A stretch of DNA of 64,000 nt from Cladocopium goreaui (lineage: Eukaryota > Sar > Dinophyceae > Suessiales > Symbiodiniaceae), in contig CAMXCT020002013.1 of assembly GCA_947184155.2 (NCBI GenBank), forward strand, positions 200,001 to 264,000. Direction: 5' to 3'. Below are positions 1-64,000 of this stretch, in pieces. The position numbers and the translations under genes are program-made. A model generated the notes under the pieces. The model saw only the letters and a list, made by a program, of their open reading frames with translations, searched no databases and was not told where the DNA came from. Position 1 is the first letter of the stretch; each line of letters starts with the position of its first letter.

Positions 1-2270
1 TATGTACTAGTAGTACAATAGTTGGATTAAGATCTCACTCACTTGATACTATTAGTACGAAGATATTTTATATGACTAGTACTAATCTCAAATCGAATCT
101 GTGAAACTAGTGGCAATTGCTACAAAGTTGAAATCCTGGAAAGATGCTCCAAACGCTTGCGCGATTCTCAATCATGCCCATCGACAAATCAATCCATTTA
201 CACCACCATCGTAACTCGTCCACGTTGATCTGCCATGCCGGGGACAAGGCTGAGAAGGCGGATGAAAAAACACGGCAAGTATCCCACCAGGTGGACGCGG
301 AAATGGTCATTTCATGGGGAACATCAGCTGATGAAGCTGGTGGCTGCTAAGAGCTTCGAGTCCGAACGAACAAAGGCAACCCGAAGCAGTTCATGGCCGC
401 AACATTTCAAGCAACAGAACAAGAAACGCTGTGCCTCCACCCACCAGACACGGGAAGAAGTCATCTTCTCTTTCATGATTGGTGAAGAAGTAGTACAAGT
501 CTTCCTGACCGATGACTTCGGCTGAAAAGCTGTCCCGGAATCTGCAGCCCAACAAGAAACATTGGAAGAGCTTGTCAACTTTTTCAAAAATCGACACAAA
601 GAGGAATCTCACCCTTTTTTTTGGTGGTTAAGAGTTCCAGAGTTCCATTTTCTCTGCGGACCAGTTCAAAATTGCTGGATGTTTCAGGTAAAGCTTTGAC
701 TCTGAAGGCTTCACCGTCCCAGTTTCCGCCGAGGCACGTATTTCTCAGGTCCTAGCATCAGGGCACTACGTGCCGCCTGGTTACTGCCATGCTGCGCCAA
801 CACTAAGAGATCCATCGTGGCCTGACGTCGGTAAACCCATCAATCCCATGATATTTTATATGGTCTGTTACAATAATCATAAGTTACCCAAATCTTGATT
901 GTAGAGTAATCCCATCCTCTATATATATATATGTATATATATATATATAATCATATAATTATTATAGTTATATATAATCATATAATTATATAATTATATA
1001 ATTATATATAATATTGACAAAAAAGGGCCCCTCAAAATGATGGCCGGGCCAGTGCCAAACCACGCAGATTTCCTTTTGATCTTGCTGCGGAATGAGATCT
1101 CTTGGCCCATCACTGGTTGAACGAACCGTTCAACCGTTCAACCGTTCAACCCATCCCTGGTTGATGTTCTGGTTTGAACATTCCATCTCTGGCCAAACGG
1201 AACAGTCATCTTGGGCCTGCCAAACGGTCATGAAGAAGAAGATCTTCATGCAACAGTCCAAGCACAGCGCTTTGGGCCCCAAGTATCGCCCATTATCGCT
1301 GTCTTGGCCCAGCTGCTGGTAAATCTGCTGGATGATGAAGATGTAGAGCCTGGGAGTGGCCATCTGAACCTGGGGTTGTTTGAGACCTGGTAACCTGTTG
1401 AGCTGTCACTGTTGGGCTGTTGGGCTACCTATACCCACACAAGCCATCAATAATCCGTCAAAAATTTACGTCTCCCCATAAGGCCATAGTGCCCTGCTAG
1501 ATCTGCTAGATCCTATTAGTCATTAGCCCTCATTCCAGTGACATAGCAGTGAGGTCGCTATCATTGATGATAATATTTAATACTGGTCATTTGTTATGTA
1601 ACTAGGTTGCATGATCACTAGCGATAAATGTAGATCCCATCATAATGATAGATTACTAGCCATAAATTACGATCTAATAGGTACTCCCAGTGATCTAGAT
1701 TTAATTCCCATCATAAGTTCGTAATTTATTCGGGTTGGATTGACAGTTCGTTAAATCTAATAATCAACACATATATATATATATTATCATATATTATCAA
1801 CCATCAACACTTTTTATCAACGAACACTAGTGGATTCCACAAATGGATTAGTACTTCCCTCTAGTATTCCAAGGTAATTACCAGTGATCTAAAATTAATT
1901 ACCAGCCAATCTTAGATACCCTGCAAAAAATAACAACTTCTTAGCTGGTGAACGTATGGATGAGTTTCTATCCATCCAGTTGGTCAACCTAGAATACAAA
2001 TGAATACAGGACATCATGAGGTTAGAACCAGCCTTCTGATCATGAGCTTAGTACCCATCCAGTTGGTTCACCTAGTAATCACCAGACATTCCCATCACAG
2101 GACTTCGCAGGTCGTGTTAATTGAGTACAGACAAACTCTCTAATATTGGATTGTTTGGTGTGATACTGTTTAGTAGCTCAAGAGTGATGTAACTAGCTTG
2201 ATAAATCTAGAATAATCAAATCTATCAAGTTACTTACAACGAAAAACATCAGTTGTTGATAAATCTAGAA
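1..2270. other. AT-rich non-coding stretch
   Basis: Mostly AT-rich sequence with TA microsatellites (about 917-1015 and 1770-1790) and no convincing long reading frame. Short open frames at 235-525 and 1092-1393 lack splice signals or recognisable domains. A single GC-richer island near 718-821 is listed separately as a possible exon. The stretch is best read as intron or intergenic DNA. Confidence 0.5.
718..821 (-). CDS. possible short host exon
   Basis: A GC-richer island in AT-rich surroundings. On the minus strand it follows an AG acceptor (822-823) and stays open with a protein-like reading (MDLLVLAQHGSNQAARSALM). The plus strand is open too, so strand is uncertain. It agrees in direction with the other host exons in the first 15 kb. 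No domain recognised. Confidence 0.25.
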
Positions 2271-2379
2271 TACCCTCCGGTAAACTAACATAACTATGGA
2301 AAGATCCACCATTTTTAATGGGAAAACTCACTATAAATGGGCCATTTTCCATGGCTATGTTAGTCATTACCAGAGGGTA
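2271..2379. repeat. MITE family A copy
   Basis: About 105 bp bounded by TACCCTCCGGTAA and its near reverse complement TTACCAGAGGGTA, with a TA at each end. The interior shares AACATAACTATGGAAA and CACTATAAATGG with copies at 2902, 4004, 40695 and 45107. No coding capacity. A short non-autonomous inverted-repeat element is the simplest reading. Confidence 0.8.
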
Positions 2380-2399
2380 ATCCCATCATAATTTCCCAA

Positions 2400-2528
2400 C
2401 AATTCCAGGACTTCGCCCAGCAGCGGTGCAGCAGCCAGAAGCCACCCTGCCGCGCCCAAGATCTTCACCCAGCGCCAGGTGCTGTCGCTGCACCGCATGC
2501 GGAAGCGGCAAACCGCGTACGTTGATGG
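2400..2528 (-). CDS. possible host exon, hydrophobic segment
   Basis: A GC-rich island between AT-rich introns. The minus strand is open with the reading VKILGAAGWLLAAAPLLGEV, which could be a membrane helix. A second minus frame starting after GCGGTGCAG is also open, so frame and start are uncertain. Direction fits the CCCH-finger gene whose exons lie at 3,409, 4,495 and 15,055. Confidence 0.35.
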
Positions 2529-2901
2529 GGGTTGGATGGGTTGTTTTCCATGAAAACATGGGAAATGCATGGGAAAAACATGGGAAAATCATGGATTCAT
2601 AGCTGGTTCCTGAGCAAACCTGGAAGAAGATTGTTGGATCGGAGGTCGCTTCACAGTCCGTCAACATGCGTCCATCGAATCTGGATTTAAGACCATGTAT
2701 CATGGTTTTCTTAGTATCAAGATTATCAAGTAAGCCATTGTTTATGGGTTTGAGGAGCTCTTTAGACGGGTCGAGCCGTTGAAAAAAGCCGTGCCATTGC
2801 TGAAAAGATCGGCTGCGGGATGCACCGTCGCCATGGAATCATGGGGAGACGGCAAGGTTATGCGAAACCCAAAGGCGATGGGAATGCCAAATTAATATAT
2901 G

Positions 2902-3005
2902 TACCCTCTGGTAAACTAACATAACTATGGAAAATCACTATTTTCAATTGGAAAATCCACTATAAATGGTCATGTTCAATAGCTATGTTAGTTTACCAGA
3001 GGGTA
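2902..3005. repeat. MITE family A copy
   Basis: A near-complete family A element: TACCCTCTGGTAAACTAAC at one end and GTTAGTTTACCAGAGGGTA at the other, almost perfect inverted repeats. It is one of the cleanest copies in the window. Confidence 0.85.
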
Positions 3006-3408
3006 TATCCCATTATTTAGCTTATTCAATTGCCAAATTGTTGTCGAATCCGAAAAGCACTCCAAGCACTCAATTCAAAGACTTGCTGAGTGCTAACCAT
3101 GTTTTTTAAAGGAACAAAAAGCATCCTCATGCTGTGAAGGTGACCGTTGCTAAGTCATGACAATCACCCAAGGATCCATCCGAAAAGCAAGGGAATGACC
3201 ATCCACTTTGGTTGGATTTTGTGACCCACGGTTTGACCATAGCACAGTTTTCATGCTAGTTATAGAGAAATATATAACATATCTTATATACATATAAACC
3301 GAGATACAAGGTACATATTATATAACACATCCAAGGTACATTCCATTTTGGGTTGAACCCCCATTAAAAAACCGAGATGTTCGTCAATTTCCCGCAGCAA
3401 AGCCGCAC

Positions 3409-3452
3409 CTTCAAAGCTTTGATCTTCTTCCTCTTGCGACGTTTGATCTCTC
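3409..3452 (-). CDS. basic exon of CCCH-finger host gene
   Basis: A 44-nt exon with an acceptor ATGCAG|GA and a donor AAG|GTGCGG. It reads EIKRRKRKKIKALK, a run of basic residues. In dinoflagellate CCCH-finger proteins the finger is typically followed by such a GE(I/L)KRRK tract; that comparison is from memory of the family. It lies about 1 kb downstream, on the same strand, of the finger exon at 4,495-4,546. The exon that should carry the last Cys and His of the finger was not found between them. Confidence 0.5.
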
Positions 3453-4003
3453 CTGCATGGAATGATACGAAAGCGGCCGGCTGTCGACCCATCATGCCGC
3501 CATGTAGGATGCCAGGAACCTTAGCAAATTCCTAGAAAGGTTTATGGTTTCGTACTTTCCTGAACCAGAATCAGCATCGGTTTTTAAAAAATAGTAATAC
3601 AAGTAATAACATGAAATTATGTGTGTATATATATATATATACGTATATATGAATATAAACAGTAATATCCCAGATCCCAAAAAAAATTGACCTTCAAAGA
3701 TTTTCAGAGCACGCCTTTTCGACAGAGATGGCAGTAGGGGCAATTGTCGCCTCAGCTTTTCGACGTCTACGGATCCATCCCGGCTGTGGCTTTGAGCAGT
3801 TTAAAGCTGCAAAATCCGGTCCCTCTGGCGATCTTGAGCGAAATCCCAAATGTGTCATCTGAGTGATGTAGGTCCACCTCTGACCTCACAAGGAAATGGA
3901 AATTCTATGAAAATCTTGTCCTGTTCCAATTGGCTTGGTCCAATGGGGGGATACCTATCAGATATCTCAAACAGGTGATGATCAACTATGGGATGGAATG
4001 GCT

Positions 4004-4112
4004 TACCCTCTGGTAAACTAACATAACTATGGAAAATCACCATTTTTAAAGGGAAAACTCACTATAAATGGCCATGTTCAATAGCTTTTTGTATGTTTAC
4101 CAGGCCGGGTAC
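4004..4112. repeat. MITE family A copy, one end decayed
   Basis: Left end TACCCTCTGGTAAACTAAC is intact. The right end has drifted (TTTACCAGGCCGGGTA). The interior matches the other family A copies. Confidence 0.75.
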
Positions 4113-4272
4113 CCTGTGTTATCCTATCAGACAAGCCGTTGAAACGTTGTTCCCATGGATTCAGTCATCGTTTCATCGCCATTTTCCATGGCAAAGCCAA
4201 AGAAATGATCAGGGGATGAAACGGAATCACAAAAACGAATGATATGATATAATTCGATCATATGGCAGTGTG

Positions 4273-4378
4273 TCAAAACCTTGTACCCCTGGTGAACATC
4301 AAAATAGCTGGGTTAAATGGATGTGAATAACCCACTAAAAATGATATTTTCATAGGTATTGATCCATACCCATATATC
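4273..4378. repeat. MITE family C copy
   Basis: Contains GTCAAAACCTTGTACCCCTGG, a central TAAATGGATGTGAATAACCC and GGTATTGATCCATACCC. Related copies in opposite orientation lie at about 45,246-45,336 and 63,757-63,862. A short non-coding dispersed element. Confidence 0.6.
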
Positions 4379-4459
4379 GTTGACATATTCATATGCTAAT
4401 GGTACAACATGGTACAACAACCATATGGATACGCTTGTCATCCCCATGTGAAACGGGAC

Positions 4460-4483
4460 GGCGCCCTTTTTTAAAAGGGCGCC
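4460..4483. repeat. perfect 24-bp palindrome beside finger exon
   Basis: GGCGCCCTTTT-TT-AAAAGGGCGCC is an almost uninterrupted inverted repeat 12 nt downstream of the CCCH exon on the minus strand. It could form a hairpin at the start of the intron. Confidence 0.6.
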
Positions 4484-4494
4484 CGGGCTATTGC

Positions 4495-4546
4495 GACAGC
4501 CGTCGGCCTTGTACAGAAAATATGCACAGGGCCTCGGCTGCCGGCG
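4495..4546 (-). CDS. CCCH zinc-finger exon of host gene
   Basis: The exon starts after CCCGGCAG (AG at 4547-4548) and reads QPRPCAYFLYKADGCRN before a possible GC donor (GCAATA). Cys-Ala-Tyr-Phe followed by Lys-Ala-Asp-Gly-Cys-Arg is the first half of the CCCH finger of a large dinoflagellate RNA/DNA-binding family (family recognition from memory). The upstream exon at 15,055-15,175 ends in phase 0 and this exon begins in phase 0, so the two join in frame once the 9.8-kb transposon and the rest of the intron are removed. The second half of the finger was not located. Confidence 0.6.
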
Positions 4547-4579
4547 CTGCCGGGATTTCATGGGATGGGAAATATAATT

Positions 4580-4695
4580 CTGGTTGGTGGTTGAGCCCTA
4601 CCCCTCTGAAAAATGATGGAGTGAAAGTCAGTTTGGGATGATGACATTCCCAATATGATGGGAAAATTAAGATGCATGTTCCAAACCACCAACCA
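4580..4695. repeat. MITE family B copy
   Basis: Ends CTGGTTGGTGGTT and AAACCACCAACCAG are inverted repeats. The interior has CTACCCCTCTGAAAAATGA and CATTCCCAATATGATGG. It lies 34 nt upstream of the CCCH exon, so it forms the 3' part of that intron. Other copies: 15,230, 49,289, 53,396, 56,594. Confidence 0.85.
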
Positions 4696-4974
4696 GAATT
4701 GGTATATGTGGCTAGTTCACGGAAAATGGATGAACTTGGCCGATTTATAGATTATAATTACATGACCCTAAGGTAATTCTCCAGTTCGCGGCATTACCCA
4801 GTTGGGTAATCCCCAAAAAACAGAAAGATGCCGAAAAAGTGTTTCCAGGATGGTGTTTAGATGATGTTTTCCACATGTGTTCCATAAGTTTCCAACTTTT
4901 CACCGCAGCAAATATGTTGGTTTCCAACTAACCAAAATCCATATGGATCAAATGGTGAGCCCAGTAGTTGGCTA

Positions 4975-4978
4975 TTTA
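4975..4978. repeat. TTTA target-site duplication, left
   Basis: TTTA immediately before the left inverted repeat. The same four bases follow the right inverted repeat at 14,765-14,768. A 2-bp TT duplication with a one-base longer repeat is the only close alternative. Confidence 0.75.
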
Positions 4979-5654
4979 CTGGATTGTGGAGAGAGGCTGT
5001 TTTTAAAGTTTTTTGTGCGATTTGCTTCTTTGCTGCTTCGAAAATTACCTACAAGCCATTCCTTACACAGAAAAAACAGGTTTCTTATCCAAAGTGTATC
5101 TAATAAATAGGGGTTTGTCTTGAAAAAATGCAGATCATTCTTCCATGTTTGTAGTACCTCAGAAACTGCATCTTAAATATAAATATATATATATACTGGA
5201 AAGATGTGTGCATATTACAGATTAAATTAATCAAATTGTAATATTTCATACTTGATAATTCAAAATGCAAAAAATGGTGCGATTCAAAGTGGAAGCAGTT
5301 CAACTTCATTGAGTGGCAGCTGACAATCATGTGATTCAAAGCCGACAAAGCAGTTTAACTTCGCTTACTGGCAGCTGGCCAGCCCCCATCTGATCATTGA
5401 GCCCTTTGCGACTCTGCAGTCTGCAGTCTCAAGTTTGTTGGTGGCTTGCCCCCTGCTTTTGGAAATCCCCCGGCAGCTGAACCATGGGTTCTTGCATGTC
5501 TTGCTGGTCCTGGTGTGCAAAGGAGCAGCCGCTTCCTGACAGGTTGTGGGTTGCCCGCGACGGCGTTTCTTATCATATCAGCAATGACTGCCAACACATT
5601 GTGAGAAACCCGGCTGATGAAATTTGGACCAGGACCAGGCAAGGAAGTGACAAC
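4979..5654 (+). repeat. left terminal inverted repeat (676 bp)
   Basis: Reverse complement of 14,081-14,764, matching from CTGGATTGTGG to GGAAGTGACAAC. I saw only a few substitutions (near 5,083, 5,365 and 5,592) plus a length change in an internal TA run near 5,180-5,200. After 5,654 the two sides diverge abruptly. It contains one copy of the private 13-mer (5,440-5,452). Open frames inside it appear on both sides simply because the repeat is duplicated. Confidence 0.95.
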
Positions 5655-5963
5655 ATGCGCTACTGTTGCGTGTCGGTGCAATTTTCATTGTTTTTGGTTG
5701 AAAGCTGGCATGTCAAAGGTGCCCACTTTGCTTTCCTGCGCAAGACCAGCGATGATGCAGTGCTGACGAAAAATAGCACCTGACGGTTGTCCCTGGACTT
5801 TGAAAGGGTTGCTTGCAATCATCATTTCGCACAAGCGCGCTCACGGGTACACAGACACATGCATAGGAGAACCAAAGATATGTGATGGCGGCGGAACGTA
5901 GCAGCATCATCAAAAAGTGTGGCATTTACCTGCGAATCTTTGTCAGAGTGTCAGTTGTCGGTA

Positions 5964-5972
<9 letters not shown>

Positions 5973-5997
<25 letters not shown>

Positions 5998-6566
5998 TGT
6001 TTGTCTGCGTCTTCAGTCAAGTGTTTGTTTGCGTCTGCCAGCTTGCCTGTGTTTGCCAGGCCTGTGTCGGCCAGTGTTTTGTATGTATGTTTCTGTCTGT
6101 TTCTGTCTGTTTCTGTCTGTTTCTGTCTCTTACTGTCTGTTACTGTCTGTTACTGTCTGTTACTGTCTGTTGCTGTCTGTTACTGTCGCTTACTGTCGCT
6201 TACTGTCTGCTACTGTCTGTCTGTTACTGTCTGTTACTGTCTGTCACTGTCTGTCACTGTCTGTCACTGTCTGTCACTGTCTGTCACTGTCTGTCACTCT
6301 CTGTCACTGTCTGTCACTGTCTGTCACTGTCTGTCACTGTCTGTCACTGTCTGTCACTGTCTGTCACTGTCTGTCACTGTCTGTCACTGTCTGTCACTGT
6401 CTGTCACTGTCTGTCACTGTCTGTCACTGTCTGCCTCTCTGTCTCTCTGTCTCTCTGTCACTGTCTGTCTGCCTGCCTGTCTGTCTGTCTGTCTGTCCGT
6501 CTGTCCGTCTGTCCGTCCGTCCGTCCGTCTGTCTGTCTGTCTGTCACTGTCTGTCTGTCTGTCACG

Positions 6567-6665
<99 letters not shown>

Positions 6666-6820
6666 ACTGTCTGTCTTATCACTGTCTGTCTGTCTGTCAC
6701 TGTCTGCCTTTCACTGTCTTTCTCTCACTGTCTGTCTGTCACTGTCTGTCTGTCTGTCACTCACTGTCTGTCTGTCTGCCTGCCTGCCTGCCTGTCTGTC
6801 TGTCTGCCTGTCTGTCTGTC
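5973..6820. repeat. CTGT / CTGTCACTGT satellite (0.85 kb)
   Basis: A long run built from CTGT and variants: TTACTGTCTG blocks (6,130-6,240), CTGTCACTGT blocks (6,240-6,430), CCGT variants (about 6,495-6,530) and pure CTGT (6,566-6,664). All three forward frames are open because the unit lacks stop codons, so long Cys/Leu/Ser/Val proteins predicted here are artefacts. It lies between the left inverted repeat and the methyltransferase gene. Confidence 0.95.
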
Positions 6821-7076
6821 AAGATCATCGGTCCACCGACTATCAGTGGTTGTCCATCGAATATATCAGTGGCTATCAGTGTTTGTCGGTGATGGACAGA
6901 TACAGAGACAAACCGACTGAGACAAGTTGGCTCAGCCAGACATGTGTTGTCATGGGCCCCCTTGCAGTGTTAATTGATTCTAGACTATTTGTTTAATTCG
7001 CAACTTTCCATGATAACACTGCAGGCATTTGGCTTGAAGTGAGATCTCAGGACCATTCACGTCTGGAGACCAAGCC

Positions 7077-8888
7077 ATGGACGAGCTGGAACTTGCCCAA
7101 GCTGAGGCTGAGTTTGTCCACGCTGGGCTTGCACAACACAGGGCCGACAGGAAAAGAGGTTCATCCCTCTTGGTGCCGAGACTGCAGTTCAAGCGGCGCC
7201 ACAGGGCCACACGCCTCTTGGGTTTCAAACCCAAAGCATTTCAAGCACAGGGCCCAAAAGCAAAGACTGCAAAAACCACAGCCACAAAAAAGGGTGTCAG
7301 AAGAGCAGTGGCCAAGTACAAGGCTGGCCAGAAGGCCGCCGGGCGACCCACCAGGCCAGGGAAGGGCGAGTTGAAGGCAAGGCAGTTCGATCCGAGGGGA
7401 AATGCTCCGATGATTGTCACTGGCTCAGATTGCTCAGGTCTGGACACTGCTACTGCTGCTTTGAAAATGGCAGGCCTCGAGCCCTGCACGGTGTTCTTGT
7501 CTGAGAAAGATGCCCACACCAGAAAAGTGTTGGAGAGCAATTATGCTACTGGTGGAGCTTATGCAGTCGACGGCATTGGTGGCTTGCCCCATGCTGGCAG
7601 CAAGCCTCGGATTTTCAACAACATCATGGCAAGGGATGATTCCGAGATCAGTGGGGAAATCGACCTCTACACTGCAGGCCCACCCTGGTTTGCAGAATGG
7701 CTTGCAGGATAAACGTGCTGATGTGCTGCTGCGTGTTCTGCAAACGATTAAGACCATTCAGCCCCTGACATTTGCCTTGGAGAATGTCAAACCATTAGCG
7801 CGGCACAAGAAGTTCAAGCTCCTCTTTGATTTCATTTTGGCTTTCCTACGTTCCATCGAAGATGCAAATGGCAAGAAAGTGTACCAAGTGGAATGCAAGG
7901 TTCCCGTTCATTGCAAATTATTTGGTTAATTGTTGATTTGATTTTTAAGCTTCTTGGTTGTCCTGTTGAATCATCATTTTTACGACAATGACAATGCCTT
8001 CTGATGTTCTTGACACAAGCGTTGTAGGTGGCTTGCCCCAAGCGCGGCTACGCACTTACATTGTTGGCTGGAAAATTGCAAAGGCGGACCCTTCCATGAA
8101 ATGGCAGTGGCCAGCCCGCATCCCTTGCAGGAGCGTGTCCAGTTTGCTGGACTGCACAGATGTCTCTGACTTACACCACGGCGTGGCCACGGAGAAAGGC
8201 AAAGCAAGGGTCCAGCAGCACCTGGTGTCAGTCGCCAAAATGATCCAGGATTCCATCCTGAAGTGTTCTGCCACGAAGGCCTGTGTTGGCTCAATCATTT
8301 TTCTTTCTTTGGCTACCGGAAATTGGTCAGCTTTTAGCTCGTCGTTAATAATTTGTTCTGGTTCTTTCCTTGTTAGAACATTGAAAGAATTGCGATTCTG
8401 CATTTGCAGGTACTGAGTGAGTAAAAATAGCCACAGTAACCACTTACATGTTTGGATTGAAGGCGTCACAGGATGCTGTGTGGTGCGCCGATGTGGGGTG
8501 CAGCTTGAAGCGTGGCGCGACAGCCCTGCCTGAAAAGTCACCGACGTTGACGCACAGTCGGTGCAAGTCTGGAGGTCACATGTTGCTACCCATGCAGCGG
8601 TACATGACTTTGAATGAACTTGAAGAACTTCAGGGGTTTCCAGGACGACATTTACGGATCCCTACCGGAGTCAGCAAGAAGAAGTATGCAGGCATGCTTG
8701 GCAACGCTTTCACTGTCAATGTGATCGGCAGGGTTGCGTTGAATTTGCTGAAAATGGTTGGCAAGGTGCCCCCCGAACATTTTGACCCATGGGCAATGCC
8801 GAGCATGAAGCATGACTTTGTCGACTACAGCCGCTTCAGTGGAATGAAGCGCCGCTGCGTGAGGAGAGATGGTCACACAGACTCATAG
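7077..8888 (+). pseudogene. C5-cytosine DNA methyltransferase, catalytic motif lost
   Basis: C5 methyltransferases transfer a methyl group from S-adenosylmethionine to cytosine in DNA. From ATG at 7,077 a Lys/Arg-rich N-terminus (residues 20-110) precedes motif I (TGSDCSGLDTATAALKMAGL, residues 115-134) and an SEKD acidic motif. Motif IV begins EIDLYTAGPP (to residue 203), but the Cys-Gln that must follow is absent. The reading continues only in another frame as GLQNGLQDKRADVLLRVLQ and LTFALENVKPL (motif VI, ENV). Motif VIII is GGLPQARLRTYIVGW (8,027-8,073). Motifs IX-X lie in 8,460-8,760 (SPTLTHSR, LQGFPG, GMLGNAFTVNVIG). Two introns are likely, about 7,900-7,990 and 8,270-8,465; boundaries are uncertain. 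The lesion at about 7,687 removes the nucleophile and shifts frame, so this copy is probably inactive. Confidence 0.85.
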
Positions 8889-8889
8889 A

Positions 8890-9480
8890 CAGAGAAGTTT
8901 GCAACATCTGAATTTGGTTTGGGTGGCTTGCCCCATTCCTCAAATTTGGCTTTGATTTTTGTTTTTGGTGCCTTGCCCCATACCAATTCTGAAATTAGGC
9001 TCTGCTGGCAGTTCTAGCCGCCTTTTTTGTGAGCTGTTACATTGGTGGCTTGCATCATGGAACTTGCCCTCCGTAATTCATAATTCAGTGGTGCAAACTA
9101 GTGCTACCATCATCAATTCGTGATTGCAGAGCGGTGCATTGCCACCTTGTGGAACCTTCGGAAAAGTATAGTGCCTCTGCGTCGCGAGATTTAGCTGAGC
9201 ACACGCTCAAGCAAGGTCTTAGAACTGACAGTAGGTAGTCGGAGAATTTCTCTTTGGGGGGTACTATGACAATGCATGCGTGCCCATGCCGCTGCTTGGC
9301 TGCTTCAAACAAGTAGACATCAGTTGTTTGGACTGGTGGCCGGTGGCTTGCACCGCCTGCAGGGACACAAGGCCCAACTCATGGAGGATTTACTGCCAGA
9401 GCACATGGATGTTGAACAATGCTTGCAGGACCGAGTGTTAATTGGCGAGATCGATTTTGCAGGTTATAATTGAAAAACTC
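8890..9480. other. spacer with 13-mer copies between the two transposon genes
   Basis: No convincing gene. It holds four copies or variants of GGTGGCTTGCCCC (8,922, 8,967, 9,044, 9,342). An open frame at 9,276-9,473 ends with LLPEHMDVEQCLQDRVLIGE and could be an exon, but nothing ties it to a neighbour. Confidence 0.5.
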
Positions 9481-9489
9481 AAAGTTAGA

Positions 9490-9965
9490 CAGAAATAGAT
9501 TCTCTCGACAGCCGGGCGCCCCATCGATGTACAGAGGAGGCTCAGATCAATTGTTTTTTAAACAAATATTTTGCCAATTCCAGGGACCAGCCCCTCTGGA
9601 CAGTCGGAGCGCCCCAGACTGTCCAGAGCTGGCTCTGGACAGTTGGGGGCATCCCCGACTGTCCAGAGACCCTCCCAGAAGGTCCTCAAAACACAGTTTA
9701 ACAGTAAAAAGGGTGCGAAAAAAAAAAAAAACTCCAAATAACAAATCGCAGACCTGCTGTGTCCAGAGCACTTCTGGATCCAGGAGGTCTTGTCGACAGT
9801 TGGGGGCGCCCCGGACTGTCCAGAGGAAACTTTTCACTCATTTTTCTTGACTTTTGAAAATTTCAAAAGTCAAGAAAAATGATGGAAAAGTTTCCTCTGG
9901 ACAGGCGCCCCCAACTGTTCAGAAGACTTCCCGGATCCAGAGGTGCTCTCGACAGGAACTCCGTT
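9490..9965. repeat. nested palindrome cluster
   Basis: Short palindromes of the type CTCTGGACAGT-GGGGGCGCCCC-ACTGTCCAGAG recur at about 9,596-9,630, 9,634-9,668 and 9,795-9,826. A larger hairpin has arms of roughly 100 bp (about 9,757-9,858 and 9,860-9,962). Its inner 40 bp (CAGAGGAAACTTTTC to TTGACTTTTGAAA and back) are nearly perfect. It lies directly upstream of the transposase gene. It could be a nested foldback element or a block of transposase-binding sites. Confidence 0.8.
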
Positions 9966-10052
9966 CGAGAAATGGAGTTTTTGCAAATCACGGCCTTAGC
10001 TCTGGACAGTGCCAACATGGGTCTCAAATGCTGTTTTTTCTTGAATTTGCCA

Positions 10053-12315
10053 GGACTTCAGGCCAGAGCAGATCGAGCCTGTGACAGACTTTGGCAAGAA
10101 ATGGAAAAGACTTGGGCCCAGATGGGTGGCACAGTACCCTTGGCTACACTGCACAAGGAACCGAGCTGGAGAAGTGAACAGTGTGTACTGTAAGGCATGC
10201 AAGCTTCATGGCAAGTTCCACGCTGAGTTTCGAACAGTGTCCTCGTTGCAGAAGGCGCACTTCGATAAACATGAGCGAGCTAAGAGCCACAGGATAGCAG
10301 TTTCTGATCCTGACGTTCGCTTGGCCCTTGTTGCCCCTCCAGTTGCTGCTTTCGTGGAAGCTCTGCGTTTGGTCCGCCAGGGTAAAGCAGGAGGGGCTGA
10401 AGGCACCGGAACTTTGAAACGTGACAAGTTGCTCAAAGCTAAGTATTGCTTGGCTGAAGCTTTAAAGTTTCAAACTCGCAGGGACTTGAGGAGTTGCAAT
10501 TGTTTGACTTTGCACTCGGATGCTTCCACAGGGAAACTACTTTTGCGTGTGCAAGGTTGTGGCCCACAGCTGCGGCCAGTTCATGCTTTGGTGGGGTGCC
10601 AAAAGCTTGAAGACTTTGACTCCCACGGCATTGCCAAATGTGTCTTGCTGATGTTGGCGGATTTGTGCTCACCATTCAAGCACAGCGAATCCTTTGAAAC
10701 GAGCCAGGCGCTGAATGAAGATGTCACCTCCATGGACAAAGCTTTGTTGGCCCATCTCTTTGAGATCACAGAGGTCTTCAACGCAGACGCAGCTGCAGAT
10801 GAGCAATTGGCTGGCCAGATCCTTGAATCTGGTAATAATAGATTCCTGGAGGCTTGCCCCGGAACTTGTCCTGCCTTGCTTGAAGCTTTGGATGTGAACA
10901 TGGCTACATTCTCAGAAGTGTTCCCAAACTTGAAGGTCATCAACAAAGACAAGCCCCATGCCGCCCGTAGGATTGTCAGCCGGACATGGAAATGCGACCG
11001 TGTCCTCGACCAAATTGTGAAGAAAGTGTTCATGGACACCGATGGCATTGTGCAACAGATTCATTTCTCCGATGTGTTGCGGTCCATGTATGCCCAGAAC
11101 GTTCGAGCCATGCAGCTCACCCCCTTGTGGAATGAGATTTCGGACAAATTTTCTGCAGCGAAGCACCGATTCGATTCGTGGAGCATGCCCTTTGCTAAAG
11201 TTTGCCTCACGCTAGATGCTGTGATCCGAACAGCCCAGTCTGCCCATGAAGAGAGGAAAAATGAAAAGGTTGGCCACGCAGCTCGGACATTCTTAGACCT
11301 TCTGTCTGAGAAAACAGGTTTGCTCATTGGGATGCTTGCTGATGCTGGAGAGGAAAATCTGCAGTTGACCAGGCGCTTGGATTCTGAGAGAACCACGTCA
11401 GGAAGCCTTGCCATTGCAGTGCAGCAGTTTGTCATGAAGTTGGAGGTGCTGTTTCTGAAAGGAGCAGTCGTGAAGACTGGCTACACAGCCCACCTTTTGG
11501 ACCAATTGCAGAAGCCACGGACGATATACATTGACAAAGTGGCCAAACGGTTCGGTGGCTTGCCCCAGCCGCAGATGGCGACGGTCGTTTACCGATGCTT
11601 GAAACGCTGTGCTTCCTGGGTGCAGCTAGCGCAGGAAGTGGTCGCAACGGAGTTTCCAGCGTTTGAGATTTTGCAGTCTATGTCCATTTTCCATTTGGAA
11701 TCGTTGAATGACAAAGTGCACAGAAGAGACGACCACAGGACTGAAGCACGAGATGTTAGCGATAAGATCCACAAAGTGTCAAACGTTTTGTCCTTGGATG
11801 AGTGCGCGCTGTCAAGCCAGTTTGCAGACTACCACCCTGTAGCTCAGCACAAGTTTGAATCCGCTGCAGACATGGAACCAGTGATGGCCTGGAAAGCAGC
11901 TTTGGATACAGTTCTGGAGGACAAGCGAAATCTCCAGCACCAGCCCCAAGAGGAACTCAGGCAGGCTCTGAGTAGAGCTATTGGCTGGGGCTGCTCCAGT
12001 TCGGGTGTGGAGCAAAACTTTGCAGGTGTCCGAACATTGACAAAAAACAAAGGAAACATGACGGAAGTGAACCTGAGGGATGAAATTTTCCTCTTGACCA
12101 CACAAAATTGGACCGAAACTCAAGACCAGGAGTTGGCAAAGGCTGCTGCGGTGATTTGGTCTCAACTTTTTGGGACAGTGAAAGCCGCAAGTTCCAAAGA
12201 CTCAGTCTTAAGATCTGTAGCAGCGCAGCGTGGGTGGAAGAAAAGGGCCAGAGAAGGCACATGGCAAGCGCCTTGTTTCAAAACTAGTTTCATGTGCTCA
12301 ACACTCAAAATTTAG
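10053..12315 (+). CDS. transposase, BED finger plus RNase-H-like core
   Basis: The long open frame begins after a pyrimidine-rich acceptor (TTGAATTTGCCAG|G at 10,052). No in-frame ATG precedes the conserved region, so a first exon upstream (perhaps around 9,973-10,030) is expected. Counting from codon 10,081, Cys37-x2-Cys40 and His64-x5-His70 form a BED/TTF-type DNA-binding finger. LTLHSDASTGKLLLRVQG (about 142-159) could hold the first catalytic Asp. The C-terminal GCSSSGVEQNFAGVRTLTK resembles the hAT dimerisation segment (SSA-x-ER-x-FS). No helicase, integrase HHCC or reverse-transcriptase motif was seen. Transposition is the inferred role; the superfamily is not certain. The frame ends at 12,315, but exons probably continue past it (next entry). 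Confidence 0.75.
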
Positions 12316-12334
12316 ATCATTTTGAACAAAGATT

Positions 12335-13271
12335 TTGCTTACTAAGGCTTTTCGGAGGCAACGTGCTGCTGCAGTGGCGCAGGAAGTGAAAAAATGCGGA
12401 GATGACCCGACACCAGGATTTTTGGTCCACGAAAACGAGCATTGGACACAAGAACATGAGAAAGAAACGCAGTTACAAAAAAAAAGGCGTAAAGAACGTG
12501 CTTTGGAAGCAGCTGCTCGCAATGGGCTTACACCGGAAGAAAAACTCAATGAAATAGGTCCAGACCATGAGCAAGCCGTGGAGGACTTCAAAGCTGCGAG
12601 AAGTCAGAAAGTGAGAAGCTACTTGGCCCAAAAAATCCGAGACACAAAGAAAAAAGAGAAAGCTGCGGCATCAATTTTTTCTTTGTGCAGTGGCAAGAAA
12701 GTTTTGATTTCAACAATCCAAGCCGCTCCAAGCCTTGTGCTGGACCAGCACATGGACAAGTTGGGTGCAAAATATCTTCCCTTCTGCGTGCGGACGCGTT
12801 TGTTGTTCCAGATGTCACAGATCCTGCTGCAGAAACTTTGTGGCACGCATTCCTTTCCGGAGGTTTGCTCCTCAGCCCTCAAGCGTTTAGTCATGGCGAG
12901 GGACCAGCTGTGAAGTATTGCTGTGCGGTCAGCACCCCACGACTGTTTACATCAGCAGCGGTTTTCAAGAAGGAAACCCTCACTTGTGTGCAGCTATCAC
13001 TGGCCGCATGCAGCAGTTGTGCAATATGTGGAAACTCTTGAAAGACATGCCTTTGTTTCTTCAATGCTTGCAGAAAGCGCAACTTCGCCACAGACCGTCT
13101 GCCGAGCTTGTCGCTTTTGTCACCCAGAAAGAAAGCAAACAAATTCTGTCAGTCCTTGGTGTTACCGGCCAGCCCACAACTGGTCTATGCTGCAAGTTCT
13201 TGACCAGAACAAACGCAGCTGATTTTTTATGTAAAGTTGAATTTGCTAAGCATGGTTTATGTGGTCGCTGA
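12335..13271 (+). CDS. downstream exons of the transposase gene
   Basis: After TTGCTTACTAAG|G (12,345) a charged, coiled-coil-like exon runs to about 12,665 (RRQRAAAVAQEVKKCGDD; EEKLNEIGPDHEQAVEDF). A second acceptor TTCTTTGTGCAG|T (12,690) opens WQESFDFNNPSRSKPCAGPA through PDVTDPAAETLWHAFLSGG. Near 12,940 the best reading changes frame to TTVYISSGFQEGNPHLCAA and LLKDMPLFLQCLQKAQLRHR. This implies a small intron or a one-base frameshift in the CACCCCAC run. Terminus not determined. The part is assigned to the transposase gene from position and strand only; it could be a separate gene. Confidence 0.5.
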
Positions 13272-14080
13272 TTCGAGCATTTATAACAGTAATCATAATC
13301 AATTCATAACACAGCAATTTCGTAAGGTTTCAGTGAAGTCACCACATAATTTCTTCATTAGATAATTTGGTGCGTATAATTCAGGATTGAGAGTGGGATG
13401 GTGGCTTGCCCCTCCTAATCATTAATTTGTTTCCATGACGCTGCCCCCCAGTAGCGCTATAGGTCATGGGCCTGGTGGCTTGCCCCGGTTTGATATTTTT
13501 GCATTTATATTAAAAATCAATAGTTTTTTTGGACATTCTCTTTCAGCTTCTCCCCACAATCCCGCTTGTATTTCCATCCGCGGAAAGAAAAATTGCAGCC
13601 GCGGACTGTCTGAAACGCGATAGTAAGTGCAAGTAACTAGCCGTCAACCACTGTCTGAGTCACTGGTGCATATACGAGAGTTGCTAAGATTTGGGTTACA
13701 AGTTGGGCCTTCAGACCTGGAACTGGCTACGCGGTGAGGCTCAAACCGGACCTCAGGTTTGACTGCAGGGTGTAGTAACAATGACACACAGACAGGAAGA
13801 TGAAACCGACAGCACCAGCAACTACAAGTTTCCAGCAATAGTTTCTTTACCTGCACTTACATGAAAATAAGCAGTGTCACAGATCATCACTTCTTCAACT
13901 TCAACTTAGCCGCTTAGCTGCTCCGACCATGGGGAAACCAGGTGCTGGCAAGGGAAGCCAGGGTCGCCGTCCCAAGGGCGATGCAGCGAAGCATAAGGGT
14001 AACGGATCTGGTGGCTTGTGCCCCATCCCAGAAGTGAGCCTTCTGGATTGGGCGGCACAGTCCAAATGCCACGTAGTCAC
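13272..14080. other. transposon 3' internal region
   Basis: No secure gene. Private 13-mer copies lie at 13,400, 13,474 and (with two extra bases) 14,010. A short frame from ATG at 13,929 reads MGKPGAGKGSQGRRPKGDAA and looks like a basic protein start, but it runs into the right inverted repeat and ends at 14,162. Confidence 0.45.
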
Positions 14081-14764
14081 GTTGTCACTTCCTTGCCTGG
14101 TCCTGGTCCAAATTTCATCAGCCGGGTTTCTCACAATGTGTTGGGAGTCATTGCTGATATGATAAGAAACGCCGTCGCGGGCAACCCACAACCTGTCAGG
14201 AAGCGGCTGCTCCTTTGCACACCAGGACCAGCAAGACATGCAAGAACCCATGGTTCAGCTGCCGGGGGATTTCCAAAAGCAGGGGGCAAGCCACCAACAA
14301 ACTTGAGACTGCAGACTGCAGAGTCGCAAAGGGCTCAATGATCAGATGGGGGCTGGCCAGCTGCCAGTAAGTGAAGTTAAACTGCTTTGTCGGCTTTGAA
14401 TCACATGATTGTCAGCTGCCACTCAATGAAGTTGAACTGCTTCCACTTTGAATCGCACCATTTTTTGCATTTTGAATTATCAAGTATGAAATATTACAAT
14501 TTGATTAATTTAATCTGTAATATGCACACATCTTTCCAATATATATATAAATATATATATATATATTTAAGATGCAGTTTCTGAGGTACTACAAACATGG
14601 AAGAATGATCTGCATTTTTTCAAGACAAACCCCTATTTATTAGATACACTTTGGATAAGAAACTTGTTTTTTCTGTGTAAGGAATGGCTTGTAGGTAATT
14701 TTCGAAGCAGCAAAGAAGCAAATCGCACAAAAAACTTTAAAAACAGCCTCTCTCCACAATCCAG
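14081..14764 (-). repeat. right terminal inverted repeat (684 bp)
   Basis: Mirror image of 4,979-5,654, ending CCTCTCTCCACAATCCAG, followed by TTTA. It is slightly longer than the left copy because of a TA microsatellite around 14,540-14,570. Confidence 0.95.
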
Positions 14765-14768
14765 TTTA
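14765..14768. repeat. TTTA target-site duplication, right
   Basis: Matches the TTTA at 4,975-4,978. Removing the transposon and one copy gives a continuous site GGCTATTTACCCTGCC. Confidence 0.75.
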
Positions 14769-15054
14769 CCCTGCCCTACCGTCTGACGGGCCTGGCTTCG
14801 GATCATGTTGGGACATCTGGACGTTGACTCTGACACAAAAAGTGACACGACTAGTCCTGAAAAAGGTTCACTCCAGCCTCAAAATCTGCAGAAAAGTCCG
14901 CAGTTCAACATTCATCTTGATGGATGGTGTCAGGGAAAATGGAAACCGAAAACCCCCATATTTCATCATATTTCATGGGTTTTTTTCACATGATAAACAT
15001 GGTTTCCTCTAGATTTTCCTATGAAATCCATTGAATTCACCATATCATCACAGC

Positions 15055-15175
15055 GTGGCAATCTCCGTTGTCCGGGCTGCCCAGACTTACACTCGCCCCG
15101 GTTGTGCGCAGCTTCCATCTTGGGGAACCTGGTTGCGGCGGCAGCGACGGCGGCTGCGGCAACCTGGAGTCGTGT
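15055..15175 (-). CDS. host exon upstream of the CCCH finger
   Basis: GC-rich island with acceptor CTTAG|A and a likely GC donor (CAC|GCTGTG). It reads SRLPQPPSLPPQPGSPRWKL and then SVSLGSPDNGDCH. A Ser-x-Gly-Ser...Gly-x-Cys segment typically precedes the finger in this dinoflagellate family. The exon ends in phase 0, matching the start of the finger exon at 4,546, although a 9.8-kb transposon now lies between them. Confidence 0.55.
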
Positions 15176-15229
15176 CTAAGTAGGAGTTCTATGAGAAACC
15201 AAAGAGGTGTTGGTTTAATACATGCTATA

Positions 15230-15353
15230 CTGGTTGGTGGTATACCTACCCCTCTGAAAAATGAATAAAAATGATGGAGTGAGTTCGTCAGTTGGGATGA
15301 TGAAATTCCCAATATGATGGGAAACTCAAAACATGTTCCAAACCACCAACTAG
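15230..15353. repeat. MITE family B copy
   Basis: Ends CTGGTTGGTGGTATACC and AAACCACCAACTAG; interior CTACCCCTCTGAAAAATGA and TTGGGATGATGAAATTCCC as in the 4,580 copy. Confidence 0.85.
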
Positions 15354-16258
15354 TATACAGTATAGCCTTGTTGATAGGAGTCAAAGTATGATATTATATA
15401 ATATATATATAATTATATAATCCCCGTTGAAATTTGGGGGGTGAGGATTGCCTCCCTTGATGTAGGTACCTTCTGGCTGGGTACAACCCCCCAACAATAC
15501 AGAAAACAAAATCCACTAAAAAAAAAATCACTACAAAAACCATTTTGTTTAAGATACAAAAAGGTCAGGCACAGACCAAATGGTTTCAAAAACCACCAAA
15601 AGAAGGATCTGCAAATCCAGAGGTGCTTTTTGTAGCTGACCACATTTGCTGCCAAACGCCTTTCTTTTTCCAGCTTACCCTGGCACGAGCTCTGTTCCAC
15701 AGGGACTTTGTGTAGCCTAGCCTACTCCCAACAGCTGACCTACCCTCTCATAGCTTTGCTATGCATCGCATTGCGAGGTCAGTCCACCACATCAAACATC
15801 AATAACATATAATGACACAGAAACTTTAACCAGGAAAACCATGAATGGAAACCATGTTGTCATATGTTTCTTTGTACTCTGGAATGATGCCTGGCGGACT
15901 GTTTCAAGACGTATTGTCCTTAGTCTAAATTAATTAGGCTGAACATGTGTGAACAGCTTGCATCATTTTGCACCTACTTTCCTCCTAAAAGAGTTGGGAT
16001 CAAAAACGTGTAACCAAATTGGGCACCGTGGATCCCTGGCATCTTTTCCACCCAAGCCATCCCAAGCCAGCAATTCGTGTGCATTGAGCATGAAAGCGAA
16101 ACAGTATGTGTGGTTCAGAGGTTCAGTGCATACACTTCCTCAAAAAAATGGCAACAGAAACTCCCTTCTTTAAAACCAAGCTTTAGTTTGAGCTCGCTGA
16201 CTGCATGGGGGAAACGAACATGTGAGACATGGTTTTTTTCAAGTATGACACACAGTCA
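15354..16258. other. sparse region, possible small minus exons
   Basis: One minus-strand candidate near 15,683-15,720 (KVPVEQSSCQ followed by a GTAAGC donor). A motif pair of the TTTTTGTAG type lies at about 15,532/15,556. Nothing secure in 15,730-16,258. Confidence 0.35.
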
Positions 16259-16451
16259 TCAATTCGACTCTTCCTCATCCTCCTCTACTTCTTTCTTTCC
16301 CTTGTTAACCTTGATGTAGTCGCAAATGTCCTTGATTAACCTGAGCCAACCTTTTCGGTATGGAGGTTCTTTCTCGAGACTCGTGTAGATGCTGGTCAAA
16401 TGCTGGTAGACCATTTTGCCATACGCGCTGGGAGTCTTGAAATGGCGGTAC
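16259..16451 (-). CDS. C-terminal exon, acidic tail and stop
   Basis: Starts after AACCCAG|G and reads YRHFKTPSAYGKMVYQHLTS, then RKGWLRLIKDICDYIKVNKG, then an acidic EVEEDEEESN tail with TGA at 16,259-16,261. It is the last exon I can find in the long minus-strand cluster. It joins in frame to the 44-nt exon at 16,518-16,561 (KYGKW|YRHFK). No domain recognised. Confidence 0.65.
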
Positions 16452-16517
16452 CTGGGTTCAACGCTAGCATACGCTAGCTACATTTTCTCAGTCCGGGCAG
16501 CAGAACCCTACAAAAAC

Positions 16518-16561
16518 CACTTTCCATACTTGTAGATGACCTTGCACTCATCGAGATGATG
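16518..16561 (-). CDS. 44-nt microexon
   Basis: Bounded by AAATTGTAG|CAT and GTG|GTTTTT, reading HHLDECK-VIYKYGKW. The following intron is only about 66 nt and begins GTTTTTGTAG. Junction codons with the next exon are consistent. The join to the preceding exon is not resolved. Confidence 0.5.
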
Positions 16562-16686
16562 CTACAATTTGGAAATCAGAACTGTAATCCCCTACAAAAA
16601 TGGTTTCAAGACCGACTTCAGAATTACTATTGTATTTCTATGTTTTTTTTTAATGTTCATTACGCTATTAGAACAGGCTAAGGTGC

Positions 16687-17197
16687 AAAAATTCGATAGC
16701 CTTTGGAGCATTCTCCATGATCTCATACACTCTGAACTCCTCGGATCCTTCAAATTTCAACCTGCACACGCCAAAAGGATCAAAGGCTGGAGCTTTGGCA
16801 AAGACCTGCGTGTCCAACTCATGGATCTTCTTCATCATAAAGCCGATGTTTTCACGACCAGCCGTCTGGCGGCGGAAACTCTGTTGTGAAATCTCCTGGA
16901 CATCGAGCTTCAGCACCTTTGCACTCTTTGATTTCTTCTCCTTTTTCTTCTCATCTTTTGGTTCTTTCTTTTCTGTCTCATCAGTGCTCTTTTCAGAAAC
17001 TTTCATCCCTTTTCCAGATCCTTTTCCTTTGTTTGGTTTGGCATTTTGGTTTGCTAGCAAAGCAGCTTTTTTGGCACCCCTGGTCATTGTGGGTGCCACT
17101 GCCCACCTTCTCATACCTTCAACTCGTGCGAGGACATCTGCAGATTCAGCAGTCAAGACAATCTTCATCTGCCCGTCGCCGGTCTCAGGCTGCTCAC
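16687..17197 (-). CDS. Lys/Glu-rich exon of composite gene
   Basis: Begins after TTTCTGTGAG|G with EQPETGDGQMKIVLTAESA. A very basic and acidic linker follows (KGKGSGKGMK, KKEPKDEKKKEKKSKSAK). It ends with a compact region (QSFRRQTAGRENIGFMMKKI; FGVCRLKFEGSEEFRVYEIM). A GC donor (GCACCT) is likely. The linker could bind nucleic acid; no family recognised. Confidence 0.6.
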
Positions 17198-17422
17198 CTC
17201 ACAGAAAACTAATCGATGCTACAAAAACTTGGGGCACACATTCAACTCTACAAAAACCACTTCACACAAAGACATAGAAACATCACAGGGATTGACAGGC
17301 AGAGATTAAGTTTCACCCGCCAACGAAAATCTTAGACAGTATTAAAACACATGTGAAAGCTGCAAGGTCTGCAAAATCATCATCTGTCCATGATTTCTAT
17401 CTTGTTGGCTCAAACTATTTGC

Positions 17423-17540
17423 CTCCAAAGGCACATGTTTCAACGTCGAGGATGCAGATCAACGACTCCAAGCGGACAGTCCATGCTGTGGATGTCGCTC
17501 CACATTGCCACTCTGAAGCATGATCCTGCTGGTCTGAGAT
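17423..17540 (-). CDS. exon of composite minus-strand gene
   Basis: Acceptor TTTTTTCCTAAG|ATC; reads ISDQQDHASEWQCGATSTAW then VRLESLICILDVETCAFG, with a GC donor (GGAG|GCAAAT). The intron upstream (17,541-17,649) is a clean GT-AG intron of 109 nt. Confidence 0.6.
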
Positions 17541-17649
17541 CTTAGGAAAAAACAACCACAACTTTCCAAAACTATCCAAGACTATCCAAAACTATCCAAA
17601 ACTCAGGTATAAACTAATCAAGAAATATGGATCACAAACATGCTTTTAC

Positions 17650-17888
17650 CAGCAGCCAAAGAGAAACTTGTCCACTAGAGTAGAGCCCGTGGTCCTGGTC
17701 AATCATGCTCAAGCAGACGCAGCGAAAGGCCATCACCGAGTTGACAGCAGTTTCGCCAGCATGTAGGCGAGGGTTTTTGATACCCTTCCACACACTCAAA
17801 ATTAAGCCCAGTTCAACTCCTCCATGCAAATCTCGGTTCGGTAGCTGGAAGAGAACCGCATGACCAGGCCTCAGTACTGCACAGGATT
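17650..17888 (-). CDS. exon of composite minus-strand gene
   Basis: Reads CAVLRPGHAVLFQLPNRDLH, GGVELGLILSVWKGIKNPRL, then HAGETAVNSVMAFRCVCLSM, ending SLWLL at donor CTG|GTAAAA. Continuous and protein-like over 80 codons. The start may be 17,888 or 17,876. Part of its 5' edge is included in the tandem duplication immediately upstream. Confidence 0.65.
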
Positions 17889-18347
17889 CTATTGTATATG
17901 ATTTGATCTGCGTGCTTGGAAATCAGGGAAACCAATAGTCGCTATGAACAGCACGTAAAAACAACATGAACACACTACTAAAAGACTCTAACAAAAATTG
18001 AACTCTACAAAAACTGAATTTTCTTGAATTTGCCAGATCAAGTGAAACCATTTGACATGTTACAGGATAAAAATGGATAAGACTGTAAATCAAGGATCAT
18101 TATGCAGTACTGCACAGGATTGGATTGTATATGATTTGATCTAAGTGCTTGGAAATCAATGGAAATCAGGGAAACCAATAGCCGCTATGAACAGCACGTA
18201 AAAACAACATGAACAGACTACAAAAAGACTCTAGCAAAAATTGAACTCTACAAAAACTAAATGTGATTGAATTTGCCAGATCAAGTAAAACCATTTAACA
18301 TGTTACAGGATAAGAATGGATAAGACTGTAAACCAAGGATCATTATG
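17872..18347. repeat. two-copy tandem duplication (~235-243 bp)
   Basis: 17,872-18,104 and 18,105-18,347 are about 90 % identical. Each contains ACTGCACAGGATT, AACAGCACGTAAAAACAACA and GGATCATTATGC. The second copy carries both members of a TTTTTGTAG pair (minus strand), the first only one clear member. A recent duplication of intron plus exon edge. Confidence 0.85.
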
Positions 18348-18492
18348 CGTTGCGGTGCGGACTCCCCGATCTCGAGGTCTTTCTGTGCCTGCTGGGCAAG
18401 CTCTCGCCACTTCGCCAATCGAGTGGTCCTGCTGCGATACTCTGCACTTTGTTTCTCTTTCTCCATGTCGGCAATTCGCTTTTCATTGAACC
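18348..18492 (-). CDS. short charged exon
   Basis: Reads MEKEKQSAEYRSRTTRLAKW and RELAQQAQKDLEIGESAPQR, probably a coiled-coil segment. Boundaries not defined. Same strand and spacing as its neighbours. Confidence 0.45.
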
Positions 18493-18699
18493 TTGCCAGG
18501 CATCAAACTACAGAAACTCCAACTGCATCCAACAACTACAAAAAGCATCTCTATCAGAAAATTGTCTCAGGGTGCGCCAAGCATTCCACAAAAAAATGTA
18601 AAAATAACAAATAGAGCCCCACATCTGCTTCAAATAAAGGCAGTTCCAGGAACTGATGCCAGTTCAGGCTTGTACTTGCCCTTCTCAAATTGCGTCCAT

Positions 18700-19261
18700 G
18701 ACGGACCCAGTTGGTGTCGCATCCACCTCGAGCAGATCGGAGCCTGACAGCAAACCTGAAAAGCCCATTGAAGGTATCACCTTGGAGGTCCAAGGCATCT
18801 CCTAAAGACCACGGCATGAATTCACCACTCCCGGTACTCTGTTGGGGAGGTGCAGAAGCTTCCTCATGAGACACCAACGCCTCTGGCTTCTCCAACAATC
18901 TTCTCATTTGCTGCTGATCAGGAACCTTGGCCAACTCCATGTCGACGATCTTTTCCTCATCTGGGACCTCTGTCTCCACGTTGGGGTCATTAAAGACTGT
19001 CTCGGTCTGCAACTGCTGGAGAAACTGCTCGGCCTCATTTTCGATGTCTGGGGCGTTTTCGGAATCAGAAAACTCATCATCTTCCAGCTCTTCATCTGCA
19101 AACAGGAATCTCTCGCTGGGGGTGCTTGCACATGCCTTTCGATAAGCCGCTTCCAACACGCTGGTTTTTGTATCCGATGCCAAGGAAGCCAAGCGAAGCA
19201 CAGCAGTAAGAGCTTTTTTGCTGCATGCTTTGAACCTCAGATCGACATAGACGGACAACAT
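18700..19261 (-). CDS. acidic exon starting at TTTTTGTAG
   Basis: The exon begins exactly after CCTTTTTGTAG. It reads MLSVYVDLRFKACSKKALTA, then an acidic stretch (FADEELEDDEFSDSENAPDI), then GSGEFMPWSLGDALDLQGDT and FNGLFRFAVRLRSARGGCDT. It continues open to about 18,560. A second TTTTTGTAG lies 28 nt upstream. A small candidate exon (FIVGSVCHCFQDC) occupies 19,300-19,356 between two further motif copies. Confidence 0.6.
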
Positions 19262-19449
19262 CTACAAAAAGGATGCCTAGGGTATGGGGCTACAAAAAGG
19301 GTTTCTTAATTACTGTACAATCTTGGAAGCAATGACAGACACTGCCGACTATGAAACTACAAAAACATACAAAAACAATATCTTGCCTGGCCAAATACTT
19401 TATGTGTATCAAGAATTATCAAGACATGTTCAAATCTCCCCCAACATCG

Positions 19450-19768
19450 CCCAGGAACTGTTCTTCCGAAAGAGGCTCCTCACCACGGTGCAATTCTGCA
19501 ACCTGCTTGGTCAACTTCTGGCCGTGTTTGAGGGTCACCCTTGCGCTTGCTTGGAAATAGCCGCGTGCTGATACTTGGCTATTCGGTGACTGGCCCCTCA
19601 CGAAAGAGAACCATTGCTCTATCGGGATCTCCGATAGGCGTGCATTTCCATGCATCCATGGATCGAAGGTGGCATCGCGAGTCAGGCAAACGACCACTGC
19701 AGCGAGGCTGCATGCCTCACAGGTCGTTTCCGTTTCTGTAGCATGATACAAATACCCTGGGCATAGCT
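19450..19768 (-). CDS. transposase-like exon with EQWF motif
   Basis: Begins after CACTTTTTGTAG. It reads YHATETETTCEACSLAAVVV, then GNARLSEIPIEQWFSFVRGQ and SQVSARGYFQASARVTLKHG. A Glu followed by W/F-F-S-x-x-R is the layout expected around the last catalytic Glu of some DDE transposases (THAP9/P-element-type and similar). Together with FDAT (21.7 kb) and FDGHG (21.2 kb) it would complete a D-D-E set. The assignment is inferred. Confidence 0.5.
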
Positions 19769-19869
19769 ACAAAAAGTGGCCCAGAGGGAAACACCTTGTA
19801 CAAACTGCCCCTGTTGTGCTAATATCTTTGGAACACACAGAGAAAAATAAAATTCTCAGGCATCCCTCA

Positions 19870-20296
19870 AGCCTGTAAGTTGGTGGACGTCTGGGACGCC
19901 ATAAAACAGCTCCCTTTAGGGAGTGCCATTTTCGTGCATGTCTCCTCGGCCAGAAGTTTGAACACGTCAATGGCCAAAAAGCCACACAGTGCCCACTCGC
20001 AGCGGGTGGCCAAGTCCAAATTCTGGTCTCTGTGGAGCAGCGGAGCCATGTTGAGCGCCACCTTAAGAAAAATGCAGAAATTTCGTGGATTTTCCATAAC
20101 CCTGGTCACAAAATAGCACTGGTGGTTCCCCTTGTGTGCGTATTCAAGTTGTAGGTTTCTGAAAAAACATCTTGTATTGGAACCAAGGAGCAATGAGGTT
20201 ATGGAGAAATGCACCTCTCAATGCCCAAGGTACGTGCATTGAAGCAAGGCTACAGTCCTGACTCCAAGGATGCATGTTCTCACATTGCGATAGACA
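19870..20296 (-). CDS. exon(s) of transposase-like gene
   Basis: Begins near CTTTTTGTAG|CATG. One frame reads SMHVPWALRGAFLHNLIAPW; farther on another reads TRVMENPRNFCIFLKVALNM then ATRCEWALCGFLAIDVFKLL. The frame change implies a small intron around 20,120-20,150. No known domain. Confidence 0.5.
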
Positions 20297-20639
20297 TGCT
20301 ACAAAAAGATTACCGGTTCCATTATCGCTACAAAAGCAAATTTACAATTGGGTGCCCTTGAAAACAGGAGAAAATATAACAAAAAAAATCGTGAACCGAA
20401 CCATCAGCAAGTGTCAACCCTGTCGACCAAGTAGAAGGGACACGACAGAAGTGCTTGAAACCTGTCGCTCATTGGTGAGTCTCTCGCAAGAACTGATGGT
20501 GGCATTCCATGCTCTCTCGCCATGGTGAGGTCGTTCCAGTAGCGACCATAGTACAAACAGCGGATCCATGAGCATGCCTGTCCTCCCGAATTTTTCACAG
20601 CATGGCCTGAAGCACTGTCTGTTTTGGTGATGCATGTGA

Positions 20640-20830
20640 AGTGAAAACGTTTAGGCATTGGCTGAAAAATATAAATAAGAACATATATATATATAAATAT
20701 GATATACGTATATTATATTATATTATGATCATATATTTGTGTATGCTCTTTTATGGATTTGTATGGCCTGATTTATTTCACTAAATCAAAAAAAGGCTGG
20801 ATAAAGGACGCCAGTGTCAGCATGTGTCAG
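20640..20830. other. AT-rich intron
   Basis: Low-complexity TA-rich DNA with no coding signal. Confidence 0.5.
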
Positions 20831-21019
20831 CTACAAAAAGTCGCAGCCCAAAGGAATCCTTATAAAAAGTATTTCTTTTCTGCCAAACACATCCAAACAT
20901 GCCAGACAAATCCAAACAAGCACTCAAAATCCGGAACTGACCAAGAAAACGCCTGCTAAAACAATAACCAGTGACAAATTCCGGGAATTCCCCAGATCAC
21001 TTCATTGTTCACATAGGTG

Positions 21020-21369
21020 ATGCTGATGGGAAGCCGGGGCAAACAGCAGCCAGGCAACGGAGCGTACTTCAAGCTTGCAAAGAAGGGAAGGCCTCTCACA
21101 GTCTCGCGATCAAGGTCCGAAAGTCCATGCAGAAGCTTGCGGCACTGCAAATGCGTGCCATGGCCATCGAAGATGACAGCCTTGACAACCCCTTGGCTCA
21201 GAGACAGCAGCTTTCCGATGGTGCTGAGCATGTACAGGTTCCCTCTCAAAGAAGCTTGGGCCCCACCAAAGTTGTGTTCGATTGGCATGGAGCATATGCT
21301 AAGCGGCAACTTCTTCTGAGCGCATGGATCCCACAGTATGGATTCCAAAACTGTGGATGCTTTGCGCAC
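21020..21369 (-). CDS. transposase-like exon with FDGHG motif
   Basis: Acceptor CATTTCCAG|GTG. Reads VRKASTVLESILWDPCAQKK, ICSMPIEHNFGGAQASLRGN, then GVVKAVIFDGHGTHLQCRKL. The hydrophobic strand ending in FDGHG fits a catalytic Asp at the end of an RNase-H-fold beta strand. Same strand and order as the FDAT exon (upstream) and the EQWF exon (downstream). Confidence 0.55.
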
Positions 21370-21499
21370 CTGGAAATGCCCAAACAAACGAAACAACTAA
21401 ATCAATTTAAATCACCATATAAAAGTTCGTTGGATGAAGAGCTTACAAAAACGAATTGACTTCATTGCTGATCTACAAAAACCGATGTGGATGCCATTG

Positions 21500-21771
21500 C
21501 TTCAGCCACAATAGAATCTGGGAGAACATGATATCTGCCAAAGAAATCCAAATATGTCTAGACTGGCTATTGAACGTTCCCTTCCTTCCCAAACAATCAT
21601 GTGCCTTGGAAATGTCAATGTCGTCACCGTCCAAGGGAACAAATGCATTTTCAACTTCTGCATCTGCATCTGGGTACCACATTCCACCCACCATCCCTCT
21701 GCGCCCTCGAAGTTGCATTTGGGATAGTGTAGACGTCAAGTAGGTTGCATCGAATGCAAGGCACAATCTGC
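21500..21771 (-). CDS. transposase-like exon with FDAT motif
   Basis: Acceptor AACTTTGCAG|GC. Reads RLCLAFDATYLTSTLSQMQL, GRRGMVGGMWYPDADAEVEN and FVPLDGDDIDISKAHDCLG. LCLAFDAT resembles the first catalytic strand of a DDE transposase. The 150-nt intron before it contains a TTTTTGTA(G/T) pair near its 5' end but uses a different acceptor. Confidence 0.55.
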
Positions 21772-21924
21772 CTGCAAAGTTTCTAAAGCTAACTTCAAAT
21801 TTTCTCACTTCATGACCAAACAATAAAAACGAAACTGTGTCTGGAGAAAAAAGCTACAAAAAGGAAAAACCGAACTCCATAAGATACAAAAAGCATTAAA
21901 TACAACAAAAAAAATCATCTTGTT

Positions 21925-22721
21925 CAGCAGGTGACGTTTTGGAGTGTTCTCAGGCCTCACGAACCGCTGGTCTGCGATGACAAAGTTCTCCTTCAATTGC
22001 TCTGGCCAAAGAAGGGCAAGTGCACTATTTGGCAAGGCATTCTTGTCGAGCTCATCAAGGGAAATTCGACATAAGGCAGAAGACAATCCAAATTCTCGTG
22101 CTAGCACGGAATTGCCGGTGGCCATTGCCAAGCTCATACCTGCGTCAGAGATCAGGCTGTGCTCAAGTTCGGTGCAATCTTGGCGTGGCCCTTGCATTCC
22201 CACACCAAGAGTTTTTTTGTGCAGCATCCGATGACATTGCAGAACTAATCCTTGAATCAAAGGATGCGATTCCAGTTCGCCACTCAAACAGCTTGCTGCC
22301 ATCTTGAGATTGCAGGCATCCTGCTCAGATGCTTCACCTCCACGTACAATCGCTGTGAAACGTGCCATGACGTCTGCCATGTGTTCTGGGACAGCTGACA
22401 CGTTGACTTGAAGACATGGTTTCACCACCACCGAAATGAACTCCTTCAGCTTGATGCTGGTGTAGGCATTGGACATGAAGGACTTGCGCACATACAGCTG
22501 CAATGGTCCGGTCCTCAACTGCTTCAGCTTGCCCAGTTCTGTATCTCCAGACATGCTACTACCATTGATCTCCGCCATCACCTCAGCCAGGCCGTCAGAT
22601 CCGCCAAACATCCTGGCACTCAACAAAGTGGCTGCATAGTATTTGCGTACAAAGCGTTGCACACCGCGCACAACCTCAAAAGGATGGCAAAGGAATGACC
22701 AACCATAAACCTCCAATCTAG
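21925..22721 (-). CDS. large helical exon of transposase-like gene
   Basis: Begins directly after AACTTTTTGTAG. Reads EVYGWSFLCHPFEVVRGVQR, FVRKYYAATLLSARMFGGSD and continues open for about 260 codons to ENTPKRHLLNK. Mostly alpha-helical in character with no Cys/His cluster. It lies between the zinc-finger exon and the putative catalytic exons, where an insertion or linker domain would be expected. Confidence 0.65.
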
Positions 22722-22865
22722 CTACAAAAAGTTTTCCAGCATGATAGTATCTACAGAAAGTCCTTTTGCTTCCATTTGATTCTATTAGATCTAATGGGAT
22801 TCTGCCTGATCATCCTTACAAAAAAGCTGTTTAGGCAAGTGGGCTCTACAAAAAGATTTTTTGAA

Positions 22866-23776
22866 ACTCTTTCCCTGAATTCACATGTGTAGGAACACTA
22901 TGGGCATACCCCAAAGCTTTGCATTGTCCGCAAACAAACTTCCCATCCGTGCTCATCTGATCGGTTTCCTCCTCACAATCTTTCGCCCGGATGTACCAAG
23001 CATTTTCACTGACTTCATGCCAATATTTGTGCACAGAACATTCAGCCAGATTTGCATACGATGCCCAGATGCGAAACTCCTCTCTGAAGGCGTAGAGCTT
23101 TCCAGCATTGTGAGGATCGTTCACACACAATCCCGGGCAAGGGCGTACCTCTCCATGAGCCCCACCAACAGTGATTGGGACGCTTGCAGTCTCTGACAGG
23201 CGCAAATATCTTTGATGCATCGGAGACCTGACATGCTTCAGGAGAAAATGCCTGCAGGTTTTGTATTTCCTCTTGCTCAGCTCACCAATCTTGCCCTTTG
23301 GAAAGCGACGTGTCCTGCACACTGTGCACTGGTACGGTACCTTCTTGTTCCTGGTCCCTGCTGGCAATATCTTGATGATCGGGGAAAACTCCTCGAAGAG
23401 CTGCTCCAATTTTTCAGCTGGCGAGATCCCATCATCTGACTTTTTGTTTCCATCATGTGCTTCACCGTTGTCCTCCGAAAGCGTGCAATCATCATGTGCT
23501 GCACCCTTCTTCTCCGGCTCATCTTCTCCATCCCTTGCCTTTTTCTGCTTGCCGTCTCTCTCCTTATCCTCTGTGACATCAGCTCCTCTAGCAACTCTTT
23601 CGTCTCCGTTGAGCCATGCACTCACAGCCTCGTCATGCTTCTGGCGGGTGTACCCACACATTTCCAGGAGCTTTATGCATGACTCGCATTTCACTTCTGC
23701 TTCATTGAGTAAGGCTGCTTGCAACTTTTTGAAGCCGTTCATGGAGCAGTAGGACGCCTTCTTCATGTTGGCCAAC
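22866..23776 (-). CDS. zinc-finger exon with charged N-terminal half
   Basis: Acceptor CACCCTGTAG|G. The first half reads NMKKASYCSMNGFKKLQAAL and a long Lys/Glu/Asp-rich linker. The second half contains VPYQCTVCRTRRFPKGKIGE and KTCRHFLLKHVRSPMHQRYL, a C-x2-C...H-x4-H arrangement like a BED-type DNA-binding finger. It ends near THVNSGKEFQK. In DNA transposases such a finger sits N-terminal of the catalytic core, which is the order seen here. Confidence 0.65.
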
Positions 23777-24079
23777 CTACAGGGTGCATCAGGGCGCAAG
23801 AAAAAGGAAAAAAGGGGATAAAAAGAGGGGAACAAAAAGAGACCTATTTAAAATTCCTTACAAACACCAAAGCCAAGGTCTAGGCACTAAAAAAAGCAAA
23901 ACCAAGTCTGCTCCAGAAACTACTGATAAAAATCAAGCAAAGGTTTTCATGAGGATGATGAGAACACATAGAAAAAGCAGTTGTGTCTTCATTTTTCAAC
24001 ATTTTTTTATCATTTTTTTTTCGGTATAATCTCTTTCTTGAAAATTACACTTCTGTGCATTTTTGGATCCACATCAGAG

Positions 24080-24237
24080 CAGGCCTGGAATGAACACGCT
24101 GGAACTCTGCCCATGTGATGCCGATCCCAGAGAGAAACATCCTGGTGGCTGCTCGCTTCTTGTCCTGGTTCGTCTGAGGCTTCTTCCAGCAGGAGCGCGT
24201 GTGCGAGCTGCGACGAAGACGAAGCTTGTCCTGCAGG
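24080..24237 (-). CDS. basic exon
   Basis: Acceptor TCCCTGCAG|GAC; reads DKLRLRRSSHTRSCWKKPQT, then NQDKKRAATRMFLSGIGITW and AEFQRVHSRP. An alternative frame is also open. Charge and position suit a DNA-binding linker. Confidence 0.45.
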
Positions 24238-24344
24238 GAATTCATAAAGAAGGAGATGAGGTGGAGACTCTTTTGGCCAGAAACGTGCAACACCATCAGG
24301 TTCATGTGGGACAAACAAGAAAACAGAATATAAAAATATGTTCT

Positions 24345-25037
24345 TCCAGTATCTTCTAGTGTGATCTTGGACGCTATGTATGTTGCAGCTCTCTCCTCTG
24401 AGTCTGAATCGCCAAGAGCAAGGCCATCATCTTCAGATGCTGCATCAGGTTTAACTTTTGCCTGCTTTTGGCGTTTCTTCTTTGTCTTGCCTACGTTCCC
24501 TTCCCCTTCAGAGCTTGGTTCTTCCTTTCTTGCTTCTTGTTTCCTTTTCTGGGGAGCTTTCAAAACAGTCTCTACTTTGCGGGGTTGTCCAAAGGCTACA
24601 GGCCGGCACTGATTCACTCGGGAGGTGCATTCACCATGTTTTTCGGGTTCACCATGCTTTTCTGGTGACATTTCATTGCTATCCTGTTTCCTTTTCACTC
24701 GAGATTTGCGCACACCTGGCTTTTCCGGTGTCATTTCATTGCTATCAATTTCCGCTTTGCCCTTCTTGTTTCCTTTCTCAGGTGTAGCAAATCCCGATGC
24801 TGTGCGTTTTTTTTGCAAAGGAGTCTGCTGCTTGCTCTGCGGGGTTTTCACTGGAGTACTCTTTGCTTTCTTGGGTGATTTCTTGGCAGTAGGCGTTTGG
24901 GGCTTGGCTGGCGAGTCCAGTTGTGCCTTGACAGATTGGCGGAGCTGAGCTGGCATTTCCTCGACCAGTCCCTGCGCACCAAACAATCTTTGCCATGCTG
25001 GGTCTTTGGAACGGCTTTTCCACAATGCCGCGAGCTC
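24345..25037 (-). CDS. Lys-rich exon following OTU-like segment
   Basis: Acceptor AATTGCCAG|GAG; reads ELAALWKSRSKDPAWQRLFG, then a long low-complexity basic region (PKKAKSTPVKTPQSKQQTPL; repeated DSNEMTPEKPG and DSNEMSPEKHG). An acidic end follows (SEDDGLALGDSDSEERAATY). The start joins naturally to VQELRM from the preceding exon if a GA donor is used. Probably disordered and nuclear. Confidence 0.6.
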
Positions 25038-25259
25038 CTGGCAATTAACAGTTGATATCAGATGATATCCATTGATTCCAATCTCCAAGATATGCTACAA
25101 AAAAGCCTTCCCGACTGATAAGCTCTACAAAAACATCTTTGGCAAACAATACCAATAGATAAGATACCAATAGCTGATTGATGCAACTAAAAAGAACCTA
25201 CAAAAAACATCAAAAAAAACAATGCACTATCAAAACCTCTACAAAAAGCAATCCCTTGC

Positions 25260-25893
25260 AAACAAACCAAGGTTCCATCCTTAGCTCTTGCACACGCTCC
25301 TCCGTGCTCAGGGTGGACTGCACAAAGCAACCTGCTTGAACTGCCAGCATGGTCCAGAGAGCACAATTGCCGTCCCCAGGAACTTCTGCTGGCAGGAGCT
25401 CCAACTTGATTGCCTCATCGTAGAACACTTTCCTTTTCTCCAAGCGGGCCACATGCTGGTGAAGCGACTGAGCCATCATCACATCTACAAATTGCATCTC
25501 CTTCAAATGTTCCTGTGTACGGGCAATGGCATCATCAAGCTTCTTCAATAGTTTGGAAACCATCGGGTCCCATTCCTCATTCAACTGACTTCTGGGGTAA
25601 AGTGGCAAGTAATGATTCAACTTCAGGAAGTCAACCCGCTCAAAGGAATTGTGGCAGGCAGCAAAGATCCAAGTGCTCGGTGAATGAATGCTGGGGCTTT
25701 CTTCACCTGGAAGAAGTGCTTTAGTGTCCAACCCATTCAAGTAGGAACTCACAGAGCGCACAACAGGAGGTCCTTTGGTCTCATTGTCATAAACCAGGAG
25801 GAGGACATCCTTCTCGTGTGCAGCTGCTAGAATTGCTATGTCCAAAATTCCCAGGTAGACCCCATCGTTCTGCACATGGTCTGCATAGAGAGC
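25260..25893 (-). CDS. OTU-protease-like exon
   Basis: OTU domains are cysteine proteases that remove ubiquitin-like tags; they also occur inside transposon proteins. The exon starts after TCTTTTTAAG|G with ALYADHVQNDGVYLGILDIA and ILAAAHEKDVLLLVYDNE, resembling the C-terminal half of an OTU fold. About 120 codons later comes LLPAEVPGDGNCALWTMLAV; D-G-N-C is the OTU catalytic Asp/Cys motif that normally opens the domain. The order is therefore reversed, or two partial OTU units lie in tandem. Activity cannot be judged. The donor is unclear (GAACCT or GCAAGG). Confidence 0.65.
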
Positions 25894-28179
25894 CTTAAAA
25901 AGACCGAAGCAACAAAACCCCTGCAGTAGTCATAAAGAGTATGTAGAAGAGGTTTCCTATTTGACTGTTCCATGCTACAAACAAACTGATGTGACTGGCA
26001 AGCTCTACAAAAACCATTATTGGATATTGTCAAAGAAGTGAAGCCCAGGTGATGCAGAACTTCCATGGCAGGCCGAAACAAAGAAAGACCAGATTCATCC
26101 AAATTCCTCATTTAAAAAAATAGTCTGTGTGCATAAGTGGGCATCGGGTGAATTATTGACTTGTGGATACTTGTGGTGCAAAAATGTGGGGGCTCTATCA
26201 GGCAAAGGTGCGATAAGTGCTTCAAGCTCTGGATCATATGCAGTGTCAGCTTCCACCTCTGGAACCTCAAAAGGAAGGAAATGGATGATGCTTCAAAGTT
26301 CAGAATTGAACGGAAGGGAATCGAAAGGGCAGATTAATACAAAAAAAACAATATGGAACAATGTCTCGCTGGACTGTTCGACATGCTACAGAAAGATTTC
26401 CGGGGCCAAATGGTTTACAAAAACCAACCTGTGCAGGCCAAACCCACCAACAAGGCATTGGGGCCCATAGGGGATACAGAATCACCATGAAAAATCATGA
26501 AAACACATCGAGAAAAACCATGGAAAAACCAAACTTTTGGAGGCTGTTTTTTTCCATTCAATCTCTTTCATAAAAATTGCACTTCTGTGCATTTTTGGTG
26601 GGCCGGTCAGGACCTAGTGGTTTTGAGTACCCTGGAACGTCCCCAACACCAAGCATTCAGCTGCTTGCCAAAAAAAAGTCCTACTCCCTCAATCCCAGTG
26701 GGCAAGTCGCAGCTTCGGACTTTCCCACATCCTCTGCTTGCTCAGCCTTCTCAGCAACCTGGGCCCCAACAGTCTAAGATATTTTAGCGACAGGGGTGTC
26801 GAGAACTTCACCTTCGATATACCCTCCAGCAACTGGTGAAAACTTAACATTCTAATATCATCAATGACATACAATCAATGCATTTAAAAACAATATATTA
26901 CCATATATATCACTCTCTTCTAAGTCTCAAACCCACTGCCAACCTGGAAACCCGGGCTCAACGAATATAGGTCTCAGAATCAGCAGCAATACATGAATTG
27001 CAATTGCATGGTTACATTGTTTCTATGGAAATTGAAAATCTAAATATCAAAATGTCTACAGTAGATATATATATATATGTATACAAATATATATATATAA
27101 ACAATTATATAATATTATATACATATGACTTGTATATATACTGTTATGATCTTAAATGACCCTTCCATGTCTCAACTCCACAGACAAGACGCATCTCCGG
27201 GATGTAGATCAACACCATCTGTGGTCTTGTCAGACGTCTCAGGGACCTGAGTTCGCATACTACAAAAATACTTCTGGGGCCACAGGGTCTACAAAAACCA
27301 ACCTATGCAGGCCAAACCCACCAACAAGGCATTGGGGCCCATAGGGGATACAGAATCACCATGAAAACACATCGAGAAAAACCATGGAAAAACCAAACTT
27401 TTGGAGACTTAACATTCTAATATCATCAATGACATAAAAATCACTGCATTTAAAACAATATAGAACCATATATATATATATATCACTCTTTAAAGAGTTT
27501 TTAAGTCTCAAACCCACTGCCAACCTGGAAACCCGGGCTCAACGAACTAGTTGCAGATTTGGGCTCAGAATCAGCAGCATTGTATACATATACAGTATAT
27601 ATATATATACATATGTATGTATTCTTAAATGACCCTTCCATGTCTCAACTCCACAGACAAGACGCAGCTCCGGGATCTTCACCATCTGTGGTCTTGTCAG
27701 ACGTCTCAGGGACCTGAGTTCGCATACTACAAAAATACTTCTGGGGTCAAAGGGTCTACAAAAACCAACCTGTGCAGGCCAAACCCACCAACAAGGCATT
27801 GGGGCCCATAGGGGATACAGAATCACCATGAAAACACATCGAGAAAAACCATGGAAAAACCAAACTTTTGGAGGCTGTTTTTTTCCCATTCAATCTCTTT
27901 CATAAAAATTGCAGTTCTGTGCATTTTTGGTGGGCCGGTCAGGACCTAGTGGTTTTGAGTACCCTGGAACGTCCCCGACACCAAGCATTCAGCTGCTTGC
28001 CCAGAAAAAGTCCTACTCCCTCAACCCCAGTGGGCAAGTCACAGCTTTGGACTTGCCCACATCCTCTGCTTGCTCAGCCATCTCAGCAACCTGGGCCCCA
28101 ACAGTCTGAGATATTTTAGCGACAGGGGTGTCGAGAACTTCACCTTCGATATACCCTCCAGAAACTGGTGACAACTTAA

Positions 28180-28960
28180 TACTTGAGAGGGGGGGACGAA
28201 AGGTAGGGGGGGGCAAAAGAGAGCAACAGGAAAAATATTGCCAAACTGAGATTGATACTTCTCTTCACTCAAACCTCCTGCAGAAGAAAATGTTAGCCCC
28301 CAAAAAAGCTTTGTGGGAATAGAATCAGAAACATAATGTCAAATGTAAAGTAACTTCGCGCGAACCATCCTGCATGCAGGTGCTTCTCCGCGCGCGCGCG
28401 GCGCGCGCGCGCGCGAGCGCACGCATGTGCGGGACGTAAACATTGCGAGTCTCTATTCCCCGGCACGGCCTCAATGGGACTAGAACATCCACGATAGATC
28501 GATAGATCAATACATCGATAGATAGATAGATAGATAGATAGATAAAACTATAAATAGATGAATAAATAGATAGAGAGATAGAAGCATCGATCGATAAATA
28601 GATAGATCGATGGCTACCTTGATCGATAAACAGATAGATAAATAGATAGATCAATAGGTAGATAGATAGATAGATAGATCCAAGGATAGATAGATAAATA
28701 CATACATAGATGGACAACTAGATAGATAGATACATCGATAGATAGATGGATAAGGAGGTAAGTACATAGTCAGAGAAAAAGAAAGAAAAAAATGCGGACC
28801 AGGGGGAATCGAATGGGGGGGGGCGGGGCCCCCCCCTTAAGTGGAGATTCAATACTCTCGGCTTTCAATTTCCGGGAAAGGAGCAGCCACCTCCCCCAGT
28901 ACTAAACTAGTACTAAAGTACATAGAACTCAGGTAGCCTAGGCTACCTTTCGTGATTACC
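28180..28960. other. low-complexity insert in the unit array
   Basis: Contains a CG-alternating run (about 28,388-28,420, possible Z-DNA), a GATA/GATC satellite (28,490-28,750), and G- and C-homopolymer runs (28,815-28,836). No gene. Frames through the GATA tract are artefacts. Confidence 0.8.
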
Positions 28961-30352
28961 ACCAATGACATACAATCACTACATATAACATCATATCACA
29001 ACAAATAAAACCATATAGCACCCTTTTAAATATTTGTAAGTCTCATTATATATATAAATATATCAAATTAATTCAAATTATATCGATATATTTGTATACT
29101 TGTTCCCTATTGTTCCCTGACTTTCCCTGACTTGTATATACTGAGTTGATCTGAAATGACTCTTCCATGTTTCAGCTCCACAGACAAGACGCAACACCAT
29201 TGGTCTTGTCAGACGTCTCAGGGACCTGAGTTCGCAGACTACAAAAATACTTCTGGGGTCAAAGGGTCTACAAAAACCAACCTGTGCAGGCCAAACCCAC
29301 CAACAAGGCATTGGGGTCCATAGGGGATACAGAATCACCATGAAAACATATCGAGAAAAACCATGGAAAAACCAAACTTTTGGAGGCTATTTTTTTCCAT
29401 TCAATCTCTTTCATAAAAATTGCACTTCTGTGCACTTTTGGTGGGCCGGTCAGGACCTAGTGGTTTTGAGTACCCTGGAACGTCCCCGACACCAAGCATT
29501 CAGCTGCTTGCCCAAAAAAAGTCCTACTCCCTCAATCCCAGTGGGCAAGTCACAGCTTTGGACTTTCCCACATCATTTGCCTGCTCAGCCATCTCAGCAA
29601 CCTGGGCTCCAACAGTCTGAGATATTTTAGCGACAGGGGTGTCGAGAACTTCACCTTCGATATACCCTCCAGCAACTGGTGAAAACTTAACATTCTAATA
29701 TCATCAATGACATAAAATCACTGCATTTAAAACAATATAGAACCATATGTATATATATATATATATCACTCTTTAAAGTATTTTTAAGTCTCAAACCCAT
29801 TGCCAACCTGGAAACCCGGGCTCAACGAACTAGTTGCAGATTTGGGCTCAGAATCAGCAGCATTGTATACATATACAGTATATATATATACATATGACTT
29901 GTATATATACTGTTATGATCTTAAATGACCCTTCCATGTCTCAACTCCACAGACAAGACGCAGCTCCGGGATCTTCACCATCTGTGGTCTTGTCAGACGT
30001 CTCAGGGACCTGAGTTCGTAGACTACAAAAATACTTCTGGGGTCAAAGGGTCTACAAAAACCAACCTGTGCAGGCCAAACCCACCAACAAGGCATTGGGG
30101 TCCATAGGGGATACAGAATCACCATGAAAACACATCGAGAAAAACCATGGAAAAACCGAACTTTTGGAGGCTGTTTTTTTTCCATTCAATCTCTTTCATA
30201 AAAATTGCAGTTCTGTGCATTTTTGGTGGGCCGGTCAGGACCTAGTGGTTTTGAGTACCCTGGAACGTCCCCAACACCAAGCATTCAGCTGCTTGCACAA
30301 AAAAAGTCCTACTCCCTCAATCCCAGTGGGCAAGTCACAGCTTTGGACTTGC

Positions 30353-30460
30353 CCACATCCTTTGCCTGCTCAGCCATCTCAGCAACCTGGGCCCCAACAG
30401 TCTGAGATATTTTAGCGACAGGGGTGTCGAGAACTTCACCTTCGATATACCCTCCAGCAA
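30353..30460 (-). CDS. representative repeated exon of the unit array
   Basis: 108 nt between TTGTCACCAG| and GG|GCAAGT. In frame it reads AGGYIEGEVLDTPVAKISQ then TVGAQVAEMAEQAKDVG. Equivalent exons lie at about 26.74-26.84, 28.05-28.17, 29.57-29.68, 31.10-31.21 and 35.05-35.16 kb with few differences. A second frame is also open in most copies. Confidence 0.5.
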
Positions 30461-32080
30461 CTGGTGACAACTTAATATTACCACCAATGACATACAATCA
30501 CTACATATAACATCATATAACAACAAATAAAACCATATAGCACCCTTTTAAATATTTGTAAGTCTCATTATATATATATATAAATATATATCAAATTAAT
30601 TCAAATTATATCAATATATTTGAATATTTGTTCCCTATTGTTCCCTGACTTCCCCTGACTTGTATATATTGAGTTGATCTGAAATGACTCTTCCATGTTT
30701 CAGCTCCACAGACAAGACGCAACACCACCATTGGTCTTGTCAGACGTCTCAGGGACCTGAGTTCGTAGACTACAAAAATACTTCTGGGGTCAAAGGGTCT
30801 ACAAAAACCAACCTGTGCAGGCCAAACTCACCAACAAGGCATTGGGGCCCATAGGGGATACAGAATCACCATGAAAACACATCGAGAAAAACCATGGAAA
30901 AACCAAACTTTTGGAGGCTGTTTTTTTCCATTCAATCTCTTTCATAAAAATTGCACTTCTGTGCATTTTTGGTGGGCCGGTCAGGACCTAGTGGTTTTGA
31001 GTACCCTGGAACGTCCCCAACACCAAGCATTCAGCTGCTTGCCCAAAAAAAGTCCTACTCCCTCAATCCCAGTTGGCAAGTCACAGCTTTGGACTTGCCC
31101 ACATCATTTGCCTGCTCAGCCATCTCAGCAACCTGGGCCCCAACAGTCTGAGATATTTTAGCGACAGGGGTGTCGAGAACTTCACCTTCGATATACCCTC
31201 CAGCAACTGGTGACAACTTAATATTACCACCAATGACATACAATCACTACATATAACATCATATAACAACAAATAAAACCATATAGCACCCTTTTAAATA
31301 TTTGTAAGTCTCATTATATATATATATAAATATATATCAAATTAATTCAAATTATATCAATATATTTGAATATTTGTTCCCTATTGTTCCCTGACTTCCC
31401 CTGACTTGTATATATTGAGTTGATCTGAAATGACTCTTCCATGTTTCAGCTCCACAGACAAGACGCAACACCACCATTGGTCTTGTCAGACGTCTCAGGG
31501 ACCTGAGTTCGTAGACTACAAAAATACTTCTGGGGTCAAAGGGTCTACAAAAACCAACCTGTGCAGGCCAAACCCACCAACAAGGCATTGGGGCCCATAG
31601 GGGATACAGAATCACCATGAAAACATATCGAGAAAAACCATGGAAAAACCAAACTTTTGGAGGCTATTTTTTTCCATTCAATCTCTTTCATAAAAATTGC
31701 ACTTCTGTGCATTTTTGGTGGGCCGGTCAGGACCTAGTGGTTTTGAGTACCCTGGAACGTCCCCGACACCAAGCATTCAGGTGCTTGCACATTTAAAAAT
31801 AGAAGACATATACAAAAAAGATCTCGCAAGTAGGTATGAAGGAAATACAGCCACACCATTCCCAAACCCAAACCACGTCATTCTCACCACTGAATCTTCT
31901 CAATCACAGGCATTCACCTGTGAAAGTGTCCAATCTGAGTTCAGTTAATGTCTGTTCTTAGCTTTCAACAAGTTAGTAAAATGGATCAAAGCGGATCCAT
32001 TCTGGAACAAAGGAACTGTGCAGTCTTGGCGCAAAAGCAATCAAAAGAATACGATGGGACAGCCATGGGTGTCTTCACAC

Positions 32081-32326
32081 CTTCATGTGCTGGGAATCAT
32101 CGACATCAGATTGCGAACTGATCACGACAGGGTCTTCGACCATCATGGTATCGCTGGCAGAATCCTCTATGATCTCTGCAGGGGACACCGGAGAAACAGG
32201 CCGATTCATCCAGCACTGGAACAAGGACTTACAAAACTCACTAGTGAATTCTGCGGAGGAAGCTAGATCTTTTCCTCCTGTCCATTGCGATTTTCCATCT
32301 GCTTTCCTGCTGCGTGTGTAATATAC
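32081..32326 (-). CDS. Ser/Asp-rich exon
   Basis: Clean acceptor CTGCTGCAG|G and donor ATGAAG|GTGTGA. Reads VYYTRSRKADGKSQWTGGKD, SEFCKSLFQCWMNRPVSPVS, then an acidic end (DTMMVEDPVVISSQSDVDDS). It lies just downstream of the methyltransferase-like exons and may be their C-terminus. Confidence 0.6.
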
Positions 32327-32799
32327 CTGCAGCAGTGTGTTGTGAAACATTGGCAGGCTAGAAACACATTATGTATCATTATGATTCATTATGTATCATT
32401 TGTATTCATTTCTATTCATTTGTAGGCATCTGAAATTGGTTTGCCTAATTTATATTTCAGGAAAAAACACAATATCCTGAACTCATGACAAACAAGCTGC
32501 TTTCTTGTTCTGTCTCCTTGCTTGGCGCCGCCTGAAACGCTTGCTGATGCGAAGTCTGTCTGCTTTGGTCATCTTTCGCCGCAACTCCACGGCCGAGCTG
32601 CAGGGAGCATGAGGGGCAGGGAATGTAATTGATTCATACTGATGAAAAAGAGGTCAAGCTGTGCAAAATAAAACATTGCTGTGAGGTTGGCTTGACCTAA
32701 AAAGATCATTATAGATCTATATAGATCTATATAGTTCAAACATCTTCAAACACGTACCTATTAAATCGTATTAACACATATCGACACTTGGTTTACCCT

Positions 32800-32921
32800 G
32801 CCAGCCCTGCCTCAAGTTGCTGCTTAAGTGCGTACACTTGTGCATGTCGTGATTGTAGAGCCCCATCCACGTAACCACAATGAACCTGTGCCCAACCATC
32901 TGATCCCAGAATACATATAGC
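32800..32921 (-). CDS. methyltransferase-like gene, last conserved exon
   Basis: Begins exactly after CTTTCTGTAG and reads YVFWDQMVGHRFIVVTWMGL then YNHDMHKCTHLSSNLRQG, with donor CAGG|GTAAAC. The MG-x-Y-x(4)-K-x-T pattern matches the segment that follows the EQP motif in the dinoflagellate PPC/EQP family. A second motif copy (TTTATGTAG) lies 31 nt upstream. Confidence 0.6.
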
Positions 32922-33039
32922 TACAGAAAGGAATTCCATATGGATCCATGCTACATAAAGAGTTTCTGGCATTCCCAAATGGTTTTTGAAATTACACTCA
33001 CTGAATCTTACTGATCCATACTGACCCCCCAAAACAACT

Positions 33040-33207
33040 GACAGTATAGCACGAAGGTTCAAAGCCCAGGGACAGATTGAGTGCAGCAGCAAGCTGCAAC
33101 ATGAACTCCTGCTTATACGCCCAGGACCCACTTGGTTGTTCAATGATCAGAAAAAGTGAAGGACGGGCGTCAAACAACAGCTGGATGCATACAGCCTTGT
33201 CTGCACG
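33040..33207 (-). CDS. methyltransferase-like gene, EQP exon
   Basis: Acceptor GGCCGTGCAG|AC. Reads KAVCIQLLFDARPSLFLIIE, then EQPSGSWAYKQEFMLQLAAA. E-Q-P after a hydrophobic strand occupies the place of the E-N-V motif (motif VI) of C5 methyltransferases. The 3' limit is uncertain because the next 90 nt stay open. Confidence 0.6.
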
Positions 33208-33258
33208 GCCAACCCCATCCCCCAAAAACATCCAAAAACAACAAAAAAAACATAACAT

Positions 33259-33517
33259 CTAAGCCATCGATATCGCCTCATATGAAAAAGTTGAACTTCG
33301 TGGAACAATTCTTTTAAGAAAATCCATTGCAACTTGAAAAGGAACTGTGTTAAGCCATATCCTCTGACTCAATCTAACCTTGTAGTTTGACTGGTCCCCA
33401 GCGGGATTGGCCTTTGACCTTTTGTGGACACTCTGACAAGCAGGCCCCATCAATGAACAGGGCGGTTGTGCCACTACCAGGCCAGAGTCCACCATCCTAA
33501 GCTTTGCAGCAGGGTGG
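33259..33517 (-). CDS. methyltransferase-like gene, PPC exon
   Basis: Begins directly after TACTTTTTGTAG. Reads AKLRMVDSGLVVAQPPCSLM, PACQSVHKRSKANPAGDQSN, YKVRLSQRIWLNTVPFQVAM. The P-P-C motif with a preceding hydrophobic strand corresponds to motif IV, which in true C5 methyltransferases carries the catalytic Cys. Family membership is recognised from memory of abundant dinoflagellate proteins; the chemistry has not, to my knowledge, been shown. The exon end is not fixed. Confidence 0.65.
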
Positions 33518-33619
33518 CTACAAAAAGTACTGGACAATCTCCATCATCCTACATAAAGAGTTTTGGGACCTGCTATTGAAAAATAAATCTTACTTTCAAT
33601 TTTAAAAACTGGGAATCCT

Positions 33620-33848
33620 GGATCCCAAAGTCAGCAAGTGTTTGACCCCGGAAACGGAGCAGACATCGTGAGAATCTGAAAGTTTGATGTCGAAGCTTTC
33701 TGAGGCATAGCCACGATCAATCCATGTGGACTTGACTTTCTGGGATGCACCAAACAAGTCTAAGCAATGCAGTGTCTGCTCGACAGTGCGCATGGTCTCT
33801 TGCAAAAAGTCTGCCAAGTACTGTGTGTTCGCCTCTGCTGCGAACCAC
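33620..33848 (-). CDS. methyltransferase-like gene, cofactor-motif exon
   Basis: Acceptor CATCCTCAG|G. Reads WFAAEANTQYLADFLQETMR, then CLDLFGASQKVKSTWIDRGY, SFDIKLSDSHDVCSVSGVKH. D-L-F-G-A-S followed about 15 residues later by G-Y...F-D-I is a plausible S-adenosylmethionine-binding start (motifs I and II). The order motif I, PPC, EQP across successive exons is that of a class I methyltransferase. Confidence 0.6.
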
Positions 33849-34014
33849 CTGAGGATGCTACGAGCTGAGCGCAGGAAAGCGTGTCCAAATCCATAAATGC
33901 ATCCAAATGCATTCTATTCATCCAAATGTATCCAAATGTATCCAAATGTCTCCCAAAAGGGAATATGGTGAATTGTTTCCGAGCTACTCACCCTCATGTG
34001 TCAAGCAAGTTGTA

Positions 34015-34197
34015 TCATCCTTCAAACTTGGCAAGGCCCCCAAGCTGCTCGCAAACAAAGCTGCCATGAAGCAACAACGAAGCATAGTAGAAGATACCAT
34101 GGCCATGGCACTGCAACGACTGCAAGGCCACAAGAAAGGATATCACGACAGCCACCAAATCTCTAGACCCTGATCTCCAACTCCGAGCCATCAACAT
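34015..34197 (-). CDS. candidate upstream exon
   Basis: Open minus frame RSGSRDLVAVVISFLVALQS and GIFYYASLLLHGSFVCEQLG, ending near a GATG. Splice sites not clear. Position suggests the N-terminal side of the methyltransferase-like gene. Confidence 0.3.
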   Translation of the reverse strand: MLMARSWRSGSRDLVAVVISFLVALQSLQCHGHGIFYYASLLLHGSFVCEQLGGLAKFEG

Positions 34198-34627
34198 GGA
34201 TTCAGCAGCAAAACGACCTTGCGCACTCCACTATTATGTTTCATGTCTATGGCTTTGTTTGGCAGGCATGATATCTTCCAGTACCTACAGAAACCATCAA
34301 AATATTGGGACACCATGGATGGATCCTACAAAAACATTTTTTTTACATTCCTGCAGAGCATCCGACGAATTCCACATTGCCAAGTCACTGCTTCCGGTAT
34401 CGGATCATCCGCAGTCTTGTCAGGCACCATAGGTACCTAGGCTGCAACAACAGGAGGTTCAACTTACCAATTGATTATCATGTCACCTAAATACAATCTC
34501 ACCAGGACGCATTGCATCTATTCTTGTTGAATAATTGTAAATGTATATTATATTATATTATATTTTATTATATTATATTGATTATTATATTATATTATAT
34601 TTTCTTGTATTATATTGATTTGAACTT

Positions 34628-35730
34628 TCCATGTCTCACCTCCACAGACAAGACGCAGCTCCGGGATGAAGATCAGCACCATCTGTGGTCTTGTCAGACG
34701 TCTCAGGGACCTGAGTTCGCAGACTACAAAAATACTTCTGGGGTCAAAGGGTCTACAAAAACCAACCTGTGCAGGCCAAACTCACCAACAAGGCATTGGG
34801 GCCCATAGGGGATACAGAATCACCATGAAAACACATCGAGAAAAACCATGGAAAAACCAAACTTTTGGAGGCTGTTTTTTTCCATTCAATCTCTTTCATA
34901 AAAATTGCACTTCTGTGCATTTTTGGTGGGCCGGTCAGGACCTAGTGGTTTTGAGTACCCTGGAACGTCCCCAACACCAAGCATTCAGCTGCTTGCCCAA
35001 AAAAAGTCCTACTCCCTCAATCCCAGTTGGCAAGTCACAGCTTTGGACTTGCCCACATCATTTGCCTGCTCAGCCATCTCAGCAACCTGGGCCCCAACAG
35101 TCTGAGATATTTTAGCGACAGGGGTGTCGAGAACTTCACCTTCGATATACCCTCCAGCAACTGGTGACAACTTAATATTACCACCAATGACATACAATCA
35201 CTACATATAACATCATATAACAACAAATAAAACCATATAGCACCCTTTTAAATATTTGTAAGTCTCATTATATATATATATAAATATATATCAAATTAAT
35301 TCAAATTATATCAATATATTTGAATATTTGTTCCCTATTGTTCCCTGACTTCCCCTGACTTGTATATATTGAGTTGATCTGAAATGACTCTTCCATGTTT
35401 CAGCTCCACAGACAAGACGCAACACCACCATTGGTCTTGTCAGACGTCTCAGGGACCTGAGTTCGTAGACTACAAAAATACTTCTGGGGTCAAAGGGTCT
35501 ACAAAAACCAACCTGTGCAGGCCAAACCCACCAACAAGGCATTGGGGCCCATAGGGGATACAGAATCACCATGAAAACATATCGAGAAAAACCATGGAAA
35601 AACCAAACTTTTGGAGGCTATTTTTTTCCATTCAATCTCTTTCATAAAAATTGCAGTTCTGTGCATTTTTGGTGGGCCGGTCAGGACCTAGTAGTTTTGA
35701 GTACCCCCGAACGTCCCCGACACCACACTT
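34628..35730 (-). repeat. two more ~750-bp exon/intron units
   Basis: Two further units of the array at 26.4-31.8 kb, displaced by the methyltransferase-like exons. The stretch about 34,745-35,645 looks essentially identical to about 30,790-31,690, including the same private variants. That points to a recent segmental duplication. The second unit is cut off at about 35,720. Confidence 0.85.
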
Positions 35731-35806
35731 TTCCACAATTTTTTTTCCTTGATCAGCCAATGCCTTTCAGATGTCCCAAAATTGTCCCTCTTCATTCATT
35801 GGATCT

Positions 35807-36321
35807 CACTGCTCCTCTGGATCCATGTTGAGAGCCTCGGTGACACGCCTCAAGGCCTTCTCGAGAAAAACCAACTTTGCCTCAATCCTGCGCAAGTTGG
35901 TCTGGGTCTGGGCATCTTCACTGTCTTCGAAATCAAAGATCACCTCGAAATCATCACCTTCTCCAACATTTGCGGGCTTGGTGCTCTGGGACCGCCCTAG
36001 CTTGGTTCCTGTCAACGGGTCCCTGACTGGAACTTTTTGTCCATGATCCTCTGCGGACTTGACCATCAACTCGACAAAGTGCAAGAATTTCTTGTGACAA
36101 AGTTTTGGTGAGGAGGCGAGGTGCTGAGTACACCACAACACCCACATCTGGTCCATCTCCCAGATCTGGATATATTTTTTGGAGCGACGATCTGTGCTGC
36201 CAAAGCCAAGCTCACATTGCTTCAGCTGGTCTAAGGAGAGGTGGCGAAACTCCTTGGTGCCCTCGTCCGGCATCTCCTGAAATTCCTGAACTTTCTGCAA
36301 GCGCTGGGCAAGTTTTGACAT
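35807..36321 (-). CDS. ExoX-C-like domain protein or exon
   Basis: An open frame of 171 codons from ATG at 36,319-36,321 (context GCCACCATGT) to a stop at 35,807. Residues about 30-75 read SLDQLKQCELGFGS and KKYIQIWEMDQMWVLWC, then HKKFLHFVEL. This resembles the FGK-x-x-G-K-T-[YF]...D-x-x-Y-x-x-W motif of the C-terminal domain of exonuclease-X-like proteins. The C-terminal third is acidic then helical (EAKLVFLEKALRRVTEALN). An upstream exon in another frame (after TTTTTTTAG, 36,322-36,455; RGTCLASIVLRSAYPRASFG) may precede it. Confidence 0.6.
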
Positions 36322-36559
36322 GGTGGCAGCGACACAATGGTAATGTCTTGGGCAATGGCTTTCTGCCTTGTGCTTGGAACTTCTAAGCCAAAAGAGGCTC
36401 TGGGATATGCAGATCGCAAGACAATACTTGCCAAACAGGTGCCCCTTTCAATCCTAAAAAAACAAAATCCATGCATTTAAGCTACGAAAAGGTTTTTGGG
36501 CCTGGTACGTTTCCTATATTAATACCTCTCCCAAAGTTCTTCACATTATCATTTTTCAA

Positions 36560-36780
36560 TACTTGTCAAGCCTAGCTATGATGGAAAAGTCTTTGGTATG
36601 CAACATTCCCAACCAATGGCACAGCCCCATCAGCCAAGACACCTGCTCGTGGGAAAAGAATTCTGTGGTGTCAGGCTCGAAGTTGTCCAGCAAATAACAA
36701 AGCTCGTCAAAAGAATCCTGGCTGTTTGCCAGAACATTGTTCCCGTCACATGTTTGTACGCCCTGGCTTCGTCTTAAAGC
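36560..36780 (-). CDS. exon of composite minus-strand gene
   Basis: Reads VLANSQDSFDELCYLLDNFE, TTEFFSHEQVSWLMGLCHWL, then GMLHTKDFSIIARLDKY. Protein-like over 70 codons; splice sites not pinned. No domain recognised. Confidence 0.5.
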
Positions 36781-36879
36781 TGTGGAAAAAAATGCTTCAT
36801 TTGTATGATACACGTGTGTCTTCTTTCGCTAGACAACATCGCCCAAACCATATGTCTACACATCTACCCTTGTTGTTGG

Positions 36880-39400
36880 TCCACCCTCAACCCCCCAGAG
36901 CAGCAAGGCCACAGCCTTAGGCTTCGACTCATCAGCTGCAGCTTTCTCGGCGGTCTTGTTGTCCTTCTTCTTCAAGGGTTCCTCGGAGTGTGTGCAGAGT
37001 GACCTCTACTGGGACATTTCTACACAAACAACATCGCAATGCCATGGCCCTACAAAAACAAAACTAATTCCTCAAAAAAATGTTGCTTATCCTTTTTTGC
37101 TACAAAGTGATCCTTTTTGCTTCATTTTTATTCATTTTTGAGATCCTTTGTTGTGGTCCAACCCTCAACCCCTAGAGCAGGAAAGATACAGCTGCAGGCT
37201 TCGACTCAGCAACTGCAGCTTTCTCGGCGGTCTTGTTGTCCTTCTTCAAGGTTTCCTCAGAGCGTGTGCAGAGTGATCTCTACTGGGAAATGTCTACACA
37301 AACAACATCGCCAATGCTATGGGCCTACAAAAACGGACTGATTATATAATTCAAAAATATTCAAAATAGTTTGTATTAACTGTTTGGGATCCTTGTTGAT
37401 TCTTTTTGATCCTTGTTTTATCCTCTTTTTTTGGTCCCACCCTCAACCCCCTTGAGCAGCAAAGCCACAGCTGCAGGCTTCGACTCAGCAACTGCAGCTT
37501 TCTCGGCGGTCTTGTTGTCCTTCTTCTTCAAGGGTTCCTCAGAGCGTATGCAGAGTTATCTCTGCTGGGAAATGTCTACACAAACAACATCGCCAATGTT
37601 ATGGGCCTACAAAAACAAAACTGATTCCTCCAAAATAGTTTTTTTTCAAACTGTTTGGGATCCTTGTTGATTCTTTTTGATCCTTGTTTTCTCCTCTGTT
37701 TTTGGTCCCACCCTCAACCCCCTTGAGCAGCAAAGCCACAGCTGCAGGCTTCGACTCAGCTGGTGCAGCTTTCTCGGCGGTCTTGTTGTCCTTCTTCTTC
37801 AAGGGTTCCTCAGAGCGTATGCAGAGTTATCTCTGCTGGGAAATGTCTACACAAACAACATCGCGATGCCATGGCCCTACAAAAACAAAACTGATTTCTC
37901 CCAAATAGTTTTTTTTTCAAACTGTTTGGGATCCTTGTTGATTCTTTTTGATCCTCGTTTTCTCCTCTGTTGTTGGTCCCACCCTCAACCCCCTAGAGCA
38001 GGAAAGACACAGCTGCAGGCTTCGAATCAGCAACTGCAGCTTTCTCGGCGGTCTTGTTGTCCTTCTTCAAAGTTTCCTCAGAGCGTGTGCAGAGTGACCT
38101 CTACTGGGAAATGTCTACACAAACAACATCGCCAATGCTATGGGCCTACAAAAACAAAACTGATTTCTCCAAAATAGTTTTTTTTTCAAACTGTTTGGGA
38201 TCCTTGTTGATTCTTTTTGATCCTCGTTTTCTCCTCTGTTGTTGGTCCCACCCTCAACCCCCTAGAGCAGGAAAGACACAGCTGCAGGCTTCGACTCAGC
38301 AACTGCAGCTTTCTCGGCGGTCTTGTTGTCCTTCTTCAAAGTTTCCTCAGAGCGTGTGCAGAGTGACCTCTACTGGGAAATGTCTACACAAACAACATCG
38401 CCAATGCTATGGGCCTACAAAAAACAGACTGATTAATTCAAAATAGTTTTTATTAACTGTTTGGGATCCTTGTTGATTCTTTTTGATCCTTGTTTTCTCC
38501 TCTGTTTTTGGTCCCACCCTCAACCCCCTTGAGCAGCAAAGCCACAGCTGCAGGCTTCGACTCAGCAACTGCAGCTTTCTCGGCGGTCTTGTTGTCCTTC
38601 TTCTTCAAGGGTTCCTCAGAGCGTATGCAGAGTTATCTCTGCTGGGAAATGTCTACACAAACAACATCGCCAATGTTAGGGGCCTACAAAAACAAAACTG
38701 ATTCCTCAAAAAAATATTGTTAATCCTTTTTGCTACAAAGTAATCCTTTTTGCTTCTTTTTTAAATCTTGTTTTCTCCTCTGTTTTTGGTCCCACCCTCA
38801 ACCCCCTTGAGCAGCAAAGCCACAGCTGCAGGCTTCGACTCAGCTGGTGCAGCTTTCTCGGCGGTCTTGTTGTCCTTCTTCTTCAAGGGTTCCTCAGAGC
38901 GTGTGCAGAGTGACCTCTAATTAGAAATGTCTGCGCAAACAACATCGCCAATGCTATGGGCCCAAAAAACAAAACTTATTCATCAAAAAAAATAAATGAT
39001 TGTTTTGATCAATTTTGATTTTTTTTTGATCCTTGTTTTCTCCTCTGTTTTTGGTCCCACCCTCAACCCCCCTTCAGCAGCAAAGCCACAGCTGCAGGCT
39101 TCGACTCAGCTGGTGCAGCTTTCTCGGCGGTCTTGTTGTCCTTCTTCAAGGTTTCCTTAGAGCGTGTGCAGTGTGATCTCTACTGGGAAATGTCTACACA
39201 AACAACATCGCCAATGTTATGGGCCTACAAAAACAAAACTGATTCCTCAAAAAAATATTGTTAATTGATCATTTTTTTTTGTCCTTGTTGGATCCTCTGT
39301 TGTGGTCCCACCCTCAACCCCCTAGAGCAGCAAAGACACACCCCCATCCTTGCTTTTCTTCTTTCCCTTCACGGATTCCTCCAAGCCCCGTGCAGAAAAA
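36880..39400 (-). repeat. tandem array of a 270-bp exon/intron unit, ~10 copies
   Basis: The anchor TCGGCGGTCTTGTTGTCC recurs at 36,947, 37,224, 37,503, 37,774, 38,044, 38,314, 38,580, 38,859 and 39,124 (spacing 265-279 bp). A diverged unit lies near 39,352. On the minus strand each unit has a TTTTTGTAG then TTTGTGTAG acceptor pair. An exon follows, reading RSEEPLKKKDNKTAEKAA(V/P)AESKPA, then a possible GC donor (GCTGTG). The array would encode repeated Lys/Ala-rich segments like those of chromatin-binding tails. Confidence 0.85.
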
Positions 39401-39480
39401 CAATGAAGGGTGAGCGAATGCGGGTGGCTCAAGAGGTTGTTGGTAAATAAGATTCAAACAATAAAAATATATACAGCTAG

Positions 39481-39590
39481 TGGCCGCCCATTGTGTACCC
39501 TGGGTGCGAACATGTGGCAGCTGGAGCGGCTTCATCTTTGCGCTCAGCCAAAAATTGCTTTTCAGTCTTTTCCTCAGCTTGAACACTTGA
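39481..39590 (-). CDS. Lys/Glu/Ala-rich exon before the array
   Basis: Reads VQAEEKTEKQFLAERKDEAA then PAATCSHPGYTMGGH. Its composition resembles the repeated exons that follow. Boundaries uncertain. Confidence 0.45.
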
Positions 39591-39649
39591 CGGTGTCAAA
39601 ATTTGCCTTTCTGTAGTACTCGGCTAATGCCCAAAACAATTTGTAGAGT

Positions 39650-39835
39650 TACCCCACCAAGGTGGCCGCACGCAGCCAAACAATCCCCACATGTAGTTTT
39701 TTCATGTTTTTTCTTTCTGTAATGGCTCAACCTTGTGCGTGACAATTTGTAGAGGCCCTTACTGCTGCCAAAACTCGACTTTCTGAATTTTCCTGTGGGC
39801 ACTGATAGCCAAGCAAGTGGTCCATACCTTCTCAT
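39650..39835 (-). CDS. basic exon
   Basis: Open frame RRYGPLAWLSVPTGKFRKSS, FGSSKGLYKLSRTRLSHYRK, then TTCGDCLAACGHLGG. Basic throughout. Possibly a nuclear or nucleolar signal. Splice limits not fixed. Confidence 0.4.
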
Positions 39836-40164
39836 CCCTTAGAAAGTGGGTGAGGGCAATCTACGTTGACTCCAATGCAGGGACATGCATGCGACAAAAG
39901 GTCAAGGCTTCCACCCTGTAGATTTCAAAGGTTTTGTTTGTGTGCACCAATAAGGCAAAGAATATATACAGATATATACAGGACATTGCAGGACAAGGCT
40001 CCAATCATAGAACACATGGTGCCACTTGCGGCCATCTTTGCCCATCTTCTGGCACTGGGTGACTTAGATGCCACACTGGAATGCAGCATGCAGAACCCAA
40101 GCATGCAGCATGCAATCCCTATATTGGAAAAACATATTCCTTTCAAAGCAACAAAACATCATAC

Positions 40165-40345
40165 TGTACAAGTTTACAACCCACCACGGCTTTGAATTTC
40201 TGTAGCTCATTCCACCATCCCTTCTGATGCAACCAAAGTGCGCCAACAGTGCCGCTTGGAATCCCATTCCGGTACATCCACCGATTCATGGCAACGCTCA
40301 ATCTGGCATTGTTTCGGCCACCCTGGTGGTGGGGGCATGATTTCT
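40165..40345 (-). CDS. most upstream recognisable exon of composite gene
   Basis: Reads GGRNNARLSVAMNRWMYRNG, IPSGTVGALWLHQKGWWNEL and QKFKAVVGCKL. A second frame is also open in the 5' part. TTTTTGTAG-type motifs lie at 40,396, 40,431 and 40,534, so introns of this class extend to about 40.6 kb. Confidence 0.5.
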
Positions 40346-40694
40346 TCTACACCTTCTGCAAATGCAGTCTTTCAAGCAACCAAATGGCTACAGAAAGCGA
40401 GCTGGCGTTTCGCTGGTACAAAGTGGAAACCTACAAAAACAGAACCAACCTTGCTACAATTTGGTCAAGCCGGAGTCTGGTATCCCAAGATAAGCCTCTG
40501 AAAACATAGAGCTGAAAGCTCTACAAAAACAATTTCCCAACCTGGGCTAACTATCAAAAATGAACTGGATACAAAAAGCTATGGCAATACCCTCGGGGAC
40601 TAGGCACATTTAGGTATACAGAACAAGCCTTGTACTGGGGATATGCCCTACCTTTTCGTAGTGGAAATTTCAAGGAGGATATATTAATGGGATA

Positions 40695-40802
40695 TACCCT
40701 CTGGTAAACTAACATAACTATGGAAAATCACCATTTTTTATGGGAAAACTCACTATTTCTATGGCCATGTTCAATAGCTATGTAACAAATTACCAGAGGG
40801 TA
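40695..40802. repeat. MITE family A copy
   Basis: TACCCTCTGGTAAACTAAC at the left and AATTACCAGAGGGTA at the right, in the sparse zone between the composite gene and the next host gene. A partial second copy ends near 41,168. Confidence 0.85.
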
Positions 40803-41459
40803 TATAATATACAGAAACAGCTAGTTGGAATGATAGTTATACTAAGTTATATGTTTATCTTTTTATGATCATCTAACTATCTTAAACTTAGAATGAGACT
40901 TATACAACGATAGTTGGAATGACACTTCCAAAGTCATGACTAAACAATTCTGCTATTTTCAACGGTCATTTCGTCCTAAGTCCCATGCCACTTCGGAAAT
41001 CTACGAACTCAATGGAGTTTTGAACAGGAAAATTATAGGAAAAACATGGACAACTAGGGGAAAAAACACGGTAAATGGAAGATTCAATGGGAAAATCATC
41101 GGAAAATCAATAAAAATGGGCCACTTTCCATAGCTATGTTGAATTATGTTGAATTACCAGAGGGTATCTCACGATTTCCACTGGATTTTAGTTATCGTTC
41201 CAGGTTCCAACCCAGGAAGCCCAGACGTTAAGCATCCCATTGACCAACCATGGGGGCTGTTATAAACCATCCCATAATCGATGGGCGTAGCTAATGATAA
41301 AATATAATGAACCACAAAAAAGCAGATGATTCATGATTATTCATTATTAGGTGTACCACATTGAAAGTGATTGTAATATATATATATATATTGTCAATTG
41401 TAATACAGCTATTAGCCAGAAAAATGGGGGATGATTTTTGCCACACTTGTTTCCTCACG

Positions 41460-41665
41460 TGGCTATCCACGTCCACGTCCGATGAAAAAAGCGGCTCGCC
41501 AGGGCACAGCTTCTGATTCGACAGGTTCAAGGTCCCCGTCTCCGCGCAGCGCTGATAGGCGCGCCCGACTTTGGCGCCCGAGCCGTCCGCGTCGCTGTCA
41601 ACGGCGCGGAAGAACTTCGCGTTGCGCGGACCCAGCCGCGACATGGCGGAGATGGTGGGGATGGA
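41460..41665 (-). CDS. GC-rich host exon
   Basis: A strongly GC-rich island reading ISAMSRLGPRNAKFFRAVDS, DADGSGAKVGRAYQRCAETG then TLNLSNQKLCPGEPLFSSDV. The D-x-D-A-D-G-S-G run recalls an EF-hand loop, but the flanking helices do not fit well. Probably a 3' exon of the large minus-strand gene. Confidence 0.45.
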
Positions 41666-41699
41666 TCCCACGGGATTTTTTCCGAGAAAAAGAGGTGGA

Positions 41700-43240
41700 A
41701 AACCAATGGTTTCCCCTTACAAATGCTGGGGGAACCCACATCTATCCAAAGGTTTACAGGGGAGAAACCATCAAACCGATCATGGTGGGGTATTAACGAT
41801 ATTTATCAATGAGAAATATGTTTCTATTGGAAAATAAACCATGGAACACCATGGAAAAGCATGGATGTGGCTGCCATCCAATTCTGCATTTTTTGCTTAC
41901 ACCAATGTTGGCATTGGTGAAATTATCCACTAGGTGCGCGAGCTCCTGGCTCAAGCCCCGGGCGGCTGCAAGCGTTCTGATCCCAATCCCGATAAATTAA
42001 CACAATACGAGGTGTATACATATATATATATATATACATACACACATAATTATACATACATATTCAGAAGAGTTCAGAAGAGCAACTAATCATACAGTAT
42101 GATGAAGATCATGATGATGATGATGATGAGGAGGAGGAGGACGAGGAGGACGAGGATGATGGTGATGGTGATGGCGAAAACAAATCACTTGAAATGGTCC
42201 CCCAACATAAACAGATCACAGTAGATCCAGTACATGCAACAGGACTTCTACTTTTTTTCGGGAGGGGAAGCGATGAATAACAAATTAAATCTATAATCCT
42301 ATACCAGACCTCCCACTCCAAAACACCAGGGAGAATTTAGGAGCAGAATGACAAGTCGGCTTGTCCCCACTTTGATTCTTAGATTTTGACAAGTTGGTTC
42401 CACTTGATCTGAATGTGACGCACAACCAAGAATCCAAATCCAGGAATCCCCAGGTGGAGTTCATCCACTAGCCGCTCTGGCCATTGAAGTGGCCATGTGG
42501 TTTATGATGGTTTATGGCACCCAAGGGGGAATCCCAGTGGTTTATGAAAGTTAGTTCAAAGATCTTCAAAGATCCGTTCAAAGTCTCTGCCCTTTTTTGT
42601 TTCGGAGAAGCTGTGGATATTCAACTCGCAACTCCCAAAGTCCCTCGCAAGGAAGTTTGCAGGGTCCCAGCAATGCCATGGATGTTATACCAAAAATCTG
42701 AAGAGAAAGGCTAGAGCCAATTCAGTGCCTTCAAACATGTCCAAGATTTCTCCCAAGATCTCTGAGTACATGTGCCATCCTCATTGACCATCTCAATTCT
42801 TTGCCACCGAAGATGTTCCCAGAGGAAAAAGTCTCATTTTGAGAATGGAATCCAGAATCTTCTAGACAATCTTTGTACCTAGTGACCTGGTAAATAAGTG
42901 TCCAACGTGAATCCATTTTACGGGCGAAACTACCGTAGTTACCGTAGTTGTAGATGGATGATTCGTCATCAAGTTTGTGCGATAGATCCCATCTTTATAT
43001 AAATCAGGGTTCCTTCAACCAAAATTCACAAAGAAATTCCAACTTTTCCATAAATCAATATATATATATATGGTTAAAGCCGCCATTCCAGATTTCTGTG
43101 GCAAACCCAATGGTAAACCTCCCATTTGTGGATATTAAAACCCATTGGCGAATTTGGTGGATGGTTTCTGATACTGTAGGTTTACCACATCAAACTGCTA
43201 CAGTTTTTCTCCGAGGTTGTCATCAATGATTCGCAACGAT
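41700..43240. other. intronic stretch, little coding signal
   Basis: TA microsatellites (42,015-42,045) and a GAT/GAG repeat (42,108-42,172). One GC-rich minus candidate at about 41,932-41,975 (LAAARGLSQELAHLVDNF) could be a small exon. Otherwise nothing supported. Confidence 0.4.
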
Positions 43241-43685
43241 TCACCATTTTTTTAGGTTTCCCCAAGTATCCATTCGTAGAAAGTCATCCCTTCCATCATT
43301 TGCAAAGCCCCAAACGAAACCCTGTTTTTTTTGGCGCAGTCTGCTTGGGGGAAAAGTCTCCGTGTCTCCTTGCTGCCAGCCTGTTTGGTTGTGATGGGCC
43401 TCGGCTGGGACAATATCCAGATGGGAAATGGTCGGCTAGACCTCGAAGATTCCATTAATTGGATATATCTGGGCTCGTAGCATTTACATCATGGAATAAA
43501 TCATCATTTTACATCAATAAATCCCAGCTATTTAAGGGAGTATTCAAAATTCAAAATAACTACTGTAATTATACATCTTTGAGATCATGTACCATCCACT
43601 TTACCTCCAGGTTTTACCATCATGTTCATCCATGGAAATTCATGGGTGGATTCGATGCCAAAAGACGCCACGCAGTAGGTCTCAC

Positions 43686-43752
43686 CCTCTGTGTAGGACA
43701 TCGCCATATCAGTCTGGGCCACGAGAGACGACTGGAGAAACCCTGGATCTTT
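43686..43752 (-). CDS. host exon
   Basis: Acceptor GTTTTCAG|AAA and donor GAGG|GTGAGA. Reads KDPGFLQSSLVAQTDMAMSY-TE. A weaker candidate lies upstream of it at 43,260-43,430 (GSKETRRLFPQ; MMEGMTFYEWIL). Confidence 0.6.
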
Positions 43753-44009
43753 CTGAAAACCCCGTGCCGGTCATTGGATCGGGTAGAAAAATTGGCAGAT
43801 GACTTGGTATATCTAAACTGGAAAACATTGTGTTTATATGTTTTTATGTGTTTATCTGTTTGTCATCTATAGCATAGCGGTTCCAACATGTTACAACCAA
43901 CAAAAATGGTGATTTCATGGGATACAAAGTGGTGATGTAGTGATCATTGGAATCCATGGCCCATGCCGGTCTATGATTTTACCTGTTAAATTGGCCACTG
44001 ATTGAGGAA

Positions 44010-44117
44010 TACCCTCTGGTAAACATACAAAAAGCTATGGAAAATTGTCATTTATATATAATATAACCAGTAAATATGGTGATTTTCCTTAGCAAACTGG
44101 TGAAATTACCAGAGGGA
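44010..44117. repeat. MITE family A copy, diverged
   Basis: Ends TACCCTCTGGTAAACATAC and AAATTACCAGAGGG; the interior is AT-enriched. Confidence 0.75.
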
Positions 44118-44410
44118 TCCAGAGGCTGGCCACACAAAAGGCATCAACATGATGGCCATGTCCGGCACCCCTCGCGGCGATGAACTTGATCCAAAAATGG
44201 GGAATCGCAGAAAAAGGCAATGGTGAAAATAAGGAACATGGTTGTTTCAACCATGAATTTCGTATAATTTCGTGCTTTTGTTCACCCTACCATCTGGTTG
44301 TTTAACAGATGGAAAATGGCACCATTTTCGGGGACTTTCCCATGATCTAAACAAAACTAATACACAATTACCCATATATGGGTCTTTCATAGGTTTTTAG
44401 CGGATTTCCC

Positions 44411-44930
44411 ATGCATGTATGTATGTATCTGTATGTATCTGTATGTATCTGTATGTATCTGTATGTATCTGTATGTATCTGTATGTATCTGTATGTATCT
44501 GTATGTATCTGTATGTATCTGTATGTATCTCTATGTATCTCTATGTATCTCTATGTATCTATGTATCTCTATGTATCTCTATGTATCTCTATGTATCTCT
44601 ATGTATCTCTATGTATCTCTATGTATCTCTATGTATCTCTATGTATCTCTATGTATCTCTATGTATCTCTATGTATCTCTATGTATCTCTATGTATCTCT
44701 ATGTATCTCTATGTATCTCTATGTATCTCTATGTATCTCTATGTATCTCTATGTATCTATGTATGTATGTATGTATGTATCTATGTATGTATCTATGTAT
44801 GTTTGTATCTATGTATGTTTGTATGTATGTATGTTTGTATGTTTGTATGTTTGTATGTTTGTATGTATGTATGTATGTATGTTTATGTTTATGTTTATAT
44901 TTATATTTATATTTATATTTATATATAGTT
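44411..44930. repeat. ATGTATCT satellite (0.5 kb)
   Basis: Octamer runs ATGTATCTGTATGTATCT then ATGTATCTCT, changing to ATGT, TTTGTATG and TTTATA near the right end. All forward frames are open, so Cys/Met/Tyr-rich proteins predicted here are artefacts. Confidence 0.95.
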
Positions 44931-44971
44931 AATACCACCAGGCCATTCAAACTAACCCCAGCCCTTGAAAC

Positions 44972-45072
44972 TCTCAGATCTCGCCGCGTCGCCAAGAGCC
45001 GCGTGTTCTGCACGAAGGTCACTCGTCCGGCATCCATCAGACGCTGCCCTGGAACATCCTGCGGGGCACCAG
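44972..45072 (-). CDS. host exon
   Basis: Acceptor GTCTTGCAG|CT and donor GAGA|GTTTC. Reads APQDVPGQRLMDAGRVTFVQ then NTRLLATRRDL. GC-rich beside AT-rich satellite. Confidence 0.6.
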
Positions 45073-45106
45073 CTGCAAGACCAGCTCAACAGGGGTTGGT
45101 AAATGG

Positions 45107-45215
45107 TACCCTCTGTTAGTAAACATACAAAAAACTATGGAAAATCACCGTGTTTAATGGGAAAATCCACTATAAATGGTGATTTTCCATAGCTATGTTA
45201 AATTACCAGAGGGTA
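45107..45215. repeat. MITE family A copy
   Basis: TACCCTCTGTTAGTAAAC left, AATTACCAGAGGGTA right. The centre holds CACTATAAATGG. Confidence 0.85.
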
Positions 45216-45245
45216 TACCATCCAAATCTATCCAATATGGCTATG

Positions 45246-45336
45246 GGTCAATACCTATAGATACATTTTTAGGGGGATGAACATCCATTTACCAGCTATT
45301 TTGATGTTCACCAGGGGGATAGGGTTTTGACCCATC
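45246..45336. repeat. MITE family C copy
   Basis: GGTCAATACCTATAGATAC, AACATCCATTTACCAGCTA and GGGTTTTGACCCATCCCCA; matches 63,757-63,862 in the same orientation and 4,273-4,378 inverted. Confidence 0.75.
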
Positions 45337-45349
45337 CCCATATTTCAGC

Positions 45350-45585
45350 TGTAATTTTGGGGATAAATATTGGGGATATTGATATTGGTATAATTATATG
45401 TTATTTTGGGGATATAATATCGCAATATTTGGGCAAATGTCCTATTTTTCATTGAATAATACAGGATTTTGATGGATTCTAAACATCACTTTCAATATCC
45501 CCAATATTTATCCCCAAAATTGGACATGATATCCCCAAAATTGGGGATATATCTGTTGGAAATGATATCCCCAATATTTGGGTGA
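45350..45585. repeat. foldback of TTTGGGGATA motifs
   Basis: ATTTTGGGGATAAATATTGG at 45,353 is mirrored by CCAATATTTATCCCCAAAAT at about 45,503. Further CCCCAATATT and TTGGGGATAT copies lie on both sides. A hairpin with a 110-nt loop is possible. No coding frame. Confidence 0.7.
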
Positions 45586-46094
45586 CGTTCAATCATATAG
45601 GACATTTACAAACCCCAGCTCAAGGTCCGGAAAAGCAAAATGTTGGTTATGTCAACCCTGGATGAGTAAACCCCGCAGTTGAAGGTTAGGGCCTAAGGGG
45701 GTGTCCCAATGAATTATCCCATTCTCACTATTTGGAGGGGACCCTGATAATTAACAAACCATGGTTTATTAAGCCGGGGTTGACATTACCAGTAACGAAG
45801 CAACCTGACACCAAACTCGAAGGTAATTGGAAGGGCAGAAGTCTCAACAAGCTGCCGCAATTGTCGCCATTTGGGGATGCGTACATGTCAACACCAAATC
45901 TGTACTGGGGATGAACATCCATTTCGAACCATAAAAGCAGCGATGAAAGGCTGATGATTGTGATGCCATGTTTGGATCAACATCATCCATGATCCGAGAA
46001 GTTTCCAGCCATTTTGGTGTTCATCCAATCTGTGCATTCCAAAAAAAAAAGTAAGCACCAGCAGCATGGGCCATGGCGACCGAGAAGAGCGTAC

Positions 46095-46119
46095 CGTGGC
46101 ATCGAGGTCTGTGTAGGTC
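46095..46119 (-). CDS. candidate 25-nt microexon
   Basis: Flanked by CCTGTGGCAG| and |GTACGC, both good splice sites. Reads about eight residues (TYTDLDAT or an alternative frame). Confidence 0.35.
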
Positions 46120-46189
46120 CTGCCACAGGAGAGCAACAAAATCAGACAGCAACATGTGGCTTTGAAACAGCAAAGATTGGAAGTTTCAT

Positions 46190-46285
46190 GAATTTCAAAT
46201 GTACCTTTACAGAAAACAATGATTGATCCAATACAGAAAATGTACCTTTCAGATGTACCTTTCTCAGAAATGTACCTTTTTTTTA
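46190..46285. repeat. short tandem TGTACCTTT-CAGAAA unit
   Basis: Four imperfect copies of a 20-40-bp unit containing ATGTACCTTT and CAGAAA. Confidence 0.6.
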
Positions 46286-46619
46286 ATAAATCATTACAGA
46301 AAATGGGGGGGTCCTAAAATAGGGGTACCCCCAAATCATCCTTTTTTAGTAGGATTTTCCATTATAAACCATCCATTTTGGGGTACCCCCATTTATGGAA
46401 ATCCCCAAATGGGATTTCAACAGCAATGATTGGGATTTGCTGCTGATGAATTCGTTGGGAGATGTCAGGCTTCATCCCGGGCACATCGACTCACCGTTTT
46501 TACACATGCACAGGAGCGCTGAACTCAGATCAACGCTTCTTTTGGGGTCATGGTACTTGCTAATAAGCAAACATGGCAATATAAAATCCACCATTTTGAT
46601 TCATACATATATATAAATA

Positions 46620-46900
46620 TATATACATATATATACTGTATATACATTTGATATTAATATTAATATAATATAGAATATATATATGATATAGATGCAGACT
46701 TAGGTTTCGCCTTTACCGAACTCGCTGCTTTTTGTTGGACCCTGCAGATCCATCATCCGAACGTCGTTCCCACTGCCCTTCCTTTCCATTATGTAATGTA
46801 TGTGTATATATATATATATTGTATACATATATATATATTATATATTATATATATTATATATTATATATATATTATATATATATATTATATATATATATAT
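46620..46900. repeat. TA-rich microsatellite block
   Basis: Alternating TATA runs at 46,605-46,690 and 46,803-46,900, separated by a short unique patch. No gene. Confidence 0.8.
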
Positions 46901-47064
46901 GGGTTTGTCTGAAAATAGGCTATATTCCCAATGAAATAGCCATTTAATAATATTTAATAGGGATAATGATCATGAAAACCATTGGGTAAAAAGGGGTTGT
47001 CTCGATTTTCAGACACACCCATATATAAACATAGAGATGTCCCAACCAGCCATGCATGTCTCAC

Positions 47065-47115
47065 CTGAGGCCGTCGAGGGAATAGGAAGGCCAGCCATAG
47101 TAGCAGTAGTTCAGC
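47065..47115 (-). CDS. 51-nt host exon
   Basis: Acceptor CATCTGTGAG|G and a consensus donor CTCAG|GTGAGA. Reads LNYCYYGWPSYSLDGLR. Confidence 0.6.
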
Positions 47116-47119
47116 CTCA

Positions 47120-49700
47120 CAGATGACTGGGGGTCGAAAATTCATGTTGATTCCCAAGGTTCCCGCGTGATGGAGCTTCCCATCCATCCAAAGATGGTGT
47201 CTTAGGCTTCGGATCAAAGACCAAACAGCCCCAAGTTAGGGAAATTCCCAGTGGCCCATGCACCTCTTCAGTGATCTTTTTATGGATTAGTGAAGCCATT
47301 GGAATGTCCCAGTGATGACAGCTTGTGGCAGTGATGAACCATTACCTAACAAAATGGATTTTGAGGGAAAATCGACAGGAAACCAGTGTTTTTACCATGA
47401 AACATATACAGTTCGACCCTGACAATCACCCCTTTTTGGAGACGAGTTTCTTCCAAGCCCTATCTGATAGGGTCGTCATGTTACCAGAGGGCACCTGTTC
47501 CTATCCTCCAATCCTATGACTTCAGGGATCCAGTGACTAAAAAGGGTTGACTACTCGGATGGTGACGTCCTCACAATTTGATGACAAACCATGACCAATC
47601 TTAAATACACTGCAACAAATAATGTTAGGATAGTATATGTTAATATATATATATAAGCCAGTGTTATAGGGAAAATGATCACAATCCACTGAACATGTTG
47701 TATTTAAGTAATGTTTGTAAATGTCCTGAAAAATCTTGGCCTTGTCTTTGGAGACCTCATGCAAAAGCAGCTTGGCCCATATTTCTTCGCAAAGCTGGTA
47801 AATTAGATGTTAGATATTTTATATTACTAACAGACAATACAGTATTCACAGTATATACTTTATGATATTTAAGTTTAGACATGATTTTATATATGATATT
47901 TTAATTCAAATCTTTTAGACATACCAAAACTGACAATCAAAATATCATATATAAAATTACAGTATAAAATAATGCTATTGTTTCATCTATTTTCAGTCTT
48001 AAGATGGATAAGGTAGGGTTGTTCTGATTTCTGGTAAGGTTTGTTTTATATTGTATTAATATACTGTAGCTGGTTAGCAGATCTCCCCATTCGTGGCAAG
48101 AGATAAGGCTGACCGGTTCGTCGCGGTGACAAAGCCATCAGTTGAAGGTCCCCGTAGACTACTGCTTCATAGGATTTCCCAGAATGGATCGTGTTTTTAT
48201 CCCAAAAAAAAATATTGGATACACTAACTATAATGTTTATTATATGGGATACACTAACTATATGGAATATATTGTTGGATACCCATATAAGATTATAAGA
48301 TCATATAAGATCATATAATAAACAGCCGAGGTTTAGCAGCCACTGCTCACTGAGATTTTTCCCGAATTTCCCAGAGATGTTTCGGAATCCCTGATGACGA
48401 ACCGACTGCCGGCTCGAACCCTCCGAAGAGCATGCCGGCCACGGCGGCGACGAAGAACCTTCAGCGGGCAGCTGTCCCTTCTGAAGTTTTGTGGAAGAGT
48501 CCGGTGTCAACGGCATTTTACCCCGTGGTAATTTAATATAGCATAGCGATGGTGGAATATGGCCTAAACTTACCAGGTATGTAAATCGTCTACACATCGG
48601 TGATTTTCCATGACTATGTTAAAATTTCCGATGGTAATCAGTACTCACGATCAAAGTTTCCAAATCCCTCCCCATCCAGCTGTTTTCCCGAAATGTTCAT
48701 CACTCAAAACTTGATGTATTTAAAACAGTGTAAAAAATAAGAAGAAAACAACGAAAAATATCCAAATCGTTACATAGGCCTTGATTCTCAAGTTTCCCAA
48801 TCATTACTTCGATCCATAACCGACATACAGGTCCAATGAAATAGGCCTGAGTCAGAGTCCCTTCCCCCAAAAATGTTATTCAGATTCATAGCCCCCAAAA
48901 CAGAACCCTGGTGGAAAATTGGGAGGGTAACTTGCGGTGGATCGGATTGCTACTCATATCCATATTAAATATTGAAATTATTAAAATACATTAAAATACA
49001 ATAAAATGAATAGCCCTCTTCTTGATTTGGTTCTAATGTGTTACTGAACTATATGACTATAGATCCCCTAACACTCAGGAGATGGGATTGAGATGGGATT
49101 AGCTGTAACGAGCCTGAAGCCCTGAACCTTGACTCCATCTTTCCCGCTCGCGTCGGTGTCTCACTGAGTGACCTTTGGTCAATCGGTGGCCGGCGGTGAA
49201 ACGTCGGGGACGGCCGCACGGCATGACGCGTCGCCGGTGAATGAAACTTGTCATGGTTTTTGTAGAGCAAAGATCGTGTGAAGCTATTTTGGTTGGTGGT
49301 ATACCTACCCCTCTGAAAAATATGAAAGTCAGTTGGGATGATTATTCCCAATGTATGGAAAAATAAAAAATGTTCCAAACCACCAACCAGCTATTAGTTA
49401 GCCAAACAATAGATGGTTCATGATGTTTCCATGGCAGAACTGAACTGTTATTGGTAGCGAAACATTCATACGTAGTAGCTAAACATGGCAATCAGAGACA
49501 TCTACGTAGTTTTGACGTTTATAGCCCCCAAAAGCATTTCCAGTACTTCTCCTGCATTGTAAGGAGATGAACTTGTCCAAAAACAGGGGATAAGCCTGAT
49601 TTATGGCCATTCCAAATCAAGGATATTGGAGTATCCCTACATCCAAGCTACTTTCCGGCACGTCCTGCGAAGTTAAGCTTCATCCAAAAAACAGGAATTC
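47120..49700. other. intronic stretch with two weak exon candidates
   Basis: GC-rich islands at 48,345-48,485 and 49,110-49,240 are open in more than one minus frame and have only fair splice sites. The rest is AT-rich. A family B element lies at 49,289-49,390. Confidence 0.35.
49289..49390. repeat. MITE family B copy
   Basis: TTGGTTGGTGGTATACC and AAACCACCAACCAG ends; the shortest copy of the family in the window. Confidence 0.85.
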
Positions 49701-49704
49701 AAAC

Positions 49705-49833
49705 CTGGAATTGCCCTTGTTTTTCAATTCTGTCAGCTTGGCAAAACAAACTTTCACGGCGACGCTTCGCTGATCGGCCACGTGCGTGACATGCGAGTCG
49801 ATGCGAGTGGAAAAGCCGTGGTGGTTCCCATAC
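49705..49833 (-). CDS. host exon
   Basis: Acceptor TTTTTTGAAG|G and donor TTCCAG|GTTTGA. Reads YGNHHGFSTRIDSHVTHVAD then QRSVAVKVCFAKLTELKNKG. One of the most convincing exons of the large gene. Confidence 0.65.
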
Positions 49834-49849
49834 CTTCAAAAAATGAACA

Positions 49850-51230
49850 GTTGCTGTCAACAAAAAACAGCGAACAATATGTATAATATTATATATATAA
49901 TGATGTATAATATATAATATACATGATTATACATGTAACATTAATATAAGAAAATAATCCATGATTCTGTAGATTTCTACCCTGCTCTGGAACTCGAACC
50001 CACGCCCACCTCAAATGACAGTGAAACAGAAACTCGCCTACTCAGTACAAACCTGACAGCTTTCAGATTCAGCAGTCTGGGTTTTTCAGTGCCTTGCCTT
50101 TTCTTTTGGGTGATTTTAGTTCAATGAATGGAGTTTGTTTCTAGGTTATTCTTGTTTCCATGATTCTAGGACCGGGGGAGCCTTGAATCCATTCTTGTGA
50201 TTTTCTCAGGATTCTAATGATTCTAAGTGTCAAACGGAAACGGTTAAACTTCATGTGAAACGGAATCATTTTGAGCCATACCCCCGAATTAAACAACAGT
50301 GACAAACCATCCATATTTCTGGTGATGAATTGATCTACAAATCACGGTGCTCTGCCATAGTCCACGCAGCACAGGTTGTCAACGTACGCCCAAGTGGTTT
50401 TTGGATTCTTGGGCCCTTGAAGATTCAGGGAAAATGGTGACCATGGAATGGCTAGCCTCTTTTAGGATTTTAGGACAAATTGGAATCTCCAAGAAATCCA
50501 AATCGTGATCGACCTCCAATACGCTTTGAATAGTAGTGTTTTTTTGGGTTACTGTAAGACATTCCTCCACAATGCTTTAATACATATTCTGGTAATCAAT
50601 CACCAAACCAGGCCTGTGAAAAATGATGAACAGTTCATCAATCTTGATAGATCCCATTCATCCCCATTCAACAGGCCATGAACCGAGTGAAAGCGCCAGA
50701 AAATGACAACCTTGAAGTATTTCGGAGACAGTTGATAACGTCGCTTCCCACCCATAAACCCCCCCACATGGAAGGAAAAACAATCTAGTTCCTGGCTTCC
50801 ACACCTACCACCCAAAAAAAGGGAAAATCAATGAAAAAGTGGTACCGCAAATGAAAATCCTTGAAATTCCTTGAGTCCCAAAGGGAAACATGGAGAGATC
50901 TTTGAACCAACCTCCATTCCTACTACCCGCGCCTCAATCAAAGCTCAGAGAGCCGGACCTGTTCACCATTTGTTTCAAGGTGGTGTCCTGTGTCCCCCAC
51001 CAGTCCTGTTTGTTGGTGTATAACCCCCCATGAATGCTAAAGCTAAACATGTATATATATATATATATTAAAAAAATAATAATAATATAATATAATATAA
51101 CATAACATAATATAATATAATGTATATATATACACATATAACTTATATATATAATTATATGTGTTAGATATATATTATATGTCATAAACATCCATAAAAC
51201 CTCGTAAAATTGGAGTTACAGCCAACTTAG
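49850..51230. other. long intron
   Basis: TA repeats (49,878-49,925; 51,050-51,185) and no supported exon. A frame at 50,379-50,570 (minus) lacks splice signals. Confidence 0.4.
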
Positions 51231-51357
51231 CTAACGAATTGGGGCACCACCTTGTATATGACGCCGTCGAGGCCAAAATGATTTGTTGAACGAGGCATAA
51301 ATTGTGGCTGGGCACCAAAACTTGGGACACAATAGATAACGGTTAGACAATGTCATG

Positions 51358-51420
51358 TTAACCACTGCTATGTTCATACGTCTTAACCATGCGAATCTTG
51401 AACGGGGTTCCGAGCGGATC
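51358..51420 (-). CDS. possible host exon
   Basis: Reads DPLGTPFKIRMVKTYEHSS and ends at a GGTTAAC donor; the acceptor is not clear. A second small candidate, 51,243-51,290, reads FGLDGVIYKVVPQ. Confidence 0.4.
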   Translation of the reverse strand, partial: DPLGTPFKIRMVKTYEHSSG

Positions 51421-51434
51421 AGTGGGACAATAAA

Positions 51435-51565
51435 AGGATATATATATATATAATATAATATATATATATAATATATATATATAATATATATAATATATAT
51501 ACTATATATATAATATATATATATATAATATATATATATAATATAATATATATATATATATATAT
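51435..51565. repeat. TA microsatellite
   Basis: Nearly pure TA and ATAATATA runs. Confidence 0.9.
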
Positions 51566-52409
51566 TACTTACCTTTACGGCATTTGGGGACCAACCCAAA
51601 TCAAAACAATGCATCAATGTGGTTTCTCGTGTGGAAGTTGGCTAAGAAATACAACAGACTCGCACCAGGAATTCGATTGGCAATGACCGCAGGGGCTTTC
51701 CTGTAATTAGGAGTTGCATGGTGTTACTAAAAACACGAGACCACAGCAAAAGATCGATCAACGGATGTAAGCTGAGGTCGGAGAAATCTGGCGATTGGCA
51801 GTCCTAATTTAGTCCTACGAGTAATTGTCAAATGGTTTGGACAGAAGTTCCACTTCATTCCAGTCTGAATACACTTTTTGTTTGTCCAAACATGCGGAAT
51901 AAATAGCCGAGAACATCCGAACTGAGTAGTTATTGTCATTGTCGGAAACCTCCCCTGGTTTGCTAGGCGTGACAGTCCCCCATTCTCATCATCAGATTCA
52001 TAAGTGCAAAGAAAAACATGCAGAAATGGCTATATGGTCAAGTCAAGTCATTGGATATCCAACAATTAGATTGTTCAAACTAGACATTACCCTCTGGTAA
52101 ATTAATATAGACCCTGCCAGATGGGGGTTGGAAGATTACTTTTCCACCAAAAATTGGTGATTGTCAGTGACAAATTGTCAGGGTCCAACTATTAGTTCAC
52201 CACCGGACAAATCTGGTTACCAAATGATCTATTCACCTATGTTCATACTAAACATTCATCATGAATCATTAACATATATGAATACTATATTCATCTATTC
52301 TATTGAGTTAAGGGACCATACTAAACATATCTAAACATTCATCCTCAACCCCCTCCAATCTCTGGTCCCTTGGTCCCTTACCTCAACCCCTGGAGACTCT
52401 TCCCTTAAC

Positions 52410-52484
52410 CCGCCTGGGTGGTGCGTTGACGGAACGGATGTTGAACTTGGCTTTCCAGAAGGGCGAATCGCTGGAGATCTTCTC
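52410..52484 (-). CDS. 75-nt host exon
   Basis: Acceptor TGTTCGCAG|GAG and donor GCGG|GTTAAG; exactly 25 codons, EKISSDSPFWKAKFNIRSVN-APPRR. Confidence 0.65.
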
Positions 52485-52699
52485 CTGCGAACATCATCGT
52501 CACTGGGAGATTTATAGCTTGGGCCGCCATCTATAAATGGAGCTTTCTTGTGAGTTGGAAAATTTTATGGGAAGATTTAGCTGAAAATACACCACCCGGA
52601 CGGTGTTTGTTGTGGTTTTTGAGAGGAAAACACGTCTGACAGGGCGATTGAGGAAACCTGGCCATTTTTTTTTTCCACCTTGAACACCTCGCATGGGGA

Positions 52700-53170
52700 T
52701 GTGTCAAAACCTCACCATAGTTGGGGAGACAAACATCCAGCTATGCCAGCCATTTTGTTTAGCAGCAAGGTAGCAGAGTTTTTTGGCCCATCCAAATCTA
52801 TATTATATAATATTATATACCTCCCCAAGGATAGAAACTGAAATCCAATCCTAAAATGTGGAGAAAAAAGGTCAATTCCTACTGTTTCCGTTTCCCTTTG
52901 CGGTCGATGGACCTCTCAGCTGCAGTTTCGGAGATAGAGACCATGATATACTGATAGATTAATGTATTATTAGTAAAATAATCAGCAATCACTAGGACTA
53001 TCATATGCATAATTGGCAATCATTACTATCAACAAACATTAATATAAGATAGTATAAGTACAATCATTGGTAATATGTTATCATGTGGTACAATGATTCT
53101 TCCGGTTCATCAACGTACACCATATTTGGTAACAGAAGTAATACTATATAACTGACTACATATTACATGT
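52700..53170. other. AT-rich intron
   Basis: No coding signal. A fragment resembling family C (GTGTCAAAACCTCACCATAG) lies at about 52,701-52,760. Confidence 0.4.
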
Positions 53171-53258
53171 GTACTCATTAGTCATCTACCCGCAGTTTTT
53201 TGCTCCCATTAAGATTGCACCATGTTTTTTTCCAGCCGTTTTCATCTGTTTTGATAAC

Positions 53259-53352
53259 TATGGGGGCCGATCTTGGTCTGTCCTTCGTTTGCTTTTCCAT
53301 CGTCTTCCGCAGATCTTCCAAGTCATTCTCCTCGGATACCGAGCTGGGAACG
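53259..53352 (-). CDS. charged host exon
   Basis: Acceptor GATCCCCAG|C, reading VPSSVSEENDLEDLRKTMEK then QTKDRPRSAP, with donor ATA|GTTATC or a later one (the frame stays open to 53,180). Coiled-coil-like. A family B element lies 44 nt upstream on the minus strand. Confidence 0.6.
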
Positions 53353-53395
53353 CTGGGGATCACAATGCATCGCGGATTCCCTCGTCAGAATATAT

Positions 53396-53507
53396 CTGGT
53401 TGGTGGTTGAGCCTACCCCTCTGAAAAATATGAGTTCGTCAGTTGGGATGATGACATTCCCAATATTATGGAAATTTATAAAATTCATGTTCCAAACCAC
53501 CAACCAG
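53396..53507. repeat. MITE family B copy
   Basis: CTGGTTGGTGGTTGAGCC and AAACCACCAACCAG ends; lies entirely within the intron before the 53,352 exon. Confidence 0.85.
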
Positions 53508-53646
53508 TCATAATTCCATGACAAGAAGTAAGTTGAAGACTGCTTTAAAGTACACATTGACAAACATTGACATGGACCATGGATAATCATAGATTCTCCC
53601 CCATTTCCCTTTCAGCACCATCGCCAGCGCATCGTTCGCATCGCAC

Positions 53647-53715
53647 CTTCTTGATGGTGGCTTTGATGGAGTCACATCTTTCGTAAATTTCTTTGATCTG
53701 CTGTTCATACATGTC
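53647..53715 (-). CDS. 23-codon coiled-coil host exon
   Basis: Acceptor CCACGTAG|GAC and donor AAG|GTGCGA. Reads DMYEQQIKEIYERCDSIKAT-IKK, phase 0 to phase 0. Confidence 0.65.
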
Positions 53716-54549
53716 CTACGTGGCTTTTTCTGTCGCACTTGGGTATCTTGGGTCACTTGGGGTTTCGGAAGGACCACTGTGTTCAAAGGGTGACGACCGG
53801 AAGGTCGATAAAGTTAAGTCTTAAAGGAAAGACGTATAAGATGATCCGATATGAAAATGGCTGATGATGGTGAATGATATCCTATGATACGAGTAGGGCA
53901 TGGCATGATAGGGCTATGCGACCAGAAAGCAGCCCTAGGAAGCTACAGTTGATGTTGTTAAATGTTGTTAATGCTGATGGGGAGTTGAATGGCCGTGCTA
54001 TGGCAGGATGGGTCAGTGAGGTTACGATGTTTACAATTAATCCGGTAATTTTACGGGAACAAAACGTCCTTGATATGTTCAAAAAATTGCCGCACTAGTT
54101 TGCTGTGTTGTGCCAAGCGTCTTTGACTGACCTGATAATGTCAGATTTGCATGCACGTCTATGCACTTAGATATATAAACTCTGAAAATAGGGATCAACA
54201 GAACAAAATACAACTGAATCATAATACTAAATCATCATTTATATTTCTATCATGTTCTATCTACCTCAAAGAACATGTCACAAAATAAGTTTCCCATAGT
54301 TTCCCAATCACGTGGCCAAACACGTGGCCATCGAAGTCGTCAGCACATTCTGTGCTACCCCAAAAGCTTGACCCAGCAGTATGTCGATATCGACCATGGA
54401 ATCATAAGTGTAATATAGTGTAATCATCATACCCAACATGTTTAGTGTGGCTAAAACCATGGTCTTTCCATGATCTTTCCATAAGCAGTAGATATATGAT
54501 GTACATTGATGTACAGTAAGCTACATGTTTCAAGGTGTTTTTGAGGGGG

Positions 54550-54690
54550 GCCTTGAAAATGTAAGCTTACATTTTGAAGGTATGTTGACGACCCTCCCCA
54601 CAAAAACGATACCTGGGGGACGTTCAGTGACCAAATTTACATTTAAGGGGGGGGTCCCAAAAAATGTATCTTACATTTTGGTATGGTCCG
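54550..54690. repeat. palindromic TGTAAGCTTACA element
   Basis: Contains the 20-bp palindrome AAAATGTAAGCTTACATTTT near 54,557, then CATTTAAGGGG and ATGTATCTTACATTTT. Probably a decayed inverted-repeat element. Confidence 0.5.
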
Positions 54691-54861
54691 CCCTGAAAAG
54701 TAGCCTTAAAGGGGTGGTGATGATATATGAATGACATGACTACATGACCATGTACTCACGATACCCATAGTGAGACATTTCGTGTGGTTTTTCGTGTGGT
54801 TCTTTTACATAACCATTCAGATATGGATGTAGAAAAAAAGATGTAAACAAGCAGGCGCAAC

Positions 54862-54924
54862 CAGCCGCGGAAGAAAGTCCTTCTGCTGTTGAAGTTCCAG
54901 CAGCTGTTTCATGCACGAGTCCAC
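54862..54924 (-). CDS. 21-codon coiled-coil host exon
   Basis: Acceptor TCTCTGGCAG|GTG and donor CTG|GTTGCG. Reads VDSCMKQLLELQQQKDFLPR-L. The plus strand is open too, but only the minus reading has good splice sites. Confidence 0.6.
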
Positions 54925-55410
54925 CTGCCAGAGAACCAACAGAACCACGTGAGAAGTTAAGTTGGGGAGAGCTGCTGAAGCCACATCTATACATAATATA
55001 TCATAATATAATATATCATATAATCATCTCTAGTATAAGAAAATTCAGCTTCTAAATGTTTCTAACATCTTCACACCTTAAGGATGTCCACGATGTTGTT
55101 TGGTCAAGGTACGCATCCCAAAACCATGGGAACGCTCCTTTCGGCCCATGGCACTGCTCTTGTTTCTTATCTTTTCTGATTGACCCATAAATTTAGCATT
55201 AAAAGAACAAACAGCCCAGTAACATCCAGTAACTACATCTAACTAATATACAAAGAAATGGCTTTGTCTAAGAACAAAAGAGCCCCAAAATTGATGACTC
55301 ATCATCATTTTCCCTACTCACAGGGCCATGATTTGATGAGTATTGATGATAAATATATGATAAATATATGATAAATCATGGTAAATAGTCCATTTTCAGA
55401 CCCAAAAAAC

Positions 55411-55532
55411 ATCATGGTAGCCTGGTTCCGCCATATTCGGTCCAGGTTCCCGCCAAACTTTGGTTCCAAGTTCCAGTTGTGGGTTTTGGGCCATGGCGCC
55501 ATGGCCGGGTGGCACCTCCTTCTTCATGAGAT
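55411..55532 (-). CDS. host exon
   Basis: Acceptor ACGCAAG|AT and donor GAT|GTTTTT. Reads LMKKEVPPGHGAMAQNPQLE then LGTKVWREPGPNMAEPGYHD. Confidence 0.6.
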
Positions 55533-55582
55533 CTTGCGTCTTCCTTGGTCAGAATCATTTTTCAGATGATCCACCATCATTT

Positions 55583-55680
55583 ATCATGACGGATCCATGG
55601 TGCTATATATGCGATCCCATAAAGGGAGTATATTGATGGTAAATATTACCATATATAGCAGCACCATGGATCCGTTATGG
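55583..55680. repeat. inverted-repeat element D
   Basis: ACGGATCCATGGTGCTATATA at 55,589 is mirrored by TATATAGCAGCACCATGGATCCG at 55,651-55,673. A half copy (GATGGTAAATGTTACCATAT to CACCATGGATCC) lies at 57,314-57,359. Confidence 0.7.
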
Positions 55681-55901
55681 GATTTATCACTTCCACTATG
55701 TTCCACTCATCTTTAAAATCCCCATCATATCGATGCTGAACACCCGATCCAGATGGGGGGTTCACCCATCAACGGGAGAATTCTCCATCCAATAGCTGGA
55801 GAGTTTATTTCATGGAAAAAAACAAACAAAAATTAGGGGTAACCTCCAGAAATATATGGATCCCAAAGTTTTTTTTTAGGATGATTTTTTTGGGGGGTAA
55901 C

Positions 55902-55993
55902 CTCCAGATCCAGGCTTCTGAGGACACTTATTCTCTGGCAACGTCGCCAAGCGATGCTCTGCCGTCAGCAGGCCCTTGTAGGTATTCCGCCAC
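55902..55993 (-). CDS. host exon
   Basis: Acceptor GGTGAG|G and donor GGAG|GTTACC. Reads WRNTYKGLLTAEHRLATLPE then NKCPQKPGSG. A second open frame exists (AGEVAEYLQGPADG). Confidence 0.5.
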
Positions 55994-56037
55994 CTCACCG
56001 GCAAAAATGGGGAGATTCATCATGGAAAAGACAGTCG

Positions 56038-56140
56038 TAGCCTCCAGTAAATTAACAGTTCGACCCTGCCATTTTTCGGGGTTGGAAAAATGGTTTCCAT
56101 GAAAAATTGGCTATTTTCAGGGTCCAACTGTTAATTTACC
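56038..56140. repeat. inverted-repeat element E
   Basis: GTAAATTAACAGTTCGACCC is mirrored by GGGTCCAACTGTTAATTTAC. A related copy at about 52,093-52,202 has GACCCTG...CAGGGTCCAAC. Confidence 0.65.
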
Positions 56141-56347
56141 AGTAAGTATGACATATCCATTTGGATAAAACGTGCAACAAAAGTTGCACGCTGTGAATCC
56201 ACCGTTTCTGCTTGGAAAATGATGAGGTTGCAGGAATGGCAATTGATGGGATTTTGTCATGAATTGAGTGGCCTTTTTGGGGTAAAAATATGGTGGAAGA
56301 TGAATGGCAAATTTCTCAGTCTCAGAAAGAAAGTATGGAAAACTTGC

Positions 56348-56403
56348 CGTCTGGTCTGAACTGCCAAACCCTGGCAGAACTTGAAGCAATTGTGAGGATG
56401 TAC
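56348..56403 (-). CDS. 56-nt host exon with GC donor
   Basis: Acceptor CCTTTCTACAG|G and donor GACG|GCAAGT. Reads YILTIASSSARVWQFRPDG. Ideal GC-AG intron edge. Confidence 0.6.
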
Positions 56404-56593
56404 CTGTAGAAAGGGTTGTTCATTGTCATGTTGGGTTGCCACGGGATAAGCAGAACACCCCGTGGCATATTGAAGAATGGGCCGCATATTAACCAACACA
56501 ACCTACAGCTGATCAAAAATTCCGATCCAGTTGAAATCGAGTCCACAACGTTGGGTTTCTTTTGAATTCTGTTACTCCAACTTTGGATCATAA

Positions 56594-56709
56594 CTGGTTG
56601 GTGGTATACCTACCCCTCTGAAAAATATGAAAGTCAGATGGGGTTGTGACATTCCCAATCATCCCAATATATGGAAAATCATAAAAGTCATGTTCCAAAC
56701 CACCAACCA
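56594..56709. repeat. MITE family B copy at an exon edge
   Basis: CTGGTTGGTGGTATACC and AAACCACCAACCAA ends. The element starts within a few bases of the 3' end of the exon at 56,712, so GTTGGTGG from the element may serve as or abut the splice donor. Confidence 0.8.
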
Positions 56710-56711
56710 AA

Positions 56712-56894
56712 TTCATAATTCCGGACTCCTCCCATCTCCGAAACTTTGGCTCCAACAGCTTCAACAGCCGAGCCCGGGACGTATAGTCGATGATCTGCTG
56801 GTCATAGTGCAACCGTATGAGCTTCTGAGACATCTGGGCACACTCCTGCGGGCCGTGCCACCCAAAGGGCACCGAAAGAGTCACCAAGATGAAG
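56712..56894 (-). CDS. largest clear host exon
   Basis: Acceptor GTGATAG|C. Reads FILVTLSVPFGWHGPQECAQ, MSQKLIRLHYDQQIIDYTSR, ARLLKLLEPKFRRWEESG. Helical, soluble, no known domain. The 3' limit is close to the family B element. Confidence 0.65.
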
Positions 56895-57393
56895 CTATCA
56901 CGTTTCGCGATGGGATGGATGGGTGTGTTTTTTAGGGGATCACTGTCACTGGTAGGGATATATGATATAATATAAATACATATAATACATCCTTATTCAT
57001 CTTATAATGTATATGTATAGTTGTAATGTATACATTATAAGATGAATAAGGATGAATAAGGGCCTTTGAATGCCTTTGACTATGATTCCCCGCAATGCAA
57101 CGTGGTTAAAATGGCCGGAATCTTCGAGGATTTTCCCAGCCCTCAAGCCATTGGCATCCAACGTTTGCGTATTACCGAAGGGCATAATACGGTATACCCT
57201 CCGGTAATTCAACAGTTTGCTATTGAAAATGGCCATAGAAATAGTTGATTTTCCCATTAAAAATGGTGATTTTCCATAGCTATTTAGTTTATATGCTAAC
57301 ATTTGGGGTACTGTATATTGATGGTAAATGTTACCATATATAGCAGCACCATGGATCCTATGGGTAATGATATCACACAATACTTCATCTAAC

Positions 57394-57433
57394 CTCTGTC
57401 GAAGCGATTTCTCGCGCTTCGAATCCAAGAACT
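57394..57433 (-). CDS. 40-nt host exon
   Basis: Acceptor TTTTCTCTCAG| and donor CAGAG|GTTAGA. Reads EFLDSKREKSLRQ. Another weak candidate lies at about 57,080-57,180 (TQTLDANGLRAGKILEDSGH). Confidence 0.55.
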
Positions 57434-57466
57434 CTGAGAGAAAACCTGGAAAAAAAACCATAGTTT

Positions 57467-57575
57467 AATGGGATATTGTGATTTAATGGGATTTTATAGT
57501 GATTTAATGGGATTTTATAGTGATTTAATGGGATTTAATGGGATATTATAGTGATTTAATGGGATATTAATGGAA
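57467..57575. repeat. short tandem TTTAATGGGAT unit
   Basis: About five copies of a 20-25-bp unit TAGTGATTTAATGGGATTTTA. Confidence 0.75.
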
Positions 57576-57642
57576 TATACCCTCTGGTAACTAACAGTTT
57601 GCTATTGAAAATGGCCATAGCCCATTTCGTTCGTTGATTTAC

Positions 57643-57714
57643 CGTTGTTCAAGACAGATCTTCCCTGGCCACCGCGCACCTTGATGTAGCGAGGATCGTC
57701 GATGTCAATCATAC
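57643..57714 (-). CDS. 72-nt host exon
   Basis: Acceptor TTTCCCAG|GT and donor AACG|GTAAAT. Reads MIDIDDPRYIKVRGGQGRSV-LNN. Both splice sites are near consensus. Confidence 0.65.
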
Positions 57715-58140
57715 CTGGGAAAGTGGTGGGCGACCCGTGTAGACAAACCAGGCAAACAAGTTTTTATGGGATTATCTCAGATATCTTGGGCTTTGGGGAT
57801 GTTTCCCGGAATCCTAACCATCATTCCACGTAACGAGGTGAGGTCATTATATATGAATTCTATTATAATTCATCCAAAGGCGAATGAAATTACACAAAAA
57901 ACATGCCTCATGAGCAGTAAAACCATCCAAAAAAATGCCAAACTTTTAGGGAACACCAATGAAAATCATCAAATATCATAAAAATTGTGTTTGGCGGGCC
58001 AAACGGATCTGTTTTTAGAACACTGCTTTTCTTCCATCACCATTTTTTTTCGGAAAACGCTCGAACCACAGACTTCCACCAGCACTTTCCAACGAAAATT
58101 GGGGTTTCGGCCCATTAAGGCCATCCCCAGCCCAACCAAC

Positions 58141-58222
58141 CACCGCAGATGGCTGAGGCGCTATAGCCATACTTCTCTTTCCCAAACATCTTGGGCAAAG
58201 GCCAGTTGATTTGACTATAATC
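58141..58222 (-). CDS. host exon
   Basis: Acceptor CTGCTTTTCGCAG|GAT and donor GGTG|GTTGG. Reads DYSQINWPLPKMFGKEKYGY-SASAICG. Confidence 0.65.
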
Positions 58223-58998
58223 CTGCGAAAAGCAGAAAAATCAGAAAAGGCGGTCCTGTTTACATGGATTAGATGGGCTGCAAATGGCTGCAACTAGCTA
58301 TACCGTATGCCTTGATGCTTTCTGAATATGGGTGTGCCTAAAAAAAAGGTGGATCTACCTCAAAAAAGTCGGATGATAATGATAAATCATCAAATTTCGG
58401 GGTAAGCTGTGTTGAGACAGACCATGACAGGCCCAGTCTTGCAGGGTCTAACTGGTCTTTTTTCACCTCCAGTGCTAGCTCTTTTCGACCGAATCCAATC
58501 TGTATACATCAATGAACTTCTCAATCGAAATCAGAGTCATCCAATGTCTGGACTACCCAACTGGCTCCAACAGGTTTGAGAGCAATGGCCAGTTGACAGT
58601 TTTTCCAAATCTGGTTGGTGGTTTCAACATGTTTCAACCCCTGAAACTATACGAGTCATTGGGATATCATCTCAAATATTGTTGAACAGAAGAAATGGTG
58701 GAAAGCGCCAAGCAGAACTTGGAAGGCTCTTTAGTGTTCTAATTTCATCCCTTTCCACCAACATTCATCAGTTTGACCGAGATATTTCTCCACTGTTTTC
58801 CTGCTTCAATCCCGATATCCCTGCATACTTCTGGATAAATGATGATAATTCACAACCTTATCCTAGTTCGGCTAATATTATAATGGGAAACATATAAATC
58901 TTGTATTTTCCCTTTAAAACACAATAAATCCTATTAAAACATAATAATTCCCATAGTGGGAATCATATAAATCTTATAAGATAGCTATACCCACTAAC

Positions 58999-59106
58999 CA
59001 TCAGAGTTGATCTGGCTATAAGTTATGGCTGCAAATGTGTCCTCGGCCAGCCAGCCGTGCAGATTGCCCGTGCTGGGCGGCAGTTTCCTGGCGCCCCATT
59101 GGATGG
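58999..59106 (-). CDS. host exon
   Basis: Acceptor CCAATGAG|CC and donor GATG|GTTAGT. Reads IQWGARKLPPSTGNLHGWLA then EDTFAAITYSQINSD. Confidence 0.65.
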
Positions 59107-59304
59107 CTCATTGGTGATTCAATTAATGGAAATTAGATAGCTAAGTGGACGCACATAATGACATAGCTTGGTGAACTGCTGGGTTTATTGAGGAAATATA
59201 TATATATATATTATATTATATATCTTATATATATATCATATATTATATATAGAGTATTATATATTATAGACTATAATTAAGTATTAACTGACTATATAGT
59301 CAAC

Positions 59305-59395
59305 GGGCTTTATGAAGAGAACAAACATCACTGGGCCGCTTGGAATGATCACGAATCGTTTCATCACCTCTGAGACGAAGCCGAAGGTGGCCCAT
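59305..59395 (-). CDS. host exon, partly hydrophobic
   Basis: Acceptor CAAACTAG|A and donor CCC|GTTGAC. Reads WATFGFVSEVMKRFVIIPSG-PVMFVLFIKP. Confidence 0.6.
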
Positions 59396-59899
59396 CTAGT
59401 TTGACAGTTTACCTTGAAATGGGTTCTAGTATGTTTTTTATGAAAGATTTAGTTAATATGTTAAAGCCCATTTCAAGATTGAAACGTTGAAATCTGTTTT
59501 AAAAAAATAAAAGCACCATTTCAACAAAAAGGGATGAATTTGACGTTGAAATGCAGCTACCCTGCTGGAATGCAATGGCATTATAGTCATTGGCCAAATT
59601 GGGGAGTGTGGATCATCATCCCAAATATGGTTCAAAGATGTTCAAAACAAAAGAATATATGAAACATTCACCAGACAAGGGGGAGCTGTTGCTTGGTGGT
59701 CCACGTATGTCCACGTGAATGTTTACCAAACATCTTTAAGACTTGAGATGGAACTATTCATGGGAATACATTCCCATCTGGAACCCCTCAACGATGGGTT
59801 CTCAGGTTCCAACCATCCCAAAGTGGTCATCTGTGGCTTGGCATTTAGGAAGTTACACAAAAAAAACCACTCCAGCCGGAGAAAACGCCCCCCCCTTTG

Positions 59900-60060
59900 G
59901 ATCCCTTTGGTTGTTCGCCGTGGTCGCCTGAACTTGGTGAGGTTCGTGACATTCAAATACTTCGGCAGCTTTGGCATTTCGTGGTCCTCATCGCCAAGGC
60001 GTGCATGAAAACCGTGATTGCAAATCACCGAGGTTTGCCCTGGTTTTTTTCCTCTGGAGA
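59900..60060 (-). CDS. host exon
   Basis: Acceptor TTTTCGCAG|TC. Reads RGKKPGQTSVICNHGFHARL, GDEDHEMPKLPKYLNVTNLT then KFRRPRRTTK. Donor uncertain (possible GTTCAG after NLTK). Confidence 0.6.
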
Positions 60061-60282
60061 CTGCGAAAAGAGCCACCAAAAAAAAAATATTCGAAATGTC
60101 ATCAAGCGATCATTTTGATCTTTTTGGTGGTTACTAGTCATGGAGGTTTCTGCAAGTCATGGGGGTCCCCCAAGTCACCATGGGTTTCAATACTATAATA
60201 CTATAGACTATAAAATGGTCCAATTTTGGATCATCTGGGGTACCCCTATAGAAACGGAAACCCCCATATATCATACACTTGG

Positions 60283-60393
60283 GTAAACGTTTACATAGCG
60301 AACTGGAAAATCACCATCTAAATAACAGCTAAATCAACGAACTAGCCATGTGCAATGTTCAATAGCTATGTAACAAACTACCAAAGGGTAATT
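60283..60393. repeat. MITE family A relative
   Basis: Left GGGTAAACGTTTACATAGC, right AGCTATGTAACAAACTACCAAAGGGTA; central AAATCACCATC shared with family A. Confidence 0.6.
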
Positions 60394-60544
60394 CCACATT
60401 AACTATAGTAAAAATCTAGGAACGTCTATTCGCCGCTTAGTAGCCACATTCCCAGTCATGGGTGGTTTATGACATTGTTTTGCCCCCATTACTTGGCAGA
60501 AAATGGGAAGATCATCATCATTACTATATAACATTACTATAGAT

Positions 60545-60710
60545 ACTACCCTATGTATATATATATATATACATATTACCATATATATGTATATACATAT
60601 ATATTACCATATATATATATGTATACCCATATACATATATATATATACACCCATATATGTGTATATACATATAATTATATATATACACCATTATATATCC
60701 ATATATCATA
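60545..60710. repeat. TA/CATATA microsatellite
   Basis: Runs of TATATA, CATATATATG and ACCATATATA. No gene. Confidence 0.85.
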
Positions 60711-60728
60711 GATATCCCAAGATTGAAC

Positions 60729-60811
60729 CCTTGACCAGTTCCCCAAGACCCGACGTTTCTCACGTCCCCCCTGAGTGCTGGAGCCGCCGCCATGGGGCTC
60801 GTGATCGTCGC
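60729..60811 (-). CDS. host exon, Gly/Arg-rich
   Basis: Acceptor TTTTGCTAG|GC and donor AAGG|GTTCAA. Reads [27 protein letters not shown]. Confidence 0.55.
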
Positions 60812-61460
60812 CTAGCAAAATCCAGTGGCTTTTCCTCATTTTCCTAGGAAAACATAGAGGAAATCATAGAAATAATAGCAATTTTCCTGGTGATTAATTA
60901 GCAGTTTGGGTTTATGATGGGTTTATAATGGTTAATGATAGTTGATGGCTTTCTGATGGCTACATTACTCACCAGGAAAATGAGGAAAACATAGAAATCA
61001 TAGAAATCAACAAGAAATCATAGCAAAATTCAGTGACGAATTAGCAGTTTGGAGAAATCATAGAAATCATAAAACTATCCCAAGAACTATCCCATGCATC
61101 CAAGAACACTTGATGTCATTGAGGTGTTTTGCTGCTTCATTGCGAAGGGGACACTTCGGGATCCCATTTTTCCCTATTTTTCTTGGGTTTTACCACACTT
61201 TTACCACAGAAAAATGGAGAACCAGAAAAAACATGAGGATGTTACCCAAAGATGTGGAATTGACCCTAAAAATGATGAAACACATTGGAGCACGCGAAAG
61301 AATTGAACGTTGAAGTCACACAACATTACAACTTCCAGCCAAAAATTTAACATGCGATTAAAACTTTACTATTGCAGTCATGTCAAATCTTAGTGGGTTG
61401 CAGTCCGGTTGCCATTTTTAGAAACGTGACAACTAGAACCTGAAAAAATTGGAGATATTG

Positions 61461-61504
61461 ACAGGAAGCTCAGGAAACTGTCCATGATTCGCTGTTCGGG
61501 TACC
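61461..61504 (-). CDS. possible small host exon
   Basis: Acceptor TTATTGCAG|G; reads VPEQRIMDSFLSFLS. Donor not clear. A neighbouring candidate at about 61,095-61,165 reads PKCPLRNEAAKHLNDIKCSW. Confidence 0.4.
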
Positions 61505-61509
61505 CTGCA

Positions 61510-63140
61510 ATAAGAGAAAATTGCCACCATGAACCGCGGTGGATATGGGCTTATCCCCTAAATCCCATGGTTCATCATCATTTTCCCATCAAAATGGTCA
61601 CAGATTTTTGAGGGATACCCAGTGACGTCTCCATGTCTTGACAAAAATCCATCTTCGCATTGCTTATGGTAACAGAAAGATACCATCAACCCATGCTTAC
61701 CTGACATTCCTCAGTCTTTTGGTGGTCTTTTTACCCATAAATCCCACAGTGTTTTGATGAAGCCCCCTGACAGCCACGATTTTGGAGTTTATTGATTCAT
61801 TGTTTCCAATCCCTCAAAAGTCCGTTGATGAAATTCGCAGCAAATATCGAGTTCACCTCATTTTGTTCTCACTCTTATTACTTGATTCTTGTCTGAAAAC
61901 AATCAATGGGATTATTACTGGTATCCCATTAATAATGGGAATAATGGGATATGAATCACTACTATTAATGGATATAAATGGGATATATCACCCTGAACCC
62001 CCAAAAAAAACATAAATTGTGCACTTTTTGCCTTTTGGGTCGTTTTCATAAGAACATGTTTTTCTGCCGCGCATTTTTTCTGCCTCGTTTGGGAAATGTC
62101 TGCCTCGTGTTTCCTAAAAAACACAACTGCAAATCTATATAATCACTCCAATCACTAGAACTTTTTCAGTTGCAGCATGTTAATCAAACAAATCACTCTT
62201 TGGATGTGCGTGCAAGTCAAATGGTTGGCTTCCAAAACTTCAAGGAATCGACAACTGTTTTCTGACCATTATGGAGCCGAAAGTGGTACAACAGCACTGT
62301 GTCACAAAAACACGTCAAGGCAGAAATACCGACGTGCGCCTTTTTGACGGCTTTTGCGCCTTTTTGACGGCTTTTGCGCCTTTTTGATGGGGTTTTGCGC
62401 CTTTTTTGCGATACAGTTTGTTCCCCAAAAATGCAGGTTATAACTATAACCCAACGATTTCTGCCTCGACGTGTTGACATCTATAGTTTGCAAAATGGTT
62501 CATTGAATCTTATTGATACCTGTTGATAGCTTTAGGGAGCATGGGTTTACTGAGTTTTCCTCACATGATCCCATTTGCCAAAAGATTTGCATCTAGTTCG
62601 GCCATTGCATCATGCCAAGTATCTGGAACGGAGACCCCTTGGCGTAAAAAATGCGGTTTGGGCCGTTTTGCCCTTTTGGGTCGTTTTGCGCAGAAAAGGG
62701 TCGTTTTGAGCAAAAGATGGTCACTGACCAAAAAGGAAAAAAAAAACGGATTTCGGGTGTCCAGAAAGGTATCCGGTTGGCTATATTATATACAATGTTC
62801 TATACAGTATCCGGTTGTATATGTCCCATTGTATCCCCATTTTGGTTGGTAAATCTCCCCATTTCTGTTGGTGACATCCCCCAAAACCATCCAGAACTCA
62901 ATGGTTTTTTTATTTTTTGTTGGTGGATGTCCACCAAATTCCATCAAATAAAATCATCATCATCATCATCATCATCAGATATATATACAATATGTATATA
63001 CATACATATATATATATATAATATATATATAATTATATATAATGTGTATATAATTACATATATTTTTGATGAAATCCCTCAAAATATGTTAAAATATGTC
63101 AATGCCAAACTGCCAAACATTCTTTTTTTTGAGGAGGTGA
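61510..63140. other. long intron or intergenic stretch
   Basis: No supported exon. Holds a 21-bp tandem (GCGCCTTTTTGACGGCTTTT, about 3.5 copies at 62,336-62,410), an ATC triplet run (62,951-62,977) and TA repeats (62,985-63,060). Confidence 0.45.
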
Positions 63141-63146
63141 AATCTC

Positions 63147-63238
63147 TTGAAACCGCGCCTGGCCAGACTTCTGCAGCGTTCCGCTGCTGTAGCTCTTCCG
63201 GAAGGTGCCGGTGCTCCTAGGTCGGGGGGCCTGGAATC
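63147..63238 (-). CDS. host exon, Ser/Arg-rich
   Basis: Acceptor CCCTTCCAG|GA. Reads FQAPRPRSTGTFRKSYSSGT then LQKSGQARFQE. Donor uncertain. Confidence 0.6.
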
Positions 63239-63360
63239 CTGGAAGGGATCAATTATGGTCTTCTGGATAGAAAAAAAAACTACGAAATGGATTCAATTAC
63301 AAAACCAGATCCCCATTTTTTGGCCATTTTCTTGAAATTATTTGTGTGTTGCTTCAACTA

Positions 63361-63474
63361 CATTTCTGGGTAGACTTGGTGAAACCAGTGTCTCTCCAAT
63401 GAGCTGCCAAGACACTGAGGGGACGCGCCCTGAGAGCCCATGATTTCGCACCTGGCAGTCGGGTCATCCCAGAA
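63361..63474 (-). CDS. most upstream host exon in window
   Basis: Acceptor AATCTTCCAG|T. Reads FWDDPTARCEIMGSQGASPQ then CLGSSLERHWFHQVYPEM before a stop; an inner GTGCGA could be a donor. A second frame is also open. Confidence 0.45.
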
Positions 63475-63756
63475 CTGGAAGATTTGTTGAAAACTGGAAA
63501 CTAGAAGGAGACCCACAGGTTTTTTGTGAGATTTATCTGGGTATTTGATGATAGATGCAAGTGAATCAAGTGAATGATCCAAACAACAAAATAGTATATA
63601 AGAAAAATAAGATATGGAATGAGACACAGTATATCTATAGATCAACACCGAGAGAATAACCGCCGAATAAATACATGGATAGTCTGTCGAGGTGAATTTG
63701 GTCAGATCATGGTTGATGCTTCGAAAAACGACGGGAACCCATGTTAATGTTACATA

Positions 63757-63862
63757 CATGGGTATGGATCAATACCTATTAATACCATTTTTAGGGGAAT
63801 GAACATCCATTTACCAGCTATTTTGGGGTTCACTAGGTACCAGGGTTTTGACCCATCCCCAC
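63757..63862. repeat. MITE family C copy
   Basis: GGTATGGATCAATACCTATTA at the left and AGGGTTTTGACCCATCCCC at the right, with AACATCCATTTACCAGCTA inside. Confidence 0.8.
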
Positions 63863-64000
63863 ATAACTTTCTGGTGGTTGCCCACACCAAACCCACAAAG
63901 ATTCCCTGGATATTTTTTGGAAATATTGCTGGTTTTCAAGTACGGGATCCATCAATGACTCCCATGGCGGATTTGCCGTTTGCTGTGAATCGTGGGTTTG

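What the first reader, a model, noticed from the sequence alone, without database searches (positions are those of the whole stretch)
4979..14764. Complete long-TIR DNA transposon that carries its own cytosine DNA methyltransferase
Seen: ~680-bp inverted repeats, TTTA flanks, a C5-methyltransferase gene and a BED-finger/RNase-H-like transposase on the same strand. Known: C5 methyltransferases have been captured by retrotransposons in dinoflagellates and other protists, and TET/JBP genes travel with fungal KDZ DNA transposons. A cut-and-paste-type element with a C5 methyltransferase is, as far as I recall, not a standard category. Inference: the enzyme may mark element copies, protect ends, or modulate silencing.
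Basis: partly seen in the sequence, partly recalled or inferred. Interest (0 to 1): 0.92.

Follow-up and report, generated by a model that had tools for sequence, protein, structure and literature searches.

The report
Jumping gene carrying a DNA methyltransferase
A cut-and-paste transposon family in what is probably a coral-symbiont alga carries its own DNA-methylating enzyme next to its transposase, and sequence comparison suggests both genes were kept by selection, although the enzyme gene in this particular copy is broken.

The parts
4975..4978 (.). left target-site duplication TTTA
4979..5657 (+). left terminal inverted repeat (~680 bp), begins CTGGATTGTGGAGAGAGGCTGTTTTTAAAG
6092..6820 (.). 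pyrimidine-rich tandem array (units TCTG / CTGTCTGTCA) between the left TIR and the methyltransferase gene
   Evidence: gaps between copies concentrate here
7077..7899 (+). methyltransferase exon 1 (first ATG, inferred start, to ...CECK); holds motif I and, in 6 of 8 copies, PPCQ; here with a 20-bp deletion of the catalytic motif and a frameshift
   Evidence: the joint to exon 2 agrees with the automated gene model P0016
8006..8278 (+). methyltransferase exon 2 (GLPQARLRTYIVGW); the acceptor AG reads AT in this copy; donor of the GC type
8463..8888 (+). methyltransferase exon 3 (motifs IX-X, MLGNAFTV), stop at 8886-8888
9760..9954 (.). near-perfect ~195-bp palindrome just upstream of the transposase exon, seen in the 7 of 8 A copies that were aligned
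10045..12312 (+). main transposase open frame (756 aa; an acceptor-like CAG suggests that the exon begins at 10054); hAT-like predicted fold; candidate catalytic residues D159, D248, E656
12326..13271 (+). probable C-terminal exon region of the transposase (part of it resembles the C-terminal part of relative P0012); split between frames in this copy; splice joints not established
14078..14764 (-). right terminal inverted repeat
14765..14768 (.). right target-site duplication TTTA

Best explanation
[quoted passage not shown] SHOWN by sequence: the element inserts with a 4-bp duplication at varied targets; the methyltransferase is present across two sister families; both proteins changed much less at non-synonymous than at synonymous sites between them. 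INFERRED: the transposase binds the long TIRs, excises the element and re-inserts it by DDE chemistry. The methyltransferase, made by intact copies and acting in trans, methylates cytosines of element DNA around excision and insertion, so that new copies carry the CG methylation that is the default state of Symbiodiniaceae genomes (PMC5890265) and are not handled as foreign, or so that TIR methylation tunes transposase binding. I put about 0.35 on this functional part; the stated confidence is for the anatomy and the retained, constrained methyltransferase.
Against: Most copies look decayed: counted against C296, 7 of 8 A copies have a frameshifting indel in methyltransferase exon 1, and the main transposase frame is intact in 3 of 8; the B copy C2646 has a frameshift near the end of its methyltransferase. 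The window copy and C547, two separate insertions, share the 20-bp catalytic deletion and 27 sites not seen in the other 5 copies aligned, so an element with a dead enzyme apparently moved; the enzyme is then not needed in cis (gene conversion could also explain it: 17 of the 27 sites lie at 7654-9272). Four distant transposase relatives sampled have no methyltransferase in the 4 kb upstream. Only a 2-fold excess of CpG transitions (p 0.0025), and CpG o/e overlaps that of the flanks. The A-B comparison covers only what tblastn could align; the first 77 residues of the methyltransferase found no match in B.
Confidence: 0.85

Rival explanations
1. The methyltransferase is a passenger: a host or virus gene caught once in an ancestor of families A and B and carried along by hitch-hiking, with no role in transposition.
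For: An element with a dead enzyme seems to have spread; 4 of 4 sampled distant relatives lack it upstream; most A copies carry exon-1 frameshifts.
Against: Across the A-B split pN is held at 0.29 with synonymous sites saturated, close to the transposase, and within A the methyltransferase dN/dS is 0.33-0.53 in 4 rows, against 0.70-1.54 for the transposase in 3 rows (the script stopped before the rest). The motifs PPCQ, ENV, PQxR and GNAFT are kept between A and B.
Confidence: 0.15
2. The enzyme acts on the host rather than the element: it dampens or reshapes host silencing, or keeps copy number low, so that the element persists.
For: Few copies: 8 A loci with paired TIRs in 1.17 Gb, a lower bound. 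Slowing of transposition is one of the options discussed for retrotransposon DNMTs in PMC5890265 (Discussion read).
Against: No expression or methylome data here; low copy number has many causes.
Confidence: 0.2
3. The enzyme is an RNA cytosine methyltransferase (DNMT2-like in action) working on the element's transcripts.
For: DNMT2 is among the solved structures matched by sequence (3.1e-7). RNA methylation was proposed for the SymbioLINE enzyme, which did not methylate DNA de novo in yeast (PMC5890265).
Against: M.HhaI scores better than DNMT2 and over a longer stretch; PF00145 covers the whole catalytic domain.
Confidence: 0.12

Closest known systems
hAT superfamily (Hermes, Ac, hobo)
   Different: 4-bp target duplications (8 bp usual; 5, 6 and 7 bp known: PMC12730594 passages); ~680-bp TIRs (that hAT TIRs are short is recalled; 18-20 bp in the fungal elements of PMC6710886, passages); no hAT Pfam model matched in 16 of 16 sequences.
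Mariner-1_OLpv, in a phycodnavirus (Bao & Jurka 2013, PMC3627910)
   Same: A DNA transposon encoding a transposase and a C5-cytosine methylase (passages read).
   Different: mariner transposase with TA duplications and an additional endonuclease, in a virus genome; here hAT-like fold, 4-bp duplications, nuclear, introns, no endonuclease in the 6 ORFs scanned.
SymbioLINE-Dnmt and SymbioDIRS-Dnmt3 retrotransposons (de Mendoza et al. 2018, PMC5890265)
   Same: Transposable elements of Symbiodinium encoding a C5 methyltransferase under purifying selection (passages and Discussion).
   Different: Those move through reverse transcription and their DNMTs are intronless (passages); this one has TIRs, a transposase and an intron-containing methyltransferase gene. 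Whether this enzyme belongs to their 'orphan' DNMT clade was not tested.
TET/JBP-carrying fungal DNA transposons, including hAT7 (PMC12730594)
   Same: DNA transposons, some hAT, carrying a cytosine-modifying enzyme, in some hAT7 families upstream of the transposase in the same orientation (passages).
   Different: The enzyme there oxidises 5mC; here it would make it. Different hosts.

Membership tests
Cut-and-paste (TIR) DNA transposon | Terminal inverted repeats plus a target-site duplication of fixed length at different places | tested here: met
   10 of 10 elements with both ends: 4-bp duplications, ten different words
Cut-and-paste (TIR) DNA transposon | Excision (empty sites or footprints) | not tested
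   No empty-site search was made: the genome search tool did not answer most later requests. The two extra TIR places (C1016, C2563) are duplicate or allelic contigs that also carry the element
hAT superfamily | RNase H core with a large helical insertion, as in Hermes | tested here: met
hAT superfamily | D-D-E triad | tested here: inconclusive
   D248 invariant in the 16-row alignment; D159 and E656 conserved by eye where rows cover them; no residue-by-residue superposition was available
hAT superfamily | 8-bp target duplication (5-7 bp in variants) | tested here: not met
   4 bp in 10 of 10
hAT superfamily | Match to hAT sequence models (such as the hAT dimerisation domain) | tested here: not met
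   No hAT model among the 12 families matched at E<=1 by any of the 16 sequences; no PDB chain matched the sequence profile at E<=10
hAT superfamily | N-terminal BED-type zinc finger | tested here: inconclusive
   zf-C17orf113 in 7 of 16 at E<=1, best 2.4e-5; 0.019 in this copy, below the curated cut-off
C5-cytosine DNA methyltransferase (PF00145) | Profile match and motifs I, IV (PCQ), VI (ENV), VIII, IX-X | tested here: met
   C296 copy 4.7e-32, motifs; PPCQ kept in 6 of 8 A copies (motif names recalled)
C5-cytosine DNA methyltransferase (PF00145) | Catalytic motif present in the window's own copy | tested here: not met
   20-bp deletion: AGPPWFAEW
SymbioLINE / SymbioDIRS DNMT retrotransposons | Reverse transcriptase in the element | tested here: not met
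   None in the 6 main open frames scanned; the element has TIRs and 4-bp duplications instead
Mariner (Mariner-1_OLpv type) | TA target duplication | tested here: not met
   4-bp words without a TA rule

The most novel reading that the evidence does not exclude
A new lineage of hAT-fold transposons, marked by 4-bp duplications and very long TIRs, has made a DNA cytosine methyltransferase a permanent working part that methylates its own DNA in the hypermethylated dinoflagellate genome. It would be a further recruitment of a DNMT by dinoflagellate mobile elements and the first known in a nuclear cut-and-paste transposon.
Probability: 0.5. Interest if true: 0.82.

Novelty: new variant of a known kind. 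Interest (0 to 1): 0.7.

Why it matters
Cytosine methylation is usually the weapon used against transposons. A cut-and-paste element that keeps its own methyltransferase under constraint suggests that in a genome where CG methylation is the default, being methylated may help an element. With the published retrotransposon DNMTs of such algae, it points to repeated recruitment across unrelated element classes, which methylomes and simple enzyme assays can test. The 4-bp duplications also extend what a Hermes-like transposase core is known to do.

Tried and rejected
Assembly artefact: rejected, 8 separate places with different flanks and duplications. Passenger of one copy: rejected, 8 of 8 A loci and the sister family hold the gene. 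Two further TIR places were dropped from the locus count: C1016 (99.7% identical to C464 over 10.7 kb, including 2 kb of flank; its second end was not found) and C2563 (97.8% identical to C427 over 10.0 kb, including 120 bp of flank). Against the decay count: the duplicate contig C1016 has an open 756-aa transposase frame where C464 has a 4-bp deletion, so some frameshifts may be allelic or assembly errors. The frameshift count uses C296 as its reference, which therefore scores none by construction apart from stops; its 2-bp difference near the end of exon 3 is shared with C3803 and C464, and the other five copies and P0016 have the longer state, so C296's tail may be the altered one. Ordinary hAT: not accepted because of duplication length and absent sequence matches. 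Foldseek gave no match at E<=0.001 (best: MutS 9.3e-3, ISCth4 1.1e-2); the hAT reading rests on the second-look aligner.

Origin of the enzyme: of 45 viral stretches with transposase patterns none was a relative. With alignment A3 (9 environmental relatives, without the element's own protein), 7 of 18 viral stretches encode 24-31% relatives, and 0 of 35 prokaryotic stretches. A protein search with A3 found 704 proteins, 120 listed; one at 39% is labelled as from a bacterial MAG, on a 2.8-kb contig. A tree of 34 methyltransferases groups A, P0029 (whose sequence matches the B copies) and 10 environmental relatives among 15 rows (support 85/89, below the tool's star). Strong self-methylation signature: not found.

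Papers: six searches aimed at transposon-borne methyltransferases (of long lists only 20 of 38, 12 of 17 and 12 of 17 titles were shown) and two on hAT duplications and dinoflagellate hAT turned up no nuclear cut-and-paste element with a C5 methyltransferase; the library lacks most subscription papers and preprints. A paper that I recalled on TET/JBP and KDZ transposons (PMC3918813) is not held. PMC6710886 (passages) reports a histone gene caught by hAT elements in fungi: a precedent for gene capture, not for this enzyme. PMC12344493 and PMC11244446 (passages) gave no such element.

The genome-wide question 'where else do this methyltransferase and PF00145 genes lie, and are they next to transposases or reverse transcriptases?' could not be answered: the search machine did not respond. 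The transposase search was answered once (67 matches; 59 of 325 candidates scored, so counts are lower bounds).

Full report
WHAT IS THERE. The element runs from CTGGATTGTGGA to TCCACAATCCAG, with TTTA on both sides, 9,786 bp in all. The window lies in a 1.17-Gb assembly of 6,202 contigs. The genome is probably that of the coral-symbiont alga Cladocopium goreaui: the methyltransferase P0016, whose source names that species, lies on a contig of 95,342 bases, the length of contig C2563 here. That is an inference.

COPIES. The left TIR finds 24 places. Sixteen of them make 8 loci with paired TIRs of one family (A): C2013 (the window), C296, C464, C547, C3803, C1181, C4143 and C427. Two more, on C1016 and C2563, are duplicate or allelic contigs of C464 and C427, and I do not count them. 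The remaining six belong to a sister family (B): C2646 and C1227 with both ends, C3285 and C4966 with one end. Every element with both ends has a perfect 4-bp duplication: TTTA, GAAG, TCAA, TGTT, TTCC, TAAT, CCTC, AATA (A); TTTC, TATA (B); 10 of 10, all different. Seven full A copies are 97.7-99.6% identical and 9.60-9.79 kb long. The eighth, C427, is 24.9 kb because of a nested insertion.

METHYLTRANSFERASE. In the C296 copy three exons join to a protein of 501 aa that matches PF00145 from residue 106 to 448 at 4.7e-32. Both exon joints are also made in P0016, probably an automated gene model of the C2563 contig; it keeps five more residues at the second joint and leaves out other parts. The nearest solved structure by sequence is M.HhaI (1.1e-8), and Pfam shows no further domain. 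All 8 A loci hold the gene. PPCQ is kept in 6 of 8; the window copy and C547 have lost it through the same 20-bp deletion. Counted against C296, exon 1 has at least one frameshifting indel in each of the other 7 copies. A 2-bp difference near the end of exon 3 separates C296, C3803 and C464 from the other five; the longer state is also in P0016, so the C-terminal tail of C296 may be the altered one.

A RETAINED PART, NOT A PASSENGER OF ONE COPY. Family B shares only the outer ~70-150 bp of the TIR and 66-76% of nucleotides in matching coding parts, yet has the same order: TIR, methyltransferase, transposase, TIR (C2646 and C1227; in C1227 a nested insertion splits the methyltransferase). Between C296 and C2646 synonymous differences are saturated (pS 0.80 and 0.83), while pN is 0.289 for the methyltransferase (405 codons) and 0.244 for the transposase (739 codons). 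C1227 and C3285 give pN 0.24-0.30 for the parts they hold, C4966 0.24 for part of the transposase. C4966 is a fragment without the methyltransferase and without the N-terminal half of the transposase in the 10 kb read. The comparison covers only what tblastn aligned; the first 77 residues of the methyltransferase have no match in B. Between close A copies dN/dS is 0.33-0.53 for the methyltransferase (4 rows) and 0.70-1.54 for the transposase (3 rows); the script stopped before the remaining rows.

LIMITS AND COUNTER-EVIDENCE. The window copy and C547 share the catalytic deletion and 27 sites not seen in the other 5 copies aligned but sit at different targets, so an element with a dead enzyme seems to have moved, or the stretch was spread by gene conversion (17 of the 27 sites lie at 7654-9272). 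A wider set of transposase relatives at 27-32% identity exists in the genome, 34 places in the scored list; for four of them (C158, C2391, C6155, C1244) I read 4 kb upstream and found no methyltransferase. So the gene seems to mark the A/B lineage rather than the whole transposase family, as far as this small sample goes. CpG transitions among 7 copies are 2.0 times those at other C/G sites (30 of 4,301 against 99 of 27,930, p 0.0025, copies treated as independent), with no significant transversion excess (p 0.29); CpG o/e in the element (0.32-0.63 by region) overlaps the flanks (0.50-0.67). This shows nothing special to the element.

HOW IT MOST LIKELY WORKS. Shown: insertion with a 4-bp duplication, family-wide linkage of the two genes, and constraint on both. 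Inferred: the transposase pairs the long TIRs and cuts and pastes by DDE chemistry. The methyltransferase is supplied in trans by intact copies and methylates element DNA around transposition. In genomes methylated at most CGs, as reported for Symbiodinium (PMC5890265, abstract and passages), this could let excised or new copies pass as host DNA. The same idea was offered for retrotransposon cDNA in the Discussion of that paper (read in full). Tuning of transposase binding by TIR methylation, self-limitation, and action on RNA are live rivals.

COMPARISON. Bao and Jurka (PMC3627910, passages) describe Mariner-1_OLpv in a phycodnavirus with a C5-methylase gene, so 'DNA transposon with DNMT' has a viral precedent. 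De Mendoza et al. 2018 describe LINE and DIRS elements with DNMTs in Symbiodinium. The survey PMC12730594 (passages) shows TET/JBP genes in fungal hAT7 and other DNA transposons, and mentions 5-, 6- and 7-bp hAT duplications. None of the passages seen describes this combination. Six paper searches aimed at it gave no nuclear cut-and-paste element with a C5 methyltransferase; the library is incomplete and only parts of the longer lists were shown. I therefore rate it a new variant of a known kind: a hAT-like-fold TIR transposon with unusual duplications and a retained DNMT.

Noticed in passing
window 9760-9954: A near-perfect ~195-bp palindrome (nested arms of 51 and 44 nt) directly upstream of the transposase exon, in the 7 copies aligned; could be a nested fold-back element or a hairpin RNA source.
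   Followed up: partly
window 6092-6820: Long TCTG / CTGTCTGTCA tandem array before the methyltransferase gene, variable among copies.
   Followed up: partly
window 7654-9272: 17 of 27 sites shared only by the window copy and C547 lie here, while 20 sites elsewhere or nearby group C547 with C4143: a mosaic that hints at gene conversion or recombination between element copies.
   Followed up: partly
G000 C427:176433-201333 (L015-L017): One copy is enlarged to 24.9 kb by a nested insertion near element position 8534.
   Followed up: no
G000 C464:49920-59786 (L010) and C1016:14300-24285 (L018): Two nearly identical contigs of one insertion differ in a 4-bp deletion in the transposase frame: allelic difference or assembly error.
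   Followed up: partly
one search places such as C6155, C510, C164, C2891, C417, C2460: 34 places with relatives of the transposase at 27-32% identity, several with open frames of about 1,000 aa and nearly equal scores, suggesting a larger, recently active transposon family.
   Followed up: partly
L047 (G000 C2391:609400-613400): Open frames of 559 and 310 aa on the minus strand upstream of a distant transposase relative, not identified.
   Followed up: no
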